IMG/VR virus record: IMGVR_UViG_3300025137_000063
Span: 1-49,220 of that record
Direction: 5' to 3' (one strand)
Source of the DNA: a virus
DNA length: 49,220 nt
Shown: in pieces, positions 1-49,220 of the stretch
How positions within the stretch are numbered: the stretch's first letter is position 1
Layout: each line of letters starts with the position of its first letter
The notes under the pieces: model-generated
What the model saw: the letters and a program-made list of their open reading frames with translations, nothing else
What the model was told of the DNA's origin: nothing
Database searches by the model: none
Made by a program: the position numbers and the translations under genes

Positions 1-429
1 ATGGGTCAAATAGTAACATGGTCTATTGTTGATGAGACACAACATACAGAAGGTATGATTAAATTATTTAGATCTTATGTTGAAGAAAATAATGAAATAT
101 GGAATGATAGTCTAAAGGGCAAGATATATTCAATTGCTGAGAAAATGGTTGAACTGGAAGATAAGTTTATTGATTTGTCATTTGCAACTGGAGCAATTGA
201 AGGGTTAACTGCACATGAAGTAAAAGAATATATTAGATACATAGCAGATAGAAGATTAATTAGTATGGGAATGAAGGGCATATATAAAAGAAAGAAAAAT
301 CCTTTACCATGGGTTGAAGAAATGATTAATGCACCAACACATACCAATTTTTTTGAGAACAGAGCAACAGATTACGCCAAAGGTTCTTTGTCAGGCGGTT
401 GGGATAAAGTTTGGGGCAGAGCTGCTTAA
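1..429 (+). CDS. nrdB: Ribonucleotide reductase class I beta subunit, C-terminal part (5' end outside window)
   Basis: The reading frame is open from base 1, so this is the tail of a longer gene and the ATG at 1 is an internal methionine. The residues at about 10-16 (VDETQH) correspond to the D/E-E-x-x-H metal-ligand helix of class I R2 subunits. The rest follows the usual R2 C-terminal layout (EYIRYIADRRL, then NPLPWVEEM, then FFENRATDYAKGSL). The protein holds the di-metal/radical site that, with NrdA, reduces ribonucleotides for phage DNA synthesis. The stop overlaps the next ATG (TAATG). The family call is firm; the N-terminal ligands lie outside the window. Confidence 0.9.
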   Translation: MGQIVTWSIVDETQHTEGMIKLFRSYVEENNEIWNDSLKGKIYSIAEKMVELEDKFIDLSFATGAIEGLTAHEVKEYIRYIADRRLISMGMKGIYKRKKNPLPWVEEMINAPTHTNFFENRATDYAKGSLSGGWDKVWGRAA

Positions 430-599
430 TGTTGAGATATACTTGTGATGAGTGTGATGCTAAATTTATGGTTCACTACGAATTGGATGAGGACATGTAT
501 GAAGTTAATTTTTGTCCAGTTTGTAGTGCACAAATTGATAAAATTGAAGAGATAGAGGAAAGAGACAATATGGATCCATTCCCTAATGTGGATATATAA
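429..599 (+). CDS. Small zinc-ribbon-like protein (56 aa)
   Basis: I chose the ATG at 429 because it overlaps the nrdB stop (TAATG), giving a 56-residue product; an in-frame ATG at 411 lies deep inside nrdB. Two CxxC knuckles (C6/C9 and C29/C32) are spaced like a zinc ribbon, and the second half is strongly acidic. This suggests a small zinc-binding protein, perhaps a protein- or nucleic-acid-binding adaptor. The function is unknown. Its 3' end overlaps the next gene by 14 bases, so the three genes look translationally coupled. Confidence 0.7.
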   Translation: MLRYTCDECDAKFMVHYELDEDMYEVNFCPVCSAQIDKIEEIEERDNMDPFPNVDI

Positions 600-978
600 A
601 GGAGAAGAATTTAATGATCCGGGGGATAGCTACGGGTTTGTTTATATTATTACTAACACTACCAATGGCAGACAATATATTGGCAAGAAACTTTTTTGGT
701 CTCTTAAACGGAAAACCATCAATAAGAAGAAGAAAAAAGTAACAGTTGAATCTGATTGGAAAAAATATTGGAGTTCATCTGAAGAACTTAAAAAAGATAT
801 TAAAGAACTAGGTGAAGATAAGTTTACAAGAGAAATAATACATTTGTGCAAATCAAAAGGTACAGCTAACTATCTTGAAGCAAAAGAACAGTTTTCGCGC
901 ACAGTTCTAGAAGATTCTAAAAAATGGTATAATGGTATAATTAACGTACGAGTAAACAAAAGCCATTTAAAACTATGA
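586..978 (+). CDS. GIY-YIG nuclease-like protein
   Basis: The N-terminal part carries the GIY-YIG fold signature: FVYIITN at about 18-24 and YIGKK at 31-35. A lysine-rich stretch follows, then a W-x-x-Y-W-S-S motif and a helix ending in EAKEQF. GIY-YIG proteins cut DNA as homing endonucleases (T4 Seg type) or as restriction or repair nucleases. No intron or split gene lies around it, so a free-standing endonuclease is the most likely form. The gene overlaps both neighbours by a few bases. The family is reasonably clear; the target is unknown. Confidence 0.65.
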   Translation: MWIYKGEEFNDPGDSYGFVYIITNTTNGRQYIGKKLFWSLKRKTINKKKKKVTVESDWKKYWSSSEELKKDIKELGEDKFTREIIHLCKSKGTANYLEAKEQFSRTVLEDSKKWYNGIINVRVNKSHLKL

Positions 979-1889
979 CATTTATATTTCTACTATTTGG
1001 TTCAGCATTATTTTTATCTGCTGTAGCCGCTTTTTATTCTATTGTTGGATTAGTCTCAATATTTCCAGCAGCAGAGATTCCTATTATCATAATGGGGGTT
1101 AGCTTAGAGATATCTAAGTTAGTTGCCGCATCATGGTTATATAGAAACTGGGCGACATCTCCAGTTATACTCAAATATTATTTTACATCAGCTGTTTTAA
1201 TTCTTTCGTTTATAACGTCAATGGGCATTTTTGGTTTTTTATCAAAAGCTCATATTGAACAAACAACTGTATCTGGTGATAATACATTACAGATACAATT
1301 GATAGATAAAAAAGTTCAAAGACAACAAAAAAGAATAACTGATGCTGAATTAGTAATATCCCAACTAGATCAAGCAGTTCAAACTCTTATGGATTTTGAT
1401 AGAGTTAGAGGTCCAACTGGAGCCATTGCAACAAGAGAAAAACAAAAACCTGAAAGAGTCGAACTTAATAAAATTATAGATGATGCACAGGAGATAGTGT
1501 CAGGTTTTCAACAGAAAAAATTTATTTTAAATAGAGAACAAATAGTGTTTGAAGCTGAAGTAGGGCCTATAAAATACATAGCTGATTTCATATATGGAGA
1601 AGCTGATAAGAAGCTCATAGAGAAGGCTGTAAGAGCTGTCATAATCATTATAGTGCTGGTTTTTGATCCTTTAGCTATTATTCTTTTGATAGCAGCTAAC
1701 AGAGAAGTTAAGATCTATAGTAGGAATTCTGGTAGAGGTCGACCCAAAGGTTCCAAAAATACAAAGACGAATAAAACATTAACTATTAATTTAGATGAAT
1801 ATGATGATACAAAAGAAGTAGTTGATAAAAAAGATATATCTGAAATACCAAAAGAAATTTTAGATAAAGTGTTTAAAAGTAAAAAGTAA
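975..1889 (+). CDS. Membrane protein with coiled coil and AT-hook-like motif, unknown function
   Basis: Three hydrophobic segments near residues 3-31, 36-58 and 69-92 are followed by a polar, heptad-like stretch of about 100 residues rich in K, Q, E and D. A fourth hydrophobic segment lies at about 214-242. Right after it comes GRGRPKGSKN (residues 253-262), which matches the R-G-R-P core of AT-hook DNA-binding motifs, and then an acidic/basic tail. The protein is therefore predicted to sit in the host inner membrane with a soluble coiled coil and a possibly DNA-contacting C-terminus. I do not recognise the family. It starts inside the end of the GIY-YIG gene (ATGA overlap). Confidence 0.75.
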   Translation: MTFIFLLFGSALFLSAVAAFYSIVGLVSIFPAAEIPIIIMGVSLEISKLVAASWLYRNWATSPVILKYYFTSAVLILSFITSMGIFGFLSKAHIEQTTVSGDNTLQIQLIDKKVQRQQKRITDAELVISQLDQAVQTLMDFDRVRGPTGAIATREKQKPERVELNKIIDDAQEIVSGFQQKKFILNREQIVFEAEVGPIKYIADFIYGEADKKLIEKAVRAVIIIIVLVFDPLAIILLIAANREVKIYSRNSGRGRPKGSKNTKTNKTLTINLDEYDDTKEVVDKKDISEIPKEILDKVFKSKK

Positions 1890-1944
1890 CGTTGAGTATT
1901 ATAGTGTTTTAAGTTACACTGTAGATTCAATAAAAAGGTACTTT

Positions 1945-2814
1945 ATGATTATAGTAGATTATTCACAAACAGTAATTTCTAATATTATGGCTGAAATTGG
2001 GAATTCAAAAAATAGTAAATTAGAAGTTAACTTAGTTAGACACATGGTTATTAACACTATAAGAAGCCATTATAGTCAATTCAAAGACAAGTATGGAGAT
2101 ATGATAATAGCATGTGATAGTAAAAAGTATTGGAGAAAAGATTTTTTTCCTTTCTACAAAGCTAATAGAAAAAAAGCAAGACAAGATTCAGGGCATGATT
2201 GGAATTTAATATTTAATACCATAAATATGTTAAAGAAAGAACTTAAAGATAACTTTCCTTGGGCTGTTGTTGAAGTCGAGGGCGCAGAGGCTGATGATAT
2301 TATTGCAACATATGTAAAAAACAAAGATTCTGTTGAGCCAGTAATGATAATTTCAGGCGATCATGATTTTATTCAGTTACATAAATTTGATAATGTTAAA
2401 CAGTGGTCTCCTATTAAAAATAAATATGTTGTGACAAATTTAGATCCAAAGGAAGTATTGTTTACGCACATCATAAAGGGCGACAAAGGCGACGGTGTAC
2501 CAAATGTTCTTACAGAAGATGATGCTTTTGTGCAAGGGAAAAGACAAAGACCAATACACTCTAAAAAATTAGATATATGGAAAAATAATCCAACAGAAAT
2601 GCCTCAAGATTCTGCTTTTGTAAGAAATTTCGAACGAAACCAAACGCTTGTTGATTTGTCAAGAATACCAGTTGAAATATCAAACAATATTTCTAATGAA
2701 TTTATAAAGGCCGAACCACCATTTGATATGAAGGTGAATAAAGATATTCTAGTGAATTATTTTAATGAGCATAAACTGAGTAAAATGTTAGACGTCATAG
2801 AGGAATTTGTATGA
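1945..2814 (+). CDS. rnh: T4-type RNase H (5'-3' exonuclease, FEN family)
   Basis: The 289 residues match the T4 RNase H plan. The chain starts with MIIVDYS (first metal aspartate D5). Then come a CDSKKYWRKDFFPFYKANRK arch region, EGAEADDIIA, SGDHDFIQL and KGDKGDGVPN, the carboxylate clusters that bind two metals in flap endonucleases. The enzyme removes RNA primers and adjacent DNA from lagging-strand fragments. T4 has the order rnh-dsbA-33-59-32; here 33, 59 and 32 follow about 4.5 kb downstream after an accessory block. The last 4 bases overlap the next gene. Confidence 0.93.
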   Translation: MIIVDYSQTVISNIMAEIGNSKNSKLEVNLVRHMVINTIRSHYSQFKDKYGDMIIACDSKKYWRKDFFPFYKANRKKARQDSGHDWNLIFNTINMLKKELKDNFPWAVVEVEGAEADDIIATYVKNKDSVEPVMIISGDHDFIQLHKFDNVKQWSPIKNKYVVTNLDPKEVLFTHIIKGDKGDGVPNVLTEDDAFVQGKRQRPIHSKKLDIWKNNPTEMPQDSAFVRNFERNQTLVDLSRIPVEISNNISNEFIKAEPPFDMKVNKDILVNYFNEHKLSKMLDVIEEFV

Positions 2815-3296
2815 GAAATTTAGTATCTGAAGTATATAATATGGTTGAAAAGCAATCTAATGACTTAGATAGATTAAATTTATTAAGAAATGAAGCACAC
2901 ATAAATATGGTTGTTGGCCATTTATTAAATTATAATTTTAATCCAAACATTGAGTTTTTACTGCCTCCAGGCGTACCCCCATTTAAAAATGAAGAAAAAC
3001 CAGCTGGCCTCGAAGATACAACACTTGAAAAAGAATTTAGAAGATTTTATATATGGCTTGATCCCAATCAAAATTTGTCTCGTTCAAGAAGAGAAAAACT
3101 TTTTATTGAAATGTTGATGGGGTTAAATATTGAAGAAGCATATTTAATTTGTTTAGTAAAAGATAAAAAATTACAAGAAAAGTTTCCATCTATTACAGAA
3201 AAACTAGTCAGAGAAACGTTTCAAGATTTATTACCTCCAGCTATAATAAAAGATGAAATTAAAAAATCTAGAGGCAAACCTCGAAAGGAAATGTGA
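2811..3296 (+). CDS. Conserved T4-like marine phage protein, unknown function
   Basis: A 161-residue, helix-rich soluble protein with no signal peptide or membrane segment. It has a charged N-terminal helix, a proline patch (LLPPGVPPF), a middle motif FYIWLDPNQNLSRSRREKLFIEML and a basic C-terminus. I recall similar proteins of unknown function beside rnh in cyanophage-type myoviruses (possibly the DUF6433 family), but could not check this. It overlaps rnh by 4 bases and the next gene by 4 bases, so it belongs to the rnh operon. Confidence 0.75.
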   Translation: MRNLVSEVYNMVEKQSNDLDRLNLLRNEAHINMVVGHLLNYNFNPNIEFLLPPGVPPFKNEEKPAGLEDTTLEKEFRRFYIWLDPNQNLSRSRREKLFIEMLMGLNIEEAYLICLVKDKKLQEKFPSITEKLVRETFQDLLPPAIIKDEIKKSRGKPRKEM

Positions 3297-3619
3297 TGAA
3301 ATTTTTAAATTATGGTAAGTCAAAGCAAAGTAGAAAACTTGGCATTAATCCTTACTCAAAACGTAAAATATTACCTGCTTATCTACAAGGCGATATAAAC
3401 CGAAAGAGGGCAACGCTTGAAGTATCTGGAGTATTTCCTAGAGAAACTAAAAAGATTCCAAGTCTCAATTCAGAAGACTTTTCCCCAGCGCTTAAAAAAG
3501 AAAAAAATGTCTACACCGGTTCGAGTGTTATTGGCGTTAGTACTCTTCATAAGTCTAATCCCGTTCCCATTTTTAACAATAATGATGCTATCGATCATGC
3601 TAATATGAGGAGAAATTAA
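3293..3619 (+). CDS. Basic conserved phage protein, unknown function
   Basis: A 108-residue basic protein with little hydrophobic content, so probably partly disordered. The C-terminal stretch GVSTLHKSNPVPIF resembles a conserved element I have seen in short proteins of T4-like cyanophages; its role is unknown. The start overlaps the upstream stop (ATGTGATG). A 63-codon ORF in another frame inside it (3417-3608) looks like a shadow. The high lysine/arginine content would suit nucleic-acid or virion binding, but that is a guess. Confidence 0.65.
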   Translation: MMKFLNYGKSKQSRKLGINPYSKRKILPAYLQGDINRKRATLEVSGVFPRETKKIPSLNSEDFSPALKKEKNVYTGSSVIGVSTLHKSNPVPIFNNNDAIDHANMRRN

Positions 3620-4092
3620 TGTCTTACAAATATACAATAATTCAAGAAAATAAAATAACTAAAAATAAACTTACATATGAGTTTGCTGCTAATGATGAAA
3701 CTGAAATGGTTGATGAATTTTATTCGTTTATGAGAAGTGTTGGATTTTGCGAATCCGGTTACTTAACATTAGTAAATGATCAGGACGATAGTTTATATGA
3801 TGATTTAGAATCTGAAGTTAACAAAACATATAGTAATGATGTAAATCCTGAAATGGAAACTTATAAAAATTTTGAATTTTCTTTAGAGGAAAATATTAAT
3901 TACGATTCCTGTGATGATGGTCAAGGGCAAACAGAATATACTTTTACTTCATCTGATGCTGATAAAATAGCAGATAAGTCTGAATCTTTAGCATCAACAT
4001 GGCCATTTCCATTAGATAGACCTTCAAATGAAACTTATAGAGTAGATTCATTATATGAAACTAATGGAACTAAAGGATATTATGGAGCATAG
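3619..4092 (+). CDS. Acidic protein of unknown function
   Basis: 157 residues, very rich in D, E, N and S, with no membrane segment. It starts at the ATG overlapping the previous stop (TAATG), preceded by an AGGAG ribosome site. An aspartate-rich middle (DQDDSLYDDLE, YDSCDDGQGQ) gives it a strongly negative charge. I do not recognise it; a DNA-mimic or inhibitor role is conceivable only from the charge. It sits in an operon of small unknown genes between rnh and phoH. Confidence 0.65.
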   Translation: MSYKYTIIQENKITKNKLTYEFAANDETEMVDEFYSFMRSVGFCESGYLTLVNDQDDSLYDDLESEVNKTYSNDVNPEMETYKNFEFSLEENINYDSCDDGQGQTEYTFTSSDADKIADKSESLASTWPFPLDRPSNETYRVDSLYETNGTKGYYGA

Positions 4093-4093
4093 T

Positions 4094-4276
4094 ATGAAAG
4101 AATTTTACGTACTAGAATATAAAGTCATAGATAGCAAAGGTCGCGAAAAAAATGCTCAATTTGCAGGTGTGTTTAATTCATTGAGTACACTAAGTAGCGC
4201 TAAAAATAAATTACTCGAAAAGTGTAAGAATAAAATATCTTTTCAAGTTTACAATCATAACCACATTTTTCCCTAA
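4094..4276 (+). CDS. Small protein of unknown function (60 aa)
   Basis: I place the start at 4094 (MKEFYVLEYKVID), 1 base after the stop of the previous gene, rather than at 4055 where the frame would lie inside that gene. The GGAG at 4084-4087 suits this choice. The product is mixed beta/alpha and basic toward the C-terminus (KNKLLEKCKNK). No known motif was seen. The tight spacing suggests cotranscription with its neighbours. Confidence 0.55.
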   Translation: MKEFYVLEYKVIDSKGREKNAQFAGVFNSLSTLSSAKNKLLEKCKNKISFQVYNHNHIFP

Positions 4277-4285
4277 ATAAAAATA

Positions 4286-4540
4286 ATGGCCACATACACA
4301 TTTAAAAATAAAGACACTGGTGATGTTGAAGAACATAAATTCTCCGTTCATAAACACACAGAATTTAAACAAAACAATCCACATCTCGAACAGATACACT
4401 TAACCTTTCCTGGTTTAGGTGATCTTGTTCGTATGGGCATGAAAGGTCCTGATGATGGATTTAGAGAAGTGTTATCAAAAATAAAAGAAAAGACAGGAGG
4501 CAGAAGAAATAATTTAGGTGATAAACTTTCGAGAAATTGA
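4286..4540 (+). CDS. Small conserved phage protein, FmdB-like N-terminus without cysteines
   Basis: 84 residues starting MATYTFKNKDTGD, the beta-hairpin start typical of small phage proteins distantly related to FmdB zinc ribbons. The CxxC pairs are absent here. A motif NNPHLEQ and a C-terminal GPDDGFREVLSKIKEK, a combination I recall in short proteins of many T4-like phages, support a real gene. Function unknown. About 44 bases without a visible signal separate it from phoH. Confidence 0.65.
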   Translation: MATYTFKNKDTGDVEEHKFSVHKHTEFKQNNPHLEQIHLTFPGLGDLVRMGMKGPDDGFREVLSKIKEKTGGRRNNLGDKLSRN

Positions 4541-4583
4541 TTATGGACACGTGATATGTTAAACTTAACTTTAAGGGGCATGC

Positions 4584-5327
4584 ATGGCCAAAAGAAATTT
4601 TGTACAAACCCAACCAACAAATCTATCAGTTGCAGTTAACAATAAGTTAAAAATAAAGATAGATGATTTATTTCAAATAGAACCTTTAACTGGAAACCAA
4701 CAAAAATTCTTTCAACTTTATAACGAATCAAAATTTATTATCTTACATGGAGTTGCCGGTACTGGTAAAACGTATATTGCATTATACAAAGCAATTGAAG
4801 AAATATTATCAAAAGGAAAACCAAAACAAAAAGTAGTAATAGTAAGATCTGCGGTGCCGTCAAGAGATATAGGATATCTGCCTGGTGATGAGCATGAAAA
4901 AACAGCAGTATATGAAAAGCCATATATAGAAATATGTGATAGTCTTTTTGGCAAAAGAGATGCTTATCAAAGATTAACTGAACAACATAATATAAGTTTT
5001 ATGAATACATCATTTGTAAGAGGCATAACTTTAGATGACTCAATCATATTAGTTGATGAATGTCAAAACATGACAGACATGGAATTAAATAGTATTGTGA
5101 CTAGAGTTGGCCAAAAGTCTAAAATTATATTTTGTGGAGACTTTAGACAAACCGACTTATACAAAAAACACGAACAATCGGGTTTGAAAAAATTTATGGT
5201 AATAGCAGATATGATGCCAAACGCTAAAACTGTGGAATTTTATAATGAAGATATTGTTAGATCAGAACTTGTTAAACAATATATTGTAGCTAGAAACTGT
5301 TACGAGGATATGTATGAAACTAACTAA
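4584..5327 (+). CDS. phoH: PhoH-like P-loop ATPase
   Basis: 247 residues with Walker A GVAGTGKT at 56-63, a conserved arginine motif VRSAVPSRDIGYLPG at about 88-101, Walker B ILVDECQN at about 155-162 and a GDFRQTD sensor motif. This is the core of PhoH, related to superfamily 1 helicases. PhoH is common in marine phages; an RNA-related or phosphate-stress role has been proposed but is unproven. The ATG at 4584 follows an AAGGGG ribosome site; a competing ATG at 4580 is out of frame. It overlaps the next gene by 14 bases. Confidence 0.92.
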   Translation: MAKRNFVQTQPTNLSVAVNNKLKIKIDDLFQIEPLTGNQQKFFQLYNESKFIILHGVAGTGKTYIALYKAIEEILSKGKPKQKVVIVRSAVPSRDIGYLPGDEHEKTAVYEKPYIEICDSLFGKRDAYQRLTEQHNISFMNTSFVRGITLDDSIILVDECQNMTDMELNSIVTRVGQKSKIIFCGDFRQTDLYKKHEQSGLKKFMVIADMMPNAKTVEFYNEDIVRSELVKQYIVARNCYEDMYETN

Positions 5328-5778
5328 TAATTTTTCACTCAACGAAATGACGAAGAGCCAAACAGCTCTTCGTCGTGGAATAGATAATCAACCAAACAAT
5401 AATGAAATAGATAATTTAAGATTATTATGTGAATATGTGTTACAGCCAGTTAGAGAGCATTTTGGTAAACCTGTAAGTATTAATTCTGGTTTTAGAAGTA
5501 GTAAACTTAACAAAGCAATTGGTGGATCTGGCACATCAGATCATTGCAAAGGAATGGCAGCAGATATAGAGATAGCTGGTGTTGATAATGGTGATATTGC
5601 ACAATGGATTAATGATAATTGCCAATTTCGTCAATTAATACTTGAATTTTACACACCAGGTGTTGGTGACTCTGGCTGGGTTCATGTATCATATAATACG
5701 GATGATAATATTAGTAAAGTAATGACTGCTATGAAAGAGAATGGAAAAACGGTTTATAAATTAGGATTGATAAAATAA
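5314..5778 (+). CDS. M15-type zinc peptidase (D-Ala-D-Ala carboxypeptidase-like), putative endolysin
   Basis: 154 residues with the M15 metal signature: S-D-H-x-x-G-x-A-x-D at 75-84 (zinc ligands H77 and D84) and G-W-V-H-V at 121-125 (H124). A glutamate in ILEFY (E111) can act as general base. The N-terminal FSLNEMTKS is typical of phage peptidase M15 proteins. No signal peptide is seen. It would cut peptidoglycan stem peptides, so it could be the lysis enzyme, although no holin is visible nearby. A second M15-like domain is fused to the tail spike protein at 18262-20838. Confidence 0.85.
   Translation: MKLTNNFSLNEMTKSQTALRRGIDNQPNNNEIDNLRLLCEYVLQPVREHFGKPVSINSGFRSSKLNKAIGGSGTSDHCKGMAADIEIAGVDNGDIAQWINDNCQFRQLILEFYTPGVGDSGWVHVSYNTDDNISKVMTAMKENGKTVYKLGLIK
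5349..5374 (+). repeat. Perfect 10-bp inverted repeat inside the start of the M15 gene
   Basis: GACGAAGAGC and GCTCTTCGTC pair perfectly around a 6-base loop (CAAACA). The stem begins 35 bases after the ATG of the peptidase gene. In such A+T-rich DNA a GC-containing perfect stem of this size stands out. No T-run follows, so it is not a standard terminator. It could affect translation or mRNA processing, or be accidental. Confidence 0.6.
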
Positions 5779-5784
5779 TACACA

Positions 5785-6438
5785 ATGTTTGAGAGAATAT
5801 ATCATGAATTTCCCAGAATCAAGAGAACTACAAACGATAAGGGTATCCGAGTATACCAAACCCCGGAAGGTGGATCCTATCCTTCGGTCACAACGGTTAC
5901 AGGGTTATTGGCTAAAGAGGCAATTAAAAAATGGAGGGAAAGAGTTGGCAAAGAGGAAGCTGCCAGAATCTCCACAAAAGCCTCAAAAAGAGGAACTAGA
6001 ATACATACATTATGTGAAAAGTATCTCTCGAACATTGAACTCGACGAAACAAACTTTGATCTTGAAATGTGGGAATCAATCAAGCCACACTTGGATAGCA
6101 TAAATCAAATTCATGCGTTAGAGGATAAGTTATATTCTGATCATTTACAAATAGCTGGTACTGTAGATTGTGTAGCGGAATACAATGGTAAGTTGTCTGT
6201 TATAGATTTTAAGACATCATCTAAAGTTAAGAAGAGAGAGCATATACATGGTTATTTTATGCAGTGTTCAGCATATGCAGTTGCATTTGAAGAAATAACA
6301 AAAGTGCCTGTATCTAATTTAGTTATTATTATGACAGTTGCACACGAAGGTTGTGTTATATTTGAAGAAAAACGTGATGATTGGATTAATAAATTTATTG
6401 ATTTAAGAGAAACATATCGCAAAAGTTACGGTTGTTAA
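5785..6438 (+). CDS. PD-(D/E)XK exonuclease (RecB/Cas4-like)
   Basis: 217 residues. The nuclease core reads GTVDCV (D128), then VIDFKTS (D141, K143), followed by the QxxxY motif (Q160-Y164) of RecB/AddB-type exonucleases; H74 in an RGTRIH motif lies upstream. Enzymes of this family degrade or resect double-stranded DNA ends in recombination or host-DNA breakdown. It lies 6 bases after the M15 gene and directly before the tmRNA acceptor segment. The ATG at 5785 was chosen for the full N-terminus (IYHEFPRI); the 5789 frame is a shadow. Confidence 0.85.
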   Translation: MFERIYHEFPRIKRTTNDKGIRVYQTPEGGSYPSVTTVTGLLAKEAIKKWRERVGKEEAARISTKASKRGTRIHTLCEKYLSNIELDETNFDLEMWESIKPHLDSINQIHALEDKLYSDHLQIAGTVDCVAEYNGKLSVIDFKTSSKVKKREHIHGYFMQCSAYAVAFEEITKVPVSNLVIIMTVAHEGCVIFEEKRDDWINKFIDLRETYRKSYGC

Positions 6439-6459
6439 TTATTTCTAAATATGCGATAA

Positions 6460-6465
6460 TATAAT
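6460..6465 (+). promoter_or_regulatory. Possible -10 box (TATAAT) for the tmRNA transcript
   Basis: A perfect TATAAT lies in the short gap after the exonuclease gene. It would place a start near 6470-6473, close to where pairing of the tmRNA acceptor piece begins. I see no good -35 at the normal distance, so this is tentative; in A+T-rich DNA such a hexamer can occur by chance. Confidence 0.3.
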
Positions 6466-6468
6466 TAT

Positions 6469-6530
6469 GATCGTATGAAGTCGATTGAAAGCTGTTTCGG
6501 ACAGGGGTTCGATTCCCCTCACCTCCACCA
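6469..6530 (+). ncRNA. ssrA: tmRNA acceptor piece (3' part of a circularly permuted ssrA)
   Basis: The segment ends with an encoded CCA (6528-6530). The acceptor strand CACCTCC (6520-6526) pairs over 7 positions with GGGGGTG at 6986-6992, including the G3:U70-type wobble that specifies alanine charging. The T arm is AGGGG-TTCGATT-CCCCT (6503-6519). TTTCGGAC just before it is the conserved tmRNA block. GATCGT (6469-6474) and ATTG (6484-6487) can pair with ACGATC (7028-7033) and CAAT (7010-7013), giving helix 2. The 5' limit is uncertain. The 3' half standing upstream of the 5' half is the permuted order known from alphaproteobacteria. Confidence 0.9.
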
Positions 6531-6542
6531 ATTAGGAAAGTT

Positions 6543-6983
6543 ATGTACGAGTATAATTGTAAAATAGTAAAAGTAGTTGATGGTGATACAGTCGATGTTG
6601 ATATTGATCTTGGTTTTGGAGTATGGATGAGAAATGAAAGAGTACGTCTTTATGGTATAGATGCTCCTGAATCCAGAACAAGTGATAAAGAAGAAAAAAA
6701 ATATGGTCTTGCCTCGAAAAAGTTTGTGCAAGATACTATGCCTTTGGATTCTACTCAAACACTTAGAACCATGAAAGATAGTGTTGGAAAGTACGGTAGA
6801 ATCTTAGGTGTATTTGTATTACCTGATTATGACAATCAAAGGCTTGACGAAATGATGATAAAGAATCATCATGCGGTAGATTATCACGGTCAATCCAAAG
6901 ATGATATAAAAGAACAACATCTAAAGAATAGAGAACATGTAGTTATACTCGAAGATGTATTAAATCCTAATTATATAAGATAA
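6543..6983 (+). CDS. Staphylococcal-nuclease-like (SNase) protein lying inside the permuted tmRNA gene
   Basis: 146 residues with the SNase layout: VVDGDTVDVDID at 11-22 (D13, D15), then R35, D40 and E43 in RVRLYGIDAPES, and R86 in KYGRILG. These match the metal-binding and catalytic arginine/glutamate positions of thermonuclease. There is no signal peptide, so it probably acts in the cytoplasm on DNA or RNA. The ATG at 6543 follows AGGAAAG. The ORF starts 12 bases after the tmRNA CCA end and its TAA ends 2 bases before the mature tmRNA 5' base. It therefore fills the segment that tmRNA maturation removes. Confidence 0.9.
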   Translation: MYEYNCKIVKVVDGDTVDVDIDLGFGVWMRNERVRLYGIDAPESRTSDKEEKKYGLASKKFVQDTMPLDSTQTLRTMKDSVGKYGRILGVFVLPDYDNQRLDEMMIKNHHAVDYHGQSKDDIKEQHLKNREHVVILEDVLNPNYIR

Positions 6984-6985
6984 AT

Positions 6986-7165
6986 GGGGGTGTCCTGGTT
7001 TCGACGGGGCAATGAATAGAAAGATGGACGATCCGGTAGGCGACGACCGTTAATCGAGCAACCGAAGTAAATGCAAACGACGAAGTCTTTGCCTTAGCAG
7101 CTTAATAGCTAAGTGGGGTTTTCCAGGTCTTCCTTATTACCCAAAGACCTGGGCCAACTTAGGAG
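6986..7165 (+). ncRNA. ssrA: tmRNA coding piece with proteolysis tag ANDEVFALAA (5' part of permuted ssrA)
   Basis: Starts GGGGGTG (acceptor 5' strand) followed by TGGTTTCGACGGGG, the conserved tmRNA D-loop-like region. The resume codon GCA at 7073 opens a tag reading A-N-D-E-V-F-A-L-A-A then TAA (7073-7105), close to the E. coli tag ANDENYALAA. Downstream, CTAAGT (7109-7114) pairs with ACTTAG (7157-7162) as helix 5. Inside it, the 9-bp stem 7123-7131/7144-7152 and GGGG 7115-7118 with CCC 7140-7142 form a pseudoknot. A PK1-like CGGT/ACCG lies before the tag. The role is ribosome rescue and tagging of stalled products. The 3' limit is approximate. Confidence 0.92.
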
Positions 7166-7169
7166 AGAT

Positions 7170-7268
7170 ATGCGAGATAAAATTTGTCAGATTATTCATA
7201 CAATGGCAATAAGTACAATAGCAACTAGTACTACCTTAATTATGTTGCGCACGTATGGAATACTTTAA
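7170..7268 (+). CDS. Micro-ORF A, 32 aa hydrophobic peptide, sister of the next one
   Basis: Begins 8 bases after helix 5 of the tmRNA with AGGAGAG two bases before the ATG. The 32-residue product is hydrophobic (isoleucine-, threonine- and serine-rich) and ends MLRTYGIL. It aligns without gaps to the neighbouring micro-ORF: 14 of 32 positions are identical (including K4, C6, S15, A18, M25, L26, G30, I31, L32). The same length, the same ribosome site and the conserved ending argue that it is a real gene. It may be a small membrane peptide; function unknown. Confidence 0.6.
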   Translation: MRDKICQIIHTMAISTIATSTTLIMLRTYGIL

Positions 7269-7282
7269 TATTAGGAGAGAAT

Positions 7283-7381
7283 ATGTATCAGAAAGTTTGT
7301 TTGACTATTAGTGCATTTTCAGTTTCTTGTGTAGCTATTAATACAAGTATCATTATGTTGAAAACTACTGGTATTCTATGA
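7283..7381 (+). CDS. Micro-ORF B, 32 aa hydrophobic peptide, paralogue of micro-ORF A
   Basis: Exactly as long as the preceding micro-ORF, 14 bases downstream, with the same AGGAGAG ribosome site. The product (start MYQKVCL, end MLKTTGIL) shares K4, C6 and the ML-x-T-x-GIL ending with its sister, and differs mostly by conservative changes (I/V, R/K, S/T). A single membrane-spanning stretch of about 22 residues is plausible. The stop overlaps the start of gene 33 (ATGA), so it may couple translation of that gene. This looks like a tandem duplication; function unknown. Confidence 0.6.
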   Translation: MYQKVCLTISAFSVSCVAINTSIIMLKTTGIL

Positions 7382-7629
7382 CCAATTTAAATGATACTAT
7401 TTTAATTACAAAAAGGTTTAGATCTCCAACAGAATTCTCTCTCCATATTGAGGAAAGAGTTTCGAAGGAAAGAATTGGTTACATGGATGCTATTATAGAT
7501 TATTGTTATCATAATAGTGTCGATATTGAAAATATAGGGAATTTAGTTACACCTTCACTTAAAGAAAAGATACAACTAGAGGCTGAAGATGCAAATATGA
7601 TGAGACCAAAAGGAAAATTACCGGTATGA
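7378..7629 (+). CDS. gp33: gp33-like late transcription coactivator
   Basis: 83 residues. The C-terminal half (DAIIDYCYHNSVDIENIGNLVTPSLKEKIQLEAEDANMMRPKGKLPV) has the layout I recall for cyanophage gp33: a helical pair, then the AEDxN...KLP ending. In T4, gp33 bridges RNA polymerase and the sliding clamp to activate late promoters. Direct linkage to gene 59 (4-base overlap), and then to 32, reproduces the T4 order 33-59-32. The late promoter boxes elsewhere in the window fit the presence of this factor. Confidence 0.75.
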   Translation: MTNLNDTILITKRFRSPTEFSLHIEERVSKERIGYMDAIIDYCYHNSVDIENIGNLVTPSLKEKIQLEAEDANMMRPKGKLPV

Positions 7630-8231
7630 TATGTATGGAAGCATTTGACGTTTATAAATCCTACTTAGCTCTTAAATTGCATTTTACTACTGATAAGTAT
7701 GATGCCATTAAACAAAGAGGCAGAGTGCGAGCAACAAAACAATCTTTTTTCAAAAGAAATGATTTAATTAACATTAGAAAAATAGCAGAGAGCTATAGTG
7801 AAAAAGAAATTGTTGATTTCTTAGTTGCTAATTTTGTTTCTGGTGATAGATGGGGTGGTGTGTTTGATTCAGAAGCAAAACACAATTATCTCGATTGGAA
7901 AAAAAGAATGGAAGCTATGTCATATACATTTAAAAATGATATAGACAACCTTTTGTTCTATTGTGAAAAAAATAATATTAATTTTGATAACTTGTTTTAT
8001 TCTGATTCAAAACAGCCTATAATATTAAAAAGGTACTTGGGTAAACATATATCAATTGAAACGCTAGTGATTTTAAATCAGATAAATAACTACACTAATA
8101 GATTAGATAAAGCGTTATGCAATGATATAATATGGCCTGATGTTTCGAGAATTATTAAGAAATATCAACCCTTTTTAAATATAGATAAAGATAGATATGT
8201 CAGAACACTCAAAGAAAGACTTAGAACATAA
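7626..8231 (+). CDS. gp59: gp59-like helicase loader
   Basis: 201 residues, close to the 217 of T4 gp59. It has the N-terminal FDVYKSYLALKLHFTTDKYDAIKQRGRVRATKQSFFKR region, then VDFLVANFVSGDRWGG, and a C-terminal ILKRYLGKHISIETLVILNQINN. T4 gp59 binds forked DNA and gp32 and loads the gp41 replicative helicase. Its position between 33 and 32 is as in T4. It overlaps gene 33 by 4 bases and the next small gene by 35 bases. Confidence 0.85.
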   Translation: MICMEAFDVYKSYLALKLHFTTDKYDAIKQRGRVRATKQSFFKRNDLINIRKIAESYSEKEIVDFLVANFVSGDRWGGVFDSEAKHNYLDWKKRMEAMSYTFKNDIDNLLFYCEKNNINFDNLFYSDSKQPIILKRYLGKHISIETLVILNQINNYTNRLDKALCNDIIWPDVSRIIKKYQPFLNIDKDRYVRTLKERLRT

Positions 8232-8403
8232 AGTGTCTGAGTTGCAAAAAGATTTGGCTATTGCACAAGAGACAATACATTTGCTCAATGGCCAGATAAG
8301 AGACACTCAACGTGTGCTAACTAAAATGGCACACATTCAAAATGAGATGTCTCGAAGAATGGTTCAATGGCCTTTTGTTGCCGTTGATGCTAATCTTAAG
8401 TAA
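8197..8403 (+). CDS. Small coiled-coil protein between genes 59 and 32
   Basis: 68 residues forming one long amphipathic helix (KKDLEHKVSELQKDLAIAQETIHLLNGQI) and a short C-terminus with WPFVAVD. The start lies 35 bases inside gene 59, so expression is probably coupled. I recall similar short coiled-coil proteins at this place in cyanophages. A structural or replisome-adaptor role is possible, but nothing in the sequence fixes it. Confidence 0.65.
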   Translation: MSEHSKKDLEHKVSELQKDLAIAQETIHLLNGQIRDTQRVLTKMAHIQNEMSRRMVQWPFVAVDANLK

Positions 8404-8406
8404 CAC

Positions 8407-8435
8407 TTGAAGTTTTTTTTATATTATGATACTAT
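8407..8435 (+). promoter_or_regulatory. Possible sigma70-type promoter of gene 32
   Basis: TTGAAG (8407-8412), a 17-base spacer with a run of 8 T, and TACTAT (8430-8435) lie in the 69-base gap before gene 32. TATGAT at 8425-8430 is an alternative -10. An own promoter for gene 32 fits its need for high expression, but the match is only moderate. Confidence 0.3.
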
Positions 8436-8472
8436 TAAAATATACTAACATACAATTTATACGGAGATATAC

Positions 8473-9366
8473 ATGGCTTTAGATTTTAGTGCTTTAAAAA
8501 AGAACCGTGGTAATTTTGATGACTTAATGCAAGAAGTTGAAAAGATTAACACACCCTCTACAGAAGGCAGACAAAAAGACGAGCGCTTCTGGCAACCTGA
8601 AGTAGATAAGTCTGGTAATGGTTATGCTGTTATTAGATTCCTTCCACCTCCTAAAGGCGAAGAGCTACCTTGGGCTCGTGTGTGGCATCATGCATTTCAA
8701 AGTCCTTCAACTGGCAAGTGGTATATAGAAAATTCTTTAACCACACTCAATAAACCAGATCCAGTTTCTGAATTAAATACAGAACTTTGGCATACTGGAG
8801 AAGAGAAAGATAAAGAGACAGCTCGTAGACAGAAACGTAAACTTACTTACATTTCTAATATTGTAGTTGTTAAAGATCCTTCTAATCCACAGAATGAAGG
8901 TAAACCATTTCTATACAAGTATGGTAAAAAAATCTTTGATAAAATTAAAGATGTTATGCAGCCTCAGTTTGAAGATGAGGATCCAGTAAATCCATTTGAT
9001 TTTTGGAAGGGTGCTAACTTCAAGTTGAAGATTAGAAACGTTGAAGGCTATCGTAATTATGATAAGTCTGAGTTTGATTCAATAGCTAAGTTGTTAGATG
9101 ATGATGAAGCGCTTGAAACTACTTGGAACAATCAGCACTCGTTAGTTGAGTTTACTGATCCTAAAAACTTTAAAAGTTATGAAGACCTTAAAAAGAAATT
9201 AGAGATGGTTTTAACTGCCTCTGGTGCTAGTTTAAGAAAGGCTGAAGACGTTGACTTAGATCGACCTAAACCTGTCTTAGCGCCTGTTTCTAAGCCCACA
9301 CCAAAGGTTGAAGAGGATGTAGATGAATCGTTGAGTTATTTTGCTAAGTTAGCAAACGAAGATTAA
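8473..9366 (+). CDS. gp32: gp32 single-stranded DNA-binding protein (zinc-less type)
   Basis: 297 residues (T4: 301). The N-terminal FSALKKNRGNFDDLMQEVEK corresponds to the cooperativity domain. The core has RFLPPP, GKWYIENS, RKRKLTYISNIVVVKDPSNPQNEGKPFLYKYGKKIFDKI, and an acidic C-terminal tail (EEDVDESLSYFAKLANED) suits replisome contacts. The cysteines that bind zinc in T4 gp32 are not present; the segment after WYIEN reads SLTTLNKPDPVSE. Cyanophage gp32s also lack them, as I recall. A GGAG ribosome site precedes the ATG and a strong terminator follows. Confidence 0.93.
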   Translation: MALDFSALKKNRGNFDDLMQEVEKINTPSTEGRQKDERFWQPEVDKSGNGYAVIRFLPPPKGEELPWARVWHHAFQSPSTGKWYIENSLTTLNKPDPVSELNTELWHTGEEKDKETARRQKRKLTYISNIVVVKDPSNPQNEGKPFLYKYGKKIFDKIKDVMQPQFEDEDPVNPFDFWKGANFKLKIRNVEGYRNYDKSEFDSIAKLLDDDEALETTWNNQHSLVEFTDPKNFKSYEDLKKKLEMVLTASGASLRKAEDVDLDRPKPVLAPVSKPTPKVEEDVDESLSYFAKLANED

Positions 9367-9370
9367 GAAA

Positions 9371-9391
9371 GGGCCGAAAGGCCCTTTTTTT
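9371..9391 (+). terminator. Intrinsic terminator after gene 32, between convergent genes
   Basis: GGGCC-GAAA-GGCCC followed by seven T. The stable GAAA tetraloop and T-run make a classic rho-independent terminator for the rightward gene 32 transcript. It lies between gene 32 and the stop of the leftward gene. Read leftward the stem is followed only by TTTC, so it would be weaker for that strand. Confidence 0.9.
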
Positions 9392-10670
9392 ATGCAATTC
9401 CAAGATTAGAATGTCTTGATATTTCTCTTTCTAATGCACTTTCAGTATTTCTTGGTTTAGTTTTATTTGCTACTGTAGTATTATTATTTGCCACATTATT
9501 TGTATTATTATTAACAACAGTCAATGGTGTTCCATTTTGACTAGTAGTATTTAATACTTCAGTTTGAGTTTGTGAATCTTTGATAGTTTTAGAACTACTT
9601 CTTTGATTTACCATCACAGGAGAAGCAACGCCAACACCTTGATTGGTTATATTAGGATTTACTTGGTTCATTGTATCTTTTGCTACTTCTACTTTAGTAC
9701 TATCACTACCTCTATCCAAATCATGTTTTAGTAAAGCAGCATCTGTTGCAATACTTGCAGCAGTTCCAAAACCAGGAAATAATCCAGCTAATCCGGATGT
9801 TACTTCCATGCCTGCACCTTTTAAATCACCACCCATGGCTCTATCTACTCCAAAAGCTATTCCAGCGAGCAGTCCTAAACCAGGTATTTTTTTCAAAGCT
9901 GATTTTCCTAAAGATTTAGCTGATAACTTAGCTACGTCTTTGGCATCTGGTTTAAGAGGACCTGTAGCAGCTGCTTTCATGGATGATTGTTGAACCTGCG
10001 ATCTAGCTTTTGAGGATGCTGGAATTACAATAGCACCAGGTTTGTTAACACGGGATTGTGGACCAGAAGAACTGGTTATAATACTCGATTTATTTGGTGG
10101 ATTTAATTTACTAGTTTGTGATGTGAGAGGACCTGTAGTAGCTGCTCTTGCACTTGGACTAGATTTAGAATTAGGATTTATATTAGGTGTTGTTGTAGGT
10201 AATTTAAGTCCTAACATTTTAGCTAAGCCACTTGTTAATCCTTTTAAAACAGCTACAATGCCAGATAAACCAGCTACGACACCAACAGTAATAAGTTTTC
10301 CTAATCCTTTAAATGCTCCTTTTATAGCCTGTCCTGCAACAACTGGAAATTTTGATAAAAGACTAGTTATACTTTTAAATAATAATGTTATTCCTAAAGC
10401 AGATAATATCCCTTTTATTAATTTGGAAAGAAAACCTCCTTTTTTATCTTCTTTACTATCATCCATAATCTCACGCATTCTATCGATATTTTCTTGGATA
10501 GCTTGCAATAAAACAAATGATTTTTTTGAAGTTTTAGAAATTTCAGTTAGAATTTTTGTAGGATCTGTTCTAAAGGCGGATTTAAATTTATCTACAGTAT
10601 CTTGACGCGATTCTTTTGAAGGAACCATAGATTTAAGTATATTGGTGAGTGATTCTTTAAATTTATCCAT
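9390..10670 (-). CDS. Tape-measure-like tail/baseplate hub protein
   Basis: 426 residues. A charged helical N-terminus (about 1-75) is followed by a long hydrophobic, glycine-rich region (about 75-155: KLIKGILSALGITLLF, VGVVAGLSGIVAVL). Then come low-complexity Ser/Thr/Pro/Asn linkers, another hydrophobic stretch (LGLLAGIAFGVDRAMGG) and an Asn/Thr-rich tail. Tape-measure proteins show such helix plus membrane-active segments. It follows the gp26/gp51 pair as tape measures follow G/GT chaperones. T4's gp29 (590 aa) would be the counterpart; similarity to it is not evident by eye. Its start overlaps the gp51 frame by 8 bases. Confidence 0.6.
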   Translation of the reverse strand: MDKFKESLTNILKSMVPSKESRQDTVDKFKSAFRTDPTKILTEISKTSKKSFVLLQAIQENIDRMREIMDDSKEDKKGGFLSKLIKGILSALGITLLFKSITSLLSKFPVVAGQAIKGAFKGLGKLITVGVVAGLSGIVAVLKGLTSGLAKMLGLKLPTTTPNINPNSKSSPSARAATTGPLTSQTSKLNPPNKSSIITSSSGPQSRVNKPGAIVIPASSKARSQVQQSSMKAAATGPLKPDAKDVAKLSAKSLGKSALKKIPGLGLLAGIAFGVDRAMGGDLKGAGMEVTSGLAGLFPGFGTAASIATDAALLKHDLDRGSDSTKVEVAKDTMNQVNPNITNQGVGVASPVMVNQRSSSKTIKDSQTQTEVLNTTSQNGTPLTVVNNNTNNVANNNTTVANKTKPRNTESALEREISRHSNLGIA

Positions 10671-10878
10671 TGTGATGTTTTTGATTTTGAGCTACAATTT
10701 TTTCCCGTTCTTCTTTTTCTTTTAGGTATTGAATTAACAATCCAACATAAACTTCTCTTTCCCATGGTATCATATTTTCTAATTCTCCTAATGAATATTT
10801 GTGATGCTGCATTAATTGAAAATTTAATTGATAGTATTCAATTAGGTCGTTATGAGAAAGAGTTATATAAAAAAATGC
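10663..10878 (-). CDS. gp51: gp51-like segment expressed by -1 frameshift from gp26 (G/GT-type T domain)
   Basis: An open frame of 71 codons that begins after a stop and has no ATG, GTG or TTG before its 22nd codon. It overlaps the 3' end of gene 26 in the -1 frame at a T TTT TTT heptamer (10869-10875). After slippage gp26 would continue ...HFF-YITLSHNDLIEYY..., giving a product of about 299 residues. The segment has YSLGELENMIPWEREVYVGLLI, resembling T domains of tail chaperones. It ends 8 bases inside the tape-measure gene. In T4, 26 and 51 are neighbours. Alternative: independent start at ATG 10812 (49 aa). Confidence 0.65.
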   Translation of the reverse strand, partial: AFFYITLSHNDLIEYYQLNFQLMQHHKYSLGELENMIPWEREVYVGLLIQYLKEKEEREKIVAQNQKHHNG

Positions 10879-11561
10879 TCAATACCCTCCAATCTTATTT
10901 TATTAATATTACCACAATCAGCTTTTTTACATGTTACTTCATCATCATATGTTACTTTAGGTAAATTCACAAAAAATTCTTCAATATTACTAAATTGTTT
11001 TTTTGTTAGACTTAATATAAAAGTATTTAGTTCTTCAGATGTAAATTTATTATGAATTTTATCGCCCTCATGTATTTCATCTACACATTTCCCAATAACT
11101 TCAAATACTTTTTCCGTATCTATATTTTCATATATTCCCATCATTTCATCAAAGTTAGGATATCGTAATTTAGCTTTTAAATTATCGCCCAAATCAATTA
11201 TATTAGAATTAATTTTACTTTCGTTTTCTATTTTTATTTTGCTAAGATCAACAAATGCTTTTATTTTTTCATCACAAACACATGTGATATTTACATCAAC
11301 TAATTCACCTATAGATTTTGCTCTTAGATTTAAAAATAAATATTCAACGTCATAATTAGGCAACTTATCAACATCTAATTTGTTAAAAGTACAAACATCA
11401 ATTAAATCTTTGACGGTTTTTACAATATTCTTAGCACCAGTTTTTTCTAAGCTAAGTAATATCTTATGTTCTTTAACTAAAAAAGGTCTAAACTTTATTG
11501 TTTGTTTTGTAGATGGTAATATCAGTTCAAATGTTGGCGTTTCTAAAACAGGTAATGCCAT
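10863..11561 (-). CDS. gp26: gp26-like baseplate hub protein / tail assembly chaperone
   Basis: 232 residues (T4 gp26: 208), matching the T4 base-plate protein family by its N-terminus (LPVLETPTFELILPSTKQTIKFRPFLVKEHKILL). Later features include NITCVCDEKI, LRYPNFDEMMG and a C-terminal C-x4-C pair. It is needed for building the baseplate hub. The last codons CAT TTT TTT ATA TAA hold a perfect slippery heptamer, and the -1 frame stays open as the gp51 segment. This arrangement parallels the G/GT chaperones placed before tape-measure genes. The ATG at 11561 follows GGAGAT. Confidence 0.85.
   Translation of the reverse strand: MALPVLETPTFELILPSTKQTIKFRPFLVKEHKILLSLEKTGAKNIVKTVKDLIDVCTFNKLDVDKLPNYDVEYLFLNLRAKSIGELVDVNITCVCDEKIKAFVDLSKIKIENESKINSNIIDLGDNLKAKLRYPNFDEMMGIYENIDTEKVFEVIGKCVDEIHEGDKIHNKFTSEELNTFILSLTKKQFSNIEEFFVNLPKVTYDDEVTCKKADCGNINKIRLEGIEHFFI
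10869..10875 (-). promoter_or_regulatory. T TTT TTT ribosomal slippery site (-1) at end of gene 26
   Basis: Seven T on the coding strand are in the correct register for -1 slippage (CA[T TTT TTT] ATA TAA in the gp26 frame). The stop lies one codon downstream and the -1 frame is open for 68 more codons. No clear stimulatory hairpin was seen downstream. Confidence 0.6.
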
Positions 11562-11576
11562 ATTATATCTCCATTA

Positions 11577-12305
11577 TTATGGTCCAAAGAATGTTGTTAC
11601 TCCTGCGTTGGTTTCAGTTCTTGTTATAACAGTTTCACCTACTACATGTTGAGTAACTTGTTCTCCTCTGGGTAAAAGTGATTGAGTATTCGAATTTTCA
11701 TTCACAAAAATCCATTTTCTATATGAAAACAATACTATTAATCTATGTGTTTGATTTTGAGCTCCCATATTCAGTTCCATTTGATTTTGACTTCTTGGGA
11801 ATGCATCTATTAGTTTTACACCATATGTTCTTTTATTAAATTCGTCTAATTGGTAAATTTCAATATCTACCGCATATTGATCTTGAAATGCAACATTAAA
11901 TGTATCTCTATTAATAATAAACCTGCCCCAATCTTCGAAGAATCTTTTTACTGTCATAGCTCTATCTACGTGAAAGGTCATTGGTAAACCATCGCCACCA
12001 TAATCTGAAGTAACAGGTCTTTGATATGGTGTGCCGTATATTCTATAAGGTTTAACATTTATATTAAATAATGGAAATGCTGCTTGTTCACATAATATTG
12101 ATATTCTTTGTGGTGGAATAGTAGCAGTTCCAATTCTTTCGCCTCCTACTATTCCTCCATTAAATCCTAATTGTTGACTGCGTCTATTTAAGATAGCTGG
12201 TCTAGGAATTATAACTTCAAATCTATTTGGACGAGCTAATCCTCTACCAAGTACTTCTGATTGAAAGTTACTTAATTGAAATTGTGAAAATGCTCCTATA
12301 CTCAT
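11577..12305 (-). CDS. gp54: gp54-like baseplate tail-tube initiator (tube fold)
   Basis: 242 residues. ARPNRFEVIIPRP near the N-terminus, CEQAAFPLFNINVKPYRIYG, GGDGLPMTFHVDRAMTVKRFFEDWGRFI, and a C-terminal RLIVLFSYRKW are typical of the T4 tail-tube family (gp19/gp54). Gene 19 is expected downstream of gene 18, beyond this window. With gene 48 divergently close by, this copy is best read as gp54, which starts tube polymerisation on the hub. It is shorter than T4 gp54 (320). The start overlaps the stop of the preceding gene. Confidence 0.75.
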   Translation of the reverse strand: MSIGAFSQFQLSNFQSEVLGRGLARPNRFEVIIPRPAILNRRSQQLGFNGGIVGGERIGTATIPPQRISILCEQAAFPLFNINVKPYRIYGTPYQRPVTSDYGGDGLPMTFHVDRAMTVKRFFEDWGRFIINRDTFNVAFQDQYAVDIEIYQLDEFNKRTYGVKLIDAFPRSQNQMELNMGAQNQTHRLIVLFSYRKWIFVNENSNTQSLLPRGEQVTQHVVGETVITRTETNAGVTTFFGP

Positions 12306-12886
12306 TACCTTATCCTAGATTTTTTAATTGTGTCTCTTATTGCTTTTTCCATTGTTGCTTTTCTAAACTTTTGTACAGGTAGCTGTGATGCTACTTTCCA
12401 ATCGTTAAACGGTATTGTTAATAATCTTGATCTCATTTGTTGATTACTGTATTGTCTTATAGCAGGCTTAACAAATCTAAAAACTCTGCTTGTTTCCATC
12501 AACCTATAATTTAATCTTATTCTTGTTTTTTCAGGTATATTTTTATTTGTTGCATATTTTTCAAATTCCTTTAATATATTTAATCTAATCATGTAAGGTA
12601 GATAGTGAAAATTTACACCAAAAAAACCAGTATTTACTCTTCTGAATGGAATAACGAGTGGATACATATCATAGTAGGGAAGATCTTTATCTTTTGGATC
12701 GTATTTAAATAAGTACATATAACCAGGTATAACTCTTGTAGTTAATTTGCCTGATTGTATCATTTTTTGAGTGTTAATAGTATTCAATCCCAATTGTCTA
12801 ATTTGACCTTGATACCAACTCACAGGTTTTATTTCACTTTTAGTGGCTTCTTGTATTTGTCCTATTTTTTCTAATATATCAACCAT
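12305..12886 (-). CDS. Probable DNA-end protector (gp2-like) or other head/tail completion protein
   Basis: 193 residues, basic. The central block PGYMYLFKYDPKDKDLPYYDMYPLVIPF, followed by GFFGVNFHYLPYMIRLNILKEF, is a pattern I associate with phage proteins annotated as T4 gp2-type DNA end protectors. I could not verify this, and it is shorter than T4 gp2 (274). Such proteins cap the packaged DNA end before tail joining. Cotranscription with gp4 (8-base overlap), another head completion factor, supports the idea. Confidence 0.55.
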   Translation of the reverse strand: MVDILEKIGQIQEATKSEIKPVSWYQGQIRQLGLNTINTQKMIQSGKLTTRVIPGYMYLFKYDPKDKDLPYYDMYPLVIPFRRVNTGFFGVNFHYLPYMIRLNILKEFEKYATNKNIPEKTRIRLNYRLMETSRVFRFVKPAIRQYSNQQMRSRLLTIPFNDWKVASQLPVQKFRKATMEKAIRDTIKKSRIR

Positions 12887-13337
12887 ATTGTTCTATACCC
12901 AAATCCTTTTCTGTGAGCACTAAAAATTCCCAACCTCTATCTAAACAGTATTCGTTAGCTTGTTTCCATTTAGCTTGGTTGGTTCCATAATTAAATACTT
13001 CCTGTATAAACCTTTTAGTTTTTTTCTTTGGAATAACTGGAGGCTTAGTAAACTTTTCGGGTTTTATTTCAACAAGAAATTTGTTAATTTTATTATTATT
13101 ATTTCTTATTTTAATGTAAAAATCAACAAAATATCTATGTAATTTACTATCAACAGGAGATCGATACGGAATTATAGTAGTCTCTGATCCCCACTCAAGT
13201 ACATTCTTATTATGATCACACCACCTCATAAATTTTAATTCCCAAGAAGACCTGTATACAACTTCTTGTAAATCACCTTTGTACTTTTTAGGGTTAGCTA
13301 CTTTGTATCTACCTTTATAAGTTTCTTTATATACCAT
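12879..13337 (-). CDS. gp4: gp4-like head completion protein (TnsA/PD-(D/E)XK fold)
   Basis: 152 residues (T4 gp4: about 150). YRSSWELKFMRWCDHN, WGSETTIIPYRSPVDSKLHRYFVDFYI and FLVEIKPEK show the nuclease-like pattern E33, D72 and E90-x-K92. Gp4-family proteins act late in head maturation, possibly trimming DNA after packaging. It is the first gene of the leftward late operon; a T4-type late promoter (13359-13366, minus strand) lies 21 bases upstream of its ATG. Confidence 0.85.
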   Translation of the reverse strand: MVYKETYKGRYKVANPKKYKGDLQEVVYRSSWELKFMRWCDHNKNVLEWGSETTIIPYRSPVDSKLHRYFVDFYIKIRNNNNKINKFLVEIKPEKFTKPPVIPKKKTKRFIQEVFNYGTNQAKWKQANEYCLDRGWEFLVLTEKDLGIEQYG

Positions 13338-13342
13338 AAATA
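13335..13342 (+). promoter_or_regulatory. Possible rightward late promoter CATAAATA
   Basis: CATAAATA fits the NATAAATA form described for T4-like cyanophage late promoters and lies 36 bases before the gene 48 ATG. It overlaps the start codon of the divergent gene 4. A near match TATAAATT follows at 13344-13351. Confidence 0.45.
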
Positions 13343-13358
13343 ATATAAATTAAATAAC

Positions 13359-13366
13359 TATTTATA
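13359..13366 (-). promoter_or_regulatory. Leftward T4-type late promoter TATAAATA
   Basis: A perfect TATAAATA read on the minus strand (TATTTATA on plus), in the 41-base divergent gap, ending 21 bases before the gene 4 start. It is placed to drive the whole leftward operon 4 to tape measure. Confidence 0.7.
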
Positions 13367-13378
13367 AAGGATCCATAA

Positions 13379-14599
13379 ATGGCAACTGTTATGGGTGGTA
13401 GCGGAATTAATGAAAAATTAAACTTTGGAGGGTCAAGTTTAATTGATAATCCTGGTGACAACAGTGAATCTTTACAAAGTTTAAATAATAATGGAGATGA
13501 TGTACAATTAGAGCCAATAACTGTGAGGGCCGCTAATTACAATTTTACTGAAGCAGCTTATCCAGACGGTATTGGTTCAGATATGGATAAGCAACACTAT
13601 ATTCGTTTTTTTATAAACATGAGAGGTAAAAGTAAATTTTTACAAGGATCAAAGTCTAAGATAAGAGAAGATCTAAAAAGTAGTATAGTGCCTGGTGAAT
13701 TAACACCAAGACAGACTCAACTTGAAGCTGCAAAATCTGAAGAAGCAGGAAAAATAGCAGGAGCAGGTAAAGTGGGTGCCATTACATTTGCTGCTATTGG
13801 TTTAGCAAATAGATCTGGTTTAGGCGCATTGCTAGGAGGTACTGGAGGAGCTGTTGGAGGAGGATTATTAAGTGATCAAGCAACCAAAGAACTTGGTGAC
13901 GTTTTTGATGATATTAAAGAAGACATACCCAGAAGAATATCTGATGTTGTTACATTACATATACAAGATAGACCAGCAGTAAACTATTCTACACAATATA
14001 CAGATGATGCAGTAGGAATTTTAGGAGGTTTATTAGGAACAACAGATGTTTCACAATTAAATAATTTAGAAAGTATTACAGAACTTGCAAAACAAGTTGG
14101 TGCGCCAGCTGCCTTGCAACTACTTAATACAGTTGGAGGTTTAGGTGGATCTTTTGGTGGTACGCTTAATACAAGAAGATTATTAGAAAGTGGTATAAAA
14201 AATACAACAAATCCATTTAGAGAACAATTTTTTGAAAGAGTAGATTTCAGAACATTTAATTTTAGACATACTTTTATGCCAAAAAATCAAAATGAAGTTG
14301 CTAGTGTAAAAAATATAATAGAATTATTTAAGTTTCATATGCATCCAGAATTAGTTGGCGAAAAAAACTTAATGTTTTTATATCCTTCTGAATTTGATAT
14401 TAAGTACTATTACAGAACAAAAGAAAATCCATTTTTTAATAAAATATCAACTTGTGTTTTGGAAGATATGAATGTAGAATATGGAGGTGATATATTTGCT
14501 ACATTTGAAAATGGCGAACCAGTAGAAGTAAATATGACATTAAGATTTAAAGAAATTGAACTTCTTACTAAAGAAAACATTACTTCAAAAGGTTACTAA
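13379..14599 (+). CDS. gp48: gp48-like baseplate tail-tube cap
   Basis: 406 residues (T4 gp48: 364). The C-terminal part carries the tube-like signature RVDFRTFNFRHTFMPKNQNEVASVKNIIELFKFHMHPEL, then FDIKYYYRTKENPFFNKISTCVLEDMNVEYGG and LRFKEIELLTKENI. A glycine/alanine-rich stretch in the middle (about 125-165) could be membrane-like or a flexible insert. With gp54 it caps the hub and nucleates the tail tube. It starts the long rightward structural operon and abuts gene 53 with a 1-base overlap. Confidence 0.85.
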   Translation: MATVMGGSGINEKLNFGGSSLIDNPGDNSESLQSLNNNGDDVQLEPITVRAANYNFTEAAYPDGIGSDMDKQHYIRFFINMRGKSKFLQGSKSKIREDLKSSIVPGELTPRQTQLEAAKSEEAGKIAGAGKVGAITFAAIGLANRSGLGALLGGTGGAVGGGLLSDQATKELGDVFDDIKEDIPRRISDVVTLHIQDRPAVNYSTQYTDDAVGILGGLLGTTDVSQLNNLESITELAKQVGAPAALQLLNTVGGLGGSFGGTLNTRRLLESGIKNTTNPFREQFFERVDFRTFNFRHTFMPKNQNEVASVKNIIELFKFHMHPELVGEKNLMFLYPSEFDIKYYYRTKENPFFNKISTCVLEDMNVEYGGDIFATFENGEPVEVNMTLRFKEIELLTKENITSKGY

Positions 14600-15321
14600 T
14601 GTTTAAATATTTTCAAACTTTACCGTTAACTCTTTATTCGTTAGATGAATTTAAAACAAATAAAATTATACCTAATATTTTTATACGTACAAAGTTTTTA
14701 TCTAATGTAGTTACTAATGGTTCATTATTTGATACCTATTACATAAAGGACGGGGAAACACCAGAATCAACTGCTAATAAATTTTATGGTGATACAGGTT
14801 TACATTGGATAATACTTCAATCAAATGATATACTTGACCCAAGATTTGGATGGCCTCTTGATCAGTTTAATTTAAAAAAGTTTACTGAAGGAAAGTACAC
14901 AAATATTAATGCTCCTCACCACTATGAAAATAGTACTGGCAATATTGTGAGCGCAACAATAGTTTTAAATGCTGACACAATTGATGCAACTAAAAACTTT
15001 GAAGGTGTATCAAATAACACTACTTTAATTAATAACACTAATGTGGGTGTTGGCGTTATAACTTCAAAAGCAGCAAATAATAAGACTTTAACTGTTTTAA
15101 CTAGTGTTGGTAATGGTGGTTTTATTGCAGGAGATCAATTATTATCATCTAATTCATCAGCAAACCCAGTAATAACTTCAATTGATATTTTATCTGGTAT
15201 ATCAGTAACTAATTTAACATTTGAAGATAATGAAAACGAATCGAGAAGATTAATTAAAATTTTAAATAGATCATTAATTCCTGAAGTAGTCAGTGAATTT
15301 GAACAGATAGTAAATAAATGA
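14599..15321 (+). CDS. gp53: gp53-like baseplate wedge protein
   Basis: 240 residues (T4 gp53: 196). The N-terminal LysM-like core reads TYYIKDGETPESTANKFYGDTGLHWIILQSNDILDPRFGWPLD, which matches the gp53 block YYIKGSPRPEELANAIYGNPQLYWVLLMCNDNYDPYYGW in T4. A beta-rich insert at about 110-205 lengthens it relative to T4. Gp53 joins wedges around the hub. It is coupled to 48 (1-base overlap) and to the next gene (4-base overlap). Confidence 0.85.
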   Translation: MFKYFQTLPLTLYSLDEFKTNKIIPNIFIRTKFLSNVVTNGSLFDTYYIKDGETPESTANKFYGDTGLHWIILQSNDILDPRFGWPLDQFNLKKFTEGKYTNINAPHHYENSTGNIVSATIVLNADTIDATKNFEGVSNNTTLINNTNVGVGVITSKAANNKTLTVLTSVGNGGFIAGDQLLSSNSSANPVITSIDILSGISVTNLTFEDNENESRRLIKILNRSLIPEVVSEFEQIVNK

Positions 15322-16679
15322 CACAACAAACAACTGTACCTTTTCAAACTGCTGGTTCTGTTGAATTTAAAGAGCTTGTATTAATTAACAATAGACTCAA
15401 ATGTATTGATGTATTAGACTATATGTCAGAAATTACTATACAAGAAGATATTTTTAGTCCAGTTATGCATGGTAAAATGTTATTTGTGGATAGTAGAAAT
15501 TTAATTAAAGAGTTTGATTTAATTGGTGAAGAATATTTGTATGTAAAAATTAATACACCAACATCAGATTCTTCAATTGAAAAACTTTTTAGAATTTATT
15601 CAATTACAGATAGACAACTAATAAATGATAAAGCTACACAAACATATATAGCCCATTTTGTTTCAGCTGAATCAATTCAAAATACTATTAATCCTTTATT
15701 TAAAACATTTGAGGGAACTGCTAGTGATATAGTTTCAAATATATTTAATGAATTTTTAAAAATAAGTAGAGCACCAGTAAAAAACAATAATAGTTATGAA
15801 TTTGTTGATAATGGATCAGAATTTTTTGTAACTACAACTGAAAATAATATTAAGTTTGTTAGTCCAGGATGGACACCATTTAAATGTATAAATTGGTGTG
15901 CGTCAAAATCTATGCCTAAAGAAGGTAAGGCATGTAATTTTTTATTTTTTGAAACAAACAAAGCATTTATGTTTACTAATTTAGAATTGTTGTTTAATAT
16001 TAATAATAATAATAAAAATTCTAGTATTGGTACTTACAGATATAATATAAACAATTTAGAACAAAATAAAAATAATAATATAAAAGTATTTAATATTAAC
16101 GATCTGGCAATTAAAAAGAATTTTAATCATTTAGACAATTATACTAATGGTTATTTTGCAAATAGATTAATGTCATTAGACATAGTAAATAAAACAGTAA
16201 CAAATACTGATTATATTACTACAGAAAAATATGATGATTATGTGCACACTGAAGGTAATAATACTCTTCCATTTTTTAAACCAAATACAGTATTATCGAC
16301 ATTAAGTGATATTAAATTTAATCCTATTCATCCAGGATTGCATGATATAGAACAAAATGTGAACGAAAGAATGCCTCAAATATATGGTAATAGAAAAACA
16401 AATTTATTAGAATTAGATCAATTAAAGTTAGAAGTATTTGTACCTGGAAGAACAGACATTGAAGTTGGCAGAATGTTAAAATTAATTTATCCTGATGTAT
16501 CACCAAAAGGTATGAATGACATTTCAAGTGAAAATGAAGATATTAGATACACAGGTAACTATTTAATAACAGCTATAAATCATAAAATTAATCAACAAAG
16601 TCACATGATGAGTATGGAAATAGTAAAAGATGGAATGAGATCTACAACTCTTGAAAGAACTGGTAATTCTAATGGATAA
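15318..16679 (+). CDS. gp27-like baseplate hub subunit
   Basis: 453 residues. The N-terminal pattern of short beta strands with MHGKMLFVDSRNLIKEFDLIGEEYLYVKI, the middle GWTPFKCINWCASKS and the C-terminal LEVFVPGRTDIEVGRMLKLIYPD with NYLITAINHKI follow the layout of gp27/VgrG-type hub rings. T4 gp27 (391 aa) forms the trimeric torus that holds gp5. The next gene encodes the gp5-like OB domain and overlaps by 8 bases, as expected for a hub-spike pair. A 40-residue Asn-rich stretch is low-complexity. Confidence 0.7.
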   Translation: MTQQTTVPFQTAGSVEFKELVLINNRLKCIDVLDYMSEITIQEDIFSPVMHGKMLFVDSRNLIKEFDLIGEEYLYVKINTPTSDSSIEKLFRIYSITDRQLINDKATQTYIAHFVSAESIQNTINPLFKTFEGTASDIVSNIFNEFLKISRAPVKNNNSYEFVDNGSEFFVTTTENNIKFVSPGWTPFKCINWCASKSMPKEGKACNFLFFETNKAFMFTNLELLFNINNNNKNSSIGTYRYNINNLEQNKNNNIKVFNINDLAIKKNFNHLDNYTNGYFANRLMSLDIVNKTVTNTDYITTEKYDDYVHTEGNNTLPFFKPNTVLSTLSDIKFNPIHPGLHDIEQNVNERMPQIYGNRKTNLLELDQLKLEVFVPGRTDIEVGRMLKLIYPDVSPKGMNDISSENEDIRYTGNYLITAINHKINQQSHMMSMEIVKDGMRSTTLERTGNSNG

Positions 16680-18249
16680 AATATTTAACAGAGATGGGTT
16701 TCAGTGGTTTATTGGAGTTGTAGAAGATAGAGATGACCCTGAAAAAATAGGTAGATGCAAAGTAAGAATATACGGTCATCACTCAATAAACAAAGATACA
16801 CAACCCACACATGATCTTCCTTGGTCTGTACCAATTCAACCAATTACATCTGCTGCAATAAGTGGTATTGGAAGTTCACCAATTGGTCCGTTGCCTGGAA
16901 CATGGGTAGTAGGATTTTATCTTGATGGTTTAGATATGCAACAACCTGCATTCTTTGGAACTATAGGATCAAGTTCAGCTCCAACTGTGTTTGAAGAAAC
17001 GCCTGTTAAAGCAGCTTTTGTATTAAAAGACAATGACGACACAAAAAAAGATCAATCTGGTCAAACTATTACTAAAGAAAACAAATTGTCAGATGGCACT
17101 AAAGCTATACCAAGTTTAAAAGCTGACTCATTTCCAATTAAAGTTGGGTTCGTACAGAATCCTAATAATCCAGAACCTCCTGAAAAGCCATCTACATTAC
17201 CTCCTGTTATTAAGAAATCATATACTCCTCCTAATGCTAAAGCATCAGGTATAGAATTTTCACTTAATTCATTTGGAGGTACAGGTGCAACATCTGCTGA
17301 TGTAGCAATTACTTCAAATAAAGTCTTTGAGCCTGGAGGAACTGAACCATTAAATGGAACATTTGGTTTTAGATATGGTATATTTAAATTAGCTTCGTTT
17401 ATGCCACAAATTACAGAAGATGGCACTAGAAGGCCTTCTGCAAAAACATCTCCTGTATTTTCATTTATGACATCAGAGTTTGGCCAACCATACAAAGGTT
17501 TGTTTAAAGATGAAATAGGTTCTGATGCGTTTAATGCTACATGGAGAAATAATGGTTTTAAAATTGCTGATAGTGGTCTTAAAAGTGACGCAAAAGACAG
17601 ATTAAAATTTGCTAAGTCTCAATTTGCTTACATAAGGAAAACTTATACGAGTGCAGTAAGAGCTCAGGTCGTAAGAATGGGTGGTCCTATTATTAATAAA
17701 CAATTTGGTGGGAAAGGCAAAGAAGGTGGTTTTGCATCAATGCATTTGTTCAGTTTAATGTTAAATAATGCATTAGATTTAGGTATTGTTGGATCAGCTG
17801 AAGTTATAGTTAAAGCATGTGAAGGAAAATCTAATTTATCTAAAGCAGATATAGTTGAATTAGTTACTGAATATATTATACAAAATTCAGATGAAATTTT
17901 AAGCAAACTTCCGCAAGAGGAAAAAGATACAATTAAAGTAGATCAATTAAATCAAAGAGAAGAACTTAAAAAAGTTGAAATACCACCAGCCACTCCAACT
18001 TCACCATTTGGAGACTTTGGTTCTGGTTCTCAATTTGGAGTTGATATGTCAGGTACACCAGATGAAAAATTAGTATACGAAGGAAATGACCCAATTGTAT
18101 ATGACAGAATAAATAGTGAAAGAATAAGAAGAGGGTTGCCTGCATTTACAAGACCAAGACCTACTGGTGAAGGTAATAAAGAAGTAAGAACTGATTATAA
18201 CGAGAGTGTTTCAGGTGGCTTTGGACAAGGCGTAGTTAGTAGAAAATAA
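16672..18249 (+). CDS. gp5: gp5 N-terminal (OB-fold) spike/hub protein, without lysozyme or beta-helix
   Basis: 525 residues from ATG 16672 (MDKIFNRDG), which overlaps the previous stop; the in-frame ATG at 16651 would add seven residues unlike gp5. Residues 1-105 match the T4 gp5 OB domain: FQWFIGVVEDRDDPEKIGRCKVRIYG, then LPWSVPIQPITSAAISGIGSSPIGPLPGT. No lysozyme motif follows. Instead there are proline-rich linkers, a globular region (about 265-420) and a Ser/Gly-rich C-terminus. The beta-helix of gp5 is encoded by the next gene. In T4, gp5 is cut between lysozyme and beta-helix; here the halves appear as separate genes. Confidence 0.8.
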   Translation: MDKIFNRDGFQWFIGVVEDRDDPEKIGRCKVRIYGHHSINKDTQPTHDLPWSVPIQPITSAAISGIGSSPIGPLPGTWVVGFYLDGLDMQQPAFFGTIGSSSAPTVFEETPVKAAFVLKDNDDTKKDQSGQTITKENKLSDGTKAIPSLKADSFPIKVGFVQNPNNPEPPEKPSTLPPVIKKSYTPPNAKASGIEFSLNSFGGTGATSADVAITSNKVFEPGGTEPLNGTFGFRYGIFKLASFMPQITEDGTRRPSAKTSPVFSFMTSEFGQPYKGLFKDEIGSDAFNATWRNNGFKIADSGLKSDAKDRLKFAKSQFAYIRKTYTSAVRAQVVRMGGPIINKQFGGKGKEGGFASMHLFSLMLNNALDLGIVGSAEVIVKACEGKSNLSKADIVELVTEYIIQNSDEILSKLPQEEKDTIKVDQLNQREELKKVEIPPATPTSPFGDFGSGSQFGVDMSGTPDEKLVYEGNDPIVYDRINSERIRRGLPAFTRPRPTGEGNKEVRTDYNESVSGGFGQGVVSRK

Positions 18250-18261
18250 TAAAGGAATTAA

Positions 18262-20838
18262 ATGTCAAGTGTATTTGAAGACCTGGCTGCAGAGAATCAA
18301 ACATCATCAACACAGCCCACATCATCATTCAAAGTAAATCAACTAAAAGATCAAATAGTTGCTAAGGCTCAGGGTTTACCTGAATATACTAATTTGCCAC
18401 CTCAAGCTAGAGGAATATTAAATGAAGCATTGGCTGGTAGTGCAACTAAATTAGGAGGTAATTTTGTAAATGATTTAGATGTAACTGCTGCGGGTGTTTT
18501 GAATAAAGTGCCTCTTGATGTTATTGGTATTAATAATCCAATGGATTTAATTAATGGAAATTTAGATCCAAATGGTTTAAAAAATTTATTAAATGCAGAT
18601 TTAGATATTGGATCTTTAGCAGGAAAGTTTAAAGGCGTTTTAACTAATGAAGTAATAAATGAGTTTAATAACAAACTGCCTCCTATTTTGAGAGGTAGAA
18701 TAGATATTAATCAACTTGCCAATGCACTGACAGGAGGTATATCTGCTGGTGTTGATTTAGGTTTAGATAAAAACTTAGGACAATTTTCTGTTAATACTTT
18801 GGCAGGGAAAATACCTGATTTACCTACTGTACCAAGATTAGGAAATTTGCCAAGCGGTTTTCCAAGTCTACCAGCCTTTGATCTTGCTGCTTTGAAATCA
18901 AAAGTTGATGCACTTAAAGATAGACCTTCACTTGCTTCAATCGGCAAAGATTTTGATTCATCTATAAAAAATGCTGCCTTCGCAAGATCTCAAAAATTTG
19001 ATTTTAAAAATATTGAAAATAAAGTCAAAGCAAGAACTAAAACTGAAGGATTTATTGATCCTACAGCCACATTACCAAATAAAGAATATCAAGGAAGGTC
19101 TGAAACAAATAAATTAGCAACTAATGATGTGGCAGACACCATTGTACAAATAAAAGATAGCGAAAGATACATAGGTAATAAACTTCCTGATGGAGATTTT
19201 TTTGATCAACCCGAAATACCTTATAATGCAGAATATCCATATAATAGAGTAATTCAATCTGAATCTGGACATATTATTGAAATTGATGATACACCAGAAA
19301 GCGAAAGAATACACATATATCATAAAAATGGTACTTTTATTGAATTGGATCAGTCTGGGTCGGTTGTATCAAAAACAAAAGGTAGTCAATATAGATTTGT
19401 AGACAAGAATGATCATTTATCTGTAGGTGGACAAGCTAGGATATCAATTAGTGGCGAAATGAAAGTATATTGTGCTTCTAATGTAACTATGGAAGTTGAT
19501 GGAGATGTAAATTTAAAATGTTTTAATGATATTACTGCTCAAGCAGCTGGTAAAATAGATTTAGCTGCCAGAGAAGAAATAAACCTTCACAGTGCAAATA
19601 TTAATATTGAAGCTGAAGATTATATCAATCAAAAAGCTGGTGGAAATATTTACATAGGTGCAGTAAATAGTATTAATAATGATTGCACAAATGGTAATAT
19701 ATTTGTATCAGCAAAAGATAGTATAACAAATAAATGTAATAGTTCAATGTTTTTGCATACATTAAAAGATATGCATATTAATGCAGATGAAAATTTTAAT
19801 TTATTAGCATCTAACGATATGAGTGTTATAGCAACAAATAATTTAATGTCTTCTGCAACAATTATTAATAATTCATCAACTGATATGTTTAATGATGCAA
19901 TAACTATAAAAAATGAAGCTACTAACATTAATTCCAATGCTAAAACTGTTATGAATTTGTATGTTCAAAGTGGATCTTTAAATGCTAAAGCAAGTTCAAT
20001 TCAACTTAATAATCCATCCCCTGTAATTCCAACTGGTTTTGTTTCACCACAAATTAACATAGCTTCTGTTGGAAGATATGCCAATGTAGTTAATAAAGCA
20101 AATATAGGATTACTTAGTGACAGAAAGAGTGTTATAGTATCAGAAATTTTTAACCCAGTTTATACAAATTACAAAGATAAAATTGGTTATGATACTGAAG
20201 ATTCTGAAGAAGATAAAGATAGTGAAACATTTTTAAATAAAAATAAATTAGCTGGTTTATCTGATGGAAGTGAAGATGAAGAACCAACTGCTTTTGAATC
20301 TGAGAGTCCTTCATCCAATAACAATGATATTATATCACCAAATGAAGATTTAAAGTTAGAAACATATTTACCTGATAATATAAAAATATCTGATCAATAT
20401 ACATTAGGTCAATTATCTTCAAGGGCTATAGTTACTAAAAATAAATTAAAATCTCAAGTAAATTTAAAGTATGGTGAAATAGCTTTTAATTTATCAGCTG
20501 TGGCTTTGAATGTGTGTGATATTGTGTTAGAATTATTTCCAAATGCTATGGTCACCTCTGCATTTAGACATCCAAGTAATAATAATTTTACTTCAGATCA
20601 CTTAAAAGGTAAAGCTGTAGATTTTCAATTTAGAAATGTTGACAAAAAAGATTATTTTGATATAGCTATAAAACTATCAGAAAATTTAAATTATGATAAG
20701 TTATTATTAGAATACAAAGATACAGGAACAAAACTTCCTTGGATACATGTTTCATTTGATATAGAAAAACAAAGAAAAATTCTTTTAACATATAATAACC
20801 ATAAAAGATTCTCAGATGGTTTATCTAAGCTAGCATAA
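18262..20838 (+). CDS. Spike protein with gp5C beta-helix and C-terminal M15-type peptidase domain
   Basis: 858 residues. The first ~300 are helical/Gly-Leu-rich and unrecognised. Then come YPYNRVIQSESGHIIEIDDTPESERIHIYHKNGT and YRFVDKNDHLSVGGQARISISG, nearly the same layout as the T4 gp5 segment leading into the triple beta-helix. Repeats of the VxGDVxLKCxxDI type follow to about residue 600. After an acidic linker, residues ~720-858 hold an M15-like zinc site: SDHLKGKAVD (H780, D787), E817 and WIHV (H829). It thus replaces the T4 tail lysozyme by a putative peptidase. It lies 12 bases after the OB-domain gene. Confidence 0.8.
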   Translation: MSSVFEDLAAENQTSSTQPTSSFKVNQLKDQIVAKAQGLPEYTNLPPQARGILNEALAGSATKLGGNFVNDLDVTAAGVLNKVPLDVIGINNPMDLINGNLDPNGLKNLLNADLDIGSLAGKFKGVLTNEVINEFNNKLPPILRGRIDINQLANALTGGISAGVDLGLDKNLGQFSVNTLAGKIPDLPTVPRLGNLPSGFPSLPAFDLAALKSKVDALKDRPSLASIGKDFDSSIKNAAFARSQKFDFKNIENKVKARTKTEGFIDPTATLPNKEYQGRSETNKLATNDVADTIVQIKDSERYIGNKLPDGDFFDQPEIPYNAEYPYNRVIQSESGHIIEIDDTPESERIHIYHKNGTFIELDQSGSVVSKTKGSQYRFVDKNDHLSVGGQARISISGEMKVYCASNVTMEVDGDVNLKCFNDITAQAAGKIDLAAREEINLHSANINIEAEDYINQKAGGNIYIGAVNSINNDCTNGNIFVSAKDSITNKCNSSMFLHTLKDMHINADENFNLLASNDMSVIATNNLMSSATIINNSSTDMFNDAITIKNEATNINSNAKTVMNLYVQSGSLNAKASSIQLNNPSPVIPTGFVSPQINIASVGRYANVVNKANIGLLSDRKSVIVSEIFNPVYTNYKDKIGYDTEDSEEDKDSETFLNKNKLAGLSDGSEDEEPTAFESESPSSNNNDIISPNEDLKLETYLPDNIKISDQYTLGQLSSRAIVTKNKLKSQVNLKYGEIAFNLSAVALNVCDIVLELFPNAMVTSAFRHPSNNNFTSDHLKGKAVDFQFRNVDKKDYFDIAIKLSENLNYDKLLLEYKDTGTKLPWIHVSFDIEKQRKILLTYNNHKRFSDGLSKLA

Positions 20839-21101
20839 TGCCAGGTATATCAAGAGTTGGAACAGATACAGCTGGAGGAACAATAACTGGTCCTGGTTCA
20901 TCAACTGTGTTTGTAAATGGAGATAAAGCGTCATTAATTGGTGATGCAGTAGCTAGTCATGGCATTGGTCCTCATGGATCTGCAACAATGGCAGAAGGAT
21001 CAACTAATGTATTTGCAAGTGGAACTGGTGTAGTTAGAGCGGGAGATGCTGCAACTTGTGGACATACTGCCACTGGTTCTTCAGATACCTTTGCAAATTG
21101 A
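20838..21101 (+). CDS. PAAR-repeat spike tip protein (gp5.4-like)
   Basis: 87 residues, Gly/Ala/Thr-rich, with the PAAR pattern. Candidate metal ligands H41 and H46 (HGIGPHGS), C74 and H76 (TCGH) could bind the single metal at the tip. PAAR proteins sharpen the end of the gp5-type spike and pierce the host envelope. It overlaps the spike gene by 1 base and precedes gene 25, consistent with a central spike operon. Confidence 0.9.
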   Translation: MPGISRVGTDTAGGTITGPGSSTVFVNGDKASLIGDAVASHGIGPHGSATMAEGSTNVFASGTGVVRAGDAATCGHTATGSSDTFAN

Positions 21102-21113
21102 CATAAATAAACC

Positions 21114-21515
21114 ATGGCTATAATTAACAGAAAAGTAAGAAAATTTAGTGATATAAATTTTGACTTTACACTTAACACTTCAACAAAAGATCTTAACAAA
21201 GTATCTGATGAAGCAGCTATTAAGCAATCTATACAGTCTTTAATTCGTACAATACATTATGAAAGAAAATTTCATCCTGAAATAGGATGTCAAATAACGT
21301 CATTATTATTTGATAATTTTGAGCCAAAAATTATTGGTATTATGAGACAAACTATACAAAATGTTATTAGTCAATTTGAACCTAGAGCTAGATTACTTAA
21401 TGTGGATATACATGATATTTCTGATAGAAACGAATTAGATGTGGAAGTTAAATTTATGATTACAAATGTTAACCTACCAGTTACTGTAACAACAACATTA
21501 CAAAGAGCTAGATAA
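21114..21515 (+). CDS. gp25: gp25-like baseplate wedge protein
   Basis: 133 residues (T4 gp25: 132). SIQSLIRTIHYERKFHPEIGCQITSLLFDNF and QFEPRARLLNVDI include the conserved E-P-R core of gp25/TssE proteins, which link wedges and start the sheath. The spacing to gene 6 is zero (stop TAA followed directly by ATG). An upstream CATAAATA lies only 4 bases before the ATG. Confidence 0.93.
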   Translation: MAIINRKVRKFSDINFDFTLNTSTKDLNKVSDEAAIKQSIQSLIRTIHYERKFHPEIGCQITSLLFDNFEPKIIGIMRQTIQNVISQFEPRARLLNVDIHDISDRNELDVEVKFMITNVNLPVTVTTTLQRAR

Positions 21516-23375
21516 ATGGCACAGTTAAAAAATTTAGATGTATCAGAGTTAGATTTTGATGATATAAAAACCAATTTAATTGCTTTTTTAAAAGATCAAA
21601 ATGAATTTTCTGATTATAATTTCGAAGGTTCTGCTTTAAGTATATTAATTGATATACTTGCTTATAATACACATTACAATGCCTTTATGGGCAATGCAAT
21701 GGCAAATGAAATGTTTTTAGATTCTGCTGTAAAAAAGTCTTCTGCTATTTCAATTGCAAAACATTTAGGTTTTACACCCACATCAGCAAGAAGTGTCAGA
21801 GCTTCAGTTAATTTAGTGGTTAATAGTCCTACAGGATCACCAAGTACTTTAACTTTGCCTGATAGAACAGTTTTTTCAACAACTATTAATAATAATACAA
21901 CAACATTCTTTAATTTAGGAGATGTAACCATAACTCCTACAGCTGGCATATATTCATTTCTAAATTTAGAGTTAGTTGAGGGGGTAACAAAAAGTTTAAA
22001 TTTTGTTTCAGCTATTCCAGGTCCAGATGAAAAGTTTGAAATACCTGATGGCGATATAGATACTTCGACATTATTAGTACAAGTTCAAGAATCAAATAGT
22101 GATACAACTACTACAACTTATAATTTAACAATTGATACCTCAAATGTCACTTCAACTTCTGAAGTCTTTTTTCTTGAGATGAATCCAAGTGAAAAATATG
22201 AAATATTTTTTGGTGATAACATTTTAGGTAAAAAATTGACTTCTGGTAATCTTATAAAAATTAAATATTTAAAATCTTTAGGATCTGCTGTTAATACTGC
22301 TGATGCTTCTTTTGGTTTAGTTAATTTTACAGCTGGAAAAATTGGTGGAGGTACTTCTGCTGTAACAACTTTTTCTAATCCTACAGGTGGAAAAGATGCA
22401 GACAATATTATTGATATAAAATTTAAAGCACCAAGAGTCAATGCTGCTAGAAATAGGGCTGTTACTGCTGCTGACTATAAATCATTAATTGAGCAAAATT
22501 TTACTGATGCTGAATCAGTGGTTGTGTTTGGTGGTGAAGATAATGTTCCACCTAAATTTGGAAAAGTTATTATATCTTTAAAACCTTTTGATGGTTTTAG
22601 TATTTCACAATCAACAAAAGATTCAATTATAAGTTCAGTACTAAACACTAAAAAAGTGATGGCTATACAACCTGAATTTATAGACCCAGAATTTTTTCAT
22701 GTGAATTTAGTAGTTAATGTTGAGTATGATAATACAGCTACAACTTCATCTCCTGCTACAATATCTACATTAGTAACACAAACTGTTGATGATTATTTTA
22801 CATCTGACTTACAAAATTTTAATAAAGATTTTCAAAAATCCTTATTAATAAAAAATATAATGGAAGCAGACACATCAATAAGAACAGTAATTATATTAGT
22901 CAGTCTTCAAAAAAGAACAACTATTTCTTTAAATACAGTTAATACATTTACACAAGATGATAGTTTTAAATTTGATAGCTCAATTCAACCTGGTACTGTT
23001 TTATCAAGTAGATTTTTTGCAGAAATACAAAACACCACAACGCTAGTTAACATTACTGATGTGCCAGATTCATCGCCCGCAAGTGATATAGGTACAGGTA
23101 CATTGGTATTAAGAGATTCACAAAATAATAATATTTTAAATAACAATAAAGGCAATGTAAATTATTCTACTGGCGAAGTAGTTATAACAGATATTTCACC
23201 TACTGCTTTGCCTAATAATGTAACAGATTTTAGAATGACAGTTGCTATTCAAGAAGCGGATCAAAATATAAAGGCTGAAAGAAATCAAATATTAGTTAGA
23301 GATAAAACATTAGAAAATTCTTCTGCTGGTTTGAAAGCAGGATTAACAGTTAATGTAACTACATTGGTGCAATAA
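21516..23375 (+). CDS. gp6: gp6-like baseplate wedge protein
   Basis: 619 residues (T4 gp6: 660). LDFDDIKTNLIAFLKDQNEFSDYNFEGSALSILIDILAYNTHYNAFMGNAMANEMFLDSA is the typical gp6 N-terminus (gpJ-like superfamily). A second block, RNRAVTAADYKSLIEQNF with DAESVVVFGGEDN, is the conserved J-family core. It forms the wedge dimers that make the inner baseplate ring. It sits directly between genes 25 and the gene-7-position protein. Confidence 0.92.
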   Translation: MAQLKNLDVSELDFDDIKTNLIAFLKDQNEFSDYNFEGSALSILIDILAYNTHYNAFMGNAMANEMFLDSAVKKSSAISIAKHLGFTPTSARSVRASVNLVVNSPTGSPSTLTLPDRTVFSTTINNNTTTFFNLGDVTITPTAGIYSFLNLELVEGVTKSLNFVSAIPGPDEKFEIPDGDIDTSTLLVQVQESNSDTTTTTYNLTIDTSNVTSTSEVFFLEMNPSEKYEIFFGDNILGKKLTSGNLIKIKYLKSLGSAVNTADASFGLVNFTAGKIGGGTSAVTTFSNPTGGKDADNIIDIKFKAPRVNAARNRAVTAADYKSLIEQNFTDAESVVVFGGEDNVPPKFGKVIISLKPFDGFSISQSTKDSIISSVLNTKKVMAIQPEFIDPEFFHVNLVVNVEYDNTATTSSPATISTLVTQTVDDYFTSDLQNFNKDFQKSLLIKNIMEADTSIRTVIILVSLQKRTTISLNTVNTFTQDDSFKFDSSIQPGTVLSSRFFAEIQNTTTLVNITDVPDSSPASDIGTGTLVLRDSQNNNILNNNKGNVNYSTGEVVITDISPTALPNNVTDFRMTVAIQEADQNIKAERNQILVRDKTLENSSAGLKAGLTVNVTTLVQ

Positions 23376-24899
23376 ATGTCTACGAATAGAATAAAGGAAA
23401 AAATATCTCAAATTGTAAGTAGTCAGTTTCCAGAATTTATACAATCTGATCATAAAAAATTTATTGCCTTTTTTGAATCGTATTATAAATTTTTAGAACA
23501 AGATCAACATCCTCAGGAATTAATACAAAATATTCTTGATTATAACAATATTGATTTTACTACATCTGCATTTATAAAATATTTTTTAAAAAATTATGCA
23601 GAGATTTTACCTGTTACATTATTAGCCGATAAAAAAATAGCAATAAAAAGAATAAAAGACATTTATGAGGCTAAGGGTTCTACATTATCTTTTCAATTAT
23701 TTTTTAGAATTGTATTTAACGAAGATGCAAGAGTAGTTTTTCCATATGAGAATGTTCTTATACCATCAGGTGGTACATTTTTACAAAGAAGATCTCTTAG
23801 AATTTCAACTTCAAGGGGGGATCGTGATATAATATTAGATAGATTTTTGACTACAACAGTAAATAATCAAGAGTTTAGAACCCCTATTTTAGAAACAAGT
23901 ATTATTAATGATACACTAACAGAAGTATTTTTAGATATAAATTTTTTAGCATCAGCATATGCAATAAATCAACAAGTTACAGTATCAAGTTTAACAGAAG
24001 GTGGTAACATTTTATTCACAGGAAATGTTGAACCCACTACAACTTCAGTTAAAGTCACTGAAGCTGGTTTAGGTTTTAAACAAGGACAAATTTATACTAT
24101 AAATTCAACAGGTGGTGTAGGTACAAAATTATTAATTAGTAATGTTGCATCTACTGGTGCTATAAATGATGTTCAAATATTAAGTTTTGGACATAGCTAT
24201 ACTAGTAATTTTGATGTACAATTATCTTCAGATAAAACAATTAATGATGATTCTTTTCAAAGAGAAATATCTATTGTTAATGATACTACAAAAGGATTTT
24301 TAAGTAGTGGTAATGTTAAACATACTGCTAATGGTCAATTATTATCTACTTTTGGAAATAATACATCTGTAACTTTAAGTTCAACAAGTAATATATTTGG
24401 TTCTGACAACAGTAAAGCGTTGTTGAGTTTCACTATAGGAGGACTAGCTTCATTTCCTGGTGAGTTTACAACTAATAAAGGATTTCTTTCAGATCCAGAT
24501 ATAAGATTGCAAAATGATCTTTTATTTCAGCCATTTGCTTACCAATTAGTTACTGGTGTTGATATAAATACCTTTAAAGATGTTGTATTAGATACAATTC
24601 ATCCAGCAGGTCAGAGATTATTTAACAATAGAGAATTTTCTGACATTTTAGATGTAAGAGCAAATGTAGTAACTGAATCTTTTGATAATTTAATTATTAA
24701 TTTGTTTGATACATTTGCTGTAGATGACACAAGCGTAGGTTTAGCTCAAGGTACTTCTCTAGTTGACACAACTAGTGCAATCGTTGATAATGGTAATGTT
24801 TTAGTTACCACTCAGACTTATTTTGCAGAAGCATATTGTGTTGACCAAGATCCAACAGATGCTGATAGTTATATAGGATTTACAACAGAATTCTTTTAA
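23376..24899 (+). CDS. Baseplate wedge protein in the gene-7 position
   Basis: 507 residues. The N-terminal helical part (IKEKISQIVSSQFPEFIQSDHKKFIAFFESYYKFLEQDQHPQELIQNIL, then YEAKGSTLSFQLFFRIVFNEDARVVFPYENVL) is a pattern I associate with marine T4-like baseplate proteins. The rest is beta-rich. T4 gene 7 (1032 aa) lies between 6 and 8; this protein has the same slot but half the length. It starts one base after the gene 6 stop. Assignment rests on synteny; sequence similarity to T4 gp7 is not visible. Confidence 0.65.
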   Translation: MSTNRIKEKISQIVSSQFPEFIQSDHKKFIAFFESYYKFLEQDQHPQELIQNILDYNNIDFTTSAFIKYFLKNYAEILPVTLLADKKIAIKRIKDIYEAKGSTLSFQLFFRIVFNEDARVVFPYENVLIPSGGTFLQRRSLRISTSRGDRDIILDRFLTTTVNNQEFRTPILETSIINDTLTEVFLDINFLASAYAINQQVTVSSLTEGGNILFTGNVEPTTTSVKVTEAGLGFKQGQIYTINSTGGVGTKLLISNVASTGAINDVQILSFGHSYTSNFDVQLSSDKTINDDSFQREISIVNDTTKGFLSSGNVKHTANGQLLSTFGNNTSVTLSSTSNIFGSDNSKALLSFTIGGLASFPGEFTTNKGFLSDPDIRLQNDLLFQPFAYQLVTGVDINTFKDVVLDTIHPAGQRLFNNREFSDILDVRANVVTESFDNLIINLFDTFAVDDTSVGLAQGTSLVDTTSAIVDNGNVLVTTQTYFAEAYCVDQDPTDADSYIGFTTEFF

Positions 24900-24909
24900 G
24901 GAACAATAG

Positions 24910-25392
24910 ATGGATGATTCAATTAGAGTATTTGGTAATTTACAAATAATAAAAAAAGATAAGGATGATAATATAGTAGAAACTGTATCTGTGCCAAATT
25001 TAGTTGTGAATGCTGGTAAAGCTGCTATAACACAACGAATGGTGCATGATGTTGCAGGTGGAAATACTACTGTTAAACCTTTTGGAGGAACTTTTGGACG
25101 AATGGCTATAGGCTCAAGTGCCACTGCACCTGCTGGTGCTGATAGTTCTTTAGGTTCAACTGAAGTACAAAGTCAAAGTCCTTTGCAAAATGTTATTTCA
25201 CAAAATACAGTTACATACACAGCTGTTTTTGCCGGTAAAGGTGACGGTTCAACTCATTCAATAAAAGAAGCTGGAATTTTTAATTCTCCTACTGCTAATA
25301 CAGGAACAATGTTATGTCGTACAACTTTCTCTTCGATTTCTAAAGGGACAAGCGATTCATTAACAATAAACTGGAATATTACAATAGCTTAA
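24910..25392 (+). CDS. Phage virion protein, baseplate/fibre-associated
   Basis: 160 residues, beta-rich. Its pattern (VPNLVVNAGKAAITQRM, FGRMAIGSS, TVTYTAVFAGKGDG, SIKEAGIFNS, GTMLCRTTFSSISKGTSDSLTINWNITIA) is a widespread small tail-protein plan in phages; I do not know its exact role. It lies between the gene-7-slot protein and gp8, with 10- and 1-base gaps, so it belongs to the wedge operon. Confidence 0.65.
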   Translation: MDDSIRVFGNLQIIKKDKDDNIVETVSVPNLVVNAGKAAITQRMVHDVAGGNTTVKPFGGTFGRMAIGSSATAPAGADSSLGSTEVQSQSPLQNVISQNTVTYTAVFAGKGDGSTHSIKEAGIFNSPTANTGTMLCRTTFSSISKGTSDSLTINWNITIA

Positions 25393-25393
25393 T

Positions 25394-27334
25394 ATGACTT
25401 TTAAACTTAAAGATTCTATTCATAAGACGTTAGCTGATTCAGTTTTCAATGAACTTTTTTCTGCTAGATCAAATTATTATTATTTTATTGGAAAGGTAGT
25501 AGATTGGTCTGATCCTACTACTCCACCTACTCCTAATGAAACTGGTATTGATGAAAATGATACTAGAAATAGAATTATTAATGTTAAAAAAATTACTACT
25601 TCAGATGTATCATTAGTTATACCAAGAAAAAATTGGGCCACAGGTACAATATATGACCAGTTTGATTTAAATTATTCTACAACTAATCCTGCCAGTTCTG
25701 GAGCTACAACATTAAAGTCTTCTCTTTTTTATGTTATATCCTCTTCATTTCAGGTATACAAATGTATTTCAAATAATAATGGTGCAGCTTCAACAGTTGA
25801 ACCATTAGGCAATGATTTAGGTGTAATTACTTTAGGTGATGGGTATAAGTGGAAATTTATGTACACTATACCATTAGCACTAAGATCAAGATTTTTAACT
25901 GACACATTTATGCCAGTTCAGAAATCTGTGTTAGAATCTTTCTATAGTAATGGTGAAATAGATGCAGTCACTATCAATAGTAAAGGTAGTGGATATTCAG
26001 GTGCTCCTTCCATAAGTTTAAAAGCTAATGTTCATTTTACAAGTCCAGCCTCAAACACGACTTCAAATATACCAAATGTTGAAGCTATAATTAATGAAAC
26101 AACAGGATCATTTGATAGGGTTATTATTACACATCCTGGTTTTGGTGTTGCTGGTGGCAATATAGTAATAACTGATCCAACAGGTACTGGTAGTAATTTA
26201 TTTCCAAATGTAACATTTTCTGGGCCAGGAAGTGTAAATAGAACGGTAGTGAATTCTACTGCAAATTTATTGCCTATTATTAATGACAATAAATTTCAAT
26301 CTATTGCTATACTAGATCCTGGTAAAAATTATACTAAAAATGCACAAACTACTATAACAGTTTCCGGTGATGGAATTAATGCTAAATTAGAACCTTTTGT
26401 AAGTGATGCTGGAGAAGTAGAAGACGTAGTTATAACAAATAGAGGTGAAGGTTATACTTTTGCTGTATTAAACGTCGAGAGTAGTACAGGGACAGGAGCT
26501 AATGTATCAGTAAGTTTTTCGACGGGTGATTTAGATACTTCTCAAAGTAGAGTCGAATTATCTTCAATTGCTGGTGCAATAGAAAATTTTAAAGTAAATA
26601 ATGGAGGCACTGGTTATGCCAATGTTTCTAATGTTCAAGTTAGTGTTGTTGGTGATGGGACAGGATTTACTGGTAATGTTGGATTAAATTTAGGCACAGG
26701 AACTGTTAGTAATATAATAATTACTAATCCAGGTTCAGGATTTACATTTGCAAATGTGATAATTACAGGAGGTGGAGGATCTAATGCAAATGTTTCTGCT
26801 ATATTATCTCCACCAAATGGACATGGTTTTGATGCTCCAACTGAATTGTTTGCTGATTCATTAATGTTTTTCTCTACTATAAACAATGAAGAAATTCATG
26901 GGATTGCAGTTGACAATGATTTTAGACAATTTGGTATTATAAAAGATTTAGAACAATCTGGAAACAAAAAAACATTTGCAGATAAAAATGGCACACCTTC
27001 ATTTTTAGCAACTTTCGATTCAATAGTGGATCCTTCTAATCCTGTTGCACAAGACGTCGTATTAGATTTAAAATCAGATACAACTAGAAAATTTGTTGTT
27101 ATACAAACAAAAACTACCACAAAACAAATTCTACTTACTAATCTAAATAATCATACTTTATCTGTATCAGATGTGCTTGTCACCCCTGGTGGAAGAGAAT
27201 TTACTGTGAGTTCAATAGATGGTCAACCTGATATAAATAAGTCTAGTGGTGATTTATTATTCATAGATAACAGAACAGCTGTAACATTTACAGATGATCA
27301 ATTAGTAACCTTTAGAACAATATTAAGATTGTAA
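25394..27334 (+). CDS. gp8: gp8-like baseplate wedge protein with beta-repeat extension
   Basis: 646 residues, about twice T4 gp8 (334). The N-terminal ~190 carry the gp8 blocks: SLVIPRKNWATGTIYDQFD, FQVYKCISNNNGAASTVEPLGND and DGYKWKFMYTIP. A repeat region follows (about 195-480) in which units such as GSGYSGAPSISLKANV, GKNYTKNAQTTITVSGDG, GEGYTFAVLNVESSTGTGANV and GTGYANVSNVQVSVVGDG recur roughly every 50 residues. The C-terminus returns to a mixed fold. The repeats may project outward from the wedge. Confidence 0.8.
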   Translation: MTFKLKDSIHKTLADSVFNELFSARSNYYYFIGKVVDWSDPTTPPTPNETGIDENDTRNRIINVKKITTSDVSLVIPRKNWATGTIYDQFDLNYSTTNPASSGATTLKSSLFYVISSSFQVYKCISNNNGAASTVEPLGNDLGVITLGDGYKWKFMYTIPLALRSRFLTDTFMPVQKSVLESFYSNGEIDAVTINSKGSGYSGAPSISLKANVHFTSPASNTTSNIPNVEAIINETTGSFDRVIITHPGFGVAGGNIVITDPTGTGSNLFPNVTFSGPGSVNRTVVNSTANLLPIINDNKFQSIAILDPGKNYTKNAQTTITVSGDGINAKLEPFVSDAGEVEDVVITNRGEGYTFAVLNVESSTGTGANVSVSFSTGDLDTSQSRVELSSIAGAIENFKVNNGGTGYANVSNVQVSVVGDGTGFTGNVGLNLGTGTVSNIIITNPGSGFTFANVIITGGGGSNANVSAILSPPNGHGFDAPTELFADSLMFFSTINNEEIHGIAVDNDFRQFGIIKDLEQSGNKKTFADKNGTPSFLATFDSIVDPSNPVAQDVVLDLKSDTTRKFVVIQTKTTTKQILLTNLNNHTLSVSDVLVTPGGREFTVSSIDGQPDINKSSGDLLFIDNRTAVTFTDDQLVTFRTILRL

Positions 27335-27337
27335 ATT

Positions 27338-30300
27338 ATGCCTACAGTTTTTAGCACATCTCCTCATTTTGATGATTTCAACGAAGAAAAAGAATTCGTA
27401 AGAATTCTATTCCGACCTGGGCGCGCTGTACAAGCCAGAGAGTTAACTCAATTACAAACAATTATACAATCACAAGTTGAAAGATTTGGTAGGGGTATAT
27501 ACAAAGATGGTTCATTTGTATCGCCTCCTAGTGAAACATTTGATCCAAACTTCGCTTTTGTTAAACTTGAGAATTCAGTTGGAGGCGTTGAAGCCGATTC
27601 TGTTGTTTCAAGTTTAATTGGTCAATTAGTTAAAGGTGAAACAACCGGTGTAGTAGCATTAGTAATTGATGTTGCTACCTCAACAGTTGATGGTGACCCA
27701 CCCACATTATTTGTAAAATACACAGATGGTGGTACTAGCAATTTATTAGTATTCAATGATAATGAAGAAATAAAAAACACTAATGGTTCAATTACTGTTC
27801 AAGCATTATCTTCTGGAGCTACAGGTTTTGGTACTACATTTTCAATAGGCAAAAGTACAATTTTTGCAAAGGGAAATTTTCTTTTAGTTCAACAACAAAC
27901 ACATATTATTGAAAAATATGCAAATGTACAAAATAAAATTGTTGGTTTAACAGTTACTGAATCAGTTGTTGAATCTACTGATGACACTTCTTTATTAGAC
28001 CCAGCTACTGGAACATTTAACTTTTTTGCTCCTGGTGCTGATAGATACAAAGCTAATTTAACATTATCAAGTAGAGATTTAGAATTTAATTCACTTACAG
28101 ATACTAATTTTATTGAAGTAGTTAGAGTAGAAGATGGAAGAGTTATTTCAAAAAATATTGATCCTAGATTTAGTGTTTTAGGTGATACATTAGCTAGAAG
28201 GACTTTTGATGAATCTGGAAATTATGAAGTAGAAACATTTGGTTTAGAATTAAGAGAACATTTAAAATCAAGTCCAACAGGCACCAATACTTTTGCTAAC
28301 ATTGCTACCACTTCGAATGATGGAGTCTTTTTAGCTGCTAATGGTGGAAGTAATGCAAAATTTGTTTCAGTTATAACACCTGGTAAAGCATTTGTCAAAG
28401 GATATGAAGTAGATGATATTCCTTCAAGATTTTTGACTATGGACAAAGCAAGAAATTTTGCTAATGTGAGCACTGGAACTATTGCAAGTCAATTATCAAG
28501 TTTTGTTACTATTGATGATGTTAATTCAGCACCAGATCTAGCTATTATAGAAACTGTTAATTTAAGAGATGCTTATAAAAGTAGTAATGTTGGTCAAAAT
28601 GGTAATTTAGTAGGTACTGCTAAATCAAGAGGTTTAATTTATCAAACTGGCAATGTTGCACCTGCACTGGGTGGAGCTGCTGGAAGAACTGCTTCGTTTA
28701 GATTGCATTTATTTGATATAAACATGAATGATGGTAAAACATTTGATCGTGATGCTAAACAAGTTGAAGCATCTACTAATTTTGATTTTGCAGCTAATAT
28801 AACTCCTGTTTTAACTAACCTTAGTGGTGCTATTACTTATAATAATGCTTCAACAACAGTATTAGGTAGTGGTACAAGGTTTTCATCACAACTTAAAGTT
28901 GGTGATGTAATAACACATAGTAATTCTACATTTACCCATAGATTAATAGTAAGTGCTATTGCTGATGATGTGACACTTACGATTGACAGAACTCCACTTG
29001 GAAATATAGCTAATTCATTTGCACCTTTTTCACTTAATACTTCAAACATTGGAGATTCAAGTAAAGATATTTTAATTACTCAATTCCCATTTGAAGTTTT
29101 GAAGGCAGTTGACCCAGCTAACACAAAAACAACATATACTGTAAAAAGACAGATAACACAATCTTTATCATCTGGAGCAGCTACTTTAACAACTGGTACT
29201 AACGAAACATTTGCACCATTTTCTACTGATAATTATCAAGCTATAATTACTTCTGGAACCAGAAGAGGACAATATATTAGCATACAAAGTGGTGATATTT
29301 CATTTAATGGAGGATCTACTCAAGTAACTTTTGACTTTAGTGGATCACCTGGTGAAAATTTAAATAATGAAAGTATGGAATTTATAGTTACTGTAAATAA
29401 AGTAACTAGTGCAGCTTTAAGAAAAACTAAAACATTAAATGCAAATCAAACAATAGATTTTACTACCAAAGAAACTGCTCAAGCATCAATACTAACTTTA
29501 GGTAAAGCAGATGGTTTTAAATTAAAATCAGTTAAAATGTCAAATGTGGCCTTTGGATCCTCTTATACCGATTCTGGTTCTTCTGATGTTACAGAAAGAT
29601 ATTCATTTGACAATGGTCAAAAATCTACATTTTATGATCTTGCTAAAGTAAAATTAAAAGCTGGTAAAGCAAAACCAGAACATCCAATAAGAGTTACTTT
29701 TGATTTCTTTGCTCATGGAGCTGGAGACTTTTTCTCTGTTGGATCATATCCTGATTATGAAGATATACCAACAGTTGAGTTTAATGGTGTGTTCTTTAGT
29801 CTAAGAGATTGTTTAGATTTTAGACCAAGAATAAATGATGTAGGGACTGGATTTACTGGCACAGGTGCTTCGACAACAGAATTTTTAGATCCAGAAGTAA
29901 ATTTTGTTACAGATTATCAATACTTCTTGCCTAAGATATCTTCAGTTGGATTGAATGAAAAAGGTAACTTTTTTGTCGTTGAGGGAACAAGTGAACTTAG
30001 TCCAAGAGAACCTAATTTTCCATCTGACTTATTAAAACTATTTGTGTTTCAACAAAAACCATATGTGTTTAATATTAATAGGGACATAGAAGTTAAGAGA
30101 GTCGAAAACAAAAGATTTACCATGAAAGATATTGGTAGATTAGAAAATAGAGTAAAAACATTAGAATTTTACACAACTTTAAATTTGCTTGAAAGAGATG
30201 CACAACAAGAACAAATACAAGATGATCTAGGTTTTGAAAGATTTAAAAATGGTTTTGTAGTTGATTCATTTACGGGCCATGGTGTAGGAGATTCATTAGA

Positions 30301-31678
30301 AAATCCTGATTATGCTGTATCTGTTAATTATACTAAAAAAGAAGCTAGTCCTCTTATAAAAAGTGAATTTATAAACATGAGAGAAGCATCAACTACTGAT
30401 GCTCAAAGAACAAGTAATAATTACGTTCTTACTGGATCAGTTGCTTCTTTGCCATATACTCATGAAATATTAGTAAGAAATCCATTTTCAAGTAAGACAC
30501 AAAATTTGAATCCATTTAACCTTAATCAGTTTCAAGGAGCAATGACACTGTCTCCACCAGGAGATTTGTGGTTTGATGATAAAAGAGTTCCACAGGTACA
30601 AGTTGACAGAACCGGTTCTTTCGAGACTTTAAGTACATTATCTTTTGTTAAAAGAGATGGAAGAAATATATTTGGTTCACTTAATGATATTGAACAATTA
30701 AGAAATGGAGTACCACAAAATACAGATGAACTTCCAGAAAACTTAAAAGGTTTATCAGATTTATTGGGATCAATTTCGCCAGCTACATCTTCATTAAAAT
30801 TACAAGGTAATGAAATTGTAAAAAATATTACAGTTGTTCCAAAAATGAGAAGTGCATTTATAAAAGTTAATGTGGAAGGTATGAGACCCAATACACAAGT
30901 ATTTGGTTTCTTTGATGGACAACCTATTCAACCATTTTTAAGTCAAGTTACAGCTGAAATAAAAACAAAACAATTACAACTTGCTGCAAATATTGCAACA
31001 AACGCTGCTAAATCTGATACAAGAGTGACTAGAAGAGATCTTTCAAATTTAATGTCTAACAGTTCATTAGTATTAACTACTGATAATTTTGGATCAATTG
31101 AACTAGATTTTCATTATGTATCAACATCATTAAATATTAATACAGGTAAAAAATTATTAAGACTTTCAAGTTCACCTATTAATGATCAAGAAGCAGAAGT
31201 TACATTTGCAGAACAAGTTTTTGTAAGTGATGGTGTAATTAGAGAAATTACTACTGAAGTATTAAGACCTGCTCAACCACCACAACCTCCAACTCCAACA
31301 GTTAAGGATCCTCAGATCCCACCTGAAATAGTTCCACAAAAAAGTATTTTGGAACAAGTATACGCAGATATTAGAGGTAATATTCCTCCAGATCAAATAG
31401 TTCATTTAGCTTTTGGAGGAGTTGCTCGAGAACAAGATCGAGAATGGTGGGAGAAGAAATTCCCTGGTGTAAGTACAAAAACTGATGCTTCTGAAATTGC
31501 AAATGTTGAGGAATTTTTCCAATCGTTTGCTCAAGGAGCCACAACACACGGTGAGCAAGATAAAGAGACTCAAGGTGGAGTAGCTGATCAGTTTGGAGAT
31601 GCTTCAAGAGTTGGTTACTATACACAAGAAGAAGCTCAAGCAGAATTAGCAGCAGATTTCAATAACAAATATTTGTAG
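27338..31678 (+). CDS. Very large baseplate/tail-fibre attachment protein (DUF4815-type N-terminus)
   Basis: 1446 residues, the largest gene here. The N-terminal FDDFNEEKEFVRILFRPGRAVQARELTQLQTIIQSQVERFG matches what I recall as DUF4815-type structural proteins of T4-like cyanophages. Long beta-rich stretches follow. A coiled region around residues 920-960 (MKDIGRLENRVKTLEFYTTLNLLERDAQQEQIQDD) could trimerise. The C-terminus has a Pro-rich linker (PAQPPQPPTPTVKD) and an acidic end. It takes the place of T4 genes 9/10. The function is inferred from position; no enzymatic motif was seen. Confidence 0.75.
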   Translation: MPTVFSTSPHFDDFNEEKEFVRILFRPGRAVQARELTQLQTIIQSQVERFGRGIYKDGSFVSPPSETFDPNFAFVKLENSVGGVEADSVVSSLIGQLVKGETTGVVALVIDVATSTVDGDPPTLFVKYTDGGTSNLLVFNDNEEIKNTNGSITVQALSSGATGFGTTFSIGKSTIFAKGNFLLVQQQTHIIEKYANVQNKIVGLTVTESVVESTDDTSLLDPATGTFNFFAPGADRYKANLTLSSRDLEFNSLTDTNFIEVVRVEDGRVISKNIDPRFSVLGDTLARRTFDESGNYEVETFGLELREHLKSSPTGTNTFANIATTSNDGVFLAANGGSNAKFVSVITPGKAFVKGYEVDDIPSRFLTMDKARNFANVSTGTIASQLSSFVTIDDVNSAPDLAIIETVNLRDAYKSSNVGQNGNLVGTAKSRGLIYQTGNVAPALGGAAGRTASFRLHLFDINMNDGKTFDRDAKQVEASTNFDFAANITPVLTNLSGAITYNNASTTVLGSGTRFSSQLKVGDVITHSNSTFTHRLIVSAIADDVTLTIDRTPLGNIANSFAPFSLNTSNIGDSSKDILITQFPFEVLKAVDPANTKTTYTVKRQITQSLSSGAATLTTGTNETFAPFSTDNYQAIITSGTRRGQYISIQSGDISFNGGSTQVTFDFSGSPGENLNNESMEFIVTVNKVTSAALRKTKTLNANQTIDFTTKETAQASILTLGKADGFKLKSVKMSNVAFGSSYTDSGSSDVTERYSFDNGQKSTFYDLAKVKLKAGKAKPEHPIRVTFDFFAHGAGDFFSVGSYPDYEDIPTVEFNGVFFSLRDCLDFRPRINDVGTGFTGTGASTTEFLDPEVNFVTDYQYFLPKISSVGLNEKGNFFVVEGTSELSPREPNFPSDLLKLFVFQQKPYVFNINRDIEVKRVENKRFTMKDIGRLENRVKTLEFYTTLNLLERDAQQEQIQDDLGFERFKNGFVVDSFTGHGVGDSLENPDYAVSVNYTKKEASPLIKSEFINMREASTTDAQRTSNNYVLTGSVASLPYTHEILVRNPFSSKTQNLNPFNLNQFQGAMTLSPPGDLWFDDKRVPQVQVDRTGSFETLSTLSFVKRDGRNIFGSLNDIEQLRNGVPQNTDELPENLKGLSDLLGSISPATSSLKLQGNEIVKNITVVPKMRSAFIKVNVEGMRPNTQVFGFFDGQPIQPFLSQVTAEIKTKQLQLAANIATNAAKSDTRVTRRDLSNLMSNSSLVLTTDNFGSIELDFHYVSTSLNINTGKKLLRLSSSPINDQEAEVTFAEQVFVSDGVIREITTEVLRPAQPPQPPTPTVKDPQIPPEIVPQKSILEQVYADIRGNIPPDQIVHLAFGGVAREQDREWWEKKFPGVSTKTDASEIANVEEFFQSFAQGATTHGEQDKETQGGVADQFGDASRVGYYTQEEAQAELAADFNNKYL

Positions 31679-31686
31679 GAATTTAA

Positions 31687-33615
31687 ATGGCACTTAACAG
31701 AATAGATCCAGTAGCTCAATCTTTTATAGTTGAAGAACCAACTTATATTACAAAAGTTGATTTGTTCTTTCAGTCTGCTGATGCTACTATTCCTGTTTTT
31801 TTACAATTAAGAAGAATTGTAGATAATCAGCCTGGCCAAACAATACTACCATTTAGTCAAGCACATATTCCTGCTGCCAATGTTTTAACTTCAGATAACG
31901 CTAATGTTGCAACTACTGTTACATTTAGTTCACCAATATTTGTGGATACAGGTGAATATGCTTTATCGGTTGGATCAGATTCAAGAGCATATAATGTTTA
32001 TGTTTCAGAATTAAATGGTACTGATACTAAAACAGGAAGAAGAATATCAGAGCAACCTTTGATAGGTTCTTTGTTTTTATCAGAAAATTTAAAACTTTTC
32101 CAGCCAGATTTATTCGAAGATATAAAAGTTAACATTTATAGAGCTAAATTTTCAACTGACGTAACAGCAACAGTTCCTTTAGAGCTTTCAGGTTCTGGTG
32201 GTTTAGGAACCGATATAACTGAAGCATTAGAAGTAGATCCTTTGGAAGTATATCCTGGTTTTACAACTATGAAAGTGTATCATTTTAATCATGGTTTTAT
32301 AAATGATTCGTTTGTTAATATAAAAAATGTTAGCAATGCAAATATATTATTAGCTAATGGAAGTTATCATATTGGTAATGTAGTAGGATTACCTGGTAAT
32401 GTTATTCAAGAGCAAGATTTTCAAATATCCAATGTTAAGTTAGGATCATATACAATTAATCTTGGTGCATCTCCAATTTTAAGTGCAGGCAATGGTGGTT
32501 CTGGTATGCCGAATGTAACAAGCAGATCAAGATTTGGTGGTGGTTATGTGAGAGTATTTGAAAATACATCCTATTCTTCAATAACACCTCAAAATTCAAT
32601 ATTTAAACCAGCTAATACAAGTGTATCAAACAAAGTTATAACTACTACACTTGGAAGCACATATACTGTTGATACAACTTTTAGTGAAATTCAAAATGCA
32701 GTTCAAAATGATTTTGAAACAGAAAGAACAATAGCTGGTCCAACAAATAAAAGAAGAAAAGCTTCAGGTAGAGAAACATTTGATTATAGAATTGATATGA
32801 ATACTGATAATGATAGAGTCTCTCCTGTTATTGATATTGAACAATTAGGTGTTAATTTTAAAAGAAATTTAGTTAATGAACCTTCATTTGCTACTGTTTT
32901 AAAACATGAATTTGATTTAATTTCTAATATTGGAAGTAATAATAAAGGTGTAGGACACAAAGCTAATTTTTACTTATTGTCAAATGCTATTGGTATAATT
33001 AATTTGGCAAATATTAATGATTGTAATAATTCTAATGCTATTATTAATGGTAGTATTTTAAATGTTAGTGCTAATACAACTCTTACAGGTGCTGGTACAT
33101 ACAATTCAGGTTTATATAGAGTTTTAGACGTGGGTCAAGGAACAAGTAGTAATGTTAGAATAAAGGTGAAAAAAATAACTGGTAATGCTGTTATTACACC
33201 TGATACATCAAATCATAATGTTTATTCTATTGTTTCAACTAATGACTTTGTAGCTGAAGAAGCTGCAGTTGGTGGTTCTGCGTATTCAAAATATATTTCA
33301 AGACAAATTGATTTTATTAATCCATCAACGGGCGTTAAGTTTTTCTTTGATGTTGCTAAACCATCAGAAGCTAGTGTAAATATATACTTAAAGACAAAAC
33401 TAGCTGGCGATAGCACAAATATGAACACTATAGAATATGAGAAAGTGTCGAATGTCACTATTCAAGATTCTCTTGGTGGAGAATTTGTTCAATTTCAAAA
33501 AGAAGTTAATAATATAGATGAATTTAATTCACTAGTATTTAAAATAGTTTTAGGTTCTACTGATAATTCAAAAATTGCTAAAATTAAGAATTTAAGAGCG
33601 ATAGCATTAAGATGA
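31687..33615 (+). CDS. Large baseplate-outer-ring/fibre protein in gene-10 position
   Basis: 642 residues, beta-rich. The N-terminus ALNRIDPVAQSFIVEEPTYITKVDLFFQSADATIPVFLQLR resembles the start of structural proteins that pair with DUF4815 proteins in marine myoviruses: a jelly-roll-like sensor of the type 'DP-A-Q-S-F'. A Lys/Arg patch (NKRRKASGRETFDYRID) lies mid-protein. The last part (KIVLGSTDNSKIAKIKNLRAIAL) is typical of these proteins. It is translated from an ATG 8 bases after the upstream stop and overlaps the next gene by 4 bases. Exact role unknown. Confidence 0.7.
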   Translation: MALNRIDPVAQSFIVEEPTYITKVDLFFQSADATIPVFLQLRRIVDNQPGQTILPFSQAHIPAANVLTSDNANVATTVTFSSPIFVDTGEYALSVGSDSRAYNVYVSELNGTDTKTGRRISEQPLIGSLFLSENLKLFQPDLFEDIKVNIYRAKFSTDVTATVPLELSGSGGLGTDITEALEVDPLEVYPGFTTMKVYHFNHGFINDSFVNIKNVSNANILLANGSYHIGNVVGLPGNVIQEQDFQISNVKLGSYTINLGASPILSAGNGGSGMPNVTSRSRFGGGYVRVFENTSYSSITPQNSIFKPANTSVSNKVITTTLGSTYTVDTTFSEIQNAVQNDFETERTIAGPTNKRRKASGRETFDYRIDMNTDNDRVSPVIDIEQLGVNFKRNLVNEPSFATVLKHEFDLISNIGSNNKGVGHKANFYLLSNAIGIINLANINDCNNSNAIINGSILNVSANTTLTGAGTYNSGLYRVLDVGQGTSSNVRIKVKKITGNAVITPDTSNHNVYSIVSTNDFVAEEAAVGGSAYSKYISRQIDFINPSTGVKFFFDVAKPSEASVNIYLKTKLAGDSTNMNTIEYEKVSNVTIQDSLGGEFVQFQKEVNNIDEFNSLVFKIVLGSTDNSKIAKIKNLRAIALR

Positions 33616-33815
33616 TGAAAGTAAAAGATTTTCCACATTTAGTTAGAGATCCAAAGTCGAAAGCTATTGTTAACATTGACAAAAATGCTTTTTATGAATA
33701 TAATCAAAAAAATTTAGTCAAAGATAATATGGCACGTATGGATAATGAAATAAATACTATAAAACAATCAGTAAATGAAATAAAAGAACTTTTAATAAAA
33801 ATGGCAGAAAAATAA
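33612..33815 (+). CDS. Small coiled-coil phage protein
   Basis: 67 residues (or 66 from the second ATG): DFPHLVRDPKSKAIVNIDKNAFYEYNQKN, then a helical heptad run (MDNEINTIKQSVNEIKELLIKMAEK). This plan is common next to structural genes of T4-like marine phages. It could be an assembly factor or minor virion part. It is tightly coupled to both neighbours (4- and 1-base overlaps). Confidence 0.75.
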   Translation: MMKVKDFPHLVRDPKSKAIVNIDKNAFYEYNQKNLVKDNMARMDNEINTIKQSVNEIKELLIKMAEK

Positions 33816-34012
33816 TGACATATGCAAATATTACTTTAAGAACAACTGGAACATTATTACCAGACGCAATTACAAATGGTGTTGATGTAAAAGGTTCAGC
33901 ATTAACTAATCAACAAGTAGATAATAATTTTGCAAATCTTAGTATAGAAATAAGCAATACTGCTAACAATGCATCTGCTTCTGCAATACCTTTTGCAATT
34001 GCTTTAGGATAA
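33815..34012 (+). CDS. Small fibre-associated protein
   Basis: 65 residues with a beta/coil N-terminus (YANITLRTTGTLLPDAI), a conserved-looking GSALTNQQVDNNFANLS segment and an Ala/Ser/Asn C-terminal helix ending AIPFAIALG. The N-L/V-xxxxD-NF-NL element is common at the start of marine phage tail-fibre proteins. This suggests a short or truncated fibre module. It starts the fibre cassette. Confidence 0.6.
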   Translation: MTYANITLRTTGTLLPDAITNGVDVKGSALTNQQVDNNFANLSIEISNTANNASASAIPFAIALG

Positions 34013-34024
34013 TCAAGGAACAAC

Positions 34025-34399
34025 ATGGCAAACAATTTTAAAAATAAACTATCAGCTAACGTAAGTTTTGCAAATAATAAAGTTGCTGCATTAACTACCT
34101 TTGCAAATGTGGGTAATTATTCAGTTCCCACTGGATGTGTAGCTACAATTATAGGTTTATCTTTAGCTAACAGAAATACTACAACTGCGGCTTGTGTTGA
34201 TGTTCAAGTCAATACAGCAACTGGCCCTAATGGAAACATAACATTAGTACAAGCAGCTCCAGTTCCAATTGGTGGTTCATTAGTTGCTGTTGGAGGAGAT
34301 CAAAAAGTTGTATTAGAAGTTAATCAATCATTACAAGTAAGAGCTACTGCTGGCAATGTAGATGTTATTATGTCAATTTTAGAATCAGATCAAACATAG
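34025..34399 (+). CDS. Small beta-sandwich virion protein, copy 1
   Basis: 124 residues predicted as all-beta: ANVGNYSVPTGCVATIIGLSLANRNTTTAACVDVQV, then APVPIGGSLVAVGGDQKVVLEVNQSLQVRATAGNVDVIMSILE. The plan (a 'nanlt' surface strand, a loop, 'PIPxGxSL', 'KxVLExNQSLxVxA') is a common small tail/capsid decoration or fibre-tip type. The gene at 34571 encodes a protein with the same plan, so they look like diverged duplicates separated by a 49-residue gene. Confidence 0.65.
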   Translation: MANNFKNKLSANVSFANNKVAALTTFANVGNYSVPTGCVATIIGLSLANRNTTTAACVDVQVNTATGPNGNITLVQAAPVPIGGSLVAVGGDQKVVLEVNQSLQVRATAGNVDVIMSILESDQT

Positions 34400-34407
34400 G
34401 GTAAGAT

Positions 34408-34557
34408 ATGGCATTAACTAAATTAAGAGGTAATATAGTTTCAACTGGTACCATCACTAACGCTAAAATAGAAGATGGTAGCATAACAAATGCTAAGCTA
34501 AAGACTCCCGGTTTATCAACAGGTAAGGCCATAGCTATGTCAATAGTTTTTGGTTAA
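34408..34557 (+). CDS. Tiny fibre-repeat protein (49 aa) with TNAKIxDGSITNAKL motif
   Basis: Short but well supported. It begins 9 bases after the previous stop and its sequence has the tail-fibre repeat TITNAKIEDGSITNAKL, the unit also repeated in the 243-residue protein at 41568-42299. The end (STGKAIAMSIVFG) resembles the end of the 65-residue protein at 33815 (IPFAIALG). It probably contributes a short trimeric fibre segment, or is the remnant of a longer fibre gene. Confidence 0.65.
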   Translation: MALTKLRGNIVSTGTITNAKIEDGSITNAKLKTPGLSTGKAIAMSIVFG

Positions 34558-34570
34558 AAGGAAAATATAA

Positions 34571-34942
34571 ATGGCAAATCCAAATATTGTAGGCGTAACT
34601 AGTATACTGGGAGACACTACTTCTGTAGCAGCTGCCGTTGCTGATAGAGCTATAGCTAATAATCCAGCTAGTAGTGGTAAAGTTCTTAAAATTAATACAA
34701 TTATAGCAGCTAACAATAACACCACAACAGCTGCTGTGGTTCATGTGAATCTTTATCCTCTAGATGATTTAGGTGGTGTATCTAACGCTATTGCTCATGC
34801 AATAACTGTGCCAGCAAATTCTAGTTTAATAGTTATTGATAAAAGTACGAGTTTTTATCTAAAAGAAAATCAATCTATAGGGGCAAATGCTTCCACCACA
34901 AGCAGTATAGTGTATACCACTAGCTTTGAAATAATATCATAG
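34571..34942 (+). CDS. Small beta-sandwich virion protein, copy 2
   Basis: 123 residues, all-beta plan like the 34025 protein: VLKINTIIAANNNTTTAAVVHVNLYPLDDLGG, then AITVPANSSLIVIDKSTSFYLKENQSIGANASTTSSIVYTTSFEIIS. The shared layout of an N-N/T-T-T-A loop and a P-x-x-S-L-I/V ... E-N-Q-S-I/L element suggests duplication followed by divergence. Long ORFs on the opposite strand here are shadows. Likely a minor virion or fibre part. Confidence 0.65.
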   Translation: MANPNIVGVTSILGDTTSVAAAVADRAIANNPASSGKVLKINTIIAANNNTTTAAVVHVNLYPLDDLGGVSNAIAHAITVPANSSLIVIDKSTSFYLKENQSIGANASTTSSIVYTTSFEIIS

Positions 34943-34950
34943 GTTAACTA

Positions 34951-36834
34951 ATGAGTCGCTACACTGGTGGTTTAATAAGAGCTGAACCTTTATCGTTAGG
35001 CCGATTCAGTACCCATAGTGGTATGTTTACACTTGGAACTGTTAGTCAACTTATTGGTTCAGGAAACTGGTTACTTGATTTTGATGTTGTATTACAGTTT
35101 ACAGGATCAGGAACTTGGGTATGTCCGACTGGTGTCACAGAAATATCTGAATACTTAATTGTAGGTGGTGGAGGTGGAGGAGGATCTAATAATGCAGGCG
35201 GTGGTGGTGCAGGTGGAATGAGATTTGGTACAGGTCTTGCAGTTGCAGCTGGTAGTTATCCAGTGACAGTAGGTGCAGGAGGGCCTGGAGGTGCTGAAAG
35301 TGGTGATGGAGTAAATGGTACTGTCGGAGAAAATTCTTCTTTAGCTGGACCTTCTCCTTTTACAACAATAACAGCAGCTGGTGGTGGTTATGGTGGTGAA
35401 GGAGGAGGTGGTAGTCCAGGACCTTCTGCAGGTGGTCCTGGTGGATCTGGTGGAGGCGCTGGAGGATATACTGTTAATCCTTCTGGTGGTGCTGGCAATC
35501 AACCAAATGTATCTCCTTCACAAGGTAATGCTGGAGGAATTGGTACTGCTCATCCAGTTGGTCAAGGTGGCGGTGGAGGTGGCGCTGGTGCAGCAGGAGG
35601 TAGTGCTCCATTAACAGGATTTGGTGGTGCTGGACTTGCGCATCCTATAACAGGGACTCCTGTTTTTTATGCAGGAGGAGGTGGTGGAGGGGGTAGTGCA
35701 GCAGCTGCACCAAGAGATAATAATGGAGGTGTTGGTGGTGGAGGTAATGGTGGTAGTGCTTCACCATATGACGGTCAAGATGGTGCAGAAAATACTGGAG
35801 GAGGAGGTGGTGGATCTCAATACGCACTACCGATTGGGACTCATTTAGGAGGAACTGGTGGATCAGGAATTGTAGTAATAAAATACAAAAATAAAAATAG
35901 TAATAGATTATTTTCATTTACAGGATCTGGTATATGGAAAAATGACTTTGGTGCTAAAACCATTGAATATTTATGTGTTGCTGGTGGTGGAGGTGGAGGA
36001 GGGACTGGTAGAGGTGGTGCTGGTGGAGGTGGAGCTGGTGGTTATATAAGTGGAACTCAAGATATTTCATTATTAGGACAAGATTTTACTATTGCAGTTG
36101 GAGCTGGAGGAGGCGGTGGAACTGGTATAGGAGGTTCCACAAATGTTGCTGATGCTAATGATGGTGCTAATGGTTCAAATTCAACTTTAATACAAACAAG
36201 TCTTGGAATGAGTAGTAATATAGCTAATGCTATAGGTGGTGGAGGTGGTGCAGGAATTAATGCTGATGCTTCCACCCAGTTTCCAAATCAAGCAAGAAAT
36301 GGTAAAGCCGGTGGATCAGGTGGTGGAGGTTCTGCGGGTGAACCTGCAAGAGGAGCTCCAAAATATATAGGTGGTGCTTCAAATCAACCTTCGCCTGGTG
36401 TAGGATTTAAAGGAGGAGATGGTGGTGGTGGTAGTTCAGGTGCCTATGATCAAACAGTAGGAGGTGGCGGAGGTGGAGCTGCTCAAGAAGGATTTATTGG
36501 AAATTTATCAAATGGAGTAGCATCTCCTACAATAGGATATGGAAGTCCTATGGGTGGTGATGGAGGAAATGGTATTAATAATGCAATAACAGGTTCAACA
36601 GTAGGATATGCTGGAGGAGGTGGTGGAGGAATTAGGAATAATGACTCATTTTATGGAAGAGGTGCAAGAGCACCATTAGCTATAGGTGGGGGTGGTAATG
36701 GAGAAGGCAATGATCAAAATGGTTCAAATGCAGACGATAATTCCGGAAGTGGAGGAGGAGGTGCTGGAAAAGGTAGTACTAGCAATGGTTTTAATGGTGG
36801 TTCAGGAATTGTTGTTATAAAGATTACAGGATAG
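34951..36834 (+). CDS. Polyglycine (PGII-like) tail-fibre adhesin 1
   Basis: 627 residues, extremely glycine-rich. After an N-terminal attachment part (RYTGGLIRAEPL...HSGMFTLG) there are two modules. Each begins FTGSGxW...IEYL(I/C)VxGGGGGGG and runs through GGGGAGG blocks, with second starts near residue 320. Each ends in GGxGGSGIVVIKxxxK/TG. Runs of GGG separated by A/S/T/N suggest polyglycine-II helix bundles, the fold described for the distal gp38 adhesin of phage S16. It likely binds the host surface. The gene is the first of a tandem pair. Confidence 0.75.
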   Translation: MSRYTGGLIRAEPLSLGRFSTHSGMFTLGTVSQLIGSGNWLLDFDVVLQFTGSGTWVCPTGVTEISEYLIVGGGGGGGSNNAGGGGAGGMRFGTGLAVAAGSYPVTVGAGGPGGAESGDGVNGTVGENSSLAGPSPFTTITAAGGGYGGEGGGGSPGPSAGGPGGSGGGAGGYTVNPSGGAGNQPNVSPSQGNAGGIGTAHPVGQGGGGGGAGAAGGSAPLTGFGGAGLAHPITGTPVFYAGGGGGGGSAAAAPRDNNGGVGGGGNGGSASPYDGQDGAENTGGGGGGSQYALPIGTHLGGTGGSGIVVIKYKNKNSNRLFSFTGSGIWKNDFGAKTIEYLCVAGGGGGGGTGRGGAGGGGAGGYISGTQDISLLGQDFTIAVGAGGGGGTGIGGSTNVADANDGANGSNSTLIQTSLGMSSNIANAIGGGGGAGINADASTQFPNQARNGKAGGSGGGGSAGEPARGAPKYIGGASNQPSPGVGFKGGDGGGGSSGAYDQTVGGGGGGAAQEGFIGNLSNGVASPTIGYGSPMGGDGGNGINNAITGSTVGYAGGGGGGIRNNDSFYGRGARAPLAIGGGGNGEGNDQNGSNADDNSGSGGGGAGKGSTSNGFNGGSGIVVIKITG

Positions 36835-36836
36835 AA

Positions 36837-39068
36837 ATGGGTAGATATACAGGCGGAATAATTAGATCAACAGAATTTACTACTTCAAAGTTTGGTACTA
36901 ATAGTGGTATGTTTACACTTGGACAGCAATTAAATGCTGCATCACAAGGTAATTGGCCAATTGATTTTGATGTTTTATTACAATTCACAGGTTCTGGTTC
37001 ATTTCAAGTACCAATTGATGTTAATGAGATTGCAGAATATTTTGTAATTGGTGGTGGTGGAGCTGGCGCAACAGATGCAGGAGGTGGCGGTGGCGGTGGC
37101 GGAGTAAGATTTGGTGCAGGTATGCCAGTTATACCAGGTAAAATATATCCTGTTGAAATAGGGGGAGGAGCTGGAATTCCAGGTACTCCTTCAGTAGCTG
37201 GTGCAAATGGTGAAGCATCAGCATTTAGAACAGAAGCCAATGTTCTATATTATGTAGCTGTTGGAGCAGCTGTTTCGCCAGGATCAGGCAATAGATACTA
37301 TGTAAAAACTGTTAATGAATTTGAAGGTGTAACTGCCAATGTAGAAGCAGAAACTTTAAAATTATATGAAGGATCAACATACAGATTTGATCAATCACAT
37401 CCATTGAACAGTGGACATCCATTTAGATTTTCTTCATCAGAACTTACACCAGGAGGACCATCTGCTACTGCCTATGACACTGGCGTAACAACTAATCAAC
37501 CTTCAGCTACAGGTCACTCAGAAGGAACTACAGGATCAACAGCAGCAGGAACTCCAGGTTCTAGAGTTCAATTACAAGTAGCAACACCTGCACCTCAACT
37601 TTATTACTATTGCACAAACCATCCAATAAGTGGATCAGCAAGTATGGGTGGTGCAGCTGATACTCTTGCAAACATAACAATTAAATCACATGGTGGTGGC
37701 GGTGGCGGTTCATATGGAACACCAAGAGGTCAATCTGGAGGTAGTGGAGGAGGAAATGGAAGTGGTGGAGTTAATATTATGGGAAATTCATTGCCTATAA
37801 CTCGAGTAACTGCTGCAGGCGAGACATCAACCTCACAAGGTTTTGCTGGTGGAAGTTGGAATGGAATAACCTATGCTGGAGGAGGTGGTGGTGGAGCTGG
37901 TGGTGTAGGTGGCAATTGTATTGGTTCAGCACCAGATCCTGCTAGAGGTGGCAATGGAGGTAATGGAATAACAATTAGTATAACAGGAACTTCTCAAATA
38001 TTTGCAGGAGGCGGTGGAGGTGGTGATGGACCTACTGGTACATCTCCTGGAGGTGGTAAAGGTGGTAATGCTCATGAGTTTAGTGAATTTAGAGGTGGTG
38101 CTGGGGATGGAGCTAACGATACTGTTAACAGAGGTTCACCTGCTGGTGGATCAGGTGTAGCTAATACTGGAGGTGGTGGAGGTGGTGGTGCTATTCAAGA
38201 TCCAGGTGGTGGTGGAGGATCCGGCATAATATTCATTAAATTTAAAAAGAAAAATAGTGATAGAGTATTTTCAATGGAAGCGTCTGGTGTATGGAAAAAT
38301 GACTTTGGTGCTAAATCCATTGATTATCTTGTAGTAGGTGGTGGAGGAGCTGGAGGCGGTTCTGGTGGTGGAGGAGGAGGTGGTGGAGGTGGTGTAAAAA
38401 CTGGGTCAACTTCAGTCTCTACTAATGAATTATTAACAGTCGCTATAGGAGCTGGTGGAGCTGGTTTTCCCACTTATCCAGCTTTATCAGGTTCAAATTC
38501 TTCTATAAGTAGTAGCAATAGCTCTAGTCAATTTGGAGTAACAACAAGTCTTGGAATGGGTGGAGGTGCAGGTGGAATGCTTGGTCAAAGTCCCACACCA
38601 GGCAATATTCCAGGCAAAGCTGGATCTTCTGGCGGAGGTTCTGCTTATGGTGCAGCACCAACAAATGGTTTAGCCGTAGCAGGTGATACAGGTGCTTTAC
38701 AAGGTCATGATGGTGGAACTGGATCTTTCGTAAATGGAGGAGGAGGTGGAGGAGCTGGTGCAGTAGGTGAAAACTCTGTTCCTGGTACTAATCAAGAAGG
38801 AGGAGATGGTGGTGTAGGTGTTGCAAATCCTATTACCGGTACTCCAGTATTTTATGGTGGTGGTGGAGGTGGAGGAGTTAGTAACCCAACTGGTGGAACT
38901 ACAGCTGGAAATGGTGGTGCTGGAGGTGGAGGAGCAGGTTCAAGAGTTCCTTCTGCAGCAACGGACGGAACAGCTGGTACAGGAGGCGGTGGTGGAGGAA
39001 TGGGCCATGCAGGTGCTGAAGGTGGTTCAGGAGGATCAGGAATTGTTGTCATAAAGATTACAGGGTAG
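36837..39068 (+). CDS. Polyglycine adhesin 2 with an inserted cupredoxin-like domain
   Basis: 743 residues. The N-terminus (RYTGGIIRSTEF...NSGMFTLG, then LLQFTGSGSF) parallels adhesin 1, so the pair arose by duplication. Two glycine-rich modules are again present. Between blocks of the first, about residues 135-280 form a different domain: LYYVAVG...NRYYVK, LKLYEGSTYRFDQSHPL, GHPFRFS and YYYCTNHPISGSASMGG. H194, C259, H262 and M270 have the order of a type-1 copper site in cupredoxins. The last ~15 residues end GGSGGSGIVVIKITG as in adhesin 1. Confidence 0.75.
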   Translation: MGRYTGGIIRSTEFTTSKFGTNSGMFTLGQQLNAASQGNWPIDFDVLLQFTGSGSFQVPIDVNEIAEYFVIGGGGAGATDAGGGGGGGGVRFGAGMPVIPGKIYPVEIGGGAGIPGTPSVAGANGEASAFRTEANVLYYVAVGAAVSPGSGNRYYVKTVNEFEGVTANVEAETLKLYEGSTYRFDQSHPLNSGHPFRFSSSELTPGGPSATAYDTGVTTNQPSATGHSEGTTGSTAAGTPGSRVQLQVATPAPQLYYYCTNHPISGSASMGGAADTLANITIKSHGGGGGGSYGTPRGQSGGSGGGNGSGGVNIMGNSLPITRVTAAGETSTSQGFAGGSWNGITYAGGGGGGAGGVGGNCIGSAPDPARGGNGGNGITISITGTSQIFAGGGGGGDGPTGTSPGGGKGGNAHEFSEFRGGAGDGANDTVNRGSPAGGSGVANTGGGGGGGAIQDPGGGGGSGIIFIKFKKKNSDRVFSMEASGVWKNDFGAKSIDYLVVGGGGAGGGSGGGGGGGGGGVKTGSTSVSTNELLTVAIGAGGAGFPTYPALSGSNSSISSSNSSSQFGVTTSLGMGGGAGGMLGQSPTPGNIPGKAGSSGGGSAYGAAPTNGLAVAGDTGALQGHDGGTGSFVNGGGGGGAGAVGENSVPGTNQEGGDGGVGVANPITGTPVFYGGGGGGGVSNPTGGTTAGNGGAGGGGAGSRVPSAATDGTAGTGGGGGGMGHAGAEGGSGGSGIVVIKITG

Positions 39069-39076
39069 TATAATTA

Positions 39077-39084
39077 TATAAATA
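39077..39084 (+). promoter_or_regulatory. Late promoter TATAAATA
   Basis: Perfect T4 late box in the 55-base gap after adhesin 2. It lies 39 bases before the ATG at 39124, which has an AGGAG ribosome site. Confidence 0.75.
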
Positions 39085-39123
39085 AGTATATGTTTTTTAT
39101 TTTTTTAAACAGGAGAAATTTTA

Positions 39124-39561
39124 ATGGCTCATTTTGCTGAGATTAATGACAGCAATGTAGTAACAAGAGTAATTGTTGTCGGCAATAGAGATACAGCAGA
39201 CGCCTCTGGAAATGAAAAAGAGCACATTGGCGCTGCATTTTGTGAAAAATTATTTAGTGGAACTTGGAAACAAACTAGTTATAATTCAAGTTTTAGAAAA
39301 AGATATGCAGGAATTGGATATGAATTCTGGGCAAACTTAAATACATCAGCTGCAGTATCTGGTGCATTTGTTAATCCACTTTCTAACACAGCCTGGACTT
39401 CTTGGTCTATGAATACAACTTCTTGTGCATTTGAATGTCCTATAACACAACCTACTCTCACTGATGATCAAATGACAGCTGGTAATAGTTACATATGGCT
39501 TGAACATGTATATGCTGCTGACACAGATGATCCAAAAACTAAAGGTTGGGTTTTAATTTAA
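39124..39561 (+). CDS. Conserved marine myovirus virion protein
   Basis: 145 residues. It has the plan MAHFAEINDSNVVTRVIVV, then GAAFCEKLFSGTWKQTSYNSSFRKRYAGIGYEF, which I recognise as a frequent family of unknown function near fibre genes of T4-like marine phages. The C-terminus ends SYIWLEHVYAADTDDPKTKGWVLI. Probably a small structural or chaperone-like part of the fibre system. It is the first gene behind a late promoter and abuts the next gene without a gap. Confidence 0.75.
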   Translation: MAHFAEINDSNVVTRVIVVGNRDTADASGNEKEHIGAAFCEKLFSGTWKQTSYNSSFRKRYAGIGYEFWANLNTSAAVSGAFVNPLSNTAWTSWSMNTTSCAFECPITQPTLTDDQMTAGNSYIWLEHVYAADTDDPKTKGWVLI

Positions 39562-39828
39562 ATGGCTTATATCGGTAACTCTCCTGTATTAGGACAATTT
39601 CAAAAGTTAGATGATATTTCATCTGGTTTCAATGATTCTGCAACTGCATTTGCAGTTCAGTCTAGTGGTAAAAATGTTAGTATTCAATCACCCCAACAAC
39701 TATTAGTTTCAATAGATGGGGTTCTACAGGAACCAACTTCCGCTTATACTACTGCATCTTCAACAATTACTTTTACTGAAGCTCCTAATACAAATGCCAC
39801 TTTTTTTGCTATATTAATAAATTCTTAA
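39562..39828 (+). CDS. Small fibre-associated protein (GNSPVLG type)
   Basis: 88 residues beginning MAYIGNSPVLGQFQKLDDISSGFNDSATAFAVQSSGKNVSIQSPQQLLVSIDGVLQEP. This module is common in tail-fibre and structural proteins of marine T4-like phages and also appears as the N-terminal part of longer fibres. The start follows the previous stop directly (TAAATG). Beta-rich; likely a virion part. Confidence 0.75.
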   Translation: MAYIGNSPVLGQFQKLDDISSGFNDSATAFAVQSSGKNVSIQSPQQLLVSIDGVLQEPTSAYTTASSTITFTEAPNTNATFFAILINS

Positions 39829-39877
39829 AAAAATAATAAGCAAAGAATGAGTTAAAAATTGAGAAAGAATTTTTATT

Positions 39878-40459
39878 ATGGAAAAAGATTTAACAAAGTA
39901 TGTTGCTAATTATGAAAATTTTTTAGATGAAAATTATTGCAAAAAAGCAGTAAAAGCTCTAAAAAAAGCAGAGTGGTCAACTCATCAATTCTATCAATCA
40001 GGTTCAGGCGATCATATTAGTTATGATAATGAACTATCTGTGTCTTGGTCAAACATAAAACAAAGACAAGAAATTCAAGAGAAATTACACAGTGGCCTAA
40101 CGAGATATGTTACTGAACTTCCTGATGTTTCAAAAGCAAAAACAATTGATTGGTTTTGTGGTTGGAATGGATATTCTGAATTAAGATTTAACAAATATGA
40201 TGAAACCACGCAAATGAAACTCCATTGTGATCATATACATTCTATGTTTGATGGGAATAGAAAAGGAATTCCAACATTATCACTTCTTGGTTGTTTAAAT
40301 GATGATTATGAAGGAGGAGAACTAATAATGTGGGAAGACCAAAAAATTGAATTAAAAAGAGGGTCACTGTTGATCTTTCCTAGCAATTTCATGTATCCTC
40401 ATGAAGTAAAACCTGTAACAAAAGGTTCTCGTTATTCTTATGTATCTTGGGCTTGGTAA
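39878..40459 (+). CDS. 2OG-Fe(II) oxygenase, prolyl-4-hydroxylase type
   Basis: 193 residues. The iron triad is visible: H116-x-D118 (in KLHCDH) and H175 (in MYPHEV). R185 in GSRYSYV would bind 2-oxoglutarate. SLLGCLNDDYEGGELIM and RGSLLIFPSNF are typical double-stranded beta-helix strands. These enzymes hydroxylate proteins, nucleic acids or small molecules using O2 and 2-oxoglutarate; the substrate is unknown. Such genes are frequent in cyano- and pelagiphages, often among fibre genes as here. It overlaps no neighbour; a 49-base A+T-rich gap precedes it. Confidence 0.88.
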   Translation: MEKDLTKYVANYENFLDENYCKKAVKALKKAEWSTHQFYQSGSGDHISYDNELSVSWSNIKQRQEIQEKLHSGLTRYVTELPDVSKAKTIDWFCGWNGYSELRFNKYDETTQMKLHCDHIHSMFDGNRKGIPTLSLLGCLNDDYEGGELIMWEDQKIELKRGSLLIFPSNFMYPHEVKPVTKGSRYSYVSWAW

Positions 40460-40469
40460 AGGAGAAAAA

Positions 40470-40826
40470 ATGGCAAAGAAAAAGAAAATAGATACTAGTA
40501 AACCAGTTGATGAAAATGAATTATCTGAAGCTTCGCAACAAAAAATATACAGACTTTATGGTGTAAATACAGCAATGCATTTATTAAGACCTGGAGCAAA
40601 ATGGGAAATATCTAATACTAGTTTTACTCGTTGGGATGATGATAGACCTCAACCAACCTGGAAAGATGTTGAAGAAACAATGCAAAAGATTAAAGATTTT
40701 GAAGATTCAATACCAACAGTTTGGACAGAAAAACAAGTTAAAGAAATGACAGGTCAATTTAAACAAATTGAAAAGGCTATGGATTCTCAAGAAGATAATA
40801 CTCAAGGAAAAGGTGGATCTATATAA
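40470..40826 (+). CDS. Conserved phage protein, possible fibre assembly factor
   Basis: 118 residues from ATG 40470 (MAKKKKIDTSKP), preceded by GGAG; an in-frame ATG at 40440 lies inside the oxygenase gene. It has a lysine-rich N-terminus, then YGVNTAMHLLRPGAKWEISNTSFTRWDDDRPQPTWKDVEETMQKIKDFEDSIPTVW, a motif set I have seen in small proteins near phage fibre genes. It may act as a fibre chaperone. It lies between two oxygenase genes and overlaps the second by 1 base. Confidence 0.65.
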   Translation: MAKKKKIDTSKPVDENELSEASQQKIYRLYGVNTAMHLLRPGAKWEISNTSFTRWDDDRPQPTWKDVEETMQKIKDFEDSIPTVWTEKQVKEMTGQFKQIEKAMDSQEDNTQGKGGSI

Positions 40827-41530
40827 TGGAATTAAACAATCTGTTCCCCATTCCAGTAGGATGGTTTAATCATGAAGAAGGTTTAACAGAATCAGAAAAA
40901 AAGTTTCTTCTAAATTTAGATGAAAAACCAAATGAAGGCAATACTACAAGTTCTTATAGATATCTTTTAAGAGATAAAAAATTAGCTAATCTTAATCAAT
41001 GGATTAACGAATGTGTTGACAAATACTTTGATGAAATATATAAACCAAAGTTTGACATAGAACCTTATGTTACACAATCTTGGGCAAACTACACTAAAAA
41101 AGGTCAGTGGCATCATAAACATAGACATCCCAATAGTTTTATATCTGGTGTTTATTATGTGCAAGCCGAAAAAGAAAAAGATAAAATTTACTTTTTTCAT
41201 CCAAAAACATATCACACTATAAAGATTCACCCTCCAAGAGATTGGAATTTATTTAATTCAGAAAGCTGGTGGTTTCCTGTAAAAACAGGATCATTAGTTT
41301 TATTTCCATCAAGTTTAGAACATTGGGTAGCTCCTGTAGAGGCAGATGAGACAAGAATAAGTTTATCCTTTAATACCTTTTTAAAAGGTTATATTGGAGA
41401 TGATGATTCATTAACAGGTTTGCATTTAGGTGGTGATGCAACTCCTAAAAATATGTTAAAACCTAAAAAACAATTAGCTCCAGGAAAATCAGGAAATGTT
41501 TTACAAGAAGTAAATATAAGTAAGCTATAA
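40826..41530 (+). CDS. Second 2OG-Fe(II) oxygenase-like protein
   Basis: 234 residues. The pattern fits the marine phage family of putative 2OG-Fe(II) oxygenases: a proximal His cluster (HHKHRHPNSFISGVYYV, H97-H101), then SWWFPVKTGSLVLFPSSLEHWVAPVEADETRISLSFN with H166 as the distal iron ligand and R177 for the co-substrate. A clean HxD is not seen, so the first ligands may be H99/H101. About 50 C-terminal residues are low-complexity. Substrate unknown; it stands in the fibre cassette. Confidence 0.75.
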   Translation: MELNNLFPIPVGWFNHEEGLTESEKKFLLNLDEKPNEGNTTSSYRYLLRDKKLANLNQWINECVDKYFDEIYKPKFDIEPYVTQSWANYTKKGQWHHKHRHPNSFISGVYYVQAEKEKDKIYFFHPKTYHTIKIHPPRDWNLFNSESWWFPVKTGSLVLFPSSLEHWVAPVEADETRISLSFNTFLKGYIGDDDSLTGLHLGGDATPKNMLKPKKQLAPGKSGNVLQEVNISKL

Positions 41531-41533
41531 ATA
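41526..41533 (+). promoter_or_regulatory. Late promoter TATAAATA
   Basis: Perfect late box overlapping the stop codon of the second oxygenase gene, 34 bases before the ATG at 41568. It would drive the fibre-repeat protein and adhesin 3. Confidence 0.75.
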
Positions 41534-41567
41534 ATAAATACTTAAAATATTATTAATAGGATTTTAT

Positions 41568-42299
41568 ATGGCCTACATTGGATTTACTCCGACCACTAAA
41601 CCTTTAAACTCAGATGATTTGCAAGATGGAATAGTAACTACTGCTAAAATAGCAGATGTGGCTGTTACTAATGCAAAAATAAATACTAATGTTAGAAAAT
41701 TTCCTGTCAATGCTGCTAATGTAGCAACAGATGCTGTAGAAACTGCTAAAATAAAAGATTTAAATGTTACAACCGGTAAAATAGCTGATACAAATGTTAC
41801 AACTGCTAAAATAGCTGCTCTTAATGTTACAACTGCTAAAATAGCTGCTCTTAATGTTACAAATGAAAAGATAGCTGCTGATGCAGTTTCATCTGCTAAA
41901 ATAGCTCCATTAGTAAATTTACAAGAAGATACATCAATAGTAGCAGCAGCTTTTGATGCTACTACAAATATTGATTTGTTAACTAATTCAGTTTATTATT
42001 GTACAGCTGCAGCAGATACCAATTTTAAAGTTAATTTTAGGGCTGATGCATCAACTGCTTTAAATGCTATTATGGCAATTGGTAATACTATATCAGCTGC
42101 TGTCATGGTTACAAATACTGGTTCTGCATACTACATAAATGCACATGAAGTAGATGGAAGTTCAGTCACACCAAAATACCAAGGTGGCACAGCTTACAGT
42201 GCTGGTAATGCTAATTCAATAGATATATACACTTTCTCAATAATAAAAACTGCAGATGCAACATTCACAATGTTAGCTGGTCAAACTAAATTCGCTTAA
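41568..42299 (+). CDS. Tail-fibre protein with repeated TAKIAD hexad units
   Basis: 243 residues. The first ~110 carry at least eight units of the type (V/L)-T-T/N-A/G-K-I-A (for example VTTAKIADVAVTNAKI, NVTTGKIADTNVTTAKIAALNVTTAKIAALNV), a beta-repeat used in trimeric phage fibres. The second half is a beta-rich globular domain (VYYCTAAADTNFKVNFRADAS ... TNTGSAYYINAHEVDGSSVTPKYQGG ... NSIDIYTFSIIK) that I recall as a common virion-surface domain. A duplicated DNA stretch around 41800-41860 encodes identical consecutive units. It precedes adhesin 3. Confidence 0.8.
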   Translation: MAYIGFTPTTKPLNSDDLQDGIVTTAKIADVAVTNAKINTNVRKFPVNAANVATDAVETAKIKDLNVTTGKIADTNVTTAKIAALNVTTAKIAALNVTNEKIAADAVSSAKIAPLVNLQEDTSIVAAAFDATTNIDLLTNSVYYCTAAADTNFKVNFRADASTALNAIMAIGNTISAAVMVTNTGSAYYINAHEVDGSSVTPKYQGGTAYSAGNANSIDIYTFSIIKTADATFTMLAGQTKFA

Positions 42300-42305
42300 A
42301 CAATT

Positions 42306-44075
42306 ATGCCAATTCTTACTTCTTTAGCTATAGGATCACTTAATGCGTTTGGTTTCAGTGGTGGTTCTGGTGGTGTACTCCAAACATTTATAAGATCTTT
42401 TGCTGCTTCAAGTACTTTAGCATTGCCAGCTGATGTAAGTGAAATTGATTACTTGATAGTTGGTGGTGGAGGATCTGGAGGTCAATATGTCTCAGGGGGT
42501 GGAGGAGCTGGTGGTTATAGAACAGCAACAGGAACTTCTGTTCCATCTGGAGCTACATTAACTATTACAGTTGGAGCTGGAGGAGCTAGAAAAGGAATAG
42601 ATACAGGACCAGATACAGGAAATGATGGTGGATCTAGTTCTATAGCTGCCCCTTCCCCTTTCTCTACATTAACTTCTTTAGGTGGAGGAGGTGGTGGAGG
42701 TATCGGTAAAGTTGGTAGAGATGGTGGTTCTGGTGGTGGTGGAGCTTATTCAAATTATGCAGGAGGTTCTGGTACTTCTCCACAAGGAAATGCTGGTGGA
42801 CAGGGAAGTGGAGGCCCTAAAGGTGCCGGAGGAGGTGGAGGTGGTGCAGGTGCTGCTGGAACTCGAGCTCCTGCCTCTCCTGGATCTCCTGGTGGAGCAG
42901 GTGGTGCAGGTCTTGCAAACCCAATTTCAGGAACACCTGTAACTTATGCTGGAGGTGGTGGAGGTGGAGCAGATACTGCTGGTGGAACAAATGCGGGTGG
43001 TGTAGGTGGTGCTGGAGGTGGTGGAAAAGGTGGTGTAGATAATGGCACAGCACCTGCTCCAGCTCCTCTTGCAAATGCGGCTGTAGATGGACAAGATGCT
43101 ACTGGAGGAGGTGGTGGAGGTGCAGGTGATGGAAATACAACTACAGGTGCAGGTGGTAGTGGAATTGTAATTGTAAAATATTCATCAGCAGCAGAAGGTC
43201 AAGTATTTAGTTTTGCAAATTCAGGACAAATTACTATTCCAACAGGTATGACTAAAATGGAATATTTGATTGTTGGAGGTGGTGGAGGTGGAGGTGGTCA
43301 TGTAGCAGGTGATAAAGCTGGAGGAGGAGGAGGTGCAGGTGGTTTTAGAAGTGGTACTGGTTGGCCAGTAAGTGAAGATGAAGTCTATACAATAAATGTA
43401 GGTGGGGGTGGAAGTACTACTTTAACTGGTGCAGTTGTGGGAACTACTGGGACTGGTTCTTCAATTCAGGGAGGTTCTCCAGTTGTACACGTTGGTTCAA
43501 ATGGTGGAGGAGGTGGCGCTTTTGGTCAACCTGGAGGTAGTTCAGTTGCTGGCGTTATTGGTGCAAGTGGAGGTGGTGGAGTAAGATCCGGAACAGGTGG
43601 TGCTGCAATTGCATTAAGTCCTTCTCCTGGTGGTCATTCACCTTCTCCTCCAGGAACAGAAACTGGTCCTTATCCAGTTCAAGGTCATGCTGGTGGAAAT
43701 GGCGGAGCAGATGCAGGAGCAGGAGGAGGTGGTGGTGGAAATTCTGGAGGTCCTGGTAATGGTGGTGCAGGAGGTAAAGGTGTTTCATCTTCAATAACTG
43801 GCTCAGCAGTTGTATATGCTGGCGGTGGAGGTGGTGGTATGTATTCTGGATCAGGTGGAACAGGTGGAGCATTTCCAGCTCTAGTAAGTAGTTCGCCTGG
43901 TGGTGGTGGAAAAGGTGGAGATTCTGGTGCAGCATTTAATGCACCTACTGCTGAACAAGATGGAGTTATGGGAACTGGAGGTGGTGGAGGTGGAGCTTCT
44001 GGTGCTGCATCTACTACAAGAAATGGAGCCAGAGGTGGTTCAGGTTTTGTTGTCATAAAACTCACAGCAGAATAA
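42306..44075 (+). CDS. Polyglycine (PGII-like) tail-fibre adhesin 3
   Basis: 589 residues. The N-terminus (MPILTSLAIGSLNAFGFSGGSGG) differs from adhesins 1 and 2, but the body again has two modules. The first starts EIDYLIVGGGGSGGQ, the second (from about residue 300) starts FSFANSGQITIPTGMTKMEYLIVGGGGGGGG. Each ends GGxGGSG(I/F)VxxK. Glycine-rich blocks such as GGGGGGADTAGG make PGII bundles plausible. It is probably an alternative or additional host-binding tip. High GGN codon content produces long opposite-strand ORFs that are artefacts. Confidence 0.75.
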   Translation: MPILTSLAIGSLNAFGFSGGSGGVLQTFIRSFAASSTLALPADVSEIDYLIVGGGGSGGQYVSGGGGAGGYRTATGTSVPSGATLTITVGAGGARKGIDTGPDTGNDGGSSSIAAPSPFSTLTSLGGGGGGGIGKVGRDGGSGGGGAYSNYAGGSGTSPQGNAGGQGSGGPKGAGGGGGGAGAAGTRAPASPGSPGGAGGAGLANPISGTPVTYAGGGGGGADTAGGTNAGGVGGAGGGGKGGVDNGTAPAPAPLANAAVDGQDATGGGGGGAGDGNTTTGAGGSGIVIVKYSSAAEGQVFSFANSGQITIPTGMTKMEYLIVGGGGGGGGHVAGDKAGGGGGAGGFRSGTGWPVSEDEVYTINVGGGGSTTLTGAVVGTTGTGSSIQGGSPVVHVGSNGGGGGAFGQPGGSSVAGVIGASGGGGVRSGTGGAAIALSPSPGGHSPSPPGTETGPYPVQGHAGGNGGADAGAGGGGGGNSGGPGNGGAGGKGVSSSITGSAVVYAGGGGGGMYSGSGGTGGAFPALVSSSPGGGGKGGDSGAAFNAPTAEQDGVMGTGGGGGGASGAASTTRNGARGGSGFVVIKLTAE

Positions 44076-44083
44076 TAAAATTT

Positions 44084-44091
44084 TATAAATA
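44084..44091 (+). promoter_or_regulatory. Late promoter TATAAATA, first of a tandem pair
   Basis: Perfect late box, 14 bases upstream of an identical box, in the 51-base gap before the gene at 44127. This gap also leads into the neck/packaging operon. Confidence 0.65.
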
Positions 44092-44097
44092 ATTTTT

Positions 44098-44105
44098 TAT
44101 AAATA
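44098..44105 (+). promoter_or_regulatory. Late promoter TATAAATA, second of a tandem pair
   Basis: Perfect late box ending 21 bases before the ATG at 44127; a GGAG ribosome site lies between. It is the better placed of the two boxes. Confidence 0.7.
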
Positions 44106-44126
44106 GTACCATACAATGGAGAAAAC

Positions 44127-44465
44127 ATGGCTACTATTTTCAATTTGTTCCTAGATCAAGGAACTACTTTTAAAGCAAATGTTACAATTAAAGACTTTAC
44201 TGGATCTGTAAAGGATCTATCGGGGCATACTGCTCGTTCACAATTTAGAAGATCAGTTAAATCTTCAAATAGTTTTGCATTTGTAGCAACAATTCCAACT
44301 GGAACAGATGGGAACGTGTTTCTTACAATGAATTCAAATACAACTACTAATGTCACTGCTGCTAGATATCTTTATGATATTGAATTAGTTGCGAATGCTG
44401 CTCCTCACGAAGTTCAAAGAGTGGCAGAAGGAATAGTTGTAGTTTCACCGGAGATCACTAGATGA
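44127..44465 (+). CDS. Small beta-rich virion protein (BppU-N-like plan)
   Basis: 112 residues: FLDQGTTFKANVTIKDFTGSVKDLSGHTARSQFRRSV, then GNVFLTMNSNTTTNVTAARYLYDIELV and RVAEGIVVVSPEITR. The order 'DQGTTF...DLSGxTAxxQxR...YxYDIEL...EGxVxVSPEITR' is a widespread beta-sandwich at phage baseplates and fibres. It overlaps gene 13 by 4 bases and opens the neck operon behind the tandem promoters. Confidence 0.75.
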   Translation: MATIFNLFLDQGTTFKANVTIKDFTGSVKDLSGHTARSQFRRSVKSSNSFAFVATIPTGTDGNVFLTMNSNTTTNVTAARYLYDIELVANAAPHEVQRVAEGIVVVSPEITR

Positions 44466-45211
44466 GTACAAGCAGACCAGCTTCAAGATCAGAGTTAATA
44501 GCCTATGCAAAAAGACAACTTGGTGATCCAGTTATTGAAATAAATACTGACCCTGATCAAGAAGAAGACGTATTAGAATTAAGCCTACAATTTTTTCAAC
44601 AGTTTCATTTTGATGGTGTAGAAAGAATTTATTTAAAGCACGAAGTGACTGCTAATAACATTTCAGATAAGTACGTTACATTAAGTGATGCTATTATAGG
44701 CGTCGAGAGAGTTTTGCCTTTTGATTCAAGAACAAGAGGAATTGATTTATTTGATGTGAGATACCAATTATTACTAAACGATATCTATTCATTACAATCC
44801 ACGGATTTAGTTTATTATGTGCAGATTCAGAACCAATTAGCACTTTTAAATCAAATGTTAGTAGGACAAAAACCTGTTAGATTTAATCGACATCAGAACA
44901 GATTACATATTGATATGGATTGGGCACAAGATACAGCTGTGGGTGAATTTATTATAGTTGAAGCATATAGAATATTAGATCCGGATACATTTACAGATGT
45001 GTATAATGATTTGTACCTAAAAAAATATGTAATAGCTCAAATGAAAAAACAATGGGGTAATAATCTTAAAAAGTTTTCTGGTGTTCAACTTCCTGGTGGT
45101 GTTACACTTAATGGACAAGTTATTTATGAAGAGGCTGTTCAAGAGATTCAACAATTAGAAATTGAAGTTGAATCAAGATATCAAGAACCAGTTGACTTTT
45201 TTAGAATGTAA
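44462..45211 (+). CDS. gp13: gp13-like neck protein
   Basis: 249 residues (T4 gp13: 309). The blocks AYAKRQLGDPVIEINTDPDQEEDVLELSLQFFQQFHFDGVERIYLKHEV, IIGVERVLPFD, NQLALLNQMLVGQKPVRFNRHQNRLHIDMDW and YLKKYVIAQMKKQWGNNLKKFSGVQLPGGVTLNG are the conserved gp13 signature. Gp13 with gp14 closes the packaged head for tail attachment. The order 13-14-15-16-17-18 is as in T4. Confidence 0.92.
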   Translation: MSTSRPASRSELIAYAKRQLGDPVIEINTDPDQEEDVLELSLQFFQQFHFDGVERIYLKHEVTANNISDKYVTLSDAIIGVERVLPFDSRTRGIDLFDVRYQLLLNDIYSLQSTDLVYYVQIQNQLALLNQMLVGQKPVRFNRHQNRLHIDMDWAQDTAVGEFIIVEAYRILDPDTFTDVYNDLYLKKYVIAQMKKQWGNNLKKFSGVQLPGGVTLNGQVIYEEAVQEIQQLEIEVESRYQEPVDFFRM

Positions 45212-45213
45212 CA

Positions 45214-45957
45214 ATGACTATTAATCATTACTTTCAATCTGGCGATTCAATTGGAACCAATAACGAACAGTTATTGCATGAAGATTTAATAATTGAATGC
45301 TTAAAAATTTATGGTTTTGAAGTTCTATATCTTCCAAGAACAACTGTTAATTTAGACACAATTCTAAATGAAGATGTATTGAACAAATACACACAAGCGT
45401 ATCCATTAGAAATGTATCTATCAGATGTTAATGGGTTTACAGGCGAGGGAGACTTGTTAACAAAATTTGGTGTTGAATTAAGAGATCAGGCTACGTTTAC
45501 AGTTTCAAGAAGAAGATGGGATCAATCTGTTGCAAGAGCAGGAAGTGTCCAATTAGCAACTCGTCCAGCTGAAGGAGATTTGTTATTCTTTCCAAAAACT
45601 AAATCATTTTTTGAAATAAGAAGAGTTGAAGGTACAGATCCATTTTTTCAATTAGGAAAATTATACGTTTATAATTTGTTCTGTGAGTTATATCAATACA
45701 GTTCTGAAAGAGTTGATACAGATAGGCTTGATGTTGATGATATACAAAGAATTGATAGCTTAGATATAAGAAACTTTGATTTACTTCTTGAAGATGGGAA
45801 TAGAATGTTATTAGAATACAATACCGTATCTTCTATAATCTTAGAATCTTTTGAAATTACTGATAGGGATTCATTTGCTCAAAATGATGCATTTCAGACT
45901 GAGGGTGTTGGTATATTAGATTTTAGTGAAAAGAATCCATTTGGAGATTATAGATAA
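45214..45957 (+). CDS. gp14: gp14-like neck protein
   Basis: 247 residues (T4 gp14: 256). It includes QLLHEDLIIECLKIYGFEVLYLPRTTVNLDTILNEDVLNKYTQAYPLEMYLSDVNGFTGEGDLLTKFGVELRDQATFTVSRRRW, the hallmark of gp14. FFPKTKSFFEIRRVEGTDPFFQLGKLYVYNLFCELYQYSSE completes the fold. It builds the neck ring with gp13. It starts 2 bases after gene 13 and shares a base with gene 15. Confidence 0.93.
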   Translation: MTINHYFQSGDSIGTNNEQLLHEDLIIECLKIYGFEVLYLPRTTVNLDTILNEDVLNKYTQAYPLEMYLSDVNGFTGEGDLLTKFGVELRDQATFTVSRRRWDQSVARAGSVQLATRPAEGDLLFFPKTKSFFEIRRVEGTDPFFQLGKLYVYNLFCELYQYSSERVDTDRLDVDDIQRIDSLDIRNFDLLLEDGNRMLLEYNTVSSIILESFEITDRDSFAQNDAFQTEGVGILDFSEKNPFGDYR

Positions 45958-46706
45958 TGTTAGAAAAATTTTATCACTCCACAATTAGAAAAGCTGTTAT
46001 TTCTTTTGGTAATTTATTTAATAACATGTATATTGATAGAAGAAACGAAAATGATGAAGTTATACAAACTATTAAAGTACCCCTTTCATATGCCCCAAGA
46101 CAAAAGTTTTTAGCGAGACTTGAAGCGGTTCCAGATACAGATGTCAAAAAAGACGTACAAGTAATTTTACCTAGAATGGGGTTTGAAATGTTGTCAATTG
46201 GATATGACCCAAATAGAAGAGTAAGTTATATACAACAAAACAGAAAAATATCTGGTAATTCGAATACTGCTGATACACAATATGCACCTTCTCCTTATAA
46301 TGTTGATGTTGCTTTATATGTGTATGCAAAAAATCAAGATGATGGATTACAAATAATTGAACAAATACTTCCTTATTTCAATCCAGACTTTAATTTAAGT
46401 ATTACTGCAATACCAGAACTTAATGTACAAAATGATTTGCCAATTATTTTAGAAAACATAAGTTATGATGACCAATACGAAGGTGATTTTTATACAAGAA
46501 GAATGATTATGTGGACATTAATGTTTACACTGAAATTAAACTTCTATGGACCAATAACTAAGCAAGGACTTATTAACTTTGCGAAAGTTAATTTCTTTAA
46601 TGATGAAGAATTGAAAGAAAGAATGCAAAGATATAGTGTAGAGCCTGGAGCAGGTCAAACATCAGGAAATGTTACATCATTTATTGAAAAATTTGAGGAC
46701 TTCTAA
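45957..46706 (+). CDS. gp15: gp15-like tail sheath stabiliser / tail terminator
   Basis: 249 residues (T4 gp15: 272). Typical gp15 blocks: FYHSTIRKAVISFGNLFNNMYIDRR, VPLSYAPRQKFLARL, QVILPRMGFEMLSIGYDPNRRVSYIQQN, YNVDVALYVYAKNQDDGLQIIEQILPYFNPDF and YDDQYEGDFYTRRMIMWTLMFTLKLNFYGP. It caps the tail and joins it to the neck. The start overlaps the gene 14 stop (TAATG). Confidence 0.93.
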   Translation: MLEKFYHSTIRKAVISFGNLFNNMYIDRRNENDEVIQTIKVPLSYAPRQKFLARLEAVPDTDVKKDVQVILPRMGFEMLSIGYDPNRRVSYIQQNRKISGNSNTADTQYAPSPYNVDVALYVYAKNQDDGLQIIEQILPYFNPDFNLSITAIPELNVQNDLPIILENISYDDQYEGDFYTRRMIMWTLMFTLKLNFYGPITKQGLINFAKVNFFNDEELKERMQRYSVEPGAGQTSGNVTSFIEKFEDF

Positions 46707-46707
46707 T

Positions 46708-47142
46708 ATGGATGAATTTAAAAAACTTGAAAAAATATTTAACATGCAACCTTTCGATCCTAAAAAGGATATTCCTAAACCTCCTCCTTTAGCAAAGATT
46801 GAAGAAACAAGTGAAGATAGAAAAGAAAGTGATTTTGATTTAACAAGAGATACAATAAGAGATCTTATTAATACTAATAATGATGCAATAAGAGAGATGA
46901 TATCAATTGCTAAATCATCTGAGAAAGGTAGAGATTTTGAAGTAGCTGGTCAACTTATGAAAACACAAAGTGAAGTAGCTAAAGATCTTTTAGATATACA
47001 TAAACAGTTAAAGGATATAGAAGATGATAAGACTACTATTAAAACTCAAAATAATATCTTATTTACTGGATCGACTTCGGATCTCATCAGACAAATCGAA
47101 GATAAAAGAAAAGAAATAATAGATGTCAACCCAAAAGAATAA
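46708..47142 (+). CDS. gp16: gp16-like small terminase subunit
   Basis: 144 residues from ATG 46708 (MDEFKKLEKIFNMQPFDP), one base after the gene 15 stop; an in-frame ATG at 46669 lies inside gene 15. T4 gp16 has 164 residues with the same plan: an N-terminal FNMxPFD region, a central coiled coil (DLTRDTIRDLINTNNDAIREMISIAKSSEKGRDFEVAGQLMKTQSEVAKDLLDIHKQLKDIE) and a C-terminal basic end. It recognises DNA and stimulates gp17. It overlaps gene 17 by 20 bases. Confidence 0.88.
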   Translation: MDEFKKLEKIFNMQPFDPKKDIPKPPPLAKIEETSEDRKESDFDLTRDTIRDLINTNNDAIREMISIAKSSEKGRDFEVAGQLMKTQSEVAKDLLDIHKQLKDIEDDKTTIKTQNNILFTGSTSDLIRQIEDKRKEIIDVNPKE

Positions 47143-48778
47143 TTCATATAACGGAAATAGTAGTTTAAAACAAATTGGATGGGAACATCAATACACAAAA
47201 GAGCAAGTTGAAGAAATTATAAGATGTGGTTCTGATCCAATTTATTTTATTGAGGCATATTGTCAAATAGTTTCTCTTGATGCAGGATTGGTTCCATTTA
47301 AGCTGTATGACTGTCAAAAAGAAAAAGTAGCTACTATTATGGATAACAGAAAAGTTATCATAATGGAAGGTCGTCAGCAAGGAAAGACAATCACGTCTGC
47401 AGCTTGTATTCTTCATTACACATTATTCCAAACAAACAAAACAGTAGCAATTTTAGCAAACAAGTCAGCCTCCGCTAGAGAGGTTCTATACCGATATCAA
47501 ATAATGTATGAAAATCTACCACTTTGGATGCAACAAGGTGTTAAAACGTGGAATAAAGGTGATGTAGAACTAGAAAATGGAAGTAAGATATTTACTTCTG
47601 CCACTTCTATTTCTGGCATTCGAGGTAAATCTGTTAACTGGTTGTATATTGATGAAGCTGCAATTGTACCTAACAATGTTGCTGAAGAATTCTTTACTTC
47701 AACCTATCCAACAATTATGGCTGGCGAAACAACAAAAGTTTTAATGACATCTACACCTTTAGGATATAATCATTTTTGGAAATATTGGAATGATGCAGTT
47801 GAAAATAGAAATGGTTTTAAAAGTTTACAAATTCCTTATTGGAAAATACCAGGTAGAGATGATAAATGGGCTGATGAACAAAAAAGAGTTCTAGGTGAGT
47901 TAAAATTTAATCAAGAGGTTCTTTGTACATTTTTAGGATCAAGTAACACTTTAATAGGTGCAGATACAATTGCTAAATTGTCTGCCAAAACATTTATTCA
48001 TAGTAAAAATAATTTAGATGTTTTAGAAGCACCTGAACAAAAACATTTTTATTTCATAGCAGTAGATACTTCAAGAGGGGTAGGAGGAGATTATTCAGCA
48101 TTCACTGTTATTGATTGCACTGAATATCCATTTAAAGTAGTTGCTAAATTTAAAGATAATAATATTACACCTTTGTTATATCCTGATATTATAACAAAAG
48201 TAGCAAAAGATTATAATAACGCTCATGTGCTTGTTGAAATTAATGATATAGGACAACAAGTGGCTGATATAATTTATAATGATATTGAGTATGAAAATAT
48301 GATGTGGGTAGGTCATGATTCAAAATATGGTCAATTTCTTTCAAGTAGTGGAAGAAATGCAGTGTTAGGTTTAAGAACAACAAAACAAGTAAAAAGAATA
48401 GGATGTTCAACTCTTAAATCATTAGTAGAAGAAAATAAACTTTTAATCTTTGATAAAGATATTATTTCAGAATTTTCTACATTTGTTGAACAAAGAGGAT
48501 CTTTTCAAGCAGATGAAGGATATCATGATGATTTAACAATGTCGTTAGTATTATTTTCGTGGGCCTCCAATGATCCTCTATTTAAAGATCTAATGAATGC
48601 CAATAATAGAGAGGCTTTATATAAACAAAAGATGGTTCAAATTGAAGAAGAACTTACACCATTTGGCTTTCTCAATAATCACCAGGAACCTGAATACGAA
48701 GTTTCAGGTGGAGACTTGTGGTTATCTGACAAATATCAAAAAGATTATCAAAAATTTTTAAAAGAAAAGATATTATAA
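47123..48778 (+). CDS. gp17: gp17-like large terminase (packaging motor)
   Basis: 551 residues (T4 gp17: 610). Walker A is EGRQQGKT (82-89). Walker B is LYIDEA with D177 and catalytic E178. A coupling motif MTSTP follows at about 209-213. The nuclease domain begins at FIAVDTSRGVGGDYSAF (D315), with later acidic residues in VEINDIGQQVADII and EGYHDDLTMSLVL. It packages DNA by ATP hydrolysis and cuts the concatemer. It is the last gene before a late promoter for the sheath gene. Confidence 0.95.
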   Translation: MSTQKNNSYNGNSSLKQIGWEHQYTKEQVEEIIRCGSDPIYFIEAYCQIVSLDAGLVPFKLYDCQKEKVATIMDNRKVIIMEGRQQGKTITSAACILHYTLFQTNKTVAILANKSASAREVLYRYQIMYENLPLWMQQGVKTWNKGDVELENGSKIFTSATSISGIRGKSVNWLYIDEAAIVPNNVAEEFFTSTYPTIMAGETTKVLMTSTPLGYNHFWKYWNDAVENRNGFKSLQIPYWKIPGRDDKWADEQKRVLGELKFNQEVLCTFLGSSNTLIGADTIAKLSAKTFIHSKNNLDVLEAPEQKHFYFIAVDTSRGVGGDYSAFTVIDCTEYPFKVVAKFKDNNITPLLYPDIITKVAKDYNNAHVLVEINDIGQQVADIIYNDIEYENMMWVGHDSKYGQFLSSSGRNAVLGLRTTKQVKRIGCSTLKSLVEENKLLIFDKDIISEFSTFVEQRGSFQADEGYHDDLTMSLVLFSWASNDPLFKDLMNANNREALYKQKMVQIEEELTPFGFLNNHQEPEYEVSGGDLWLSDKYQKDYQKFLKEKIL

Positions 48779-48781
48779 ATA
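48774..48781 (+). promoter_or_regulatory. Late promoter TATAAATA of the sheath gene
   Basis: Perfect late box overlapping the gene 17 stop, 59 bases before the gene 18 ATG. An own late promoter suits a protein needed in large amounts. Confidence 0.75.
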
Positions 48782-48840
48782 AAAAAGTAAAACATTTTTG
48801 TTATGGTACATAACATTATTTAAGTTAAGGAGAAAATAAT

Positions 48841-49220
48841 ATGGCTTTCCAACTCTCACCAGGAGTTTTGGTTACTGAAAAAGACTTGACTCTCATAGTG
48901 CCAGCTATTTCTACAACAGCAGGAGGGTTTGTAGGAGCTTTTCAATGGGGTCCGGTAGATGAAGTAACATTAATTGATTCAGAGTCTCAGTTAGTAGAAA
49001 GATTTCAAAGACCAAACGATACGGTGTTTAAGTCGTATTTTACGGCAGCAAATTTTTTATCGTATGGAAACAATTTACAGGTTATAAGAACAGTTAGAAG
49101 AGGTGGTTTGAATGGAGTATCACAATTAGATGGAACAGGAGCACAAAACGCTGTCGCTAACATAACAGCAGGCGTTAGCAGAACCAGAGCACAAGTAGGA
49201 GCTAATGTTTTAATTAAAAA
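48841..49220 (+). CDS. gp18: gp18-like tail sheath protein, N-terminal part (3' end outside window)
   Basis: The frame is open from ATG 48841 to the window end (126 full codons). AFQLSPGVLVTEKDLTLIVPAISTTAGGFVGAFQWGPVDEVTLIDSESQLVERFQRPND and FTAANFLSYGNNLQVIRTVR are the conserved N-terminus of myovirus contractile sheath proteins. A strong AAGGAG ribosome site precedes it. T4 gp18 is 659 residues, so most of the gene lies beyond the window. Confidence 0.95.
   Translation, partial: MAFQLSPGVLVTEKDLTLIVPAISTTAGGFVGAFQWGPVDEVTLIDSESQLVERFQRPNDTVFKSYFTAANFLSYGNNLQVIRTVRRGGLNGVSQLDGTGAQNAVANITAGVSRTRAQVGANVLIK

Follow-up and report, generated by a model that had tools for sequence, protein, structure and literature searches.

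The analysed window, a 49,220-nt (49-kb) fragment of a T4-like marine phage (IMG/VR record IMGVR_UViG_3300025137_000063), carries a circularly permuted gene for tmRNA, the RNA that rescues stalled ribosomes, in which the intervening segment (ITS) between the two reversed halves, normally a short discarded spacer, is occupied by a complete and conserved SNase-family nuclease gene. Apart from the tmRNA locus, the window encodes an exonuclease, PhoH, a PD-(D/E)XK nuclease, a gp33-like coactivator, gp59, gp32, and baseplate and terminase proteins, and its relatives are Kyanoviridae such as the phages Mosig and Melnitz. The layout and its conservation are established at the sequence level, whereas the proposed competition between SNase translation and tmRNA maturation is inferred.

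Identification of the permuted tmRNA and its nested SNase gene

The Rfam permuted tmRNA model (RF04321 tmRNA_permuted) matched positions 6469-7105 over its full length (1-213 of 213; 114.1 bits against a cut-off of 47; E = 1.3e-21), with the ITS as one large insertion. The T arm (AGGGG-TTCGATT-CCCCT), the 3' acceptor strand CACCUCC followed by ACCA ending at 6530, and the 5' G at 6986 were all present, and the 7-bp alanine acceptor stem (GGGGGUG/CACCUCC) carried the G3:U70 pair and A73, with an encoded CCA. The tag reading frame contained the resume motif AGTAAATGCAAACGACGA and a hydrophobic end. ARAGORN returned no tmRNA on the native sequence but, when the SNase ORF alone was removed in silico, called a permuted tmRNA with the tag ANDEVFALAA and two terminal stops, a direct test that the two halves make one gene and that the insert is what hides it. 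The observation made in an earlier note, namely a tmRNA 3' half standing before the 5' half with a 441-nt SNase ORF in the 455-nt spacer, starting 12 nt after CCA and stopping 2 nt before the mature 5' end, was therefore confirmed at every coordinate (Table 1).

The nested ORF was assigned to the SNase family by a Pfam profile search (PF00565; E = 2.6e-12; 47.6 bits against a gathering score of 21) and by PHROG (phrog_452, endonuclease; E = 2e-34). Aligned to staphylococcal nuclease, it retained the counterparts of the catalytic residues D21, R35, D40, E43 and R87, although nuclease activity was not assayed. The note had described the SNase message as near-leaderless; this is not so in function, as the 12-nt leader holds a conserved Shine-Dalgarno-like AGGA(AA). 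A sigma70-like promoter candidate (TTGTTA-17-GATAAT) lies just before the tmRNA 3' half. The promoter scan did not exceed shuffled sequences by number of matches, and the candidate is supported only by its position and conservation: TTGTTA-17-GATAAT in locus L007, TTGTTA-17-TACAAT in L015 and TTGACG-18-TATAAT in L040 (relatives with the same layout, see below), and TTGACA-17-TATAAT before the short-ITS tmRNA of locus L271, with no such -10 element in the alleles lacking tmRNA. Two tandem 32-aa peptides with similar ends (LIMLRTYGIL and IIMLKTTGIL; 7171-7266 and 7283-7381) directly follow the tmRNA, and the ribosome-binding site of the first (GGAG) lies in the tmRNA 3' end.

Table 1. Coordinates of the features of the tmRNA-SNase locus in the window.
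Position	Strand	Feature	Basis
6432..6460	+	sigma70-like promoter candidate	consensus match
6469..6530	+	tmRNA 3' half (acceptor piece): strand of the long-range P2 helix, T arm, 3' acceptor strand, CCA	RF04321 alignment; pairs kept through double changes
6531..6985	+	ITS, 455 nt	sequence; 453-455 nt in relatives
6531..6557	+	5' arm of the ITS-terminal stem, containing the AGGA ribosome-binding site and the SNase AUG	predicted duplex energy against a synonymous-codon null; pairing probability in the whole precursor
6943..6972	+	3' arm of the ITS-terminal stem, inside the SNase C-terminal codons	predicted duplex energy
6534..6540	+	Shine-Dalgarno-like AGGAAAG in the ITS leader	sequence; TTAGGAAA core conserved in L007, L015, L016 and L040
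6543..6983	+	SNase gene (146 aa; 441 nt, ATG to TAA), whole within the ITS	PF00565; phrog_452; dN/dS
6986..7165	+	tmRNA 5' half (coding piece): 5' acceptor strand, D-loop-like UGGUUUCGAC, tag reading frame, 3' pseudoknot and hairpin	RF04321 to 7105; conserved pseudoknot pairs in the alignment; 3' boundary by comparison only
7073..7105	+	tag ORF ANDEVFALAA plus stop	ARAGORN on the shortened sequence

Distribution and conservation of the layout

The same layout was found in six other IMG/VR contigs from five metagenomes (3300025120_012822, 3300001589_002082, 3300001589_005382, 3300025168_000484, 3300030108_005738 and 3300029448_000001; loci L005, L006, L007, L008, L015, L040), with SNase amino acid identities to the window of 99-100% for L005-L008, 88% for L015 and 60% for L040, the last on a 144-kb contig. 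L005-L008 are close relatives and may not be independent samples. Spacer lengths were 455, 455, 454 and 453 nt in the four sequence types, and the distance from CCA to AUG was always 12 nt. Three more contigs (L265/L347, L266/L350, L346) end inside the SNase gene after the first junction. L008, L015 and L040 (as L088) also matched RF04321 over its full length.

Both genes are under purifying selection. SNase dN/dS was 0.034 between the window and L007 and 0.088 between the window and L015, within 0.03-0.09 between layout carriers and 0.03-0.12 over all allele pairs tested. In an alignment of four SNase-ITS and four short-ITS tmRNAs, 14 of 35 predicted pairs kept pairing through changes on both sides, among them T-stem and long-range P2 pairs. 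The tags read ANDEVFALAA in the window, ANDDVFALAA in L007, ANDDYFALAA in L015 and ANDEEYLLAA in L040.

The locus between the PD-(D/E)XK gene and gp33 showed four states among relatives: a short-ITS tmRNA without SNase (L271, ITS of 62 nt; Mosig and Melnitz); a tmRNA with SNase in the ITS (window, L005-L008, L015, and L040 with the same upstream gene); SNase without any tmRNA (L009, L010, L011, L012, L014, L018); and SNase beside one half only (5' half in L013, 4443-4600; 3' half in L016, 1-46). The last two contigs come from one sample and may be true recombinants or assembly chimeras; their flanks matched tmRNA-less and tmRNA-bearing relatives as those of a recombinant would, but no near-identical parents were among the sequences compared, so this test did not separate the two possibilities. 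The short-ITS state in more distant relatives suggests, by inference, that the tmRNA was there first and that SNase entered it. As to whether SNase entered ITSs once or twice, the SNase tree grouped L040 with SNases from other contexts (L215, L217; 99/97) away from the window clade, yet the first 60 nt of the L040 SNase and its ITS leader look window-like, so that recombination inside the gene is equally possible.

Similar arrangements were also sought elsewhere. A scan of 84,980 bacterial species genomes for spacers of 430-460 nt gave 11 hits, of which nine are standard tmRNAs with a chance CTCCACCA upstream and the other two (L354, L358) also lack an upstream T arm, so that none is a permuted tmRNA with a gene. 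Spacers of 376-436 nt in viral contigs gave one hit, also a standard tmRNA. Junction-pattern hits L344, L348 and L349 are an ordinary tRNA followed by a membrane-protein gene, and apparent 1.1-kb ITSs in L141 and L206 were pattern-search artefacts of standard tmRNAs.

The ITS-terminal stem

In ordinary short-ITS phage tmRNAs, including those of the isolates Mosig and Melnitz, the two ends of the ITS pair next to the acceptor stem (for example -17.5 kcal/mol in L119 and -15.9 kcal/mol in Mosig). In the window, L007 and L015, the first 27 nt of the ITS, which hold the SNase ribosome-binding site and AUG, pair with the last 40 or so nt, which are SNase C-terminal codons, at -15.7, -15.7 and -18.5 kcal/mol, respectively. 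Only 0.25, 0.35 and 0.20% of 2000 synonymous recodings reached these values (null for the window, -7.6±2.1 kcal/mol). In contrast, three SNase alleles at the same locus without tmRNA gave -6.4 to -7.4 kcal/mol (not significant), the 5'-half-only L013 gave -7.7, and the 3'-half-only L016 an intermediate -13.0. In the whole precursor the stem was predicted with probability near 1 for most positions, together with most of the acceptor stem. The nested gene has thus adapted its two ends to the RNA. The stem is not universal, as L040 lacked it in the windows tested, but there the SNase frame runs 27 nt into the tmRNA (stop at L040 4466-4468, tmRNA 5' G at 4442), and cleavage by RNase P would therefore remove its stop codon.

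Other reading frames in the ITSs of phage tmRNAs

Protein-coding ITSs were not confined to SNase. Among sampled permuted phage tmRNAs, a group with ITSs of 101-170 nt shared an ORF with the motif YYTPxEWSRSIGWGTVPDERN (EWSR family; L112, L114, L118, L155, L195), and a search for it found 25 loci (L363-L387; e.g. L363:2929-3231). All 13 of these loci that were scanned matched RF04321 (73-106 bits), as did L114 and L118. Pairwise codon-position differences in the motif, summed over 13 loci, were 174/210/788, the mark of a protein-coding frame. The frame reads on about 50-60 nt into the tmRNA 5' half, and its start codon was not evident because it is open through the tmRNA 3' half. The family is unrelated to SNase and had no match in Pfam, PHROG or the phage record collection. 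A manA RNA motif (RF01745) occurs 1.1-1.3 kb downstream of three of these tmRNAs (L363:4479-4691, L368:2614-2818, L379:4340-4554).

Smaller candidates were also detected. In the cultured phage Melnitz (MZ577096.1; L213:16078-16260), an unannotated ORF (MFKWLSKTRLVVITRDYFRERNRKADAKIPKYLSGTRSVYD...) preceded by GGAGAAG fills the 142-nt ITS of ssrA and runs 42 nt into the tmRNA, and L342 has a similar small ORF (MFNWIKNYFDKWVKKEEERQIRYLSGKGK) in its ITS. In L127 (minus strand, tmRNA 6680-7050), a 170-nt ITS holds a 52-aa ORF that starts 10 nt after CCA and stops 1 nt before the tmRNA 5' G, with AAGGA inside the ITS-terminal stem; as this is a single case, chance is not excluded. A glutamine riboswitch aptamer (RF01739) lies right after the Melnitz tmRNA (L213:16399-16447), as published, whereas none was found in the window.

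Interpretation of the nested arrangement

The reading favoured here, with fairly good confidence, is a functional, circularly permuted, two-piece tmRNA gene of a Kyanoviridae-like marine phage whose removed ITS is a protein gene. In this view, one transcript, probably starting near 6467 from a promoter immediately upstream, carries the acceptor piece, the SNase message and the coding piece in that order. As the precursor folds, the ITS ends would pair as in ordinary short-ITS precursors and hide the SNase start. Host enzymes (RNase P at 6985/6986; RNase Z or exonucleases after 6530), as proposed for two-piece tmRNAs (PMC3985003), would then release the tmRNA pieces, and the SNase message would end at its own stop codon or, in the L040 lineage, lose it. 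While ribosomes translate the SNase frame, the stem, and in L040 the acceptor stem, could not form, so that a given transcript would yield SNase or mature to tmRNA at any one time, with maturation ending SNase synthesis. The sequence data demonstrate both RNA halves, the nested gene, its conservation, the stem (in sequence and thermodynamic prediction) and the absence of that stem without tmRNA, while the promoter, the cleavage sites, translation from the precursor and mutual exclusion are inferred. There are no RNA data: neither processing into two base-paired pieces nor SNase translation has been observed. Upstream read-through could also supply SNase message. SNase could help degrade host DNA, and the tmRNA could rescue ribosomes on decaying messages late in infection, both being general inferences from the families.

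The interpretation given in the earlier note, a permuted phage tmRNA with a real SNase gene in its spacer, was supported. The note further proposed that tmRNA maturation would also release or destroy the SNase message, so that the two may be linked; this link is still an inference, but it now rests on two additional supports, the long-range stem that occludes the SNase start and the lineage in which the SNase ORF overlaps the tmRNA. Of the outcomes that the note had said would speak against it, a missing covariance-model match was ruled out by the single full-length hit to both halves, and no unpermuted tmRNA was found in the window; the cut ends were not mapped by RACE.

An alternative, considered possible but unlikely, is that the ITS is only a tolerant insertion site, where a nuclease gene landed in a spacer that is cut out anyway, both products being made independently and the stem being kept simply for precursor folding. 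SNase is indeed a free gene at many places in T4-like marine phages, alleles without tmRNA are common at this locus, so the two are separable, two SNase subclades sit in ITSs, which fits repeated landing, and the stem is a general feature of permuted phage tmRNAs. However, the ribosome-binding site and start codon are themselves inside the stem, C-terminal codons complement them only in alleles with both tmRNA halves, and the overlap in L040 makes full independence hard to picture. Decay of the tmRNA halves around a useful SNase gene is very unlikely: although tmRNA-less alleles and two single-half contigs exist, all core elements are intact in the window, L007, L015 and L040, the helices covary, the acceptor stem and G3:U70 are invariant in that set, and the tag keeps its ANDxxxxLAA form through synonymous and conservative changes. 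An assembly error or chance juxtaposition is effectively refuted: although all carriers found are metagenome contigs and L013 and L016 could be chimeras, the identical layout occurs in seven contigs of four sequence types from several metagenomes, with constant spacing and purifying selection on both genes.

A broader reading, held only tentatively and rated less likely than not, is that permuted phage tmRNAs are a recurrent class of dual genes, their ITS having repeatedly become coding space (SNase; the EWSR family in at least a dozen confirmed tmRNA loci; candidate small ORFs in Melnitz, L342 and L127), with expression of the nested protein set by tmRNA maturation. Where the ORF overlaps the tmRNA, RNase P would turn the message into a stop-less mRNA that the same tmRNA would then rescue and tag, a built-in feedback.

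The locus shows that a structured RNA gene and a protein gene can occupy one transcript, with the message lying inside the part that RNA maturation discards. It gives a concrete, testable case of competition between translation and RNA processing, and offers a reason for the permuted order, which creates an expendable, transcribed slot. It also exposes an annotation blind spot, since the standard tool misses such genes and ITS reading frames are unannotated even in an isolated phage (Melnitz).

Comparison with known systems

The large 2025 tmRNA survey (PMC11915505) lists 11,946 permuted sequences and mentions a tRNA gene in one ITS and a repeat in the longest, but no mention of a protein gene was found there or in other searches of the open-access literature, which left out subscription papers and preprints; the note likewise knew of no such case. 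Two-piece tmRNAs (RF04321; RF01849 alpha_tmRNA; Keiler 2000; Sharkady and Williams 2004; PMC11915505) share with the locus the 3' half first, then the ITS and the 5' half, the acceptor stem with G3:U70, the T arm, the tag, the long-range helix and an ITS removed in maturation, thought to involve RNase P and tRNase Z (PMC3985003). The locus remains a permuted tmRNA, but it lacks the short non-coding ITS typical of permuted tmRNAs: its ITS is 455 nt long instead of the 2-170 nt of the others in the phage sample and is a protein gene that makes the tmRNA invisible to ARAGORN.

The tmRNAs of Methylophilales phage Melnitz and Pelagibacter phage Mosig (PMC9004378) occupy the same genomic place, with the PD-(D/E)XK nuclease upstream and the late-transcription coactivator gp33 downstream, but have ITSs of 142 and 44 nt, respectively, and in Melnitz the SNase gene lies about 34 kb away, next to baseplate genes. 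In group I intron tmRNA genes with LAGLIDADG homing endonuclease genes (PMC11915505), a nuclease gene is also nested in a segment removed from a tmRNA precursor, but that segment is a self-splicing intron in the T loop of a standard tmRNA. Here the T loop is intact, no intron family hit was found in the window and there is no intron or splicing, the segment is the permutation spacer, and the nuclease is an SNase, not a homing enzyme. Finally, the permuted tmRNA with a tRNA-Ala gene in its ITS (GCA-2688965, reported in PMC11915505) resembles the locus in that the ITS carries another gene, but it is a single case, and that gene is an RNA gene rather than a protein-coding one.
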